64,000 nt of DNA from Notolepis coatsorum (lineage: Eukaryota > Chordata > Actinopteri > Aulopiformes > Paralepididae): NCBI GenBank assembly GCA_963971535.1, contig OZ020592.1, positions 50,487,529 to 50,551,528 on the forward strand, written 5' to 3'. Positions 1-64,000 of this stretch are shown here, piece by piece (within the stretch, counting starts at the first letter, position 1; each line of letters begins with the position of its first letter). The translations under genes were made by a program, and so were the position numbers. Under the pieces are notes generated by a model. That model searched no databases. It worked only from the letters and a program-made list of their open reading frames with translations, and was not told the origin of the DNA.

Positions 1-549
1 ATAGGCAAAGTAATATATAAATAAATACTTTCCAAGGCGGCGCTTTGTGCTGGCCTATGTCGTGATCAGGTTGGGATTCCTTTCCACACAGTTTATTTTG
101 TTTAATACACAATAAAACACAGATACACCCAGGCCCATAAATGGGATCTATTGTGAAAATGGCGTGTTCCTGTGTTTTGCATTGTTTTTACAGAATGAGA
201 ACCTTTAAAATGATGTGCATTGTGCCTTTTCTGGAGTTCAGTTGTGACGAGAACCCTTCTTCTTGAAACAAGCCATTCAGAATTGCAGCCACAATCGCCG
301 TAGTTAGTAAGACATTGTGTATGTGCGTGTGAAGATATTGTGTACAAGATGGCGGCTTGTGCGTAAATCTTCTCTTTTCTACCTAAAATGTTACCTAAAA
401 TATAAAAAGAAAAGTTTATGACATTTCAGGGGGCAGGGTAGGGTGCTCTGTTTTAAATAGGCACCTCTGGTTTTGATGGCTATCCTAACTAAAATCCATA
501 TGTAAAATAATACGTAAATAAACACTTTCTAAGATGGCACTTTGTGTGT
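1..549. other. Unassigned sequence with a partial internal duplication
   Basis: No gene recognised. The sequence around 5-46 (taaataaatactttccaagg) recurs in diverged form around 505-546, so the area contains an old direct duplication whose second copy is interrupted by the MITE at 558. Open frames here are short and lack family signatures. Confidence 0.4.
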
Positions 550-557
550 ATAGCTAC

Positions 558-1396
558 CAGGGGTGTAAAAAGTACCCAGAAATTATACTTAAGTGAAAGT
601 ATGGGTACCGTCTCAAAATCTGACTCAAGTAAAAGTCAAAGTATCTGGCTAAAAACACACTTGAGTAAAAGTCAAAAAGTCCTACTTTTAAATGTACTTA
701 AGTACTAAAAAGTAAAAGTAATTTTTTTTTGAAAGGGATAGACCAGGGGTCTCAAATTCATTCCATCGTGGGCCAAGTTTTCATTTTAACTATACATTGC
801 ACCAGGTGAGTTAGTTGAAGAGGTGAGCCAATTAGTGAAATCATCAGCTGGTGTTTAGGCAAGGCTGGAATGAAACCAAGCATACACTCTGCCCACAATG
901 GAATGTGTTCTGCGATAGACAATGCTGAAGACAGAATACTGGAGTACCCTGAATAATATCACAATATTAACCACAGCATAATGCGGATCTGACTGTCTAT
1001 TCTTCTGATAGCAGGTGTTTAATCAAAGATCCCTGCTTTCTAGTGTTGCACAAGGACCAATCAGCATGGGTATGGGCGGGTTCATTTTCCATTGATGGGG
1101 ATTTGATTGGCTGTTTACCTGCGGTCGCAGGATTAATAACGTTAACGTTAGTTCGGCCAGATAAACAATTAAAATATACTAATTAAATGGTTGGACCTGT
1201 GAGATTTGTACTTTGTACTTTGTAGGTCTGCATTTTAAATGTAAGGAGTAAAAAGTATGTATTTTTTCTCTGAAATGTAATGGAGTAAAAGTACAAAGTA
1301 TACAAACCTAATAATACTTGAGTAAAGTACAAATCCCCCAAAACAGTACTTAAGTATTGTAACGAAGTACAATTACTCAAGTACTTTACACCCCTG
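558..1396. mobile_element. Tol2-like hAT non-autonomous element (MITE)
   Basis: The ends are CAGGGGTGTAAAAAGTAC on the left and GTACTTTACACCCCTG on the right, inverted copies of each other. The outer sequence is rich in short AAGTA/ACTTA/AGTAAAAGT motifs, as at the ends of Tol2 and its relatives. The 8-bp flanks are atagctac (550-557) and gtagctac (1397-1404), matching at seven of eight bases, as expected for a hAT target duplication. The 839-bp element has no transposase frame, so it would need a transposase in trans. A smaller MITE is nested at 744-912. Confidence 0.88.
744..912. mobile_element. Short hAT-type MITE nested in the Tol2-like element
   Basis: This 169-bp segment starts CAGGGGTCTCAAATTCATTC and ends GGAATGTGTTCTG. 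The 8-bp flanks are ggatagac (736-743) and cgatagac (913-920), seven of eight identical. The terminal inverted repeat is imperfect and needs a gap. It has no coding capacity. Because it sits inside the 558-1396 element it must be the younger insertion. Confidence 0.65.
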
Positions 1397-1404
1397 GTAG
1401 CTAC

Positions 1405-2140
1405 ACTAGCCGTTTTGCTCCTTATGTCGTACTCAGGTCCCAACGCATGACATAAAAGCAAAATGGCAGCCGTGTGAATATGGTCCATGGCGGGTGGTGC
1501 CCCGGCCTCTCCTCTCCACTGCCCTCAGCTCCTCTCACTCGACGCTCTGGGAAGGAGGGAGGTGTGGAGGAACTGGGGGTGGCAAGCCACACGGGACGTC
1601 TCGCGGCCACATTACCACAGCCTCCGACATAGTTCGCTCACTACACATTCCACGCATCACTAGGAGCCGAGAGAGTCCCTGCGGGGTTTGAGGAAATGTT
1701 TTCACGTGACGTCAGTCGGGCAACATGTGTGGCTGATTTGAAGGAGAGGAAGGTCCCGCTTGACATCAATTAGCCACTGCGTCGCACTTTTTAACGGGTT
1801 ACAAACGAGGCAGTCAAAACACAGGTGGACGGAGGGGAAGGGTGGAAGAAGGTATTATTCAAAACACATGGGCTGCAGCCACCGCACAGCTCAACGGTGG
1901 GATGAATCACTTGTTCTACATGAGAGGTTCTGCAGCGTCTTCTAAACCACACAGGGTTTCAATCATCTTTTCTTTCCCTTTTCTTTTTTATATAATATCA
2001 ATTGATTACTAAGAATATAATCTAATACATCTCATATATAATCTAATACTAGGATTAAAGCTTGTTCTAAAGCAATGTCTCATTGAGGCACTTTCTCACT
2101 AATAGTTCACTTGCAGGACTCTCTTTCTCTCTCACCCTGG
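1405..2140. other. Unassigned sequence
   Basis: No repeat ends, RNA gene or recognisable protein found. The part near 1440-1690 is fairly GC-rich and holds short frames on both strands with no family signature. Confidence 0.3.
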
Positions 2141-2768
2141 CTAGCTCCCTGTCTCCCCCCAACCCTCTCTCTCTCCCCCCAACCCCCTCTCTCTCGCTCT
2201 CTCTCTCTCTCTCTTGGCCTAATCACCGTCTCAGTGCTAGAAGAGTGAAAACATCAGAGGGGTCGCGCCCCGGAGACAACAGAACGAGACATGTTCTGTA
2301 CAGTGGAAGCGGGCGCGGAGGGACGGAGGCCAAGCGGCCCCGGACCGCCAAGAAATGCAGGGGAGGCTTCCTGCCCCGGATCCTCGGGTTGGGAACACGC
2401 GGTATCCCGTATCCCACTCCCATCCCCCTCCCCCACCCCCGACCCCCAGGGAGCCAAGAGACGACTTTCGGCGCTGGAGTCAGGGAGCGTCGAGAGTGGG
2501 GGGAATAACAGAGTGTTCCTACACCCACATACCTCTACTCGGCTCAGCTGGCTCAAATCCTCTCTTGTCCCTGAGTTTTTAATGTCTTCTCTCATCCGCC
2601 GTCTGCAGCGGCAGTGCGTCTGGGTCTCACTCGCTTGGTCACTCGTCTCCGCCTCACTCGTCTCCATTTCATCTAAACTATCTGTCTGTCTGTATGTCTC
2701 TGTTTTGGTTTGTCTTTTGGTCTCCATATTCCTTTGCTCACGCTCTCCCTCCCTCCCTCCCTCCCTCC

Positions 2769-2804
<36 letters not shown>
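2141..2804. repeat. Pyrimidine-rich simple repeats flanking a GC-rich stretch
   Basis: CT-rich tracts lie at about 2141-2215 and (CCCT)n to (CT)n at 2745-2804. The 2220-2560 part between them is GC-rich, which keeps long frames open on both strands (for example 2291-2818 plus and 2254-2727 minus). Those frames are low complexity and show no domain, so I do not call a gene. Confidence 0.6.
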
Positions 2805-2807
<3 letters not shown>

Positions 2808-2819
2808 TCTTGTCCTAGT

Positions 2820-3005
<186 letters not shown>

Positions 3006-3006
<1 letters not shown>

Positions 3007-4680
3007 CTCAGGCGGCTCTGCTTGGAAGCAGCAGTTGCGGTCTGGCCGCCGGTCAGGCAGTGATCCGAGAGGCAAAAAAAAATGACATAACACCATGATT
3101 TGTGTTACAATTTGTTGAATTACAATAAAGTTCCCCAGAGTGACTTTAACCCTGATTCATGTCACCACGTCGGCTGGTTCAAAGCGGCTGGAGGAGGATA
3201 CAGGCTGCAAGGCACAACGAGCTCCAGCCAAGGCCTGAAAATAAAACCAGAGAGTCACCCCGTTAACTCCACCCAAGAACCTCTCTACTATTCTCATAAT
3301 ATGATTATATGAGAGAGAAAACATGTCTCATATATTACCAAGCCTCGTGGAGCCAATTCACACAAATGAGTAAAAAAAAAGGGGGGGGGGGTTGGGGAGT
3401 ATTACGACACGATAGGGATGATAAGGGACATTAGTATTCCCTTATCAGAACCGCTGCTTCACACGGACAGATGGATCTATGGGAAATCCCATGCTTGCTT
3501 CCCAACAGACAGGGGATGGTGTCATGAGGGCCAGGAGGCCTGGGAGCCACAAATCACTCGTCCCAAGTATCGGCCTCCTAAATCCACTGTGATGTTTCGG
3601 CTGCTCCGCGTGAACCTTCACACCGTCTGCCGCTTACACACATGTCCGCCGGGGGTCACCGGGGGTCACCGGGGCTCAGACGAGCCATCTCGCGTCTGAT
3701 TAAATGATGGCGAATGTAAAAAGAAAAAAAAATCTATGTAAAAAGGAGCAAAAATAGGAGCAAACATAAATACCTCTGGGAGAGAGCCAAAGCGAAGGGC
3801 CTGGAGAGCCGGCGGTGTGGGGGCTGGAGGAGGGGAGCGGTCTGCCGGACCGCGGGGGGAAAGCCCCTCCAGGACTGGGACCAGGGCGGAGTAAAGCTCC
3901 GTCTGATGGACTTAGCAGCTCGTAGTAGAACCGGCGGGGAGTGACGGGTCTCTTGGCAGCGCAGCGCAAAATAGTTTGTTTGGGTCTGTTTGCGTCCCAC
4001 CAGATGGGAAACGAGCCGGACCAATGTTCTCCAGAGGTCCCGGGGGAGTCGGGGGGCCCTGGAGGGAGGGGGGACACTCTGCCAGAATGCCATGCCTGCC
4101 TGGCACAGTGAGGGGGCCCTGGGCCTGGACACGCACGCACACACACACACAGTCACACACGTGCGCCTCATGCTAACAAACATATCCATACAATATATCA
4201 TATAGATCTAAGAGAACAGGATGCACCACTACACTCAGTACTGGAACGGAATAAGGCTGAACCCTCAAGTGTTGTGCTGCTACAAGCTGCCTTTCCACGA
4301 TGGGAATAATCAGATAAAAAAGCAAACAAGCTTGATGTAATGACTAATAGCCCCTTCACTATTTTTGTGGGTACCATGTACTGAAATGTCCACGCCAAGT
4401 CCCGTCTGTTTCCATGACAATAATGTCCAAGAAAGGTGATTAGTCAGCGACGCGTACGAGCGTCTTTTATCTGATAATTCCCACAGTCGCTCATATACTG
4501 TACATACTGTACATGATGGGTTGAACGAGACGCAGAAACTTAACCGCGGACAGAATGAACGTGGACATGGGTTGATGGGGAGAGTAATGGAATGCGCGTT
4601 TTCTTGACCTCAAAAGTAGAGGACGACGTGACAAATGCCTCGATAACAATCCTGAGAAAGTTACTCATGAAGGTTTAAAG
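3006..4680. other. Unassigned, mostly single-copy sequence
   Basis: No transposon end, RNA gene or convincing coding region seen. There is a short duplication of gggggtcacc near 3653-3675, a poly-G run near 3380-3390, and GC-rich sequence at 3780-4130 that leaves shadow frames open on the minus strand. Confidence 0.3.
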
Positions 4681-4862
4681 AATTATTTCTATATGAACTT
4701 TAGGCAGATGGACTATCTAAAAAATCAGGCCTGTACGAAAGGGGAGGCAATAGCCGCGTATATTAGGCGTGACCTTTAGAAAATAAACGCAGCGGCCATG
4801 CCATGCGCTGTTTGGTAATATCATAAGCAAACACTGTGCCCTTCATGGAGCTATGAATCATG
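4681..4862. other. Candidate conserved non-coding element (weak)
   Basis: Non-repetitive, compositionally balanced sequence without repeat ends or open frames, followed by a poly-G run. Its texture resembles conserved non-coding elements near vertebrate developmental genes. This is an impression only; an alignment with other fishes would decide. Confidence 0.2.
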
Positions 4863-4994
4863 AGGGGGGGGGGGGTGCAGACGGAGTCAATGTGAATGTG
4901 ATGGTGTGTGTGGACTGAGCCTCATGTCAGGCTGTGTGGGAAACACAAAGAGGGGTAGGGTAGAGAGTCACATGGCTAGTCCCGCTCCCTAAGT

Positions 4995-5097
<103 letters not shown>

Positions 5098-5384
5098 CAC
5101 ATGCAAACGGACGCAGACACAAAACCCTCCTCTTTTGCGCATTCTGTTTACGCTAGCGTTTTTGTAAATAATGTAAGAAGGGCTGCCTCTAATCTCTGTG
5201 TTTTATTGGATAAGCAGTAAAGTGTGCGGTCTGTGTGTGTAGCTCATACTTCACTCAATAAACAGGATTCAGAGCGAGAAGTTGTTCGCTAACATAACAA
5301 TAACAACAACCGTACTGCCATGCAAAACATATATTTTCCAAAGAAAGAGGAGGGAAAAGGTCACTCTATTCACATTAAACACTA

Positions 5385-5577
5385 GGTCACTATATACACT
5401 AGGTCACTATAGACTATAGACATTAAACACTAGATCACTATATTCACTATACACATTAAACACTAGGTCACTATATTCACTATACACATTAAACACTAGG
5501 TCACTATATTCATTATACACATTAGGTCACTCACTATATTCACTATACACATTAAACACTAGGTCACTATATTCACT
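5385..5577. repeat. 33-bp minisatellite array, left part
   Basis: Tandem units of about 33 bp built from cactatattcactatacac and attaaacactaggt, with shorter variants. The array stops abruptly at the palindromic element and resumes at about 6052-6150 in more degenerate form, so the element was inserted into it. Confidence 0.85.
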
Positions 5578-6051
5578 ATGTAAGGGATAATGTATAGCTA
5601 CGAGGTCATTGTCGCAAAATAATTGACCGACACAGAGTTTAAAACACCGAGCCGCCTCGACGAGGTGTTTTAAACGTCAGTGAAGGTCAATTATTTTGCA
5701 ATGATGACCGAGTATAGCTATACATTATCCCGCTTATTACATGGCTAACTTACTAACAATATACCTAATTCATTTTACAAAATCGACAAGACGAGATCAA
5801 ATGCAGACGCAGTTGTTCTGTGGCTCTGTCAGCCCAAATAAAGTGATTATTATTATCGCCGGCAGCCCGGCAGGTGTGTCTAATTGCACTGAAACAGTGT
5901 GTGTCAGTGGGGCTTGATTGCGAACAGCTGCGCACAGCGGTCATTATTGTTCCACAGAGGTCCGTTATCGAGTAATATCAGACCTCTGACGAGCGATATT
6001 GACCAATCACAAGCAAGCATTTCGGCGAATGTGAAAACGCCATGTAATAAG
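5578..6051. mobile_element. Palindromic element inserted in the minisatellite
   Basis: The first 165 bp (5578-5742) form a near-perfect palindrome: atgtaagggataatgtatag at the left pairs with ctatacattatcccgcttat at the right, through a GC-rich loop around 5652-5666. The rest (5733-6051) is bounded by an exact 13-bp inverted repeat, cttattacatggc (5733-5745) and gccatgtaataag (6039-6051). The flanking array carries tcactat on both sides, a possible target duplication that is hard to separate from array repetition. There is no coding capacity, and the superfamily is not clear to me. Confidence 0.6.
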
Positions 6052-6150
6052 TCACTATACACACTAGGTCACTCACTTCACTATACACTAGGTCATCACT
6101 ATATTCACTATACACTAGATCACTATACACTAGGTCATCACTATATTCTT
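6052..6150. repeat. Minisatellite array, right part
   Basis: Continuation of the array at 5385-5577, with units such as cactatacactaggtcat. It is shorter and more degenerate than the left part. Confidence 0.7.
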
Positions 6151-6558
6151 CTGTTTTGTGAGAGTTATTTCAGAATATTACTGCTCACATTGCACCTGCT
6201 AACAAACCACTGGCACTGTTGTGTAGGACAGACAGGAAAGGGTCCCAAAATAGCTTTCCCATGAGCCTCTGGTCTAAAATAAAATAAAGGGTTGGCAGGA
6301 CCCGCCCCCCCAAGCACTGAAGGGACCCTGTCATGGGAACTGTGTTAAAGGAGCATGCCAACATTTTGGGAAATTCGCTTGTCGTCTGGCTCTGGGGAAG
6401 CCTATTTTAAGCTGCCCGTTAAGATCTGAGCAGAATTAATGCACAGCCCAGTGGTAAATATGCCTATTTACATCACTAATGCAACAGCCATTTATCTTTG
6501 CTGAATAATACATATGCTAGTGGAAAGAAGCGAATTCAACCAACCTCTCTCTCTCTGT
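6151..6558. other. Unassigned sequence
   Basis: Single-copy looking sequence between the minisatellite and the TG repeat. Nothing recognisable. Confidence 0.3.
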
Positions 6559-6712
6559 GTGCGTGTGCGCATGTGTGTGTGTGTGTGTGCGTGTGTGTGT
6601 TCGAGGTTATTTTGCTGTGTAGCTGTACCTGCATGCATTTTTATGTGCATCTGTGTGTGTATGTGTGTGTGTATACAGTGTATGTGTGTATATATGTGTG
6701 TCTGTGTATATA

Positions 6713-6743
<31 letters not shown>

Positions 6744-6755
6744 GTATACTGTGTG

Positions 6756-6817
<62 letters not shown>

Positions 6818-6836
6818 TGTGTGTGTGTGTGTGTGT

Positions 6837-6926
<90 letters not shown>
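6559..6926. repeat. Long (TG)n microsatellite
   Basis: About 370 bp, imperfect in its first half (TATG and TGTATA variants at 6650-6760) and nearly pure TG from 6760. All long frames across it are artefacts of the repeat. Confidence 0.97.
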
Positions 6927-6927
<1 letters not shown>

Positions 6928-6946
6928 CTGTTGTGAGTCTGCCCTT

Positions 6947-7075
6947 TAACCTGGCCTTGTTCACGATGAGCGAGAGGAGGCATAAGCAAATCAGAGGACT
7001 GTAAACAAACAGCCCGGCGCGCTACGCATTATCTCCCAAGTAAACACCTGCACGCAGAGCACGCCTCAACAATAA
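6947..7075. other. Candidate conserved non-coding element (weak)
   Basis: Non-repetitive stretch directly downstream of the TG repeat, without open frame or transposon ends. Texture only; no direct evidence of conservation. Confidence 0.2.
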
Positions 7076-7704
7076 CATTTACATTTAACACAAAAGACCA
7101 TTTATTAAAAGAAAACAACAGCGGTTCTAAAATAACAAAGTGGAAGTGTGCTCTGTAAACCCAAACAGACTATCCATAGAAAGAAATATATATATGAAGA
7201 TTCCACTGAAATGAACCCAAGAGTTGTGTGCTATAGAAGAACTGGACATACTAAAAGCATACAAATACTGTACACCACCATATATCTGGTATTCTCAAAC
7301 TGCAATCTATTTCAGATATCTATCTCTCTTTCTCCCTCGCCCTCCCTCTTATTCATAATCTCCCCTCAATATTTCAACACTGTTTGTCCAGTGAGAGAGA
7401 ATGAGCGCATTCACAATCTAAACTTGTGCTGTTTGGTGGTGGATGTCTGGATTAATAACAATAGCAGCTCTCCCTACGCCTCTGGCCTCCCACCGCAGGG
7501 AGACTGTTGACATGGGGACAGACTCTCAGAGAGATTCAGAGTGGAGACAACACTCCCAGATTCTCTTCCCCCGCTAGGGCCTGCGTGGGTGGGCAACATT
7601 TCACATACACCCCCCCCCCCCCCCCCCCCATGACACACACCCGCAGATGGGCCGAGATCGTCCCAGAGCCGCGGAAGATGGAACAAACTCCTTGGGGGAA
7701 TTGA
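7076..7704. other. Unassigned sequence with a poly-C tract
   Basis: No gene or element seen. A poly-C run lies at about 7610-7629. Confidence 0.3.
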
Positions 7705-7875
7705 CAGATTTTGTGCCAAATACTCACTTTTATGACACGGCCCTCCTCCCAGCTGCATTAGCTGGCCTTTAAAGCCTGTCACTTTTAAAGGGCAAACGGT
7801 GAAAAATGAATGGAGATTATAATCCGCCCAATGGCAACAAAATGGAAACAGGAGGCTGTTGACGAAGGGAAACCC
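7705..7875. other. Candidate conserved non-coding element
   Basis: A 170-bp non-repetitive stretch with a CAGCTG E-box, two AT-rich cttttaaag/tttaaag cores and a ccaatgg box, flanked by less structured sequence. Of the unassigned stretches this looks most like an enhancer conserved among vertebrates. I cannot align it here, so the call rests on texture. Confidence 0.28.
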
Positions 7876-9802
7876 CTCTTTAATGTCGGATGTGCGTTCG
7901 CGTGGATCTTACGGGTGCGGGTCAAGCGCTAGAAGATGGAGGTCAAGGTGTGGGACATTAGGCTCGTTGTTGGGGTCAAAGCGGGGCTCGGGGTCGCGAT
8001 CTCGGCCAGGGGTAATCAAAGACACAAGCTCAACTCAAACGGAGAGCGTAGGTATCTTAAGAATGAGGACAATAAAACTGGAAAAGACCTCGGCAGACGG
8101 ATAAGGTGACACTTAATAATGACTCAGTAGTGGCATCAAGGGTCGTCTTTAGGCCCCTGTGTCACAAACCTGGCGTCAGAACGGATCAAAGAGGGCGTCC
8201 CGGCGGCCCGCCACATTAAGACACACGTTCTCTGCAAACGTCCCGGGTTTGAGTCCAGCCTAAAGACCTTTTGTCAACAACGCCAGAAATCTAAAAAGGG
8301 TGCATCAAAGGAAGAATTCCCTTGAACTCTTCCCACTCCGTGTCGTGGGAGTTCCCGCACCAATCACTCCCGGCTCTTATATAGAGGAATCCTGGCCCGC
8401 GCTATTCCCCCCCGGGAGCACCTGGCTGTCAGGGCTCTGTACATATGGTCTCGTCTCCTCCAGGTGTACCCGAACCATCACAACGACTCTCCTCCTCTCT
8501 GAACTCCCACTCCACTCGCCCCCCCCCCCTGGGGGGAGACAATTTATGAGGCTCACACTTTATCCACTTTATTCTACGCACTCCCTCTTCCTCCCCGAGT
8601 TTGATCCTTCCACCTGAGCTTCATTATCCCGAACCCCCCAATGCGTTTATGACCATGTACCGTACGTACCTCTTGTACTGTATCTTGTTTAGTTTTTCCC
8701 CCCGACCGGGGGTCCATAGATCAAGAGATCAGAGTGGAACCAGCGAATCGTGGGGGTAAAGGAGGGTCTTCTCGTCTTTGTTGCATCTTCACCGTTTGCA
8801 GGAGGTCGCTAGATGTCACCTGTCACGCGTACGCATGACATACTGCTGCGCTTTTCATCTTCGCGCTTCCACTACCCCGGGAGAGTGCGCGTTACATATT
8901 TCCTCTGAACGTGAGTGTTATTTATTTTGGGTTGAGTACAGGACTACAGTATTGCGCTCAAATAAAGAGCAGCCCAGGATGTTAGATCTAACCCGCAGGG
9001 CACAAATCATTCCTATTTATATGCACCTATATTTCTCCTCTGAGACTGTAAACAACTCAACTCTATACAAAATCCCAGATACAACTAAGAAAAAACAGTT
9101 ACTCCCTTGCCAACAACCCCCTAGATCAGCTAAGTGAAGGGTTTATAAACTTCATCTGGCTGGGGGAAAAATTGAATTTTGCTTTCCATTATTAATAACA
9201 ATAACCATATTTCCATCCAAATGTCAAGAGAACTTCAAGCAAACCTTTATAATAAAAAGAAAAGATGAATTAAGTGCGTTTCAGTTGGGTTGAGGCGAAT
9301 ACATGTTCTACCAGACCATGGAACATATAGCAACATCAGAAAGAACATACATGAAAAACGTATGCTTTACTTTCTAGGGTTGACTATTACTGGGCGGGTT
9401 CTTTCATGTCAGCTATTAGGCCATTTCTTGCTATTGAGAACAAGATAAATGCGGAGAAGTGAAACGGGCAACATTCTGATGTCCAAACCAATGGGCGTCT
9501 TACAGGGGAGACTGGGGGTGAGTGTACTTGTGTTTTTATGCATTATTATGCCGTAGTGTATGTGAGAAGACTGACATAGACCCGTGGTTAGTGTGGTTGC
9601 TCCCAACATGACCTTTTAGAGGTGGGAATCTTTGGTAATGTCATGATTTGATTTGAGTTTTTTGGGGCCATGATACGATTTCAAATTGATTCTCGATTTG
9701 TTGTGATTATTTAGGCAATTCAATATATTCTAGATGGGTAGCAAGCCCTGCTTGGACCTAGTAAACCAGTAGCCGGTAGATCACTCCTGTTAATTTATCT
9801 GG
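7876..9802. other. Unassigned sequence
   Basis: No gene recognised. Around 9610-9745 there is AT-rich sequence with repeated catgat/gatttg motifs. The short frames (7859-8104, 8300-8617, 8778-9137) have no known motif, and the GC-rich 8100-8750 part gives only shadow frames. Confidence 0.3.
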
Positions 9803-10002
9803 CTAGTCCCTAACCATGTAGTCTATATATCTAGTCCCTAACCATGTAGTCCAGGGCTATTCAACTGGCGGCCCGCGGGCCAGATCCGGCCCGCGGGATG
9901 ATTCTGACCGGCCCGCCAAAGATTACATGATAATAAAAAAAAAAAAAAAAAAAAAAAATTTTAATATTTTTTTTTTTAACTTTTTTTAACTTTTTTCTTT
10001 TC

Positions 10003-10539
10003 ATGTCAACGTTAACACGCACAATTGAGCCAAAAGTCACTCAATTAATGACAGATTTCATTGATAAATTGAGGGAAAACTTTGCAAGTCGATTTGATGA
10101 ATTTGACATGTCCAGAGAATTGATGCATTTTGTGAGCAACCCATTTGCCAATGTAGCTGCTATTTCCACAAAAGGACAAGAGTTCCTTGCATCACTTCAC
10201 ATTGATGAAGGTCTCCTGCAACTTGAAATAATTGACATGCAAGCATCATCTGCTCTGAAGCAGGCACTTGAGAATGAATCCACCACAACATTTTGGATAA
10301 AGTGTATTCATGTCAAGACATTCCCCAAAATAAAAACGCTGGCAATATCTGTGCTAACAATGTTTGGCTCAACATACACCTGTGAATCCAGTTTCTCTCA
10401 CATGAATGCCATTAAAACAAGCAACCATGCCTCCTTGACAAATGAGCATTTGCATCACTGTTTGCGGGTAGCCCTCACTTCCTATGAACCCTCTTTCTCT
10501 GCCATTGCCCAGTCAAAGAAGTGCAATCGCTCTCATTAG
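10003..10539 (+). CDS. hAT transposase C-terminal fragment (dimerisation domain)
   Basis: A 178-codon frame from ATG 10003 to TAG. The second half has the hAT-family C-terminal dimerisation signature: a conserved small/hydrophobic run before FGSTYTCESSFSHMNAIK (about residues 124-141), followed by LTNEHLHHCLRVAL (about 147-160). The zinc-finger N-terminus and most of the RNase-H-like catalytic core (DDE residues) are missing, so it cannot be an active transposase. The frame is uninterrupted, which fits a young deletion derivative. If expressed, the product could only dimerise with full-length transposase of the same family; that role is inference. A homopolymer A/T tract just upstream (9939-9990) marks the likely deletion junction. 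Confidence 0.8.
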   Translation: MSTLTRTIEPKVTQLMTDFIDKLRENFASRFDEFDMSRELMHFVSNPFANVAAISTKGQEFLASLHIDEGLLQLEIIDMQASSALKQALENESTTTFWIKCIHVKTFPKIKTLAISVLTMFGSTYTCESSFSHMNAIKTSNHASLTNEHLHHCLRVALTSYEPSFSAIAQSKKCNRSH

Positions 10540-10903
10540 ATGTGTGTATGTAGGCTAGGCCTGTCTGCCCCCCACCCCCCTGATGTTTGAGAGTTAAGAG
10601 TCGACAATAAGTGCTAATAAGATGCCGTGATTTGCTGTTGTTGCACAGACATGAAGCACTTTTTCATAAGCTCAGCTGCACTATAAATGTGTTTTTTTGT
10701 TCAAGTGTTGATGTTAGAATGTTCAGATGCACATCATGCACTTGTTTGTTTTTTATTTTATTTTTATATTGAAATGTTGAAGAGGAGATGTTGCAGTTGT
10801 TGCACAGTCATAAATGAAGCACTTTTTGCAGGAGATGTTGCAGATGTGGCACATAAATGAAGCACTTTTTTTGAAAAGTATACTACTTTTGCAATGTAGT
10901 TAA

Positions 10904-11312
10904 AGGGGAACTATCTTATAAATGGCCTTTTTCAGTGTTTAGCATTGTTTCCTAGCTATGTGGACTTATATTAATATGATTCATTCTAATTCTCATATTG
11001 GCGCATTCTTCCAATTCTCCTCTCACAATATTCACCCTCACTGAACTGAAATCTGAAAATGTGCTGATTTGTGATGTCAGAGAGACACCGCTGCATGATA
11101 ATCAGCTGAGTTTCCACACAGTTCCCACTGTGGTTGGAGCCCAGGCTCAAAACGGCTTAAGATCTTGAGGTAGAAAAATGCTGTTTTTGAGTACTTGATT
11201 AGAAATACAAAACAATGAATTAAAAAAAAATTATTACAGAGGTGTTCCATAAACCCACAGGAATTGTGTAAAAGTGCCCAAATAGTGAAAGAAATAGTAA
11301 AATAGTTCCCCT
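10904..11312. mobile_element. TTAA-flanked MITE nested in the hAT element
   Basis: The ends are AGGGGAACTAT and ATAGTTCCCCT, an exact 11-bp inverted repeat, and both sides are flanked by TTAA (10900-10903 and 11313-11316). That pattern is typical of piggyBac-like or Kolobok-like non-autonomous elements. It is 409 bp without a coding frame. A related fragment occurs in the opposite orientation near 46885-46942, sharing the gctaggaaacaatgctaaac core. Confidence 0.82.
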
Positions 11313-12602
11313 TTAAATAAAAGTTGTGAAAATGTGGTTGCGTGTTGTGTCAAGTGTACATATATTCATAGCACGGGGAGGCGCCGTGGCAGTCCGGCCC
11401 CTGGCCCCTTGGGTTTCTGACAATGTGGCCCCCTGAACAATTTAGTTGAATAGCCCTGATGTAGTCTATATGTCTAGCCCCTAACCATGTAGTCTATATA
11501 TCTAGTCCCTAACCATGTAGTCTATATATCTAGTCCCTAACCATGTAGTCTATACATCTAGTCCCTAACCATGTAGTCTATATATCTAGTCCCTAACCAT
11601 GTAGTCTATATGTCTAGTCTCTAACCATGTAGTCTATATGTCTAGTCCCTAACCATGTAGTCTATATATCTAGTCCCTAACCATGTAGTCTATATGTCTA
11701 GTCCCTAACCATGTAGTCTATATGTCTAGTCTCTAACCATGTAGTCTATACATCTAGTCCCTAACCATGTAGTCTATACATCTAGTCCCTAACCATGTAG
11801 TCTATATGTCTAGTCCCTAACCATGTAGTCTATATATCTAGTCCCTAACCATGTAGTCTATATGTCTAGTCCCTAACCATGTAGTCTATATATCTAGTCC
11901 CTAACCATGTAGTCTATATGTCTAGTCTCTAACAATGTAGTATATACATATAGTCTCTAACCATGTAGTCTATATGTCTAGTCCCTAACCATGTAGTATA
12001 TATGTCTAGTCTCTAACCATGTAGTCTATATGTCTCTAACCATGTAGTCTATACATCTAGTCCCTAACCATGTAGTCTATATGTCTCTAACCATGTAGTC
12101 TATACATCTAGTCCCTATTAGTCTATATATCTAGTCCCTAACCATGTAGTCTATATGTCTCTAACCATGTAGTCTATACATCTAGTCCCTAACCATGTAG
12201 TCTATATATCTAGTCCCTAACCATGTAGTCTATATATCTAGTCTCTAACCATGTAGTCTATATATCTAGTCCCTAACCATGTAGTCTATATATCTAGTCC
12301 CTAACCATGCAGTCTATATATCTAGTCCCTAACCATGTAGTCTATATGTCTAGTCCCTAACCATGCAGTCTATATATCTAGTCCCTAACCATGTAGTCTA
12401 TATATCTCTAACCATGTAGTCTATATATCTAGTCACTAACCATGTAGTCTATATGTCCCTAACCATGTAGTCTATATATCTCTAACCATGTAGTCTATAT
12501 ATCTAGTCCCTAACCATGTAGTCTATATGTCCCTAACCATGTAGTCTATATGTCTCTAACCATGTAGTCTATATATCTAGTCTCTAACCATGTAGTCTAT
12601 AT

Positions 12603-13220
12603 CAGTGGTTCCCAAAGTCGGGGTCGCGACCCAAAGGTGGGCCGCGAGCAGCCACGGGTGGGCCGCGAGATGATTTAAAAAAAATAAAAAAAAAATAAAA
12701 AAAAAATAAAATATATATTTTTTATTTTTTATTTTTTTATTTTTTATTTTTTTATTTTAATTTTTTTTGTCAGGCCATTGAACTTAGAAGCAGGCCAGGA
12801 CAGTGTTTCTAGTTGTATTCTAAAATTCTATTCTATTGTATTCTAAAATGTGACTATATGGTTTTATATTAACTTAATAAATAAACAAAAACAAAAAATC
12901 TACTTATTTCAACGAACATTTCAAACTAAATAACAGATTATGCACATAAAACGCTGAAAACAACCGAAGCAACAATAGTATTTTAATGAGGCTATTATTA
13001 TTATCATTATTATTTTGCAACAAGTTAGCCCTCTCATAAATAGCACATATAAATGAATAACTAACTTGAACTAACTTAATAGGATTGAAGTGATATTTGG
13101 CTTAAAAAATCGGTCGCATGGCAAAAAAAAAAAAAAAAAAAGCCAGACGATGTGCATTGGGCCGCGGCTCTCTGACGCCTTATTTTCTGGGCCCCGGCCT
13201 GAAAAGTTTGGGAACCCCTG
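12603..13220 (+). mobile_element. 618-bp hAT MITE, copy A
   Basis: It begins CAGTGGTTCCCAAAGTCGGG and ends AGTTTGGGAACCCCTG, typical hAT ends. Long A/T homopolymer tracts lie at 12675-12770. It has no transposase frame. The left flank is gtctatat (12595-12602) and the right flank is gtatagac (13221-13228), which do not match each other directly. Each instead matches the reverse complement of the opposite flank of copy B, the pattern expected after an inversion between the two copies. Confidence 0.93.
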
Positions 13221-13638
13221 GTATAGACTACATGGTCAGGGACTAGATGTATAGACTACATGGTTAGGGACTAGATATATAGACTACATAGTTAGGGACT
13301 AGATATATAGACTACATGGTTAGATACTAGACATATAGACTACATAGTTAGGGACTAGACATATAGACTACATGGTTAGAGACTAGATATATAGACTACA
13401 TGGTTAGGGACTAGACATATAGACTACATGGTTAGAGACTAGATATATAGACTACATGGTTAGGGACTAGACATATAGACTACATGGTTAGAGACTAGAC
13501 ATATAGACTACATGGTTAGAGACTAGACATATAGACTACATGGTTAGAGACTAGATATATAGACTACATGGTTAGAGATATATAGACTACATGGTTAGGG
13601 ACATATAGCCTACATGGTTAGGGACTAGACATATAGAC
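13221..13638 (-). repeat. 28-bp array in inverted orientation
   Basis: The same unit as 9803-12602, but as its reverse complement (atagactacatggttaggga). It is exactly bounded by the two inverted hAT copies, about 15 units long. The orientation changes precisely at the element ends. Confidence 0.95.
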
Positions 13639-14256
13639 CAGGGGTTCCCAAACTTTTCAGGCCGGGGCCCAGAAAATAAGGCGTCAGAGAGCCGCGGCCC
13701 AATGCACATCGTCTGGCTTTTTTTTTTTTTTTTTTTGCCATGCGACCGATTTTTTAAGCCAAATATCACTTCAATCCTATTAAGTTAGTTCAAGTTAGTT
13801 ATTCATTTATATGTGCTATTTATGAGAGGGCTAACTTGTTGCAAAATAATAATGATAATAATAATAGCCTCATTAAAATACTATTGTTGCTTCGGTTGTT
13901 TTCAGCGTTTTATGTGCATAATCTGTTATTTAGTTTGAAATGTTCGTTGAAATAAGTAGATTTTTTGTTTTTGTTTATTTATTAAGTTAATATAAAACCA
14001 TATAGTCACATTTTAGAATACAATAGAATAGAATTTTAGAATACAACTAGAAACACTGTCCTGGCCTGCTTCTAAGTTCAATGGCCTGACAAAAAAAATT
14101 AAAATAAAAAAATAAAAAATAAAAAAATAAAAAATAAAAAATATATATTTTATTTTTTTTTTATTTATTTTTTTTTTTTTTTAAATCATCTCGCGGCCCA
14201 CCCGTGGCTGCTCGCGGCCCACCTTTGGGTCGCGACCCCGACTTTGGGAACCACTG
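13639..14256 (-). mobile_element. 618-bp hAT MITE, copy B (inverted)
   Basis: The reverse complement of copy A over its whole length, apart from small differences in the A/T tracts. It begins CAGGGGTTCCCAAACTTTTC and ends CTTTGGGAACCACTG. The left flank is atatagac (13631-13638) and the right flank gtctatac (14257-14264). With copy A it forms a 618-bp stem around a 418-bp inverted array segment. Confidence 0.93.
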
Positions 14257-14463
14257 GTCTATACATCTAGTCCCTAACCATGTAGTCTATATGTCTAGTC
14301 TCTAACCATGTAGTCTATATAACTAGTCCCTAACCATGTAGTCTATATGTCCCTAACCATGTAGTCTATACATCTAGTCCCTAACCATGTAGTATATACA
14401 TCTAGTCCCTAACCATGTAGTCTATATGTCTAGTCTCTAACCATGTAGTATATGTCTAGTCCC
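14257..14463 (+). repeat. 28-bp array, distal part, original orientation
   Basis: About seven units in the same orientation as 11459-12602, ending at the single-copy sequence after 14463. Confidence 0.92.
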
Positions 14464-15209
14464 TAGAGCACCGATTCTTGGAAATCAATACGTTTTATTT
14501 CACCAGTGATGTTTGAGCGACATAGCAACAACAAGCAAGCGTGGGCAGAGCCTACATTTTGTATGTATGTATGTACACAATTGAACCCTTCACACATTTC
14601 AAAAGAAGAAGTTAAACTTTCTATACATGGAGCTGGGGACACGCCAGAAAAACGTGAAAAAAAAAGATTTGCAACACAGACCAACCAAATACACAACCAA
14701 AAACCCCCGCACACACTTTTCATTCCCTCACCTACTCCCTAAAAACCCATTCCTCTAACCTTCTCTCATCCCACACACACTGACACCAAAGTGCACACGG
14801 CATGATTGACAGGCAGGGGGAGGGTCGCCCCCTCCCCAGGAGCTTCCTTGACTGGTTCAGTGATTCTCAGATGTTTTTGAGAGAACAACCGCAGAGCAAA
14901 GCGTCTGGGCCAGACACTGATACCATCTAGGAATATTTTTGACATACTATACCAAATTAATTGCACATGGCAATTTATCAAAATGTTGGTTTTAGTATTC
15001 GGAAGAATCATTCCACGCTGTTGCAATCGGAATAAACCTTCAGCTTGGCATAGCTCTGGGAACAGCAGCGAGATGCATGACCTTGGTTTGACCTCTAAGC
15101 TCAACTTTGACCCAGAGGAAGTAGTAAATAAAATAACCTGCTGTCGTTAAGCCATTGAGTTCCTACAGTAGGGTGAGTTTGACGTGCAATCCCACAATGC
15201 CACTGGTAA
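14464..15209. other. Unassigned sequence
   Basis: No gene or element ends recognised. Two overlapping frames on opposite strands (14463-14742) have no known motif and no codon signal I would trust. Confidence 0.3.
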
Positions 15210-15221
15210 AGCCCTTTTAAA

Positions 15222-18140
15222 TTGGCCATTTTGAATAATTCTGATACTGTGCCCTACACCTCGGCGGGACGCCCAATGGTGCCCCTGGCTGTAAGCTCTG
15301 TCCACTTTAAGCCTATCACTGTCACTGAAGTCAGTAAAGTCCTGAAAGACATAGACTATAAAAAGTCAGCAGGTCCGGACAACCTACACCCAGTCCTCCT
15401 AAAGACAGCTGCTGATTTTATTGCTGAGCCCATTGCCTCAATTTTAATCTTAGTTTTGTGACTAGTACCATCCCCAAAGTGTGGAAGTCTGCTTTTGTCC
15501 TTCCATTATTAAAAAGTGGGGACCCCTCAGATGTTAATAATTATCGCCCCATTTCTAAGCTCCCTGTCCTGGCCAAAGTTTTTGAATCCTTTGTGAACAT
15601 TCAACTAAAGCAATTCCTATTAGAAAATAACATCAGTCAGTTCAGTCAGGCTTCAGGTCTGGTCATGGTACCATAACTGCAGCTATGCTAGTGGCTAATG
15701 ACATAATCAACACACTTGACAATAAACAACATTGTGCAGCATTGTTTGTTGATTTATCAAAAGCATTTGACTCCGTAGACCACAAACTATTACTGGATAG
15801 ACTGGACAACATTGGCATTGGACAGGAAGCGGTAAATTGGTTCAGAAATTACCTCTCAGACAGAACACAATGTATATTTGCAGAGAACTACAAATCAAGT
15901 TTTTTAGAAATCAACAAAGGTGTTCCCCAAGGGTCTATTTTGGCTCCGGTTTTATTCTCTATTTTTATAAATGACCTGGGGAAAAAAATCCAGACAGCCA
16001 AGATGCATCTTTATGCGGACGATACAATCCTGTATACAAGTGCTCCCTCCCTTACTCAGGTGATTGAGAACCTCCAGGCTGCGTTTAATTGTTTTCAAAC
16101 CTCCCTTTTTGATCTTAAACTAGTTTTAAATGCAAAGAAAACTAAATCTGTTACGAAGGATCAGATTAAACCGAATATATATATTTATTGATTGATATAT
16201 ATTGCATAATATTTGTATATCGTTTGATATCCCTTGTGTATTCCTTGTACATATACACGGAATATCCCTTTAGCCTAGTACAGACCATAATATTTCGTTC
16301 TCCTATTGGACAGCGGTCCCTTGGGCGCCATTGCCATACCTCCAAGGTCTGGTTCAAAGTCACCGCCAAAGACATGCCTGGGCATGAACGGTTCTGCGCA
16401 AGGATATGAGACAGGAATAAAGCTGGTACTAGTTTGTTCACCTAACGTATAAATACGGCGCAGGTGAATACAGAAGTAGAGTTACCCAATAAGTTGAAGC
16501 CTCACCCACGATACAACGTGCGGTGAAGTATGGCCTGTTTGGCCCCAAATAGAGCATTGAGACTGCGTGCGAATTAATAACTGAAGTATCAGAGTTTAAC
16601 GCTGTACCGTCGAGTTCGACCTATTCTATTAAGTCAGTAATATCTATTAAGTCAGTCTATTTATGTATAGTGTATCGTGCGGCTACCGTTCTACAGTGAC
16701 CAGCATCACCAACGTTTCCTCGTACCAGCTAGTGTGCTTATCCAGGCTGGGCTGCTTACCCTGGCGCTTTCACCCGAGGGGCCCTAGACGAGGACCGTGT
16801 GGATCATGTACACTGGATAACCTACCGACGACTGCATAGCCCTTTTCGGCTGGATTATATTTGCTTTTGGTCCTGTAATTGATGGAGCGGAGAATCGCCT
16901 ACACCCACAATTGTGTGGGATTTACCCTGTGAGGAGCCACGTCGAGCCCGCCTCTCAGAAGCCTGAGGCCGGCTAGCTTTCTTCCATGCGGAGCTGCATG
17001 CTACGGAGAACAGCTGTATTCGTCTGCGGATCAAGATATTATTGCACTGTCTCCTGTACTTGGAGTCTCTTTATCATCGTTGACCCAGACTCTACTACCG
17101 ACAAATCCTCTCCCCTTGCTGGCTTACGACCGGAGGGACCCTACCAGTATCTCCCGCTATATTACCAGAGTACCATAGATATAATTCCTAAGATTCAGGT
17201 TGTATTATTATCTCCTGCGTAACATGAGAATGGACATACGCTATTGATTTGCCTACGCACATTCCTTTACCTTATAAGCGCATCCAAAGTAAAGTATATT
17301 ATGTACTATCATTGCTGCTAATAAATACTTAAATTCAGTTTTGTGTGGAACCGAGTCATTGTGGGAAGTGTTCATCATAAGATACCTGTGTACTGTATGG
17401 CCAGTAGTAATGTACATAAGACAGTAGTGGTTTAATGATACCATACTTATTAATACAGTCAGGGAATTGTACCCCTCAGTTACAAAATCCATGATGTTCA
17501 CAAGGGCTCGCTCACAGCCAGTGAATCATGTTCATATCGTTACGCTAAAGGGAGCAACCATAGAAAATGTTTCATCCTACAAGTATCTTGGGCTATGGCT
17601 GGATGAAAAGCTATCTTTTAAAGTGCATATTGGAAACCTCACAAAGAAACTTAAACTAAAACTTGGTTTTTTCTTTCGCAACAAACGATGCTTTTCTTTT
17701 GAGGCCAGAAAGAAACTTGTTCAAGCCACATTCCTGTCTGTAAGTCTATCATGCTTCTCTGCGCTTCATCACTAGTGCCAAAGGGCTTACTCACCATTGT
17801 GTGCTTTACCAAATGGTAGGATGGACCTCTCTGTACGTACGGAGGAAATCCCACATGTTTGTTTTTATATATAAGGCCATCATAGGGAAGCTTCCCCTAT
17901 ATCTTTCCAACCTAATTAGCTTTGCCTCTAGCAGCTACCATACCAGGTCCACAAGATGGCTACTTTTTAAAAAAAACGAGAATAAACACTGAACTAGGAA
18001 GAACAGCTTTTTCAAGCTTCGCACCTTGGGCATGGAATGGGCTACAGGACCATATCCACTTAGATACCCTGGTCTCCCTCTGCGAGTTTAGGTCTGTATT
18101 ACATAACTTCCTACAGGAAGAGTGTCGCTGCTTTCTCTAG
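15222..18140 (+). pseudogene. LINE reverse transcriptase, broken
   Basis: Non-LTR reverse transcriptase in at least five pieces. 15222-15461 carries KSAGPDNLHP. 15458-15676 carries NNYRPIS. 15685-16148 carries the palm motifs LFVDLSKAFDSVDH, NKGVPQGSILAPVLF and the catalytic YADD (near 16012-16024). The part after the solo LTR (17490-17775) holds SSYKYLGLWLD, and 17783-18140 the C-terminal PWAWNGLQ region. Frames change at about 15458 and 15677, with further breaks near 17775 and 17990. The endonuclease is absent. The clade call (L2/CR1 rather than Rex1) rests on motif style and the 3' tail. It is not functional. Confidence 0.85.
16149..17484 (+). mobile_element. Solo LTR of a BEL/Pao retrotransposon
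   Basis: It begins TGTTACGAAGGATCAGATTA and ends CCCCTCAGTTACA, matching the ends and overall layout of the complete BEL LTRs at 28009 and 36560, but clearly diverged from them in sequence. It is 1336 bp against about 1400. The 5-bp flanks aaatc (16144-16148 and 17485-17489) are identical, so this is a solo LTR left by recombination of a complete insertion. It disrupts the LINE reverse transcriptase just after the palm domain. Confidence 0.92.
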
Positions 18141-18413
18141 TCGGGTCCCAGCTGCAAAACTGCAGAGTTACTGTATTGCCCTGTATTTTACTGTCGTACA
18201 CTTTTACTGTTATGTAGACTGTTCTGTTTTGTGTTTTTATGTTTACGTGTGATGTATTGTGTATTGTGTACATGCACTTTTATTATGTTCTTGTGTGATG
18301 TACCGCACATTTTATTGCTGTCTGATGTTTGCGGGTGTTATTGCTGTCATCTTGGCCAGGTCTCCCTTGCAAAAGAGATCTTGTATCTCAATGGGACTTC
18401 CTGGTTAAATAAA

Positions 18414-18451
<38 letters not shown>

Positions 18452-18452
<1 letters not shown>

Positions 18453-18714
18453 CATAGCTAGGGAGGTCCAACGTTCTGGCGTCATGTAATCACAATGGGA
18501 GCTTCTGCTGTTCAGAACACAATTTCAGCCCCAAAAGATTTCAGCCACTCTCCACACAAAAAGCCAAAGTCCAAAACCATGCTTTCAATTGGTCAAACAA
18601 ACAACCATTCAAATTGTAGCCAATCCCTGTGCGCACACAATGCCGTTTGTCAGTTGATGATTGATTGGTTGGAGAAATGTCAAAATGTGTTTTTCATTGA
18701 AATGGCTCCTCCCC
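18452..18714. other. Unassigned sequence
   Basis: Short stretch between the LINE tail and the TTAA element; nothing recognised. Confidence 0.3.
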
Positions 18715-19660
18715 TTAACACATTGCCCGCCGGGGGTTATGCCCATCTCATACCCCTCTCTGCCAGCGCTGTAAGCCTATGGAGATGTTTACCTTCTTTG
18801 CAGGGCTATAACTTTTTAAATTGTATTGCTATATTGACATTACTATGAATGGGCATTCAACATCGATTATCTATCGTTCAGGATGTGGGAACGTTATACT
18901 TTTTCATTCATACATTGTTGTGTTAATACCTTCTAGATTAATATAAGTATGTTTTTAATCTTTTCTGCTGTAATTCCAAAAACGCTAGTTATAGGCCCAA
19001 ACGCATTATATAGATTATCGATTGCCGTTTCCCCCCCATACACGCTACGCCAAAAAACTCAAATGTATATGATCGGTATACATTATGCCTCATCATGCGC
19101 GGAGGAAAGGGGGGGGTCGTTTATAATTCCACGATCATCAGTAACTGCTTTATGTAGGTTGGGTGGATATATTGATCAGATGGTTTGCAAACAAGGAAAT
19201 GCACAATCGGGTTGAAAATAACGTTATATTCCTCTTACCGTGGGCCAATGAGACTGGCGGTGAAAGATCCCAATTATACGACGCCGATCGCCTAGGTCCA
19301 TTTCCGGTTTGTATGGCGCAATAAACGCTGAAATCATATCGATTATTAAGTTTAGAAAGCGATCCATTATGTACATAGTGTCTGTCGGGAGTCCGGTAAC
19401 GAGATGTGACTGCCGGATGATTTTCATCGATGCACTGATGGCACATCCTGTTTGCGAGTGTAACTCGCCCGACCATCCACCAGGCCGTCGTTGCAGTCAC
19501 ATCTAAGGTCCAGCTGCAGGACCGGGGGTGGGTATATGAATTATGAATGCCATGGCGAAAAAATGAAATATTGATCTCAAAAGCGCTGTACAGCGATCCT
19601 GGCAGACAACGCATGGCGGCCAATAATGCTGGACAGCGTTTTTGGCGCTGGAAGTGTTAA
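18715..19660. mobile_element. TTAA-flanked MITE, copy 1
   Basis: It is bounded by TTAACACATTGCCCGCC and GGCGCTGGAAGTGTTAA, imperfect inverted repeats including the TTAA target site (18715-18718 and 19657-19660). It shares the tgccagcgctgta segment and general layout with the reverse complement of the element at 23735-24692, so the two belong to one family in opposite orientations. Similar length (946 and 958 bp). No transposase. The TTAA target suggests piggyBac-like mobilisation. Confidence 0.72.
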
Positions 19661-19693
19661 GTAGGAGCTAACAACAAGATTTGGGCATACAAC

Positions 19694-20167
19694 GGGCAGC
19701 TGAGTGGCACAGTGGGCAAGGCGCTCGCCACTAACGCAGGAGATGCTGGTATCGAGCCCAGCTCTCGGCATTGCTACCGGCTTGGCCGGTCGATATACTA
19801 ACACAATAGGCAGTGTTAGAGGGTGGGAAAGCCGGTGGGTGGGGATTGGACGTTGTGGACAGCGACTCCTACAGGTCGGTTGGGTGACGCCTGTACAGCA
19901 GAAACAGGAAGTATCGGGGGCAGCGTGAGCCTCCCACGCGTTACTCCTCGCCACTGAGAGTTCGAGCTGTCTGGTGAAAAGATGCGACAGGCTGCCTCCT
20001 CGTGTACCGGAGGGGACACGTGATGCAAGGCTTCTATCCTCAGTACTGCCGACCAGTGGGAGGCATAGTCTAGCAACGTTCAAGACAGGGGAGGGAAGAA
20101 TTGGAATCACAAAAAAATTGGGATGGGAGAAAAATTGAAAAATATGGAGAAAAAGTGGATAAAAAAA
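19694..20167 (+). mobile_element. tRNA-headed SINE, copy 1
   Basis: A 5' tRNA-like head with an A box (gtggcacagtggg) and a degenerate B box (ggtatcgagcccag), then a conserved body (ggacagcgactcctacaggt ... cacgtgatgcaaggcttcta) and a 3' tail gtggataaaaaaa. The flanking 18-bp duplication aagatttgggcatacaac (19676-19693 and 20168-20185) is exact, as expected for target-primed reverse transcription. The same family occurs at 26328, 42119, 45588 and 54334. Confidence 0.93.
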
Positions 20168-20185
20168 AAGATTTGGGCATACAAC

Positions 20186-20489
20186 TGTTGCCCCAAGTCT
20201 CAACTACAACTGTGTGAAATCGGATTATTCTTTCCGTTTTGGACTTTTGAGTTTTTAACCAAAAGGCGATGGGAGCGCCCGACTTCAATGCGGCCAAAGC
20301 ACCCGAGTCGAGGCACAAGCACTCTTGCACTGCTGTTTGCAATCCTGTCGGAGGGCTCAAAAGACCAGCTGATGGATTATAGTGATTTTGCCACTAAAAA
20401 CAAACATTTCGATTTTTTTATGTTGTAGACCATCTCACAGAGGTGGAATATGCGATTTAAATACATATTGGCTCTATTTTCATGACGGC
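20186..20489. other. Unassigned, probably repeat-derived sequence
   Basis: Sequence between the SINE duplication and the L1 fragment. No ends or coding signal that I recognise. Confidence 0.3.
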
Positions 20490-21965
20490 AGAAGAACGTT
20501 TTGTCTCCCTGCCATAGCTGTGACACAGCAACAAAAAGATCCCTTGGGGCCGCTATAAGAGACAACTTTATGATAAAGAACTTGTTGAAAATATGGTACC
20601 AGATCAGAAAAGTCTTTAAATTACCAGAGACGTCAGTCTGTACGCCCATCTGTCATAACCATGCTTTCCCCCCTTCACAATCAGACCACATTTTTTTCAA
20701 ATGGAAGGAAAAAGGAATAGTCTCTATAGAAAACCTTTACATAGATGGTCATTTTGCCTCATTTTCCCAACTCCAGCATAAATTTGAGCTCCCCCCCCCA
20801 CTCATTTCTTTCGATATTTACAAATTAGGAACTATGTTCGTTTAAATATTCCAAATTTTGAAACTTATACACCAATTGCTGTGATATATTCCCTCATGAC
20901 TACAGAGCCCAATACCAAAGGCCTGATATCCAAGTTTGTACTCATTTACAGAACACTATATTCCATCTACACAATGCTTGAGGAGGTCCTGGGAGAGAGA
21001 TATCCAGGTGGACATTCCAATAGACACCTGGGATGAGGGCCTCCGCAGTATCCACTCTTGTTCTATTAATTCCAGACATCAGTTAATTCAATTTAAGGTG
21101 ATGCATAGACTTCATTATTCTTGTACAAGATTGCACTCAATATACCCCTCAGTCTCACCACTCTGTACCAGATGTAAATCTGCTGAGGGCTCACTGGGTC
21201 ACCTCTTCTGGTTTTGCCCAAAGCTCCATAGGTTCTGGAGTGAGGTGTTCCAATGCTACTCAAACATCTACACCCATGACTTTCCCCCAGACCCAATAGT
21301 GGCTATCTTTGGCTGGTCACATAATATGACAACACTCAATTACTCTGAGATACAGACTATACAGTATGGCATGGTAATTGCAAAGAAATGAATTTTAATG
21401 CTGTGGAACAAAGAAACAGTACCACTTTTCCAAACCTGGTTGACAGAACTCATTAATATGCTACACATGGAGAGAATACGCTATGAGAACGCAGGGCAAC
21501 CCAGCAAATTTAAAGACATTTGGCAACCTTTTCTTGACTATCTATCTTAAAACTAACAAACGACTAGATACAATATATACTGTAGATATCTAAAACAATG
21601 TGAACTTATAGAGCACTATTTTTATTTTTTTGTGTTTTGTTTTTGCTATGTGATTGTTGTGTGATGTTTCTTCCCTCGGCTCATTGCTCTATAGGCATCA
21701 ACTAAAGGGACTCTTGATGACCTGATGGTATTTTGTACAAAGACTATAACTGGACTATGTGGACTGAATGTCTATTATTATAGATATATATTCTCAATAT
21801 TTGATGTGTCTATGTCTATGTTATTTTTTATTTCTTTCTTTTGGGAGGGGGGAGGGTATATATTTTTTTTATTTGTCGCTGTGATGTCTTGATTTTGTTT
21901 GTCCTGTCTGCTTTGTTTGTATCTGTTAAAACACTGAATAAAAATAATATCAAGAAGATTCTGAA
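20490..21965 (+). mobile_element. L1-like LINE, 3' fragment
   Basis: Holds the C-terminal part of an L1-type ORF2 followed by an AT-rich 3' region ending in ctgaataaaaataatatcaa. The 5' part is missing. Strong TTTTT/TATAT tracts at 21615-21880 are the 3' untranslated region. Confidence 0.75.
20501..21547 (+). pseudogene. L1-type ORF2 C-terminus, broken
   Basis: The downstream piece (about 20936-21391) has the cysteine/histidine motif of L1 ORF2 C-termini: CTRCKSAEGSLGHLFWFCPK, with C-X2-C, then H and C. An upstream piece (20501-20845, carrying KDPLGAAIRDNFMI) and a downstream piece (to about 21547) are in other frames, so at least two frameshifts separate them. The reverse-transcriptase palm is absent. 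It is similar in kind to the C-terminus at 58179-58970. Confidence 0.72.
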
Positions 21966-22088
21966 CTGAACTGAGCCAATAGTTATATATAATCATTTAT
22001 ATAACCCACACATCTAAAAAGTAGCTTTTCACTCATTATTATAAGTGGGAATCACCAGAAGCCCCATGATACTAGAGTCATGATATTG
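21966..22088. repeat. AT-rich repeat remnant that received the next hAT
   Basis: Short sequence (gtgggaatcaccagaagccc, catgatactagagtcatgat) that continues after the hAT element at 24772. It resembles a diverged fish repeat with similar wording near 9620-9700. Classification unknown. Confidence 0.35.
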
Positions 22089-22096
22089 CAATACGC

Positions 22097-24763
22097 CAGG
22101 GTTATAGATTAACTTTATTTTTCCAGGAATTTTTTTGCCCCCCTTAATTGATTTTCGGGGGCTTTTTAATTTTTTTCAGGGGCACTGAATTCTTATGATG
22201 AAAATGAACATAAAAATTATAAAACATTGTCCACACTTACCATATGCAATTTTGTGGCTGCGGCTCAGGCTGTCTTGGTGGCGCAAAGCGCTGTATTTAT
22301 TTTTTTACAGTCTTCGTCCCTATGTTTGATAACGTAATGTTAATGTCTCCATATAGGGCTCTAGGCTAACCTTTTTCCCAAGGAGCACATGTGCTCCTAA
22401 ATAAGAAAATAAGCACATCTCCGGTTCATTGCTGATTTCATTCATCATTAATAGTGGTGGAATAATGATCTTTTACTTACTGTAAGTAAAATGTAGAAAT
22501 ACTCTACAAGTTCTGCATTCAAAATTTGAATTGTTGGAATGAATTATCTGTACTTCAGTATAAAATAGTTCCTAATACAATTTTAATAAATAAAATCTAA
22601 ATAAAAATTTAGGAGCACACAAAGACATTTAGGAGCACAGTGAAAATTGTTCAAGTAACACAGAGTGTATTAAACAATTTATTACATGCATATTATACTG
22701 TGTGTGTGCATACTAAGGGCCAAACATCTGTGCAAATAGCACATACCACCAAAATCACACATTGGCCCATGCCTACTAGAAGGATATCGGTTGTCAAGCT
22801 GCTTTTGTATGTTTAGTGTAGTCAAGATACCAACATTTTGACTTTGATACAGATAGGAAAGCTAATGGAATATATTATTAGATGACAGAACATGGACAAT
22901 TATTTAATTCATTATAATTTAAATGCTATTGAATAATAGTTAATTAATTAATAGTTAATGCAATTATTCTGTTACAGCTACTGAGCTATAATTTATACTA
23001 TAGCTACTGTCAATATCTTCCTTTTGAATGAAATAGGTTCAGGAGACAGAGATGTAGAGAGGGAGAGAGAGCGAGACACACACAGATAGACAGATATCCT
23101 CAGCCCCCCCTTCCCTCACTATGCCTCTGTTCCCAGTGATGGCTTACTGTGTGCGTGTGTGTGTGTGTGTTCATGTGCGTGTGCAAACGGGAACGGGACA
23201 CCCATCTGTGCAATAGCACACACCACCAAAGTCACTGGCTGGCCCACAGTGTGCGTGTGCTAACTTCGCTAGCGTTATCAGCCGTCAATATAACGTTATC
23301 CACCTCAGTAACATTAGCTGCCTCGCCGGATTCCTCTTTCGCTGAAAATAAAAATGAATGGGCTTCATCGCTGGCTGAATTTTTTGCGTTGTCTGAATGT
23401 ATAACTTGCCTCTGCCGGTACCGTGACTTTCTTTTTCTTTCGTTTTCCTTTCTCTCGCATGAAACCAGTCGCGTCACCACAGGAAACTCTACTGTGATTG
23501 GAACGTTTATGCGGCTTGTGGAATGTGGGACTTGTAGTTTCTGAACGATTAGCAGCAGAGCGAAAAAAGCACTACTGAGTTTGTAATCTTCACTCGCACA
23601 CTATGCGAGTAAATTATTTTTCTGGTTCGCACACACATATTTTTAGGGGCAAATGCGAGTGAAATGCTTGCACTGTAGAGCTATATATAATTATATGTAT
23701 AATTAGTAAACTGTCTGGGGCTTTTTTTGCCCCCTTAACACTTTGAGTGCCAGCCATGAGAAATCTCGTTAGTTCATGCCATGCGTTGAGTGCCAGGAAC
23801 GAGAAATCTCGTTATTTAATCGTTGTTTATTTTATTATCGATTTCCATTCAGTTTTCATCAATCTAGCCTCACGTTACCACTGGGACTCTGTCTGAGTTT
23901 GAACAGGGAAAATACCGCCCCTATCGTCTGCCGGATGGTAATGCACCCTTTGGATTGTATTGAATGAAAACGCATGGGGAAAAGAAAGTCCGGAATCCAC
24001 ATTTTACTTGTCAGGCATGTAATCCGAGCCGATTGTAGTCTTCGCCGACCCTCAGAACAGCATGGAATCTGTATTTCCAGTATCCAGTGTTGGATCAATA
24101 AACGCGATCGATATTTGGAATGGCGATCAGGAATTGGAATAATCTTTTTGGAGAACATCTGATCTGAGGTAAGGAATCTATTTTACCAGTCTTGGGATAA
24201 TCCGAGTTCTTTTCACCTATATCTCAGCATGTCCCATATGTGTGTGTGTGGCTTTGAGTGTGTGTGTGCTGATCAGGAAATAAGATAATCGATTTTTCAG
24301 CCCGCTTCTCTAGCATGCATAAGTACACATTATACTATCGATAATCTAGCGTTTATTTGAAAACGATTCATAAATAGGCCGAAAAATTACAACGTGTTTT
24401 GTGTATTCCAGTAAAGCGTGATTCCTGCAGAATCTTTTATTTTTTTCTGGAAGTTAAAAAAAACTAGCGTTTTTCAAAATGGTATAAAACGGAAATGAAC
24501 CTATTAAAAAACAATCCGTTTCGACAATGTTGACTGCAAACAAGTCATTGATAAGCGACAGGCATATTAGACACATATCCATCATTTAAGATATAGTTTA
24601 TGCGTTCGCAAATGTGATCGCCCTCCCATTGACTACAGCGCTGGCACTCAAGCGCTATTTTTGGCTCCCCCTGCTGGCACGGAAAGTGTTAAATGATTTT
24701 TTAGGGCATTTGGTCCATTTTCGAGGGCATTTTGCCCCAGCCCCCCGTTCATTTCGAACCCTG
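22097..24763. mobile_element. hAT element, 2.7 kb, with perfect target duplication
   Basis: It starts CAGGGTTATAGATTAAC and ends TCATTTCGAACCCTG. The 8-bp duplication caatacgc (22089-22096 and 24764-24771) is perfect. The sub-terminal sequence ttttttgccccccttaa/gggcattttgccccag is related at the two ends. Inside are two similar segments (near 22731 and 23208, sharing aatagcaca and accacca words) and a TTAA MITE at 23735-24692. I see no transposase; the frame at 23149-23544 has no family motif. After removing the nested MITE the element is about 1.7 kb and non-autonomous. Confidence 0.85.
23735..24692. mobile_element. TTAA-flanked MITE, copy 2 (nested in a hAT)
   Basis: It is bounded by TTAACACTTTGAGTGCCAGC and GCTGGCACGGAAAGTGTTAA, inverted repeats with TTAA at both outer ends. 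The family is that of 18715-19660 but in the opposite orientation. The word gagaaatctcgtta near the left end is repeated with a 50-bp period (23758 and 23808). No coding capacity. Confidence 0.85.
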
Positions 24764-24771
24764 CAATACGC

Positions 24772-24988
24772 AGAACAACTGTTCACCTCCCTCTAATATT
24801 TTTTATTGCACCAAAACGTGATTGTCAAGCTAAAAAAGAAATATATATATACTATGTATTTATTTATTGTATACTGTATATACTACTGTGACAAGCCTGG
24901 TGGTGTTAAGACTCGTCACGGTTAAAATTCAAATGTCCACACAAGTGCAATATCAATCAATAAGAATATTTATTGACTCAAGGTAGAA
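24772..24988. other. Unassigned AT-rich sequence
   Basis: Continues the repeat remnant of 21966-22088; nothing else recognised. Confidence 0.3.
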
Positions 24989-24990
24989 TA

Positions 24991-25680
24991 GGGGAGAACG
25001 GGGGACGTTGTCACACTTTTTACTCTAGTGTGAATTGCTCATAATCAAAACATCTTTCAATGTCATTCCTACATTAAATTGTAGCTTAAGATGTTGGCTT
25101 GAAATGTGTATCCCTCTCATTTTCCAACGTATTGTAACAAAGTTAATCACCTATCAAAGACATTCTGACACATTGTGACAACCAACCCCATCATGTGGAT
25201 GGTTGTCACACACTATGGGGTTGGTTGTCACCATGTGTTTTAAAACTTTTAATGGGAAAATCTTAAAAAGAAGACAAGATTTAGCTTTCAGATAATGATT
25301 GAAGAAGTGCGTCTTTAGTCGACGGCGAAAGATTGGACGGGTTTCGGCTGTCATCAAGGCTAACAGCCATCTAACAACAATCTAAACTATAGCTATCCCT
25401 TCACACTTTTTAAGGGTAATAATTGTTTCATTATAAACCAATTGTGTAAAAGCCTAGAAGAAAAATACTGAGGAGCGGAATATTTACAAATGGACATGAA
25501 AAACACAAAAAGTCCTCTCACCTCAAATTCAGCTGTTTCACTCCAAATATGACAATGTAGGTGAACTCTGACCCCAATTCTGGACATTTAAATACCAAAG
25601 TATGGGAGACAGGATCCTCTGGTGGTGAAATATAATTAATGTGACAACCTACCCGTGTGACAACGTCCCCCGTTCTCCCC
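24991..25680. mobile_element. TA-flanked MITE with a 26-bp perfect inverted repeat
   Basis: The left end starts GGGGAGAACGGGGGACGTTG and the right end is its exact reverse complement over 26 bp. TA lies directly outside both ends (24989-24990 and 25681-25682), as for Tc1/mariner-type insertion. The 690-bp element has no transposase. It contains a minus-strand LINE scrap at about 25240-25370. The words gtgacaacc and ggttgtcac recur in its body. Confidence 0.82.
25240..25370 (-). pseudogene. LINE ORF2 C-terminal scrap
   Basis: Minus-strand RPIFRRRLKTHFFNHYLK matches the end of a CR1/L2-group ORF2. The same stretch occurs at 39790-40035, where more of the protein is preserved (PIFCRRLKTHFFNHYLK). 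It lies inside the TA-flanked MITE, either captured by or inserted into it. Confidence 0.6.
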
Positions 25681-25682
25681 TA

Positions 25683-26140
25683 TAGTCCGATGGGCAAAAC
25701 ACAAAACAGGCTCTCGTACAGAAAAAAGATTGTTCAATACTCAGAGTAGTCGTCCGGTCCAGGGTCAGTACACAAGGGGGTTTCTCAGCCAGTCTAGAGT
25801 CCAGTACACAATGAACACCTTCTCGCCTTCACCTCTCCTCTCACTACCTCACTCACTACATTTGTTTTATATCGATACTTTGCTAATCAATATAATATGC
25901 TGCTGTGGGGCACTCTGGACTGCAGTCCATGTGTGGAAAGTACTATATAGATAGTTATTAATATTTATTATTGTTATATTGTAGAAATGTGCGCATTGAT
26001 ATGTCTGTAAAGTCTTGACGACATTGAAAATAGTCTTTGAGAATAAATAAAGGTTTGAATGAATATCAACATGCTAAATATTGTGATATATCGCTGTATA
26101 AATCCCCCCCCACCCCTACTCATTGTCAATTCAGACGAAA
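25683..26140. other. Unassigned sequence, possibly a LINE 3' tail
   Basis: The motif gaataaataaaggtttgaat near 26040 resembles a LINE 3' end, but no coding sequence precedes it. Otherwise nothing. Confidence 0.3.
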
Positions 26141-26327
26141 ACAATGGGCCTCATTCACCAATACTCTCCTATTATGTTTCTTATATTTCTTCTTAACCGT
26201 CTGTTAAGAGAAAAATAAGAAAAGCCACCGCCGCATTCATCAACCCGTTTTAAAGTCCAAATCTGTTCTTACCCAGGTGTGTTGAATGATGAATCCCACT
26301 CATTATTAAACTCAAATGTGCATTCTC

Positions 26328-26798
26328 GGGGCGGCTAGGTGGTGTAGTGGGCAAGGCGCTCGCCATCAACGCTGGAGACGCTGGGTTCGAATCCAGCTCT
26401 CGGCGTTGCTATCAGCTTGGCTGGTCGTTCATACTAACACAATTGGCAGTGTTAGGAGTGGGAAAGCGGATGGGTGGGTCCTGGGCGTTGTGGACAGCGA
26501 CCCCTACAGTTCGGTCGGGGCGCCTGCACAGCGAGGGTAGGATCTGGAGGGAGGTAGTGTGACCTTCCACACGTTACACTCTCCCGGTGAGAATCTGCGC
26601 TGCCAGGCTGGCTGCCGGCTGGCTGCACATGCGTCGGAGGAAAGCATGTGACAGTCTCTGGCCTCCCGGACCAACAGTAGGGGCGAGTTCGCAACAACCA
26701 GGAAGGGGGTTGGGAATTGGCATAACGACTAAAACAGTGGGATGGGAGAAAAATCGGAAAAAGGAGGGGGGAAAAAAGATAATAATAAAATAATAATA
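26328..26798 (+). mobile_element. tRNA-headed SINE, copy 2
   Basis: A clear tRNA-like head: A box tggtgtagtgggc and B box gggttcgaatcc. The body is shared with the other copies and the tail is A-rich (ataataataaaataataata). A 14-bp duplication aaatgtgcattctc flanks it (26314-26327 and 26799-26812). Its head and body differ noticeably from copies 3 and 4, so it represents a second subfamily together with copy 1. Confidence 0.93.
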
Positions 26799-26812
26799 AA
26801 ATGTGCATTCTC

Positions 26813-28003
26813 GCTCAATTAATTTACATACAGACAAACACGCCTCACCAGCTCCTTATAAGGCGATTGAGGCGTGTGCAAAACAGCTGAGGTTCAGCAT
26901 CTGATCCATTCAACAGGAAGCGATTTGTGACTGATCTCAAAATGACATGTGTGTTCCTGTGGGTCCTGTGTGTGTGCTAATCTGATGACAAATAAAGACG
27001 TATACTACAATACTAAACAACTGCGCGCTTGTCAATCGTACAGTATTGTTAGGAAATACCGGCCCTGTCACCTATCTCTCTGAAAGGTCCCTGTGGCTAA
27101 AACCCTGAGTGCGCTCAGAACTTGTAGGTGTGGAGGCACAGGATTTGACCGGTGTGTTTAGTCATGTCATGTTTGGTCATCTCACATCACTCGTGTGTGT
27201 TGTTATGTAAGCTGTCTCATCCTTTCGTCTCTCTCTCTGCTACAATGTGGGGTGGAGTGTGTTGGAGAGTAGGGCCCAAATGCAGGACAGAGAGCGAGTA
27301 GAGAGAGAGGCAGGAGTCGGCGAATTTGTGGATCAAAGAAGGCTTTACTTGATACACGACAATAAACCGAGGAGCACTCGAAAACACGAAAACATAAACA
27401 CAGCTAGACTGGAAAAGGTGCACGGTGCAAAACGCTACACGGCGAAGGAACAGGATAAACAGGCCACGGAGGGCTTCACGAAAGATACAGGGAGCTTCAC
27501 GAAAAACAGAGTATGCAGGACGCTTCACGAATGCTAAACAGAGTAATGGCGCAACAAGGACGACAGGGAGCTTCACGCATAAATACACACACTGATTACA
27601 ATGGGCGACAGCTGGGGAGACACAGACAGACTACAGTGACAACTAAATACACGACAGGACTGAATAACAAACTACACACACATACTGGAGACCTACACTA
27701 GACTAGACACGGGAACACAGAAGGTAACAGGAACACGGGAATGGACAACAAGACAGCAGATTAATGATCACAGACAATATTAGGCACGAATGAATAATAG
27801 AGACCAACAGAGGTAGTAGCGGCAGTTGCCCACTAGATGGAGGACAGTTCAAAAGGGGTACAGGACTGTTCATGAGTCCAGAGGCAGGCGGATTGTCACA
27901 CTCTCTCTCTACCAAATCCATTCGGAACACAGTGCGTGTGACGGGGGTCAAAGTCAGTTGTTCATTTATTTTTACTGTTTGCATACGAGGTGTTCTGCAA
28001 ATG
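26813..28003. other. Unassigned sequence between SINE and BEL element
   Basis: 26813-27050 is probably the interior of the split inverted-repeat element. 27240-27900 is rich in repeated words (cttcacgaa occurs several times between 27473 and 27530, gggaacac between 27709 and 27739) and looks like an unclassified interspersed repeat. No gene recognised. Confidence 0.35.
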
Positions 28004-28008
28004 TTCTT

Positions 28009-29412
28009 TGTTGTGAAGGATCAGATTAAACCGAATATGTATATTTATTTATATATATATATTTAATTGTATTTGTATATCGTTTGATATCCCCTGTATA
28101 TTCCTTGTACAATATGCATTGAATATCCCCGTTTCTACTAAACAGCCCATAATAGTTTCATTCTACCATTGGACGAGAACCTGGCGCCAGGTTGCCATAC
28201 CCCTAGGTCCAAGTTCAATCGTGCCGCCTAACATGTCGAGGCAACCCCCGGTTCCGCGCAGTAATATGTCGGGCGAAATACGAATGGTACTATTTGTTCA
28301 TAGCGCATATATATATGGCGCCAGTAAAGTAGAACTTTCTTTTAGTCCAGTTCTTTACCCTCCAACAGAGTGACAGACGCAAAAGCCTCCCCACGACGCA
28401 CGTGCGGTGTAGTAAGGCCTACTTGGCCCAGAATAGGCATTGAGATATCGTGTAGATTAATAGTTGAATGGTCATAGTTTGGCACCATACCGTCGAGTTG
28501 GACGTATTCTATTAAGCTAATAGTAGTCTATTTATGTATGGTGCATCGTTCGGTTAGAGTTCTACAGTTATCAGTACCCCCATCGTTCCTGACGTTATCT
28601 GGACGCTTAACCAGGCTGGTCAGACCCCTAGTGGTGATTGCATCCGAGGAGCTCCGGGCCAAGAGCGACTGGACCTGTATATTGGATTACTCTACCCAGA
28701 CGACGGCGAGCCTTCCACGGCTTGGATTATGCTTTGTGTGCTTTGATTATTCCATGGATAAAGGCCAACACTGCTGAGTGTTGGAATTACCCCCCGGAGA
28801 GGACTCCAGGTGAGACGGCGCTCTACACGTGAGGTCGCCTCACGTCTCTCCGTTGTGGACCGGCAGATACCGTTCCACAGAGGGTCCAGCTGTATTCGTC
28901 TGCGGCCCGAGGTTCTGTGGGCACCGTGTCCAAGACTTTGGATACTCCCTCAAGACACCGTCGGCCAGATGGGATACCGCCAGCGGCTTCTCTAACCCCC
29001 CCCCTCCTACTGTCTTACAACCAGCGGGACCCCCCCCCCCCCCTTAGTGTATCCAGCTATAATCATCTAAGTACCATCGCTATCGTTTCCTAAATATTCC
29101 AGGTTGTATACTTACTCCCTGCGCAACCAGAGATTGGACATTCAATGTTGATTTACCTACGAATACTCATTTGCCATAAAAGTGCATATTCCATATTTCA
29201 AATCATAAATGTAATTAAGTGATCGTTGTATACACCCTTTGCTGTATTAAACCTTCGATTTGGTACATTTGTGTTGGTTCGTTTCATCAGGTGGGAAAGT
29301 GTTCATCATACTTATATCTTGTACTGGGTGGCCAGAAGTTAAAGTACATGAGGTAGTGGTATTAAATATCATATCTAACAATACAGTCAGGGAATTGTAC
29401 CCCTCAGTTACA
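28009..29412 (+). repeat. BEL 5' LTR
   Basis: 1404 bp, starting TGTTGTGAAGGATCAG and ending CCCCTCAGTTACA (TG...CA). Contains tatatatatgg near 28308 as a possible TATA box and a poly-C tract near 29029-29043. It differs from the 3' LTR at, for example, 28531 (aatagtag versus agtagtag), 28592 (gacgtt versus ggcgtt), 28701 (cgacgg versus tgacgg) and 28945-28955 (a 4-bp indel with an adjacent substitution). Confidence 0.96.
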
Positions 29413-29414
29413 AT

Positions 29415-29431
29415 TGGTCCTTCGAGCCGGA
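29415..29431 (+). promoter_or_regulatory. Primer-binding site, complementary to tRNA-Tyr
   Basis: Two bases after the 5' LTR comes TGGTCCTTCGAGCCGGA, complementary over 17 nt to the 3' end of vertebrate tRNA-Tyr including CCA, as I know that tRNA. It would prime minus-strand DNA synthesis. Confidence 0.8.
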
Positions 29432-29480
29432 TGGTAACTAGTGTAATATTAATATAGTGTTATTAATATCGAAATGGCCT

Positions 29481-32400
29481 ATGATGAACACTCCACGAAA
29501 CGATCCTCCTAACCTAGAACGCCCGCGGCGCAGACGACAGACACCTCAGTACTTAGAGGCTTACACTGTCAGTCAACTACCTAGCCTTCGACAAACGGTA
29601 AACGCGGTAAAAGTAGAAAGTAAAATTATGTCTGACCTTAACGACCAGGTTTCCCCGACCACAGAGCCCCTAGTAGGTCCTAATGCAACTGACCAAGCTC
29701 ACGGTGGGGACCAGGAGGGAATTGACATGCCTTTACCCCCCGCCACTACTCAAGAAGTAGTCCCCGAACAGCCCCGGGAGGAAGACAACCCTACAGAGAG
29801 AGAACTCTGCACGGAAGAAGAGGAGGAGAGCGCCGAGGAACTAGAGCTCCAGGACTCCCCAACGAGTACCCCCAGGAGCGGCTCACGCAGGAGCGGCTCA
29901 CCTCCACAACCGCCTTCCCCCAGCGAAGCGGAGAGGATACTACAACAGGCGTTCCTCGTCAGCCTGACAGCCTCTGCCGAGCGCGATCGTCTCCAAGCAC
30001 AGATGCTTGGCGAGCGCGAACACCTCCAAGCGCAGCAACGGAGCGAAGAACAACGCACACGTCTGGAGATGAGACGCTTCCAGATGGAAGAGAATATGGC
30101 AAGAGACCGGGCCGACGCCCAGCGCGCCGCTGCCGGTGCCCAAAGAGAAGCAGAGCGCGCCGCCGCCGACGCCCAACGCGCCGCTGCCGGTGCCCAAAGA
30201 GAAGCAGAGCGCGCCGCCGCCGACGCCCAGCGCACCGCTGCCGGTGCCCAAAGAGACGCAGAGCGCGACAGACTACAAGCGCAACTAATAGAGCAGCTGA
30301 TCAAAAGGACAACTCCCTCTCCCTCCGCCAGGGGCTCAAGGAACTCGTCGAGACAACAGTCAAGAGCAGCGTCACCACAACGAGCAAGCGACCCTGAACT
30401 TGACCCACAGACCGAGTCTAGACCCCCCGCAGATCCCCTTCCCATACCGGTCCAAGCGAGACCCAGCTACAAGGAAGGAGCGGCATACACTGCGGAGAAG
30501 CTAAATAAACGATTACAGGATCTGGAAGATTTGATAGAGGAAGAGGAGGGAGAAGAGGAGAACCAAGCCCGACGACAGCACAGTACCCCACCGGACCAGG
30601 AGGTCCCATACAGTCCAGGCTATACCCCCGCGGCGCTGCGCTACAGACCCCCGACTCTATTCACGGGTGAGCACGACGCACGACCAGCCCCGAGGAACAG
30701 TACCTGGACCAGCGGGCCATGGTACCCTGCCAGTACCAGCCCACAGCGAGGCGCAAGAGGGGACTCGCCCAGGAGGTCTCTCCCCCAACGCTCGCCGATG
30801 TATCAGCCATCCACGGCGTCATACAACGCCACACCGTCATTCCCAGACTTCGCCTATGAGAGTCGAGCACAGTACACGGAGCTCCGTATGTGCCTAGAGA
30901 CAATGATGGTGGATGTCGCTGATGAACGCCACAAGTATGCAATATTACTGAAGCACCTGAAAGTACCGCGAGCGCACAATATAGCGCTAGCCTATGCTAC
31001 CTCCTCGACCCCATACACAGCGGCCCTTGCAGCGCTGGATCAGAGATATGGACGTATATGGGATTACGTAATCCAGGAGATAAGGCATATTGACCGCCTA
31101 CCCCCAGCCACAGACAATCGCTCACTAGACGACCTGTCAATCAAAGTGCAGTCCCTGGTGGGGATGCTGGGAGCGCAACGGGAGAAGGGCATGCATGAGC
31201 TATACGCCAACTCTAACGTTGAGAGGATTTTGGAGAAGCTGCCACCCGCAAGACAGGAGCGCTTTCGGCGGCAGAGGGACTACCGCGACCCCGACGGCCC
31301 CGAGCCATCCCTCCTTGATCTGGCCGACTTCCTGGCGAGAGAGGTCAGCAGCTTACGACTGGACACCTTCGGGCGGAGCACGCCAAGCTCCAGAGAGGGA
31401 CCCAGGAGAATAAATGATGGAAGAAGATCGGTGACTGTCATGCACCAATCAGAGTCAGTACCGAGCAGTAGGAGTCACAGCACCCCCTCGAGAAAAGAGA
31501 AGTGGAAGATAGCGTGTCCCTACTGTGAGAAAGAACACTGGCTGTCACAATGTGACTCATTCACAAAGATGAGTGCAGAAGAAGTGAGTCAATGGATAAA
31601 GTCCAGCCGGCGCTGTTATCGATGTGCGCGGCCCCACGTGGCGGCCGAGTGCCGCCTGAAGAAAAGGTGCAGCCGGTGCGATGGAGCCCATCTAGATATA
31701 CTACACGATAGTAACGGAAGACGGCCTATACCTGCACCACGGAGCGGCACCAAGGCAAGTGTCATGTACATTGACCCCGCCAGCAGCAACGGAGCTCAAG
31801 TGCTCTTAAAGGTAGTCCGTGTGACATTGAGCTACCAAGATAAAGTCATGGACACTTACGCCGTCCTTGATGACGGGTCAGAGAAGACCCTTCTGCTCGC
31901 CTCCGCTGCGACCCAGCTGGGACTGCGGGGGAGCAAGAACGAAATGACGATTCGGACAATAAGAAGAGATTTAAAGACGATAAAGGGCGAGAATGTCTCC
32001 TTCACTATCGCAGCCAACGGGCAGCCAGAGCGACGGTACAAGATCACAAATGCTTTCACCAGCCAAGAAATAGGACTATCGCAGTACACCTACCCTGTCA
32101 CCAAGTTGATGGATAAATATGTGCACCTGCGCCAATTACCTATCCCGCTCATAGACGGCGCTACCCCGACCCTGTTGATAGGCTCCGACCATGCAGAACT
32201 CATAGTCCCGATTGACCGGGTCCATACAGGCCCCCGAGGCTGTCCTGCAGCAGTCGAGACCCGCCTAGGATGGACATTACAAGGCCCCCTCGCTAAATCT
32301 CTCAACCGAACAGCAGCCACTAGCTGCTTCCACTCCAGAACGACAGAAGAAGACACCACTCTCCTGCAGCATGTCGAGAGGCTATGGACCCTAGAGACAA

Positions 32401-32885
32401 TGCCCTTTAAGAACGAAAAGAAAGACATTCGCTCTAAAGAAGACATTTACGCCATCAACCTACTCGAGCAGGGGACAAAGAGAGTCACAGTCGGCGGAGT
32501 GATGAGATACGCAACTCCACTCCTGAGGCGAGAGGGAATGCCCACCTTTCACGCAAAGAAAGACGCCACGGAGCGCTATCTACTGAACACAGAGCGGCGC
32601 CTAGCCAAAGACCCCGCTCAAGAGAGTGTGTACCGAGCTGAGATTGAGAAGCTAATCACAGCGGGACACGTAACAAAGATTGACATTAAAGAGGCCGATC
32701 AGACGACCGAATCATGGTACGTGCCGCATCACAAGGTCCATCACAACGGCAAGGATCGCATTGTGTTTAACTGCAGCTACCAGATCGGATCCCAAAATCT
32801 GAATAAAGAGCTCTTGCCCGGCCCCACACTCGGCCCCTCCCTACTAGGCGTGCTACTGCGCTTCCGCCAGGAAAGGTGGCTATAA
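29481..32885 (+). CDS. BEL gag, aspartic protease and start of reverse transcriptase
   Basis: A long frame whose first plausible ATG is at 29481 (a second follows at 29484); the frame is open from 29457 without an ATG. Residues about 145-285 are charged and alanine/arginine-rich, predicted coiled coil, with three 18-residue repeats (AQRAAAGAQREAERAAAD) at about 213-266. Three zinc-knuckle-like motifs follow: CPYCEKEHWLSQC (about 679), CYRCARPHVAAEC (about 712) and CSRCDGAHLDILH (about 730). The protease motif LDDGS lies at about 796-800. The reverse transcriptase begins near residue 1080 (WYVPHHKV, RIVFNCSY). The frame ends at 32885 because of a single-base frameshift near 32876, with RT motifs continuing in the next frame. 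Gag would assemble cytoplasmic particles and protease would cleave the polyprotein; these roles are family knowledge. Confidence 0.92.
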   Translation: MMNTPRNDPPNLERPRRRRQTPQYLEAYTVSQLPSLRQTVNAVKVESKIMSDLNDQVSPTTEPLVGPNATDQAHGGDQEGIDMPLPPATTQEVVPEQPREEDNPTERELCTEEEEESAEELELQDSPTSTPRSGSRRSGSPPQPPSPSEAERILQQAFLVSLTASAERDRLQAQMLGEREHLQAQQRSEEQRTRLEMRRFQMEENMARDRADAQRAAAGAQREAERAAADAQRAAAGAQREAERAAADAQRTAAGAQRDAERDRLQAQLIEQLIKRTTPSPSARGSRNSSRQQSRAASPQRASDPELDPQTESRPPADPLPIPVQARPSYKEGAAYTAEKLNKRLQDLEDLIEEEEGEEENQARRQHSTPPDQEVPYSPGYTPAALRYRPPTLFTGEHDARPAPRNSTWTSGPWYPASTSPQRGARGDSPRRSLPQRSPMYQPSTASYNATPSFPDFAYESRAQYTELRMCLETMMVDVADERHKYAILLKHLKVPRAHNIALAYATSSTPYTAALAALDQRYGRIWDYVIQEIRHIDRLPPATDNRSLDDLSIKVQSLVGMLGAQREKGMHELYANSNVERILEKLPPARQERFRRQRDYRDPDGPEPSLLDLADFLAREVSSLRLDTFGRSTPSSREGPRRINDGRRSVTVMHQSESVPSSRSHSTPSRKEKWKIACPYCEKEHWLSQCDSFTKMSAEEVSQWIKSSRRCYRCARPHVAAECRLKKRCSRCDGAHLDILHDSNGRRPIPAPRSGTKASVMYIDPASSNGAQVLLKVVRVTLSYQDKVMDTYAVLDDGSEKTLLLASAATQLGLRGSKNEMTIRTIRRDLKTIKGENVSFTIAANGQPERRYKITNAFTSQEIGLSQYTYPVTKLMDKYVHLRQLPIPLIDGATPTLLIGSDHAELIVPIDRVHTGPRGCPAAVETRLGWTLQGPLAKSLNRTAATSCFHSRTTEEDTTLLQHVERLWTLETMPFKNEKKDIRSKEDIYAINLLEQGTKRVTVGGVMRYATPLLRREGMPTFHAKKDATERYLLNTERRLAKDPAQESVYRAEIEKLITAGHVTKIDIKEADQTTESWYVPHHKVHHNGKDRIVFNCSYQIGSQNLNKELLPGPTLGPSLLGVLLRFRQERWL
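30117..30278 (+). repeat. 54-bp in-frame tandem repeat inside gag
   Basis: Three units of 54 bp beginning at 30117, 30171 and 30225, the first two nearly identical and the third diverging at its end. Each encodes 18 residues of heptad-like Ala/Arg/Glu sequence, lengthening the predicted gag coiled coil. Near identity suggests recent slippage or unequal exchange. Confidence 0.9.
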
Positions 32886-33653
32886 GCGGGGATATCAAAG
32901 GGATGTTCTTGCAGGTGAGACTAGTAGAGGAGGACAAGCCTCTGCTACGGTTCCTATGGAGAGAGAAGATCGGAGATGAGAACCCATCTATCTACCAGTG
33001 GGAAGTACTCCCCTTCGGAACCACATGCAGCCCGTGCTGTGCTACCTTTGCACTACAGAAACACGTCACAGAGGACCCAGCAGCAGATGAAGAGGTCCAA
33101 CACAGTGTGAAGAACAGTTTCTACATGGACAACTGTTTACAAAGCGTCTCGACTCAAGAAGAAGCCGAGGCTCTCCTAATCAAGTTACGCGCCTCCCTAA
33201 TCAAAGGCGGCTTTGATCTCAGGCAGTGGGCCAGCAGCGACCCGCACGTATTGCGCAGCCTCTCCTCCGCGGACAAGGCTGCCAGCAGTGAGACCTGGAT
33301 GGCGACAATCCCAGGAGAAGCCCAAGAAATGACACTAGGATTAGTCTGGCGCTTCAAAACAGACTCGCTCCACTATAGACACAAACCCTTGGCTCCAGAG
33401 CAAGGAAGGTCGGCGGCGATACCGACCACCAGACGGAGTGTGTACAGAACACTCGCCAGACAATATGACCCGTTGGGATGTATTCTACCTTACACCACCA
33501 GGGCAAAGATGATTGTACGAGCACTATGGGACAAGGACCAGGGCTGGGACGACCCAATACCCGCACACCTTGCCTCAACATGGAGAGAGTGGGAGACGGA
33601 ACTCCGCTCACTCCCAGGTGTCAATATACGCCGCAGCTACTTCCCATCCACAG
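32876..33653 (+). pseudogene. BEL reverse transcriptase core, frameshifted and truncated
   Basis: Continues the RT from the previous frame, overlapping its end by 10 bases. Motifs: ISGDIKGMFLQVRL (first catalytic Asp), LPFGTTCSPCCATF, and the active-site box FYMDNCLQS at about residues 82-90, in which the second Asp of the usual pair is Asn. I recall similar F-Y-V-D-N forms in fish BEL elements, so this may be a family trait and not a mutation. The region YRTLARQYDPLGCILPYT is the conserved RT/RNase H linker. Coding homology stops at 33653, where a hAT element is inserted; the frame runs on into that insertion to a stop at 33712. Confidence 0.9.
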
Positions 33654-34393
33654 CAGTGCATGTGAGCGGATCGGAGCGTGAGCGGCGCGGGGCGCGGAGC
33701 GGCCGGTTTTGACGTGAGCGAGGAGTGGGTTTTAAAATGAGTCTGCGCGACGTCCGGAGCGAGAGTTCTCCTCCGCTCCAATCCACTCCAGGCCGCTCAC
33801 AGTGGTTTAACACTGATGTAATATATACATGCAGTACAATGCCAAAGCAACAGATGGCGATGTACAAACATGAAGGCCATTTTCAACCAATGAGAAGGGT
33901 GAACCTGTGATAGGCTGTTCGTTCAGGCTTTGTCACTGTAGAGACGCCCACACTCACTCTAGTTAGAAAAAGTATATCGACGCCATTGTTGTTGACGTTA
34001 GCTTACATGCTAACGTTAATGGCAGCGACCATAGCATTGTGGCCCGGCTAGCCTATCATCGCTTAATAGAGATAGTGAATGGATAAACAACGTTATTTAA
34101 CATTGCAGAATGGCTACAATTACAATGCGGCTCAATACAAACAATTGTTAAGGGGCCCAGGGGGTGTAGACTGTTGTAGTTTGAGCTCATTTACACCATG
34201 CTCCAAAAAAAGAAGAAAAAAAACTGCCGAGCGATCTGGCGCGGGGAGCGGGGAGCGCTCGATTCAAGGTGAGCGGGGAGCGAGCGGAGAGCGACTTGGG
34301 GGCGGGGTCAACATGAGTGATTAGCGTAGCGGACCAAGCTTTAAAGAGCGAAGAGCGGATTTCTCGGCCGCGCCGATCCGCTCACGTGGTCTG
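33654..34393. mobile_element. hAT MITE nested in the BEL RNase H region
   Basis: It starts CAGTGCATGTGAGCGGATCG and ends with the inverted counterpart CGATCCGCTCACGTGGTCTG; 16 of those 20 bases pair. The 8-bp duplication atccacag (33646-33653 and 34394-34401) is perfect. The BEL coding frames on the two sides are in register once the 740 bp and one duplication copy are discounted, confirming the exact boundaries. No transposase. The sub-terminal parts are rich in gagcgg/gcggag words. Confidence 0.93.
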
Positions 34394-34401
34394 ATCCACA
34401 G

Positions 34402-36466
34402 TGAGGCCAGAGACATGCGAGATTGAGCTACACGTCTTCAGCGACGCCTCCGAAGTAGCCTACGGATCGGTTGCCTATTTGCGTGCCAAGAGATGGGAGG
34501 AAAGATACACACTGCTTTCATACTGGCCCGCTCAAGAATAGCCCCACGTAAGCAACAATCTATCCCACGTCTAGAGCTCTGCGCAGCCCTCGCAGGAGCG
34601 CATCTAGCCACGTTAATCCAACGTGAACTCACCATTCCGGTGCATAGAACAATCTTGTGGTCAGATTCCACGACAGTACTCACATGGATTAAGTCTGATT
34701 CATGCAGATACAAAGTCTTCGTGGGAGTCAGAGTCACCGAGATTCAAGAATTAACAGAAGAAGCAAGCTGGCGGTATGTGGACACCAAACACAACCCAGC
34801 TGACGTCATCACCCGGGGAATGTCCCTAGATGACCTAACCCGTCGCAACATCTACAGTGACGGACCAGCATTCCTCAAGCTCCCGGAAGGAGATTGGCCT
34901 ACGCCCACCCCGAGGGAAGCAAGTAACGAGGAGGCTGAGAACAAGAAGCCTATGTTCTGTGGACTGAGCACTGTCGCCTCCACAGACCCCAACATAGATG
35001 ACTGCATTACCCTAGAGAGTGCGCAACAAAGAACATTCCTGCGGCACCACCCAGAGATTCAGTCCCCCACTGACATGTCAGCAGCTGACTACGAAGAAGC
35101 AGAGCTTCTTCTACTACAACGAGCCCAGAGAGACTCGTTCCCCGATGAGCTAGACTGTCTACAGGGAGGAAACCCCGTCCCATCAGACAGCAGACTGATT
35201 CACCTGGCACCAGAGAGTGACGCACATAATCTCATCAGAGTGGGTGGTCGCCTGCGGAGAGCCCCCGATCTACCAGATGACATTAAGCACCCGATCGTCT
35301 TGAACAGCCGACACAAGGTCACAGAGCTGATCATAAAAAAATACGACGAGGATGTACACCACGCAGGAGCAGAGAGAGTCTTCGCGGAGATCAGACGTCG
35401 TTATTGGATATTGCAAGGGAGAGAAGCAGTACGGCGCTTCCAGCGAACCTGTCTAGACTGCCGTAAGTGGCGCGCGCAGCCCAGCATACCACGGATGGCT
35501 GACTTACCCCCCTGTCGCCTCCGAATCGGCGACAAGCCATTCCACTCCACAGGCATGGACTGCTTTGGCCCGTTGTATATAAAGAGAGGAAGAGGCACCG
35601 AGAAGCGGTGGGGTATTGTATTCAAATGCATGACCACCAGAGCGATACATATCGAGCTCCTTCCGACCATGAGCACAGACTCATTCCTTATGGCCTTCCG
35701 GAGATTCACATCACGGAAAGGAAAACCGTCTACATTGTTGTCTGATCACGGGACCAACTTCAAAGGCGGAGAAAGAGAGCTGAGAGAGAGCTTCCAAGCT
35801 ATGGGCCCAGAACTTAAGACCCACCTCGCTCCAGCCCAGATTGACTTCCAGTTTAATCCCCCGAACGCACCCCACTTCGGTGGAACCTCGGAACGAGAAG
35901 TACGTTCTATAAAGACAGCCCTGTACGCCGTACTCGGAGCCCAGACTGTGGCAGAGGAAGTCCTAATGACAGTCCTCATGGAGATCGAGGGAGTATTGAA
36001 CTCAAAGCCCCTCGGTTACGTCTCCAGTGATGTAGCAGATGTCGACCCAGTCACCCCCAACACACTCGTAATGGGGCGGCTGGACCCCGCGCTACCCCAG
36101 ACAATGTACAGGCCTGAAGAAGCGAACGGCCGAAGAATGTGGAGGTACAGCCAAGTACTAGCTGACAAGTTTTGGAGCAGCTTCCTACTTCACTACCTAC
36201 CGTCTCTACAGACCCGCCAGAAGTGGGTAAAAGAGAGAGACAATTTGACAGAAGGAACAGTCGTCATGATTATTGACCAGTCGCTACCCAGAGCTATGTG
36301 GCCGGCTGGCCGCGTAAGCAAAGTGATCACCGGTGCCGATGGCAAGGTCCGAGCAGCGGAAGTACTCGTCCAAGGGCGCACCTACACACGTCCCGTGGCG
36401 AGGCTCATAGAACTGCCCCGACTCCCAGATACTATCGATGATGACCATGACCCTATGACTTTGTGA
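34402..36466 (+). CDS. BEL RNase H remainder and integrase
   Basis: RNase H sequence resumes at 34402 (HVFSDASE near 34431) and changes frame near 34490; from ATG 34493 the frame is open for 657 codons. RNase H-like motifs: RLELCAALAGA (about 26-36), WSDSTTVLTWI (about 56-66), HNPADVITRG (about 100-109). The integrase zinc-binding region has HH...CLDC at about 289-320. The DDE core has Asp about 356 (MDCFGP), Asp about 418 (LLSDHGTNF) and Glu about 467 (GTSERE). The C-terminal BEL domain includes NSKPLGY and LRP-less DPVTPNTLV. It would insert the cDNA into the genome, making the 5-bp duplication seen here. All three catalytic acids appear intact. Confidence 0.92.
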
Positions 36467-36559
36467 GTTGACTGACCCTTACAGCGGACCTTGAGTGGTA
36501 GACAGTGCGGTTAATCTGTCTCTGCTTAGCTAATTAGGTGGGACTAATTAGGGGGCGGC
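36467..36559 (+). promoter_or_regulatory. 3' non-coding part of BEL with weak polypurine tract
   Basis: Between the integrase stop and the 3' LTR. The only purine-rich run is agggggcgg directly before the LTR (about 36550-36558), the probable primer site for plus-strand synthesis; it is interrupted by one C. Confidence 0.5.
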
Positions 36560-37959
36560 TGTTGTGAAGGATCAGATTAAACCGAATATGTATATTTATT
36601 TATATATATATATTTAATTGTATTTGTATATCGTTTGATATCCCCTGTATATTCCTTGTACAATATGCATTGAATATCCCCGTTTCTACTAAACAGCCCA
36701 TAATAGTTTCATTCTACCATTGGACGAGAACCTGGCGCCAGGTTGCCATACCCCTAGGTCCAAGTTCAATCGTGCCGCCTAACATGTCGAGGCAACCCCC
36801 GGTTCCGCGCAGTAATATGTCGGGCGAAATACGAATGGTACTATTTGTTCATAGCGCATATATATATGGCGCCAGTAAAGTAGAACTTTCTTTTAGTCCA
36901 GTTCTTTACCCTCCAACAGAGTGACAGACGCAAAAGCCTCCCCACGACGCACGTGCGGTGTAGTAAGGCCTACTTGGCCCAGAATAGGCATTGAGATATC
37001 GTGTAGATTAATAGTTGAATGGTCATAGTTTGGCACCATACCGTCGAGTTGGACGTATTCTATTAAGCTAGTAGTAGTCTATTTATGTATGGTGCATCGT
37101 TCGGTTAGAGTTCTACAGTTATCAGTACCCCCATCGTTCCTGGCGTTATCTGGACGCTTAACCAGGCTGGTCAGACCCCTAGTGGTGATTGCATCCGAGG
37201 AGCTCCGGGCCAAGAGCGACTGGACCTGTATATTGGATTACTCTACCCAGATGACGGCGAGCCTTCCACGGCTTGGATTATGCTTTGTGTGCTTTGATTA
37301 TTCCATGGATAAAGGCCAACACTGCTGAGTGTTGGAATTACCCCCCGGAGAGGACTCCAGGTGAGACGGCGCTCTACACGTGAGGTCGCCTCACGTCTCT
37401 CCGTTGTGGACCGGCAGATACCGTTCCACAGAGGGTCCAGCTGTATTCGTCTGCGGCCCGAGGTTCTGTGGGCACCGTGTCCAAGACTTTGGATTCTCCC
37501 AAGACACCGTCGGCCAGATGGGATACCGCCAGCGGCTTCTCTAACCCCCCCCCTCCTACTGTCTTACAACCAGCGGGAACCCCCCCCCCCTTAGTGTATC
37601 CAGCTATAATCATCTAAGTACCATCGCTATCGTTTCCTAAATATTCCAGGTTGTATACTTACTCCCTGCGCAACCAGAGATTGGACATTCAATGTTGATT
37701 TACCTACGAATACTCATTTGCCATAAAAGTGCATATTCCATATTTCAAATCATAAATGTAATTAAGTGATCGTTGTATACACCCTTTGCTGTATTAAACC
37801 TTCGATTTGGTACATTTGTGTTGGTTCGTTTCATCAGGTGGGAAAGTGTTCATCATACTTATATCTTGTACTGGGTGGCCAGAAGTTAAAGTACATGAGG
37901 TAGTGGTATTAAATATCATATCTAACAATACAGTCAGGGAATTGTACCCCTCAGTTACA
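36560..37959 (+). repeat. BEL 3' LTR
   Basis: 1400 bp, nearly identical to the 5' LTR, starting TGTTGTGAAGGATCAG and ending CCCCTCAGTTACA. Followed by the ttctt duplication at 37960-37964. Confidence 0.96.
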
Positions 37960-38370
37960 TTCTTGATAACAATCTATTGGTCCGCATAAACATCTCTAAA
38001 TATGCGTACGGCCTAGGCGGCCAGAGCATCTAACTGTTCTAACAGCAATATATAATCCATTTCAGAAGCAGAAAGCATGCAATAAGTTATAATAATAATT
38101 ATTGAAAAGTTCTGGGGGTTTTTAAGTCGTATTTGGGGGCAATTGACCAATGGTAGGCTTTTCTCAATGTTTTTTACATCTGGGTAAGAGTTTCTTATCT
38201 GGGTAAGAGTGCTCTCGACCACTCTTAGAATTTGGTCTTGCCTAAGAGAAAAGCAAAAATAAGAAAACATTGCTGAATCCCAGGTAAGAACAAAATAAGA
38301 AAAAATGCTAGATAAGAACAAAATAAGAGGAAATCTGTTCTTATATCGCTTAGTGAATGAGGCCCATTGT

Positions 38371-39039
38371 GTCAACAGCTCTCCTTTACCCGACTAAAAA
38401 CTAGACGAAAACTATAACTTTAAAAGTGACTACACAAAACTCCATTAACTGACATTCAATCTACTGAACACACACACACACAGAGTGATACAGTAGGCTT
38501 ACGGTAGCTTAAAAAAAAGAAAAAAAAGAATTGGACCAAAATGGATATGGATGCTTCCATTTATAATTTATCTTATTGTGTTTATACACTATGAATACTG
38601 TTGTGATACCGAGTGTGTGTTTATAATATCCAGGGAATAAACTCATGCAACATAAAAAGTAAATTATAAGACTGATGAACTAAAATGATCTGTTAGTCCT
38701 CTAAAAGCCTAACAAACAACTACAACCCTGGACTGATAACTGGACGCAGAGAGGCCTTCTTACCCGCTCACATGTTGGTGTTTGTCCTCATCTTGTCCTC
38801 TGAAAATCAAGCCACAGCTTGGTGGCGTCCACCTGTCATGGGAGTAAATAAAATAAATATATAATTTGTGACCATCCTATGCCTTTTTTTTTGTTGTTGT
38901 TCTTAGCTCTATGTATTTAAAAAAAAAAAAAAAAAACATTTAATGTTCTTATGTACCTTAGATACTACTGCTACCATGTATGTATATATGTGTGTTTCAT
39001 TACATGTTAATTAATTCATAACAATTATTCACCTGTTCT
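38371..39039. other. Unassigned AT-rich sequence
   Basis: No gene or element ends. Short CA repeat near 38470 and poly-A near 38920-38935. Confidence 0.3.
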
Positions 39040-39320
39040 ATTCTCCATCCATCTATCATCCATTGCAACATTATATTATCATCGACGTCCCACCTGAAGT
39101 TTCTGTCCTCCACGCCGCCTGTGGTGCTTTTTTTCCTTCCTATTGCTAGGTTTTTAGTGAGTCGTTCCTTATCTTCATTGGGGAAAGTCTGGGAGTGTCG
39201 CATATATGGATTTTATTTTTGATCTATTGTGATGTTTCTTCTTGACTTGTACAAGAAGACTTGTACAGCCCATGGGGGCTATTCCATGTGATCTCGGGCT
39301 ATACAAATAAATTGATTTGA
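39040..39320 (+). mobile_element. LINE 3' tail
   Basis: The end cgggctatacaaataaattg followed by tttgattt repeats is a common 3' terminus of fish LINEs. Upstream, ctccatccatctatcatcca and the ttcctattgctaggttttta stretch are typical of the 3' untranslated region. Coding sequence is absent, so it is a severely 5'-truncated copy. Confidence 0.6.
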
Positions 39321-39470
39321 TTTGATATGTGTATTCACTTTTGGGAGCAGTTAGTGTATAATTGAGTACCTCAGACAAAGTTTGGAGAGGAACAATGTTT
39401 TCAAACTTTATTATCTAAAGATGGTAAGTTAAGAGTGTTGAGTTACTCATAGTTAAAGACAGTCATCGTT

Positions 39471-39660
39471 TACATTTACATTTAGTCATTTAGCTGACGC
39501 TTTTATCCAAAGCGACTTACAAGTTTTGTACAACAAGTCAGCAGGAAGGGTACAACTCTATCAGCTGAGTAACAATGTTCATCAAGGTGTTGAGTGCCAC
39601 AGTGTAGGTTAGTATATTAGGACAAGTGCATGACAGTAAGGTTCGTTATGGTTAGATTGG
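39471..39660. repeat. Abundant fish interspersed repeat fragment
   Basis: Contains atttagctgacgcttttatc followed by caaagcgacttacaa, a motif I recognise as extremely common across teleost genomes. I am not sure of its class and leave it unnamed. Confidence 0.55.
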
Positions 39661-39689
39661 TTGACCTAATTGTTTACACTGCCTGTGTT

Positions 39690-39788
39690 GTTTTTTTCTA
39701 CTACCTGTACCCCCCCCCTCCCCCCATGCTGCTATGATGCCTGAATTTCCCCAAGGGGATCAATAAAGGAATATCTTATCTTATCTTA
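39690..39788 (+). mobile_element. Second LINE 3' tail
   Basis: tttccccaaggggatcaata then aaggaatatcttatcttatc is a LINE 3' end with a short tandem terminal repeat (ttatc). It abuts a minus-strand LINE fragment, so two elements meet tail to tail. Confidence 0.65.
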
Positions 39789-39789
39789 T

Positions 39790-40035
39790 TATTATTCTTT
39801 TTTTCTTACATTTCAGATAATGATTGAAGAAGTGTGTCTTTAGTCGACGGCAAAAGATTGGACTGGTTTCGGCTGTCCTAACTGTGGTGGGAAGTTCGTT
39901 CCACCATTGTGGGGCAAGGACCGAGAATAGGCGGCTTCTCCTTGATGACCCTCCCAGAGCTCGGATAGGAGTAGGTCTGAGGCGGCCAGAAGATGCAGAG
40001 CGTTGGGGTCTTGAGGGTGTGTAGTTAGAGACCAT
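39790..40035 (-). pseudogene. LINE ORF2 C-terminus (CR1/L2 group), minus strand
   Basis: Minus-strand sequence reads SRRSRLFSVLAPQWWNELPT followed by a segment ending RRLKTHFFNHYLK, the characteristic C-terminus of CR1/L2-group ORF2 with its PxWWNxLP motif. The rest of the element is absent. A shorter copy of the same end lies at 25240-25370. Confidence 0.75.
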
Positions 40036-40046
40036 TGACCGGACAA

Positions 40047-41204
40047 GAAACTACGTGTTGAGTGATTAAGATTAACTTATACATGGTTAAATACATGGGC
40101 TGTCCAATGGATTTATATGGTTATTTAGCGCAAGGGTTCAAATGACCCATCTCAAATTTTTGGAAGCACCCGTTGTAATTGGAGGATCAAGAAAAGAGGG
40201 CAGATAGGGCGGGAAAGACAGAACATGAATGAGATAAGGGAAACACAATGCAAATTCAAAAGAAAAAAAACAACAGAACAACTTGACTTTTCACCTTTAC
40301 CTCTATCTGCTATCTTGCCCTTCCCCCACTCACCCTCTCAAGAATGTCTCTCAATTTTCAGATGTACAATATTTGTAAACTATTAATAGTACAACAATGT
40401 TAGTGGTATTCATCTAGTATCCCACGTTATCCTATCAGGAGTGAGAACTCCACACTGCAAAAATAGTCCGAAAAATAAGAAGTAAAATAAACAAATATGT
40501 GTCTCTGCAACTAAGTTTTCTTGAAATAATAAAAAAAAAAGATTGAGGGTTCTCTCTCCTGAAAGTGGGAAAGGATACAGAAAATTTATTTTCTGTTTAC
40601 TGCAGAGTGGAGGGACTGGAAGACACATGTTACTGACCAGACACTCTATCAGTGATGGCTGTCGTACTGTAGAGCTATTTAAAATGTATTTTAACAAAAA
40701 TAATACCATTTACACTTTACAGCACATTTAAGTCTGCTATCTATAACACATCAACAATACATTAATACACCTCCATCACATAGTTGGGGATAGTTTAGTT
40801 ACATAGCAATCGGATAACTCCAGTGCATAGTCTGTGAGATTCTAAACTAAATTGAAATTGTTTTGTATGTTACTTTTCAGCCTTATAACACTTCCATTAT
40901 ACTATATAAATTACTATATTAAACTTTATAATAGCCCTGCATGTCATATCATTTCTGTCAATATTTTAACAGAATAAATACTTAATGACGTATACTGTTC
41001 TTCTGACATCTCATGCCATGTTATAAAATGTTTGGTTAATGAATTCTGAATATGTAAATACACATCTTTCTATCATCATCATCATCATCATTATCATCTT
41101 TATAAGCATAATCATACTTATTGTCATCATCATAATCATCGTCATCAGGCAGTGAAACTGAAAAAAAGAAATCTGAAAAAATAATGAAGAAAGTTTTTTT
41201 TTCT
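40047..41204. other. Unassigned sequence
   Basis: Mostly AT-rich single-copy sequence. A 24-bp word, attggaggatcaagaaaaga plus gggc (about 40178-40201), recurs in reverse complement near 50413-50436. An (ATC)n-like stretch lies at 41073-41145. No gene. Confidence 0.3.
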
Positions 41205-41420
41205 TGATTATGACTGACAGCCAATCACAGACATGATGCAAAGAGCCCACGGGAGCCGCCGTCACCGCCGGTGAGTCATGAGTCATGATTCACGATCCAT
41301 TGGAAACATTCTCCTTCTCTCTGGTGGGGCAACAAACTGCCAAGTAAACATGCATGTAATCAGCCGCCAATAAACACACAGGAACAGTACGATAAGAATG
41401 TTCACACAATTAATGTCAAT
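41205..41420. other. Candidate conserved non-coding element (weak)
   Basis: Non-repetitive sequence with gtgagtcatgagtcatgatt (overlapping AP-1/MAF-like TGAGTCA half-sites near 41270-41290) and aagtaaacatgcatgtaatc (a forkhead-like TAAACA). The motif content suggests an enhancer, but conservation cannot be seen from one sequence. Confidence 0.22.
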
Positions 41421-42105
41421 CCCACAGTTTGCCAACAACACTGCCAATCCCAGCAGGATTTGGGAAGAGGAGCGAGGACAGACATGGCCGCTTTCCAGAC
41501 GTTTTGGAAAAGACTTGATTTCAGTGGCTGAAAAATCCTACAGCCTCTTAATATTATGCAACCTTGTGGTTCCAAAGATAGAATTTTGGTGAAATTGAGA
41601 GTGTAGCACAAAAACTGAAAACGTAATAGAGGATCTTGCCAATGTTCCAATCCCTTCATAATTAAAAATAGCCTACCTGGCTGTATCTACTCATTGCCTT
41701 TGGGATTCACAAGCCTTCTGATATTACTATGGTACACGCGCATGCACACACACAGAGAACACATATGAATACACACACACAGGGAACACCTACTGTACAA
41801 ACACACACGTGCACTCAGGGAACACATATACAAACACACACACACAGGGAACACATACAGACACACAGATCGTGAAGTGCTTTTATTGCCCAGTGAGTCA
41901 GAGATAAGATGCTGTCGGCATTCTTTTTATTTGTTTATGTATCTTTGGAATAATGAAGTGCATGATGACAGACAAGTGCTCAGAAGCAGAGGTCATTCTT
42001 CTACAAAGAGAAAAGAGATGGCAGGATTCAGACGTCATCATGTTCAACCAATCATGTCTTATTATTATGCGTTATGCCAAATCATACCGACAACAAATTA
42101 GAAAG
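41421..42105. other. Unassigned sequence with CA-rich minisatellite
   Basis: 41740-41870 contains imperfect tandem units of acacacagggaacacatata type. Otherwise nothing recognised. Confidence 0.35.
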
Positions 42106-42118
42106 AAAATCCATCTCA

Positions 42119-42592
42119 AGGCGGCTGGGTGGCGCAGCGGACATTGCGCTCATCACCAACGCAAGAGACACCGGGTTCGAATCCGGCCGTCGGCGTTGCC
42201 TCCGGCTTGTGCCGGCCGTCATACTAACTCAATTGTCAGAGTTAGCGGGTGGAAGTCGATGGGTGGTAATCTGGACGTTGTGGACAGCGACTCCTACAGG
42301 TCGGTTGGGGGACGCCTGCACAGCAGAGACAGGAAATGGCGGGGGTAGTGTGAGCCTCCCACACGTTACACCTCGCCAATGAGAGTCCACGCTGGCAGGT
42401 CAAAAGATGTGACAGGCTGCCTCCTCGTGTACCGGAGGGGACATGTGATGCAAGGCTTCTATCCTCCCTACAACCGGCCAGTGGGGGGCATATGCGAGCA
42501 ACGTTCAAGACAGGGGAGGGAAGAATTGGCACAGCGAATTGGGATGGGAGAAAAATAGAAAAAGAGGAGAAAAAGTGGATAAAAAATAAAAT
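42119..42592 (+). mobile_element. tRNA-headed SINE, copy 3
   Basis: Head with A box tggcgcagcgga and B box gggttcgaatcc, the family body and an A-rich tail (ataaaaaataaaat). Exact 13-bp duplication aaaatccatctca at 42106-42118 and 42593-42605. Very similar to copy 4 throughout, so the two are from one young subfamily. Confidence 0.94.
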
Positions 42593-42605
42593 AAAATCCA
42601 TCTCA

Positions 42606-43229
42606 TCTTGATAGAACAGTGATATGACCTGACTCTCACTTAATGCGTTGGGTAGATACCGTCGCTGCATGTTCCCGGGGTCTGTCCGCAGATCACATTA
42701 CAAGGGGTCAGATGAATCGGGAGAGAAAAACACAATGTTGGGCCTGTTTGTATGGCTTGATATCATCCGGTAAAGCGTGGCCCTTTTCCCACGTGATAAG
42801 AGCTCCGTAAAGCAATTTAGCTGGAAATGACTGTGAAGAGCGGAGTGCAGTGCCATTTTTCTCAAGTACTCTGATGACAGCATCTCTTTGGATTGCAGAA
42901 AGAGCCAAGAACAACAAGGACATAACCTCAGATTTTCATTATCTCTTTACACTTTGTGCTTTGTACCAGTGTACTCAACAAGTAATGAGTGCATCCAATC
43001 CAAAACATCGGTAATAATAAGGAAGTTATTCTTCAACTTATAACAACAACTATGCTCACAAAAGACTGGGAGAGAAGGAACAGTGGTGTTCGCCTTCTGT
43101 ATGAAGGAGTTCAATGGATGCTTTTAAACCACGTTATGTGTTAAGTTCTCTTGGATGTTTTCACAAGAGTTTCTTCGTAGAATTTCTAGAACTCTAAAGG
43201 TTTCGGTGGCCAGTAGCCATTGTATGGTA
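42606..43229. other. Unassigned sequence
   Basis: Single-copy looking sequence without open frames of interest or repeat ends. Confidence 0.3.
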
Positions 43230-43520
43230 TGGTTTTTATTCTTAATCCCAGAGGGGAAACATGGTTTGCCACCATGTTACACAAACATACACAAATACAC
43301 AAACAAAAAACAATAACATACAATGCAAGTTACATAACACAGTAAAAAGAAGAGAGCCTCTCAACACATACAGTACAAGTTACATAACACAGTAAAAAGA
43401 AGAGAGCCTCTCAACACAGAGCTAGCGGTGTTTGATAAAGAATTTAACCGCAGCAGGAACAAAGGACCTTCTCAATCGCTCAGTAGAGCATCGAGGCATC
43501 AAAAACTAAATGAGCTTCGC
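43230..43520 (-). mobile_element. LINE 3' fragment on the minus strand, with internal duplication
   Basis: Read on the minus strand, 43420-43490 encodes SFVPAAVKFF, a common C-terminal motif of fish LINE ORF2. Downstream on that strand come a 3' region and an end with ttaataaaaa-like wording (43235-43250 plus strand: tttttattcttaatccc). A 56-bp stretch containing agttacataacacagtaaaa is tandemly duplicated at about 43325-43420. Confidence 0.5.
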
Positions 43521-43529
43521 AGAGCATCA

Positions 43530-44257
43530 AATATATTGTGACATTAAAATGAGCCACTCTCTCCGAAATCCAAAAACGAATGTGATCAAGTATAAAGTCT
43601 GAAGCTGCTTCATATACGATGAGCTGGGGAGGATTTTATAGGTGACACTGAGCACCCAGGGGAATGTTTTTAGTGTATAGGTAAATGTTCTGCTTCAGAA
43701 CAGAGAACACTACAATATAATAAAGCTCATTTGGATATACAAAAGCTAATTATCTGTGAATCCATAAAATCAGCTCTAGACTTTAAACCTGATGACATCA
43801 CAAATTTGATTCTTACAGTTTTGGGCTTTGTGAGAGATTAGCTCATGGTCACAGATATTGATCGAGGGCCATGGAAATTACATTCACATTTTCTGTATTC
43901 GAGTGGCCTTCCCCTTTAACCTACTTTTATTGCAATCTAGAAAGGGTTAACAAATCAAGACACTTTCCACCCTGAGCGATGGATTCATTATCATGCCATC
44001 TGCTGCGAACTCCAAAGGCAACAGTATTCACGACGTCGTCCACATCCACTCATCCAGACCGGTGCCCGTTCCTGACAGCTTCACTTTGGTCTTCTTCAGC
44101 CTTGTTATTTTGATCCATCTAAGCTTGGCCGGGGCAGAGCTTTTGTTACCCACAAGAGGATTGGAGCCAGGGGAACCCTAAAGACCTCTTCCATCTCGGA
44201 TGATTACTGAAGGCACACGATGTACCCAAACACCAGGCCCCTTGCCATTCTCTCTCT
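43530..44257. other. Unassigned sequence with a possible conserved stretch
   Basis: No transposon ends. The 43705-43990 part is non-repetitive, with a homeodomain-type core (gctaattatctgtgaatcc) and a tggccttcccctttaacct segment, and might be conserved non-coding DNA. The short frame at 43993-44181 has no motif. Confidence 0.25.
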
Positions 44258-44307
44258 CACGCGCGCACACACACACACACTCGCACGCACGCACGCACAC
44301 ACGCACG

Positions 44308-44352
<45 letters not shown>
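44258..44352. repeat. (CA)n microsatellite
   Basis: CA dinucleotide with GCACGCACGC interruptions in the left half. Confidence 0.95.
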
Positions 44353-44355
<3 letters not shown>

Positions 44356-44879
44356 ATTTTTTACCGTACCTGGCAGGAGTCTTGAAAAGGCCTTTAAATC
44401 AAGACGGTTCACAAACATGTGTGTGAGACGCAGCCAACACTGCCACCCACTAAACTACGGTCCTGCAAACACTTAAATGGTCATCAAAATGGCATCAAGC
44501 CATACCTCTGAAAATATGCGCTCTTACGTGCGAAACAATTATGTTAAATTATCCTGATTGATTTTCCATCTCGTCGAACTGCGTATCTGAAGTGTGATTA
44601 TCAAACCAAAACTGTCATTTTCTAGCCAATACTACCTCAGATATTTCAGATCTCAGACAGGTTTTTGTTCATGTTTGCTGTTTTTTTCATTCATTTAGAC
44701 GACATTGTGTAGCATGATGTCACAATATCATAACTACATCCATCACAAGTCCCCCTGCAAGGCGATAAATTAAGGTATTGAATACGGGTTCAACGCCAAT
44801 AGCCCCTAGGTCAAGGTGCTGTACCATTACATCTCCTCACCACGGCTCACCAGCGGTGCCACATAAGAGCTGCTCAATT
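44353..44879. other. Unassigned sequence
   Basis: Single-copy looking; nothing recognised. Confidence 0.3.
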
Positions 44880-45050
44880 ATCACTCTCATGCGAGGGAGG
44901 AAGCGGCCAGCCACGACGGTGGTCACAAAAGAACCATGGTAGCATTACAACAGGAAAAAATCATCTCATCCAATTACCCATGAGCTCATTTGTTGCCAAA
45001 ACAGCCATTAATCCGAGTGGCGAGCGAAGAGAGAAGGCCATTTTGGCCCC
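44880..45050. other. Candidate conserved non-coding element
   Basis: Non-repetitive stretch with cagccattaatccgagtgg (an ATTAATCC-type homeodomain word) and gaaggccattttggcccc, ending at a poly-C tract. Texture resembles deeply conserved enhancers. Not testable without alignment. Confidence 0.27.
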
Positions 45051-45572
45051 AAAGCCCCCCCCCCCCCCCCCAGGGTGAGGTGACTCACGGGGTGAGACGG
45101 AGAAGATTTGATACGGGGTGCAATGGAAAAAGGTAATCTTGGTTGAAATTAAGTTGAAAGATGTATCAAAATTATCCACAACATTTTGTTTTCCCACGGC
45201 ACACATTCAGTTCTCCGTCCGGATAGATGGTAGATGAAAATGAGTGTCGTTCTGTGTAGAAAGTGTTTCACTGCTAGGAGACATTGCCACTAAAACAATG
45301 CCGGAATAAATCAGGGTCATTTTTGCACTGCAGAAAGTGCGACAATTCACAGTAAATTGTCTCCTCCATTTGATGTGTTTTGTTTTATGTGATTTCATCT
45401 GTTATTATCCCTACTGTAATTACATGTAGATACACTTTTTTACTGCCAATGCAGTAGACTCCTGTGAGTCTATGGAACACATCTGTAAAGCATTTTTTTT
45501 TTAATTCATTGTTTTGTATTCAAGTATTCAAAAGTATTCATCAAGTATTCAAAACCAGCATTTTTCCACTTC
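45051..45572. other. Unassigned sequence
   Basis: Poly-C at about 45055-45070, then single-copy sequence; a short agtattca triplication lies at 45520-45550. Confidence 0.3.
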
Positions 45573-45587
45573 AAGATTCCAAGCTGT

Positions 45588-46043
45588 GGGCGGCTGGGTG
45601 GCGCAGCGGACATTGCGCTCGTCACCAACACAAGAGACACCGGGTTCGACTCCGGCTGTCGGCGTTGCCTCCGGTTTGGGCTTGGGCCAGCCGTCATACT
45701 AATTCAATTGGCAGAATTAGCGAGTGGAAGTCGATGGGTGGTAATCTGGACAGCGACTCCTACAGGTCGGTTGGGGACGCCTGCACAGCAGAGACAGGAA
45801 ATGGCGGGGGTAGTGTGAGCCTCCCACACGTTACACCTCGCCAATGAGAGTCCGCGCTGGCAGGTGAAAAGATGTGACAAGCTGCCTCCTCGTGTACCGG
45901 AGGGGACACGTGATGCAAGGCTTCTATCCTCCCTACAACCGGCCAGTGGGGGGCATATGCGAGCAACGTTCAAGACAAGGGAGAGAAGAATTGGCACAGT
46001 GAATTGGGATGGAAGAAAATAATTGAAAAAGTGGATAAAAAAA
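45588..46043 (+). mobile_element. tRNA-headed SINE, copy 4
   Basis: Head gggcggctgggtggcgcagc with B box gggttcgactcc, family body with small deletions, and tail gtggataaaaaaa. A 15-bp duplication aagattccaagctgt (45573-45587 and 46044-46058) flanks it exactly. Confidence 0.94.
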
Positions 46044-46058
46044 AAGATTCCAAGCTGT

Positions 46059-46340
46059 TTTGGCCTGACCCCGCCCATAAGCGCTTTGAGTGACAGTTAC
46101 CCACAGTCTGCGACTGGCAGACAGAGAGACAGAGAGAGAGATCGAGAGATAGAGGAGGGGGATAATAATAAATGTCACCGCGGGGGGGGCATAATCCCAC
46201 GGGACAATGCTGTTTCAAATGACAGTATATACCCCTGTGAATATGATTGCACGGATCGGAATACGGGCGCGTGCATGGGAGTCAAAGATATTTTGACAGT
46301 GATATGAGAGTGCTTCCAGGGAGAAGCCCCACCCCGCGCA
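46059..46340. other. Unassigned sequence
   Basis: GA-rich stretch at 46120-46160 and nothing recognisable. Confidence 0.3.
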
Positions 46341-46562
46341 CCGGTCGAGGTTGTGTGTAAAATGCGTGTGTGCTTCCCCGCGCGCGCCAGTCGAGGTTGT
46401 GTGTAATATGCGTGTGTGATTCCCCGCGCGCCGGTCGAGGTCGTGTGTAAAATGCGTGTGTGCTTCCCCGCGCGCCGGTCGAGGTTGTGTGTAAAATGTG
46501 TGTGTGATTCCCCGCACGCCGGTCGAGGTTGTGTGTAAAATGCATGTGTGCTTCCCTGAGAG
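46341..46562. repeat. 44-bp GC-rich minisatellite
   Basis: Five tandem units of 43-47 bp starting ccggtcgaggttgtgtgtaa and ending tgcttccccgcgcg. About three further units occur in the duplicated segment at 48667. Reading frames across it on the minus strand are artefacts of a unit near a multiple of three. Confidence 0.88.
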
Positions 46563-46920
46563 AGAGAAGCTCCTGTCCCTCTCTCTCTCTCCCCCTCTCT
46601 ATCTCTCTCTCCCTCTCCCTCTCTATTTCTCTTTCTCCCTCTCTCTCGCTCGCTTCGTTCTCTGCTGTCTGTCGGCACCCTCTGTTTGAGGAAGTAATTC
46701 CACTCACTCTGTTGTTGAGCGAATTGTTGATTGTGGGCGGTGACTACAACCAGTGCCTTATTCACGTCAGCAAAACAGTCAAATGAGAATGGCTTAGTGG
46801 AGTGAGGGAAGATCTCGTGAACTCGAGACTAGACTGTTGAGTCAAAATTATTATTAGAGACACAGACCACATTGATATAATCCCCCATTGCTAGGAAACA
46901 ATGCTAAACACTGGAAAAGG
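46353..46920 (+). repeat. Segment duplicated at 48667-49170 (copy 1)
   Basis: Minisatellite end, CT-rich stretch, then ctgtctgtcggcaccctctg through to gctaaacactggaaaa. The same order and nearly the same sequence occurs at 48667-49170. Copy 1 continues past the shared end into ggccatttataaga, a piece of the TTAA MITE family of 10904-11312, and so is the more complete copy. Confidence 0.9.
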
Positions 46921-47020
46921 CCATTTATAAGACACGTGACCTTTAAGACCATGAGGCTCATTGGACAAAATGTACTGAGATAATACATTTTTCTCCATTA
47001 CAGAGATCCATCATCTAGCC

Positions 47021-47874
47021 CAGGGGTCGGCAACCTGCGGCTCCGAGGCCGCATGCGGCTCTTTAGCCAATCAGCTGCAGCTCCCTGGCCCCAACATTTT
47101 AATTTTTTTAAGATTTTTTTTTAACTTTATTATTATATTTTTTTTTCTTATTTTGGAGATCGTCATAGGTCATACTGTGACACTGAAATGAAAAAATATT
47201 TCATCAACTAAGATATTTAGTCAACAAAAGGCTTACCTGTATGCCTGATATGTGGTGCGAAATTTGCAAACAACGAAAAATGTACTTTTTATTTTATAGA
47301 TTTTCCACAAATAAGGGAAGGACTCTAATAGAGCTGCATAGTTCAGGGTTTTATTTCAAAGTAGGTCTACAGATAACAGTGTTTTTTCTCCTTTTCTGTG
47401 TTTTATTTCAAAGTAGGTCTACACATGGTAGTCTTTTTTTCGAAGTGGACTACTTTTTATTTTATAAATGTTCCACAAATAAGGGAAGGACTCAAATATA
47501 CCTGAATAGTTCAGGGTTTTATTTAAAAATAGGTACCAGTATTTTCTTATCCTCTTCATAAGAGTTTGAGGTTTTCCTTTGTTATAAGGTAAAAACAGCA
47601 ATAAAAAGTCAAATTTTCTTTTTGTTGCTTTATAATCCCATGAATGCAACAAACTGTGTGCTATAAGTATAAAGTATAATAAATCGCAAATTACTTTGGG
47701 TATGCAATTGTCAGGCGTTTTATGCTAAATGTGGGGTATGCTTGGGGATATATAAAACGTTATACACTGTTATCTTCATTTTAAGGGTAAATACGTTGTG
47801 CGGCTCCCTGAGCATTTAATTTTGTGGGACGGGGGAAAAGTGGCTCTTTTGATAGTAAAGGTTGCTGACCCCTG
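47021..47874. mobile_element. hAT MITE with perfect target duplication
   Basis: It begins CAGGGGTCGGCAACCTGCGG and ends AAGGTTGCTGACCCCTG. The 8-bp duplication atctagcc (47013-47020 and 47875-47882) is perfect. It is 854 bp without a transposase frame. A segment with ttccacaaataagggaagga is present twice (about 47305 and 47470). Confidence 0.94.
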
Positions 47875-47929
47875 ATCTAGCCTAACTCCTATGGTATGTG
47901 CCAAAAATAACCTTTGCTTTGATTTTGGA

Positions 47930-50000
47930 CATTTTGTTCATGGCTCTGATACCAATACACCCTGTTTTAGCCTGGTATAGCCTGATATCTGATACCAATA
48001 CATTCAGTTTTAGCCTGGTATCAGCCCCATATCTGATACCAATACACCCTGTTTTAGCCTGGTATAAGCCTGATATCTGATACCAATACACCCCATTTTA
48101 GCTTGATATCGCCTGATATCTGATACTGTACCACTACACCCTGTTTTAGCCTGGTATCAGCCCCATATCTGATACCAATACATTATGTTTTAGCCTTGTA
48201 TCAGCCCGATATCTGATACTGTACCAATACACCCTGTTTTGCCTGGTATCAGCCCCAAATTTGATACCAATACATTCTGTTTTAGCCTGGTATCAGCCCC
48301 ATATCTGATACCACTACACCCTGTTTTAGCCTGGTATCAGCCCCATATCTGATACCACTACACCCTGTTTTAGCCTGGTATCAGCCCCATATCTGATACC
48401 ACTACACCCTGTTTTAGCCTGGTTTTAGCCCCATATCTGATACCACTACACCCTCTTTTAGCCTGGTATCAGCCTGATATCTGATACCACTACACTCTGT
48501 TTTAGCCTGGTATCAGCCCGATATCTGATACTGTACCACACTACACCCTGTTTTAGCCTGGTATCAGCCCCATATCTGATACCAATACACCCTGTTTAGC
48601 CTGGTATCAGCCTGATATCTGATACCAATACACCCTGTTTTAGCCTGGTATCAGCCCCATATCTGATACCAATACACCCTGTGTGCTTCCCCGCGCGCCT
48701 GTCAAAGTTGTGTGTAAAATGCGCGTGTGATTCCCCGCGCGCCGGTCAAAGTTGTGTGTAAAATGCATGTGTGCTTCCCCGCGTGCCGGTCGAGGTTGTG
48801 TGTAAAATGCATGTGTGCTTCCCCGAGAGAGAGAAGCTCCTGTCCCTCTCTCTCTCTCCCTCTCTCTCTCCCTCTCTATTTCTCTCTCTCCCTCTCTCTC
48901 GCTCGCTCGTTCTCTGCTGTCTGTCGGCACCCTCTGTTTGAGGAAGTAATTCCACTCGCTCTGTTGTTGAGCGAATTGTTGATTGTGGGCGGTGACTACA
49001 ACCAGTGCCTTATTCACGTCAGCAAAACAGTCAAATCAGAATGGCTTAGTTGAGTGAGGGAAGATCTCGTGAACTCGAGACTAGACTGATGAGTTAAAAT
49101 GATAATTAGAGACACAGACCACGTTGATATAATCACCCATTGCTAGGAAACAATGCTAAACACTGGAAAATCTGATACCAATACATTCAGTTTTAGCTTG
49201 GTATCAGCCCCATATCAGATACCAATACACCCTGTTTTAGCCTGATATCGCCTGATATCTGATACTGTACCACTACACCCTGTTTTAGCCTGGTATCAGC
49301 CCCATATTCATTCATTCATATTCATTAATTCATTAATTCATTCATTCATTCATTCATATCTGATACCAATACATTCTGTTTTAGCCTGGTATCAGCCCGA
49401 TATCTGATACTGTACCAATACACCCTGTTTTAGCCTGGTATCAGCCCCAAATCTGATACCAATACATTCTGTTTTAGCCTGGTATCAGCCCCATATCTGA
49501 TACCACTACACCCTGTTTTAGCCTGGTATCAGCCCCATATCTGATACCACTACACCCTGTTTTAGCCTGGTATCAGCCCCATATCTGATACCACTACACC
49601 CTCTTTTAGCCTGGTATCAGCCCGATATCTGATACCACTACACCCTGTTTTAGCCTGGTATCAGCCCGATATCTGATACTGTACCACACTACACCCTGTT
49701 TTAGCCTGGTATCAGCCCCATATCTGATACCACTACACCCTGTTTTAGCCTGGTATCAGCCCCATATCTGATACCAATACACCCTGTTTTAGCCTGGTAT
49801 CAGCCTGATATCTGATACCAATACACCCTGTTTTAGCCTGGTATCAGCCCCATATCTGATACCACTACACCCTGTTTTAGCCTGGTATCAGCCCCATGTC
49901 TGATACCAATACACCCTGTTTTAGCCTGGTATCAGCCTGATATCTGATACCAATACACCCTGTTTTAGCCTGGTATCAGCCCCATATCTGATACCAGCAC
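47930..50000 (+). repeat. 44-bp hairpin-forming minisatellite
   Basis: Tandem 44-bp units: ctgatacca, an 18-bp spacer (atacaccctgttttagcc), tggtatcag, then ccccatat. The first and third blocks are exact 9-bp inverted repeats, so each unit can fold into a stem-loop. About 35 units, with variants (ctgatactgtaccac, a 16-bp shorter unit near 48100). The array is interrupted by the duplicated segment 48667-49170 and by a short (attc)n stretch at 49308-49357. Confidence 0.93.
48667..49170 (+). repeat. Segment duplicated from 46353-46920 (copy 2), inside the array
   Basis: Starts inside a 44-bp unit (after caatacaccctgt) and ends at cactggaaaa, where the array resumes with tctgatacca. Contains fewer minisatellite units than copy 1 but the same CT stretch and downstream sequence with few substitutions. 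No transposon ends or target duplication, so a recombination-based or replication-based duplication is likely. Confidence 0.88.
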
Positions 50001-50962
50001 GGCTACATCCCCAATGTGTCTTTATTGAGGACCTGGTTTGACGGGTAGAGTGAGATCCATCCTGGATAACAATGCACACATCCGCCTACATACAAATCTC
50101 TGTAACAGGATATGAAAGATGATGGATAGTGAAGCCTTAGAAATATGTAATAAAAAAAGTAAGCTTATGTAAGTGATACAAAGGACACATGGACAGTTTG
50201 TTGTCAATTGCCACTTGTTACCGTGCCCCCTGCTGGAGCCTGCATGTATTTGTTAATAGCCCTTGCTAACCATGAATGTGAAGTTGTTTTAGTCTTGGTT
50301 TATTAATAAAGGCTTCATTAGCGCCGTAAAGCCGCTCAGTAGAACCGTTATGGAACTGACCAGGTGGCACATAAAGATAATACAGAGGCTTTGACCTATC
50401 TCAAGCCCCGCCCTCTTTTCTTGATCCTCCAATCACAACTGTTGCGTTTCTTCTCCGAGGGAAATAGGTCAATTCTCAACCACTCATCTTTGTCATTTTG
50501 TTTTTGCCATAATCCTACAATCAAATATTTCAGAAATCATCAGGAGTTGACGACAATACAAAAAAAATCCCACGATATGACGACACAGATAGACGATGGG
50601 CGAAATGGTCAATATCGCAGCCCCTACTAAGATGTGAGTTACTTCTGTCCGTCAAGTGATTTTACTTTCACCCTGGGCCAGCGGGCCAAGCCGCAGGCAT
50701 TCTGTTGCTTATAAACTGTCGGTAAGGTGAGCTGAAGACAAAAATAATATTATCCCGCTCTCCACTTAGGGAGGCACGGCCGAGTCGCACCGCTACATAC
50801 ACACAGGTCAATAGCTTGTTTACACCGGGACAGGGTGTGTACCAAACAAATTGGACCACTACAGTGTTACTTTGTCAAAGGAGCAGATAAATGTTTGTTT
50901 ACCGCTGCTCAGAGCGAGTCACTGGTGGGGAATGCAAGCTGTTTATGGCGGGATGCTGTCAG

Positions 50963-50965
<3 letters not shown>
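50001..50965. other. Unassigned sequence
   Basis: No gene recognised. The word gccctcttttcttgatcctc (about 50411-50430), with its caat extension, is the reverse complement of a stretch at about 40175-40201, suggesting a shared unclassified repeat. Confidence 0.3.

Positions 50966-51057
<92 letters not shown>
50966..51057. repeat. (TG)n microsatellite
   Basis: About 92 bp of pure TG repeat. Confidence 0.97.
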
Positions 51058-51060
<3 letters not shown>

Positions 51061-51583
51061 CTTCATGTGTCTGTGTCTGTGTTGTTGCTTTCGCATATTG
51101 GTATTTTCCCCCCACCCATGTGTAAGCACTTCAGGGCCACTGTATGTAAACTCACTTTGAAAACCCAATTTAGCGAAAACACGCACTGTAAATATGAAAT
51201 CGTGAAATGTTTATGCAAATGTAATTAGTAAACTAATGGGTCTTTCTTTCGTGTCAACAAATATTGATTCAGAACATCTGGTTTGATGGGTGAGATCACC
51301 GCATTCTCGGGGAGAATTGCGTTACAACACAAGTGCAATCAGTCACAAATACACAGCGCTCTTCCAAGCGAGCGAGAAAATAACAAAGTTATAGAATTTA
51401 TTAGGTGTAACTAATACTCTAGCTGCTCATTACGACACATCTATTAATAGAAATGAGTAAGGCACACCGCTACCCGTGAGCAAGATAAATGTCTTCGACC
51501 ACACTCCTACGCAGAGAGTTGGACGATGTTCCACTGTCAAACATCTCTGCCTGAAGAGGAAGTAGACTAACCAGTGCTACCTA
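51058..51583. other. Unassigned sequence
   Basis: Nothing recognised. Confidence 0.3.
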
Positions 51584-51585
51584 TA

Positions 51586-52093
51586 GGGGGGTGTAGTCTG
51601 ACGTCACTTTAGTTTCCTGCGCGGTCCACCCGTATAGGGATTTATCATTGGGAAAATGTATTATCAGCGACTGCTATTGTAATAATTCTGCCTCATGAAC
51701 TTTGGCAAGCTTTCCATTTTTGCACAAAATGATTTCTCTTCTATCACTAACATTATTGTTTAAGCATTTTTTGTTGAAATAAAGTTAGTTATAAGGTTTT
51801 TAATTTGTTGTTAAAAAATAACTACACTTGTGCTGTCACCTAATACAGCCAGGAGTCTACGCTGTGGTGACATCAGTCAGCAGCGCCAAAGTGAAGTGTA
51901 GTTCCTCAGTGAACGAAAACATTTGAACTATAGATTGTGGATGAATACACACAGAAAGGTACACCATGCCAATGTTCATGCTTTATTTGTTTTAAACAAG
52001 ACGATTTAGAAATGGGTTAATTGGAAATACATTGCCATTTCAAGGAGGGTGGACCGCGCGGGAAACACCAATGACGTAACCACTACACCTCCC
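51586..52093. mobile_element. MITE with about 50-bp inverted repeats, TA-flanked
   Basis: Left end GGGGGGTGTAGTCTGACGTC continues to gcgcggtccaccc; the right end is its diverged inverted copy (gggtggaccgcgcgggaaac ... cactacacctccc). TA (or TATA) lies outside both ends. The 508-bp element has no coding frame. The TA flank suggests Tc1/mariner-type transposition. Confidence 0.78.
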
Positions 52094-52095
52094 TA

Positions 52096-52583
52096 TACTC
52101 GTATTGTTAAATCATTTAATTTCACAGCGTCTGTGCAGTCTTATTTATTCACTGTGTCCATGGAAACGGCGATGAACTGAAGGTATGGTTACCATACACA
52201 GAAAGGATCCATTTACTTTTGTGATAACTACATCACTGCATAATTCATGAACATTCAGACAAGCAAAATGTTTTGGTTATTTGTGATTACTCTGTTTACA
52301 CCCAATTCAAAGTTATCGCCGCAATTGCTTTCAAAGTAATTTGGTCACGAGTGTCCAGATTTGGTACAGTTACAACAAGGCACTTGGGGCAGAGCTGTTT
52401 TGCAGGCTGTGACGTACAGACGTAGAGGCAGCTCTGTGTAGCAGTGCGGTCTTTAACCTTATCTAAGCTTGTCATATTTACAGGCTCGTCATTAATCATA
52501 AGGCTAATCACGTGTTGTGTTCCTCATCTCCTGCATCTAAACCATTTATCCTTTACAGTAGCCTAATCCTAACCAAACTCTGC
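52096..52583. other. Unassigned sequence
   Basis: Nothing recognised; the minus-strand frames here have no family motif. Confidence 0.3.
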
Positions 52584-52613
52584 GGCATGGTGGTGTAGTG
52601 GTTAACATTGTCG
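52584..52613 (+). mobile_element. Truncated SINE tRNA head
   Basis: gcatggtggtgtagtggtta followed by acattgtcgcc matches the start of a common fish tRNA-derived SINE head (A box tggtgtagtgg) different from the five-copy family. It is cut off before a B box. Confidence 0.5.
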
Positions 52614-53050
52614 CCTAGAAACACAGCCTTTTTTTTGACAGGTCGGTTTTGAGTTTGACAGCGCGCGGTAGCTTTGAGTTTGATAGAGTGAGACAGTTGT
52701 TTAAGTAAGTATATGTGTACGTATAGAGTAAGTAGTAGTGTGTTATATTGTTTTTCTGTATAGTGTAGTTTCCCCCAACGGCATCTAGCTGTTTGGGGGA
52801 AATTAACGTTTGTCTCAAGGCTTGTACAACGGAACATCATGGCAACAAACAATTCGAACGGTGGGCGGAATACGAGACAGACGGATGAAATGAATGAACG
52901 AAAATACGAGTTAAGATTAACAGTTGAGGTGGAGATTGAAGGCACTGAACTTTTGAGGGCGATAAAGTCGGAGTGTGGGACGGTCATTGGATGTCGATAC
53001 AGGACACCCAAGAAAAATGAAATCATGTTGATGGATGAGAAGGTGAAGGA

Positions 53051-53534
53051 CTGGAGGAGTCCGTGTATAGCGACCAACCCAGTGTCTTTTTTGCAAAGGT
53101 ACTGGTTGATATTCTGGGGGAAGAGATCCTTCGTACGACACCCAAGTTGGACCGGTGTTACAGAGCCGGTGCCAAAACAACAAATAGCTCCAGGCCTAGA
53201 GCAGTTATTGCTCGTTTACATCATTATGGAATAAAAAATTAAAAAAATTCGGGAGGCACGGAAGAGAATGCTGGAATACGAAGGGAAACCAGTCCAAATC
53301 TTTGAAGACTACTGTCCTGAAGTCGTGGAGCAGCATTCCCGCTACAGAGATGTCATGGGCCCACTCTACAAGCTAGGTCTCAAGCCGTCTCTTCAGTACC
53401 CTGCGAGGCTGTTCATCACGACCAAAGACGGCGCGAGAATACCGATTCCCTCACCTGAGGAAGCCGCAGCCTTCTTGAAGACCCAGGATGATGAGGCCAC
53501 GACATCGTCCTCACCATTCCGTAGTACGCGTTAG
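53051..53534 (+). pseudogene. L1 ORF1 remnant
   Basis: Two frames. The first (about 53090-53230) reads VLVDILGEEILRTTPKLDRC and RPRAVIARLHHYGIK, the RNA-recognition part of L1 ORF1p. After a stop and frameshift near 53232 the C-terminal domain follows (53268-53534), with KLGLKPSLQYPARLFIT and a SPEEAAAFL helix near the end. ORF1p is the RNA-binding chaperone of L1. The N-terminal coiled coil is absent because of the 5' truncation. Confidence 0.82.
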
Positions 53535-54333
53535 TAGCCTGTTTTTGAGCCGCTAGCACTTCATTATGGCTAATACGCCGAGCGGCGTCATATTATTCTC
53601 TATTACTCCGTTTTTATAAATATGTTAACTGTGTGACATTGGGTATCGCCTAGATGCTTTATTTAAATGTTTCTCGACATCTGTATAACTATTGCATGAT
53701 GTTTTTATACGTCCACTATATGCTGGGGAGATAAGCGCTAGCTTTGTTTAAATGATCTATGACTTTTATGCGTGTCACTTACGCCTCGTCATGACTTGGC
53801 TTAATACCTCCGTGGGTCCGTGTAGCGTTTGTTTTTATATTATTCTGTGTGTGTGTACATATTTTTATTGGGCCTCAAGGATCCATCAACTTTTCAGATA
53901 CGTTCTGCTAGCCACACACACAGCATATAGTCGCATCCACGGCCAGCGTCATCATCTGCGGTTCATCTGTTGTTGACCTACTAGTACGATAAAAAGTCAG
54001 ACGAACTGTTGCACAGCGCCTCTTCTGACACAGCGGTCTAATTGCACTATGACAATGCTGGAAGATTCTGTGACCTCTACTCTATGCGAATCATAGGAAA
54101 CAACAGACTTCACAGCGGAGCATCGCCCTCCTCCAGCCTGGTGGATGTATTGCACATGCATGCAATACACATAAGTATTATAACCCCCCCCCCCTTCTTT
54201 TGCAATAGTTCGAATTCTAGGTGTTTTTTTCTTCTTCTTGTTTAAACTTAGCCATGTTTTAGGCCCTATGATAATATACATAGGGTTGTTATGGTTGATA
54301 TGCTCGGTCTGGGGATACCGGATAAGTACTTTC

Positions 54334-54711
54334 AGTTTGGCTGGTCGTCCGTACTAATACAATTGGCAGTATTAGGGGGAGGGAAACTGATGGGTGGGGA
54401 TCGGACGTTGTGGACAGCGACTCCTACAGGTCGGTTGGTGTGCCTGCGCAGTAGAATCAAGAAGCGGCGGGGGCGGCGTCCCTCCAAAGCGCAGACCCCT
54501 GACGCTGAAAGATCGCGCTGCGCAGGTGAAAAGATGCAACGGCTGCTACCTCGAGTATCGGAGGGGACTCGTGCTATGTATGGCTTCGTCCACATTGCAG
54601 CCGGCTTGTGGGAGGCATGAAACAGCGTTCGAGACAGGGGAGGGTTGAATTGGATGATACGAAATTGGGATGGGAGAGAAATAGAAAATGGGAGAAAAAG
54701 TGGATAAAAAA
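54334..54711 (+). mobile_element. SINE copy 5, 5'-truncated, nested in L1
   Basis: Begins within the SINE body (cagtttggctggtcgtccgt), lacks the tRNA head, and ends gtggataaaaaa. The flanks ataagtact and ataagtatt (54322-54330 and 54712-54720) match at 8 of 9. It is the most diverged of the five copies. Inserted between L1 ORF1 and ORF2, directly before a poly-G run (54727-54751). Confidence 0.85.
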
Positions 54712-54916
54712 ATAAGTATTTTGAAGGGGGGGGGGGGGGGGGGGGGGGGGGTGAATGGGGGATTGTGTGGTTTTTTGTTTTTCTTTTCAGTCGACTGTTT
54801 TATGTTTGTTTTTATGCTCACGCTCGGATCTCAACAGGACCTTAACAGATGGATATCTATTATGGTGTGCTACTCCAGACGAATTACATTCAGGCATACT
54901 GCAACCTGTTTAGACT

Positions 54917-57900
54917 ATGGCTAATTTAAATATCTTGATTTGGAATACAGGGGGTCTTAATATTCATCATAAACGCACAAGCGTATTAACATGGATGAAA
55001 AGACAACAGGTTGATGTGGCTCTTTTAAGTGAAATGCATCTTTTAATGGCTGACAATACAAAGCTGGCGGATAAAGTCTATCATAACATAAGCTCCTCTT
55101 CCGTTGGCACCAAGGCCCGTGTTGTGCTATAGTAGCTAAACGGAAGTTGAATATTTAATTATTAGACATATGGTCTGATGCAGATGGTCGAGTTACTATT
55201 GCCAAGATAGATTACTTTAACAGGAAAATTGCTCTGGTAGCGGCTTACGCCCCTAATGTTTATGACGCTAACTCCTATGCTATACTAACTACAGCGATGC
55301 TGGATCTCCCTGAGTATTCATTTATAGTTGGTGCAGATCTTAATGCCATCTGGGATCCCTTGATTGATAAATCTAGTCACACCACAACCAATGACCAGAG
55401 ACAGGCCTCTACAGCCCTACAGGCCTGGTCCAAGGACACAGGGGTAATTGATTTGTGGCGATCGCTCAATCCAACTGCGCGAGATTTTTCCTTTTTCTCA
55501 GCAAGACACAAAACCTTTTCTAGAATAGATTATGTTTTTGGGTCCCCTAGACTATTTGATAGCTTTGACGTTGAATTGGGGCCCATTGCATTGTCAGACC
55601 ACAAATATTTACTTCTAAAGGGTTCACTCAGTAGAATGACATCCCGGGCCCCAAGATGGCGCTTTAACTCGACACTGCTGAAGAACAAGGAATTCAACCT
55701 GCAATTTAAAGAAAAACTCATTGAATTCCTGCAGTTTAATGCTGGATCGGTACAAGACCCCAGAATTTTATGGAACTCGGTTAAGGGTTTTATCAGGAGT
55801 AACACTACTCTCTTTGCCTCTAACCTCTGCAAGGAACGTCTCTCCAAATTGGTAGAACTGGAAGGGCTTCACTCCACATTGTTCTCCTCTTTACAGCGCA
55901 ACTACTCTTGTTGACTGGAGTTTCAAATTAAAATGTTGAAAAAGGAGATTAACTCCATTTTAAGACAACAATCTGAATTTCAAATGCACAGAACAAGACA
56001 ACATTATTACTTTCATGGCTCTAAACCTAGTCACCTACCAGCTATGAATATACGGGCCAGTGAACCATTTGCGGATATCCCTGCCATCAAGGACCAACAG
56101 GGGAAGGTTACCACGACCCCAAAAAAATCAACGACACTTTTCGTTTATTTTATTCCAACCTGTACGAGTCAGAAGTGATCTTCGATCATAATAAGCTGGA
56201 GGAATTTCTTGATCAAATTAGCTTACCACAACTCTCAGAGGATGACGCTAAACGGTTAGATGCACCTATTACACTAGAGCAGGGGTGCCCAACCTTTTTT
56301 GAACCAAGATCTACTTTTTAATTTACCACCTAGCCGAGAGCTACCAGCCAAAATTTTATATTGTAAGCCGTCATTTGAGGCTTTATAAAAGCAGCATAAT
56401 GAACACAAATCTGTCAGTGCCGAGTCCGACCTCATCTTAAATAACAAACAGCATTGCTTGTTGTAGTTAACAAGGAGAGGCAGAGTTGATTTTGCACCAA
56501 AGAAAATTAAAAATTCAAATAAAAATTCTTTTAATAATCGAATTTCATTAATCGAGATCTACTTGGAATCAGCCTGCGATCTACCTATCGATCGCGATCG
56601 ACTGGTTGGGCACCACTGCACTAGAGGAACTTAAGGAGGCGATTGCTGACTTGCAAAGTGGTAAGGCCCCTGGCTGGGACGGTATTCCGCCCGAACTGTA
56701 CCTCTCATTCTGGGATGTACTTGGACCCCCATTACTTGATATGATTTTACACTCAATCAAAGAGGGAAACTTTTCCAGGGATGTCAATATGGCACTCATA
56801 TCTGTCCTACTTAAGAAAGATAAGGACCAAGGACCCCACCGAATGCGGCAGCTATAGACCCTTAAGCCTCCTTGGAACCGATCTCAAGCTGTACGCCAAG
56901 GTTCTAGCCATCCGACTTCAAAAGCATATGACATCTCTAGTTCACCCTGATCAGACAGGCTTCATAAGAGGCCGCCTGATCACGGATAATATTAGATGGT
57001 TACTGCATGTGATAGATGCCAGCAAGGATGCCGCGACCCCTACGGCTGTCATATCCTTAGACGCGATGAAGGCCTTTGACAGATTGGAGTGGTCTTATTT
57101 ATGGGCAGTACTTAGAAGGATGGGGTTAGGTGAAGGGTTCATCCATATGATCAAAGTGCTATATACAGGTCCATCGGCCATGATTTTAACAGGTAAACTC
57201 TGCTCGCCACTCTTCCCTGTATCACGCTCGTCCAGACAGGGTTGTCCTTAGTCCCGGACTATTTGCTCTATCCCTCGAACCTTTAGCTCAGTACATAAGA
57301 CAATCCCAGACCATATCACCAACCTCAATTAAGGGCACACAGCATCACATCAGCTTATATGCAGATGATGTACTCTTGTTCATGCAGAACCCCGCCACCT
57401 CACTACCTCATCTTCTCAAAGTAATAGATGATTCTGGCAGTCTATCGGGATTTAAGATCAACTGGCCAAAATCGGCCTTCCTTCCACTCAATGTGACTGC
57501 GAAGGCTACCATCCTCCCAGCAAATATACTCATGGTAGAACACTTTAAATGTCTTGGAGTTGAAATATTCCCCACTATAGGCCAGAAGATGAAGTATAAT
57601 TACTCCGGCTTGCGAGACAGGATCACAGATGACTTCAGCAGGTGGTCAAAATAAAAAAAAACTCATTACAGGCCCGAGCGTCAATAGTTAAGATGAATGT
57701 TTTGCCCAGAATTAACTTCATCAGCTCCATGTTGCTGTTACCCCCCCTGCTGGTTACTGGCAAAAACTGCACTCTGCTGCATATAAATTCATTTGGAACA
57801 ACAAACGCTCACGATTAAAAAGATCCACTGCACAGAGAAATAAAACCGACTGGGGTTTAGCCTTTCCAGACTTCGAATATTACTTTAAAGCGTTCTCTTT

Positions 57901-58970
57901 AAGACCACTGATCACCTGGTTTGATTCTCAAGCAGCAGTATCCTGGAGACCATTGGAGGAGAAGATAGTGGTCCCACATAGACTGCAGGATATAGTGTAC
58001 ACCAACATATCAATTAAGCAATGCAACTTAAGATTTGGCCATCTTATTACACATGTGATCCGGATTTGGCGTGACACACAGAAAACGTGTATACTAACCA
58101 CCATAAATGGCACATGCATTCTCCCCTATTTAATAACAATTTACTCCTTATTGGACAACAACCTATCAGATACCCTGGTTGGGAAAAGAAAGGCATACAC
58201 ACATTGGGGATATCTTCGATGACTTTGGTCTCCGCAGTTTTCAAGATATATCCAACAAATTTGACCTCCGCAGTTCCTCCTTTTTCTTCTATTTACAAAT
58301 AAGAGCAGCTCTGAAGGCTCACGGCGTCCCATGGGATGCTCCACTTGAGCACCACAGGTTTCACAAATTATTTTATGACAAGGAGACGTCGAGAGGCTTC
58401 GTCTCTGACTTTTATCGCCACTTACTTACGTCCTCATATAAGGTCCTTCCCCTAGACTCGGTTTGTAGGAAGGATATCCCAGAGCTGGAGGTAGATTTTT
58501 ATTGGGATGCAGTCTGGGAAAATGTTCGGCTATCATCACGCAACCCAGATCACCAACAGATTAATCTTAACTTTGTTCATAGGACTTACCTGACCGCTAG
58601 ACGATTGTAGCTAATGGGTCTCAGACCTGACTCTCGATGCTCCTTGTGTTCAAACGGTGCTATTGGTACATATATGCATATGTATTGGGAATGCCCTCCT
58701 GTTGAGACTTTTTGGGAAAATGTTACAACTCAATTATCAGAGATTTTATCTTTGACCATACCGACACTGCCTTCTGTACTGTTGTTGAATGATGTTTCTC
58801 AGTTATCAACCTCTGTACATGTAAAGAGACTCATTTTGGCGGGTCTTACAGCTGCCAAAAAGTTTATAGCGTCACGCTGGATTCAACCAGATAAAATGTG
58901 CCTGAAGGTATGGATTCTCACCTATCTCGATGTGATTTATCTATTCTACTGCGCGAATTTTAGGTGTTAA
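54917..58970 (+). pseudogene. L1 ORF2: endonuclease and reverse transcriptase, broken
   Basis: Starts at ATG 54917 (MANLNILIWNTGGLN, the endonuclease N-terminus). Endonuclease motifs continue at 55297-55914: FIVGADLNAIWD, FSRIDYVF and LSDHKYLL. Reverse transcriptase: GKAPGWDGIPPE (about 56657-56692), [40 protein letters not shown] (first Asp), RQGCP, and the catalytic YADDVLLF (about 57358-57381). The C-terminal region (58179-58970) has CSLCSNGAIGTYMHMYWEC. There are frame changes near 55132, 55915, 56178, 56800-56840, 57251 and 57655, stops at several places (including 58608), and a hAT insertion at 56280. It would nick target DNA and reverse-transcribe L1 RNA; this copy is dead. Confidence 0.92.
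56280..56618. mobile_element. hAT MITE nested in L1 ORF2
   Basis: It begins CAGGGGTGCCCAACC and ends GGTTGGGCACCACTG (14 of 15 paired). The 8-bp duplication cactagag (56272-56279 and 56619-56626) is perfect. 339 bp, non-coding, with gatcgcgatcgac near its right end. Related termini (CAGTGGTGCCCAACC) appear at 60463 and 60668. Confidence 0.95.
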
Positions 58971-59473
58971 TGAAGCCAGCATCGGTCTGGGTAGCTGTGG
59001 TGGATAAGATAAAGGAACGCATATAAATTTGGAGTTTTCTGGTGTTGAATGAAGTAGTGGATGTATAGCCCACGTTGGGGTCCTGAGGGGGGGGGAGCGA
59101 GCGAGCGAGTGTCCATGGTATTGTATTTATTATTTTTATGTCTTTTAGTCTATTTTCATTCTGATTTAATTACTGTCATTATTGTTACTATTATTTCTGT
59201 TATTGTCCCGTGAGTTATTGTTGATTATTACTGTTACTGTATTGTTTGTCTTGTTTCATGTAAAAAAAAAAGAGACAATAAAAAACATTTGTTCAAAAAA
59301 AAGAGAAGGTGAAGGAGAAACTGATGGACGGATTTAAAATCAAGGACAGTAGGATAATGGCAAGAGAACTGTTGAACGACGAGGTTGTCGTCTCTTTTTT
59401 GGCTCTGCCTTTATATATAACGGATGATGACATTCTCGAGAAATTGAAGCAATGGGAAGTGGTACAGCAATAG

Positions 59474-60083
59474 ACTGCTCCATCAATAAACAAATCCAGT
59501 AATGTGAACGGGATTCCACTCGGTCAATGTACAGATAATCTGCGATGCGCATTTTGGCTGATAATGTCGTTGCCGGTGGCTGGGAGGAACACGACTCATT
59601 CAGGCCTAATTGTATTTAATTCAATTGTAATGTTATTACTGGGGTATCTGTAATTAATCACAGATCACTTATCACTTAAATGCAGATCAGGGTTATCCAC
59701 TGTCATATATGTTATGATGAATTGAAAATGGGGGACCCTGATGTAAACAAGATGAAAGTCTTTCTCTGGTCTGCATCCCCTTAACAATTGTATGTATTGA
59801 GCTGTACTGTACTGTACTGTACCCATTCTGCAATCTGTTAATAAAGTTTTCAATCAATCAATCAAAGCCATAATGACTGACCAAAACCACGATCACGGAG
59901 CGCACAATAGGCATTGTAGAGCGCAGAGTTGGCCTGCTGAAATTGATTTCATTTCAGTCATTACAGTGCTTAATGTCGGGTCAGCTTGTCATTTATTTCT
60001 GTCAATGTGCTGGTTCTGTAGCAGGACTGGGTCAGTCAACATCCTTGGCTCCAGCCTCCCGACGCACCGAAGATAATCTACAC
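59474..60083. other. Unassigned sequence, probably retroelement 3' debris
   Basis: Contains a tract of gtact repeats (59800-59822) and ctgttaataaagttttcaat then caatcaatcaa (59836-59868), which resembles a LINE/SINE 3' end. No coding signal. Confidence 0.35.
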
Positions 60084-60111
60084 CAGGGGTGGCCAACCAG
60101 TCAGAGACTCA

Positions 60112-61175
60112 GGGCCCTTTCTCACTCACAGTTCGGGGTCGAATCAGACCCGGCTCGCATCAGAAAAGGGTGTGTCTGTCTGAGTGAGAACGCTGTCCCC
60201 CGTCCCCGCCCCCCGCTGATTCGTCCCCGGGGGCGCTGAACCTGGGCCGGTGAAATAGGTGGTCTCAGGTGCGCACTAGTGGGGGCGGGGGGCGTGACAC
60301 ACACAACGTCGCATGTGGAGCCTCACAGCTCAGTGGATGAAAACATGAAGCCACGTTACAAAGCACAAAGCACAACACTTCCCTGGCTCGCATTAGGCCT
60401 GGCAATTTTGTTTGCCATTGCTATGTCTATACATTGTTCGAATGCACTTATTTCTATTAGACCAGTGGTGCCCAACCAGTCGGCCGTGGTCGACCAGTAG
60501 ATCAATGACATGCAATATAATTGCCACGAGCGATGGGATAATGTTAGCTTCTGAACAGGCTAAGCTAACTAGCGTTAGGCTAAGCTAACTAGCGTTAGCC
60601 GTTAGCTTAGCGTTAGCCATTGCTGTCTACTATACTTTCTCGTTCGAATGCATTTATTTCTATTAGACCAGTGGTGCCCAACCAGTCGGCCGTGGTCGAC
60701 CAGTAGATCAATGACATTCAATATAATCGATGCAAGCAATGTTACTAGTAAAAGGCTAAGCTAACTAGCGTTAGCCGTTAGCTTAGCGTTAACCCTGCAA
60801 AACTCTCAAAAGCGGACTCTACAACAGAGTTCCATTCGTGAGAAAAGGGGGGTGGGTTATATTGACAAGGCTTGACAACAGAGGTTCAAATATAACTTCA
60901 TATTTATTGGTTATTTGTTTTTATGCTTTTATATCAGCATCCAGTCTCCAGTCTCTGTGTTAACACTTCCTGTGTTTACATTTCGAGCGTGACATCATCG
61001 ACTACGGCAAGCTTACAAGCTCAAAACGCAAACCGTAAACAAAACCCAGAGCGCACCAAGACTGAAGTGTGTACACAAACTAGAGGGGGGAGAGGGGGGG
61101 GGGAGTTCGGCACGGAACTCGGAATGAGGACGGCACGGAGCTGATTCGACCCCGATGTTGAGTGAGAAAGCCCCC
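60112..61175. mobile_element. Fold-back element with about 35-bp inverted ends
   Basis: The left end GGGCCCTTTCTCACTCACAG extends to ggggtcgaatcag (60147). The right end is its inverted copy (ctgattcgaccccgatgttg ... gagaaagccccc, 61141-61175). The GGGCC terminus and 3-bp flanks (tca and taa) would fit a PIF/Harbinger-type element with one mutated flank, but this is uncertain. Non-coding; encloses a tandem duplication. Confidence 0.68.
60437..60794. repeat. Tandem duplication containing hAT ends and gttagc-rich sequence
   Basis: The stretch from cgaatgcacttatttctatt through agtggtgcccaaccagtcgg to gctaagctaactagcgttag (starting 60438) is repeated from about 60644. The two copies differ at a few bases and in internal length. 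Both carry only one hAT-type end, so the hAT piece was truncated before the duplication. Confidence 0.75.
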
Positions 61176-61224
61176 TAAGAGCCACAAAAATGACTGTGGT
61201 ACCACAAAGAGCCACACCATATAC

Positions 61225-61412
61225 CAGCGTTTCTCAACTTTTTTTTTCAGTCACGGCACCCTTCATGTGTTTATAGGTCTCACCCTCTGGCCTCTGAAGT
61301 TGCTAATGTCTTTTTTATTTGGGCCTCACAGTACCCTGTGAGACCCACGGTTGCAAAATTACAAAATCACTTTTAGCCATTTAAAAAAAGAATGTTTATT
61401 CAAAAAAATTTA
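61225..61412. mobile_element. hAT left end (CAGCGTTTCTCAACTTTT type)
   Basis: Begins CAGCGTTTCTCAACTTTTTT, similar to widespread hAT MITE ends, and continues as far as the hAT insertion at 61421. Its right end is not in the window. Confidence 0.5.
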
Positions 61413-61451
61413 AGCACATGCAGGGCCGCCTCAGGGGGTGTGCAAGCAGTG

Positions 61452-61567
61452 GGGCCTCGCGGGAAGGGGGGCCTCGCACAAAAATAAATAAAAATAAATA
61501 AAAGATTTTTTTTTTTTTTTTTTATTATTTTTTTTTTTTTTGCGAGGCCCCCCTTCCCGCGAGGCCC
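61452..61567. repeat. Perfect 27-bp inverted repeat with AT-rich loop
   Basis: Left arm 61452-61478 (gggcctcgcgggaagggggg then cctcgca) and right arm 61541-61567 are exact reverse complements, separated by about 62 bp of A and T tracts. It would form a stable stem-loop or cruciform. Confidence 0.9.
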
Positions 61568-62295
61568 TTTTTCATCACAGACCTAAAATCTAGTTTTGCT
61601 TATATGCTTATATATTTCACATTAGACACATTTGTAGAATGTGTCTGACTTGTTCCTGGCTCTGAGGCTCTGCAGGCAGCTCTGAGGCTCTGCAGGCAGC
61701 AGAATTGGTTTCAATGAGGGGAGGGGTTACAGGTAAGGTAGCGTCTGTTGAGTTCATTGTGTGTGTCTGTGTGGGGGGGGGGGGGGGCGTGAACCGACTC
61801 ATTACCAGACGTGAGCGATTCGACTCACGCTCACGGCAATGAATCGGCTCTTATGAACGAGTCGCTCATGACCGACCCATCACTAGCGTCTGACTATTTC
61901 GTGCGTGCAGCATTGGAGGTTATGCCAGCCAAGATGAAGAGGACATCATTCGGCAGATGGACTGAAGATGAAAGTTGTTGCATGTTAGACAGTTCAGTCA
62001 GGCTAGCCATATCCCGGCTAAAGACAGGGACAGCTAGTTAGCTTTAGCTACGTTATAATATTGAGTGCTAACGTGTGGTTCAGTCAGGATATAGCCATGA
62101 TGATGTCGGCTAGTAGCTAGCTTAGCTAAAGGCTAACTAGTGTTAGCTAACCTAGAGACAGCGCGTGCAGCATTGTTATGCCAAGATGAAGAGGATGGTC
62201 GTTCGGCAGATGAACTTCGTCAACTCCACGCGGTTGTCTCCATCCTCTTGGACGTTTGGTGAGTTTTTAATGCACTCTATTCTATTCCCGCCGTG

Positions 62296-62324
62296 GATAT
62301 CTCTCTCTCTCTCTCTCTCTCTCG
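62296..62324. repeat. Short (TC)n tract
   Basis: About 25 bp of CT dinucleotide inside the last hAT element. Confidence 0.85.
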
Positions 62325-63414
62325 GGAGCCAAACGGGCCGACTAGCTGTTGTAGTACTAGTAGCTAACGGTGTGTGGCCTGGTGTCCGCACCTGGTGCGA
62401 GGGAGGTGAGCTTGGTGTTTCATTATGAGAATATCTCCATGCTCAAGTCGGCTATAGTCCGCGAGGGACTTGTTGCCGGCACCGCTATGGTAAACACCAC
62501 TCTGTAGTGGGACGTGTATTGCCTTCTTTTTCCCTTCTCTCTTCGTATGAGAAGAGGAAAACACCGCGGCTGTCTGAAGTGTTGGCCTGTATTGCTTTTC
62601 TCACGTTGTACAGTTTTCAGTGGTAGCCGCATAGCTTGCTTCTGCGTTAGCTAATGGTTAGCGATAGCCGGGTTGAGCTAACTGTTAGCCAGTTAGCTGT
62701 TTAGCTACGACGTTAGCTGCCGGCTGCGCTCGGCTGGGAACGTTAGTTTGATGCTATCAGTTAGCCTAGAGTTAGCTGTTAGCTTGTGCTACTACGACCA
62801 TTGACATTAGCCGTGAGAATAGCAGGGGGCCCTGGCACTCTGACTACGACATCATCTTTGACAGAAGATGTAGTCGGGCCTGCACCATGACAAGGCTCCG
62901 GCCATAGCTTCTTTTTGTCCCGCCAGCGAGAGGCCTTTCGTCAACGTGGAGACCTGTGTTGCGGCCTTTCGCCCTGCGTTCCTTGGTGCAGGTAAGATGT
63001 CCATTGGACATTACCCCACTCTTCCTTCCTTCCCCTCCCGAATGTTTTGTTAATAACGATGTTTTTTTCCAGGCAAAACATATGTTACTTCACAACATTT
63101 GGAGATACGACATGTGCTGTGTGTGAATTGTCTTGGTCGTTTGTGTAGCTTGGGTAGCGTTGGCCAAAGCTGTGTGTGGCCTGGTGTCAGTACCTGGCTA
63201 CTCTATTTGCAGTTAGCCTATTTAGCTGATGTCGGCCATTGGCTCCTTGCTACTTTGTTTTCTCTGGTATAGACCCTCTTCTCTTTGGATTTAAGTGTTG
63301 ATCTTTGTCCTTTTGGATCTATGTATATTCATGTTGCTTTTGTGAAGTTATCTTTTCCTTCTGTTTTGTTCTTCCATTAAAAGTTGAATATCCTTTAGGG
63401 GTTCATCTTTGCTT

Positions 63415-63501
63415 ATCTCTCTCTCATACATGCTCTCTCTCTAACACACACACACACGACACACAGACATGCTCTCTCTCTCTAACACACAAACACACAT
63501 G

Positions 63502-63533
<32 letters not shown>

Positions 63534-63543
63534 AACACACACA
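63415..63543. repeat. CT/CA mixed simple repeat
   Basis: Alternating tctctctc and acacacac tracts with repeated acatgctctctc words. Confidence 0.85.
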
Positions 63544-63688
63544 GTCTGCCTATGGCGGCCTTTCTCGATGGCTAGGCTGTGCTCGCTGAGTCTGTACCTA
63601 GTCAAGGATCTTCAGTCACAGTGCTCAGGTATTCTGCCACTGTGTACTCTCTATTTAGGGCCAAATAGCATTTCAATTTCTTTCCAAT

Positions 63689-63690
<2 letters not shown>

Positions 63691-63768
<78 letters not shown>
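63691..63768. repeat. (TC)n microsatellite
   Basis: About 78 bp of pure CT dinucleotide. Confidence 0.95.
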
Positions 63769-63772
<4 letters not shown>

Positions 63773-64000
63773 GTACACTGTATATTGACTGTAGAACGGG
63801 AGCTCTCTCTCGCTCTCTCTCTTGCTATATGTTGACTGTATCATGCCCAGCCTCGGGCAGCGCTATTATTTAAGAATATGTTGTCTGTATGAAAAAAAAT
63901 AATAATAATAATATAAATAAATTACCTCTTGGGGGGGGGGGGGGGGCTCGCGTTTAAATCTCACACAGGGCCTCGCATTTCTCCCAGGCGGCCCTGAGCA

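What the first reader, a model, noticed from the sequence alone, without database searches (positions are those of the whole stretch)
12603..14256. Inversion of a satellite segment between two inverted hAT copies, with exchanged target duplications
Two 618-bp hAT copies lie in opposite orientation, and the 28-bp array is inverted exactly between them and in normal orientation outside. The flanks fit an inversion: copy A has gtctatat on its left, whose reverse complement (atatagac) lies left of copy B; copy B has gtctatac on its right, whose reverse complement (gtatagac) lies right of copy A. So each element's two target duplications are now split across the inversion. The two 8-mers differ at only one base and both are common in the array, so the orientation switch is the stronger evidence and the flank exchange is supportive.
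Basis: partly seen in the sequence, partly recalled or inferred. Interest (0 to 1): 0.78.

Follow-up and report, generated by a model that had tools for sequence, protein, structure and literature searches.

The report
Transposon-flanked micro-inversion inside a minisatellite
A short stretch of repeated DNA has been flipped between two near-identical copies of a small jumping element, and the marks each element leaves on its target suggest how the flip happened; it is a clean small example of a known kind of genome rearrangement.

Summary
Two 618-bp non-autonomous hAT copies, A (12603-13220, +) and B (13639-14256, -), differ at 2 positions. The 28-bp array is reversed exactly between them (13221-13638) and normal outside. 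The 8-bp flanks are exchanged: A5'=B3'=GTCTATAT, A3'=B5'=GTATAGAC. Controls agree: 29 of 38 other genomic copies have intact direct 8-bp duplications, all nnnTAnnn, and a third hAT in the same array (9852-11458) keeps ATGTAGTC on both sides and array orientation across it. An in-place inversion is well supported.

Hybrid element insertion (one insertion; [quoted passage not shown] A and B are the closest of 780 copy pairs, and a 79-nt A/T-tract fingerprint matches the 3.42-Gb assembly (up to 2 mismatches) only at A and B. I rate hybrid insertion slightly above ectopic recombination; sequence alone cannot separate them. New member of a known kind (Galileo 2z3; Ac/Ds alternative transposition).

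The parts
9852..11458 (+). A different hAT element (CAGGGCTATTCAACT...AGTTGAATAGCCCTG) in the same array with a direct duplication ATGTAGTC at 9844-9851 and 11459-11466: internal control for a plain insertion
   Evidence: Sequence; 28 direct and 0 inverted shared 12-mers across it; remnant of the hAT dimerisation domain, PF05699, E 7.7e-05, 22.8 bits against a cut-off of 21.4
11459..12602 (+). 28-bp minisatellite, forward orientation, left arm
   Evidence: Tandem Repeats Finder; unit listing
12595..12602 (+). GTCTATAT, 5' flank of A (first target duplication, t1)
12603..13220 (+). hAT copy A, 618 bp, non-autonomous
   Evidence: longest stop-to-stop frame touching it 65 aa
13221..13228 (-). GTATAGAC, reverse complement of the duplication right of B (T)
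13221..13638 (-). Inverted 418-bp minisatellite segment
13631..13638 (-). ATATAGAC, reverse complement of t1
13639..14256 (-). hAT copy B, 618 bp, two mismatches to A
14257..14264 (+). GTCTATAC (second target duplication, T)
14257..14466 (+). 28-bp minisatellite, forward orientation, right arm
   Evidence: to 14465; units

Best explanation
A 402-418 bp piece of a 28-bp minisatellite was inverted in place by a hAT element of the Buster target type. Most likely it was one aberrant transposition (hybrid element insertion). One element sat in the array between GTCTATAT duplications. After replication, transposase paired the 5' end of the element on one sister chromatid with the 3' end on the other, and inserted this hybrid into a nearby GTCTATAC site of the same array. 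The product is left array - t1 - A - T' - reversed array - t1' - B - T - right array, with two identical copies and exchanged duplications. Shown: the structure, the exact flanks, the phase at both joints, the family's nnnTAnnn target rule in the copies examined, the near-identity of A and B and their shared private tract. Inferred: the sister-chromatid step, and the choice of hybrid insertion over flipping between two pre-existing copies.
For: A script of the hybrid insertion gives all 3008 bases of 11459-14466 except two, at 14167 and 14174. A and B are the closest of 780 pairs among 40 copies: 2 differing columns, next pair 3, median 36. The 79-nt fingerprint (element positions 94-172) matches two places in the assembly at up to 2 mismatches, A and B. 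29 of 38 other copies have exact direct 8-bp duplications; read by eye from that table, all 29 have TA at positions 4-5, as have t1 and T. The published test between the models is that copies are identical under hybrid insertion and chimeric under ectopic recombination (PMC2775673, section 10 part 1 of 2). hAT elements of maize are reported to do sister-chromatid and reversed-ends transposition (PMC3744419, passages).
Against: A and B are not fully identical (2 substitutions in the A-rich tract), so later mutation or slippage is needed. Ectopic recombination reproduces the sequence with 0 mismatches at each of three crossover points tried, with parental copies chosen to fit. A 2021 maize paper gives non-identical, inverted inner duplications as the mark of ectopic recombination as against reversed-ends transposition (PMC8225341, passages), which is what is seen here. 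Close inverted copies can be homogenised by gene conversion (recalled). Sharing of the fingerprint between unlinked loci is rare but real: 2 of the other 779 pairs have edit distance 0 and 4 have 2 or less. Array-context statistics across the joints are not significant. Sister-chromatid transposition in maize is reported to give bridges, inverted duplications and deletions, not this product.
Confidence: 0.48

Rival explanations
1. Ectopic (non-allelic homologous) recombination, or an equivalent template switch, between two copies that already lay in opposite orientation in the array, the second one a local hop of the first, a sibling insertion from the same source, or homogenised with it. It may still flip back and forth.
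For: Exact exchange of duplications; the product fits with no mismatch for each of three crossover points tried. It is the mechanism concluded for the Galileo inversions with the same signature, proposed for hAT-MITE inversions in cod, and its stated mark, inner duplications inverted and non-identical (PMC8225341, passages), is met. Arms of 631 nt 408 nt apart are a good substrate.
Against: Needs an extra step. Two copies of the family differ at a median of 36 columns, so a local hop, a sibling insertion or conversion must be added to explain the shared private tract. Chimerism, its positive mark, cannot be tested with two differences 7 bp apart.
Confidence: 0.4
2. The whole A-array-B block moved as a composite transposon from a reverse-oriented array into this one.
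For: Both outer sites lie at the same phase of the unit and match at seven bases of eight; one changed base would make them equal.
Against: The outer duplications should be equal and are not (T versus C at the eighth base), whereas the exchanged pairs match 8 of 8. No second close pair was seen among the 40 scored copies (of 777 candidates). The search for the reversed segment elsewhere did not complete, so a donor array is not excluded.
Confidence: 0.05
3. Assembly error: the segment between two near-identical inverted repeats was turned by the assembler.
For: Inverted repeats are a known trap (recalled). No reads were available.
Against: The structure spans only 1.65 kb; the window has no N and lies in a 137-Mb contig. 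A misorientation at identical repeats would itself require two inverted copies with these flanks.
Confidence: 0.05

Closest known systems
Drosophila buzzatii inversion 2z3 made by Galileo (PMC2775673)
   Same: Two copies of one DNA transposon in opposite orientation at the two breakpoints with exchanged target duplications, there GTACTAT and GTACTAC, which also differ at one base (passages and section 10 part 1 of 2).
   Different: A polymorphic chromosomal inversion between gene regions, P superfamily with 7-bp duplications, copies shown to be chimeric, non-inverted chromosomes sequenced. Here 418 bp inside an array, hAT with 8-bp duplications, copies near-identical, no alternative allele seen.
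Maize Ac/Ds alternative transposition (sister-chromatid and reversed-ends; PMC3744419, PMC8225341)
   Same: A hAT transposase joins ends of different copies; reversed-ends events leave inversions with 8-bp duplications (passages).
   Different: Reversed-ends inversions start from two elements in direct orientation and leave a newly made duplication; here complete copies sit at both ends with both duplications split.
P-element hybrid element insertion (Gray et al. 1996, seen only as citations; model described in PMC2775673 passages)
   Same: One site, two sister or homologous copies, hybrid ends inserting at a new site, inversion flanked by two copies.
   Different: P element, Drosophila; the original paper was not read.
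Atlantic cod inversions with hAT-derived MITEs at breakpoints (PMC12368964)
   Same: hAT MITEs in inverted arrangement linked to inversions in a fish (outline and passages).
   Different: Large-scale inversions and tandem MITE clusters; no target-duplication exchange described in the main text (0 occurrences of 'TSD' or 'target site duplication').

Membership tests
hAT superfamily, Buster target type | 8-bp target duplication with consensus nnnTAnnn | tested here: met
   29 of 38 other copies have an exact 8-bp duplication; all 29 have TA at positions 4-5 (read by eye). Consensus from PMC3517528 (passages).
hAT superfamily, Buster target type | Short terminal inverted repeats | tested here: met
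   CAGTGGTTCCCAAA and CAGGGGTTCCCAAA at the two ends of A and of B.
hAT superfamily, Buster target type | Transposase falling in the Buster clade | not testable with these tools
   Non-autonomous; longest stop-to-stop frame touching A is 65 aa. No autonomous partner was sought.
Ectopic-recombination inversion | Two copies in opposite orientation at the breakpoints with exchanged duplications | tested here: met
Ectopic-recombination inversion | Chimeric copies | tested here: inconclusive
   Only two differences, element positions 83 and 90.
Ectopic-recombination inversion | Parental, non-inverted arrangement known | tested here: inconclusive
   The right flank 14466-15300 has one full-length match in the assembly among 40 scored of 51 candidates, so no second allele was found.
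Hybrid element insertion | The two copies are identical | tested here: inconclusive
   2 of 618 positions differ; closest of 780 pairs; shared private tract.
Hybrid element insertion | New target nearby, with its own duplication and the family's target rule | tested here: met
   GTCTATAC, TA at positions 4-5, at the far end of the 418-bp segment. Ectopic recombination meets this too.

The most novel reading that the evidence does not exclude
A single hAT insertion in a large animal-like genome inverted its own neighbourhood by hybrid element insertion between sister chromatids, caught at sub-kilobase scale because the minisatellite supplies both many equivalent targets and a polarity marker. 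Minisatellites full of hAT sites would then be natural recorders of aberrant transposition, and such micro-inversions would be under-counted because repeats hide them.
Probability: 0.4. Interest if true: 0.5.

Novelty: new member of a known kind. Interest (0 to 1): 0.36.

Why it matters
It is a compact, base-exact record of a transposon-made inversion, with a control insertion in the same array. It shows that exchanged target duplications, a signature used for ectopic recombination, are also what a one-step hybrid insertion predicts (a point already made in PMC2775673), and that a hypervariable internal tract can help to tell the two apart. The array's orientation makes such events searchable in any long-read genome.

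Tried and rejected
Composite transposon: judged unlikely because the outer duplications differ. Simple reversed-ends transposition within one chromatid: not preferred because the published model starts from directly oriented elements and gives a new duplication. Inverted duplication by template switching from a single copy: judged unlikely because both copies are complete and the switch would have to fall exactly at the element end; what looks like such a duplication in another copy of this family (L066, C4624) has its joint inside the element.

Array-context test: adjacent 23-bp short units occur only at three places, units 36-37, 39-40 and 43-44 (0-based) of the turned-back 65-unit array, two left of the first joint (unit 42) and one just right of it, which looks like restored continuity. 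The formal test gave shuffle p 0.67, 0.18, 0.44, 0.15 and 0.14 for 2, 3, 4, 5 and 6 units; rotations at least as good were 7, 2, 5, 0 and 0 of 13; the reversed unit order always scored lower. I do not count this as evidence. An earlier version timed out.

Genome search for the inverted segment itself, to find other arrays or alleles, did not complete. Junction patterns match over a thousand places each at up to 2 mismatches and do not separate the two arrangements. Only 40 of 777 candidate copies were scored, so statements about the family rest on these 40, the best-scoring ones. Nine of the 38 other copies lack an exact duplication under my cut-off (29 of 38 have it); some show partial or shifted ones; none was dropped from the counts. 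The pair counts use a MAFFT alignment whose A/T tract is hard to align.

Full report
What is there. The window lies in a 3.42-Gb assembly of 4787 contigs, on C24, a 137-Mb contig. A 28-bp minisatellite runs from about 9800 to 14466 and is broken by three hAT elements. The first (9852-11458) is a different hAT with a remnant dimerisation domain (PF05699). It has a direct duplication ATGTAGTC, and the array keeps its orientation across it. The other two are A and B, 618 bp each, in opposite orientation, with 2 mismatches. Between them the array is reversed.

Flanks. In the element's own orientation A has 5' GTCTATAT and 3' GTATAGAC; B has 5' GTATAGAC and 3' GTCTATAT. So each flank of one element is matched, 8 of 8, by the opposite flank of the other. 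Turning 13221-13638 back and keeping each 8-mer once gives two complete 28-bp units, both of types found elsewhere in the array (8 and 6 other copies). The 8-mers are common (52 and 10 of 62 GTCTATAN sites), so the flank pattern alone carries a factor of about 8 over independent sites.

Controls. Forty copies were scored out of 777 candidates. I compared all 38 besides A and B (loci). Of these 38, 29 have an exact 8-bp direct duplication; all 29 have TA at positions 4-5, read by eye from that table, which is the Buster-type rule (PMC3517528, passages). Ten of the 38 share 6 to 71 direct and 0 inverted 12-mers between their two flanks, that is, the flanks repeat in one orientation; L052 shares 4 direct and 0 inverted. 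Three share inverted 12-mers: L005 (3 direct, 12 inverted), L048 (4 and 5, AT runs) and L056 (0 and 4), all at least 137 bp from the element on both sides. Only A and B have inverted sharing within 9 bp of the element, 52 and 47 inverted and 0 direct.

How it arose. Two histories give this sequence. In ectopic recombination two inverted copies exist first and the segment between them flips. [quoted passage not shown] A script of each was compared with the observed 3008 bases: hybrid insertion with 2 mismatches, both in the A-rich tract of B; recombination with 0 at three crossover points, since parental copies can be chosen freely. The published distinction is that copies are identical under hybrid insertion and chimeric under recombination (PMC2775673, section 10 part 1 of 2). 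Here A and B are identical outside the masked low-complexity stretches, as are A and L003 and several other pairs, so masked identity alone says little. The tract says more: the 79-nt stretch at element positions 94-172 is the same in A and B, and in the whole assembly it occurs, with up to 2 mismatches, only there. Among the other 779 pairs of the 40 copies, 2 have edit distance 0 over this stretch (4 have 2 or less); the median over all 780 is 13. So A and B are very probably one lineage: a hybrid insertion, a local hop or sibling insertion followed by a flip, or homogenisation around a flip. I prefer the first because it is one step, at 0.48 against 0.40 for recombination.

Limits. No reads, no second allele (the right flank 14466-15300 has one full-length match among 40 scored of 51 candidates) and no relatives were available. 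The search for the reversed segment elsewhere in the genome did not complete (nine tries, listed in Tried and rejected). A formal test of array continuity across the joints was not significant.

Place among known things. The structure matches the Galileo inversion 2z3 of Drosophila buzzatii in orientation and exchanged duplications; chimerism, shown there, could not be tested here. hAT elements are known for alternative transposition in maize, and hAT-derived MITEs are linked to cod inversions. A search for papers holding 'hybrid element insertion', 'hAT' and 'vertebrate' gave one paper, the Galileo one; this library lacks most subscription journals, so it does not show absence from print. I rate this a new member of a known kind.

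Noticed in passing
window 9852-11458: A third hAT insertion, of another family, in the same minisatellite, with intact ATGTAGTC duplications (TA at positions 4-5) and a remnant hAT dimerisation domain; the array looks like a target hotspot.
   Followed up: yes
L066 (G000:C4624:140000-146000), 2422-3901: Another copy of the family contains an inverted duplication: arms 2422-2658 and 3146-3382 are 237 nt and 100% complementary, including part of a neighbouring hAT end and the GTCTATAC/GTATAGAC flank; it looks like a recent fold-back template switch.
   Followed up: partly
L003, L004, L007, L028, L032, L039, L042, L047, L049, L051: 10 of the 38 other copies have flanks that repeat each other directly (6 to 71 shared 12-mers), and most of these show tandem repeats (L032 does not), suggesting that this hAT family often lands in minisatellites carrying its TA target.
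   Followed up: partly
L065 (G000:C23:98845500-98852500), 1962-3992: A roughly 2-kb element whose two ends both resemble the 3' end of the 618-bp family (about 85-86% identity) and that is flanked by GTCTATAC on both sides.
   Followed up: no
window 28035-28080 and 36586-36631: The same 18-bp-period repeat with the same consensus and copy number occurs twice 8.55 kb apart, as the long terminal repeats of a retroelement might show.
   Followed up: no
window 47945-49996 and 46332-46556: Two further 44-bp-period arrays of different consensus, the first about 2 kb long.
   Followed up: no
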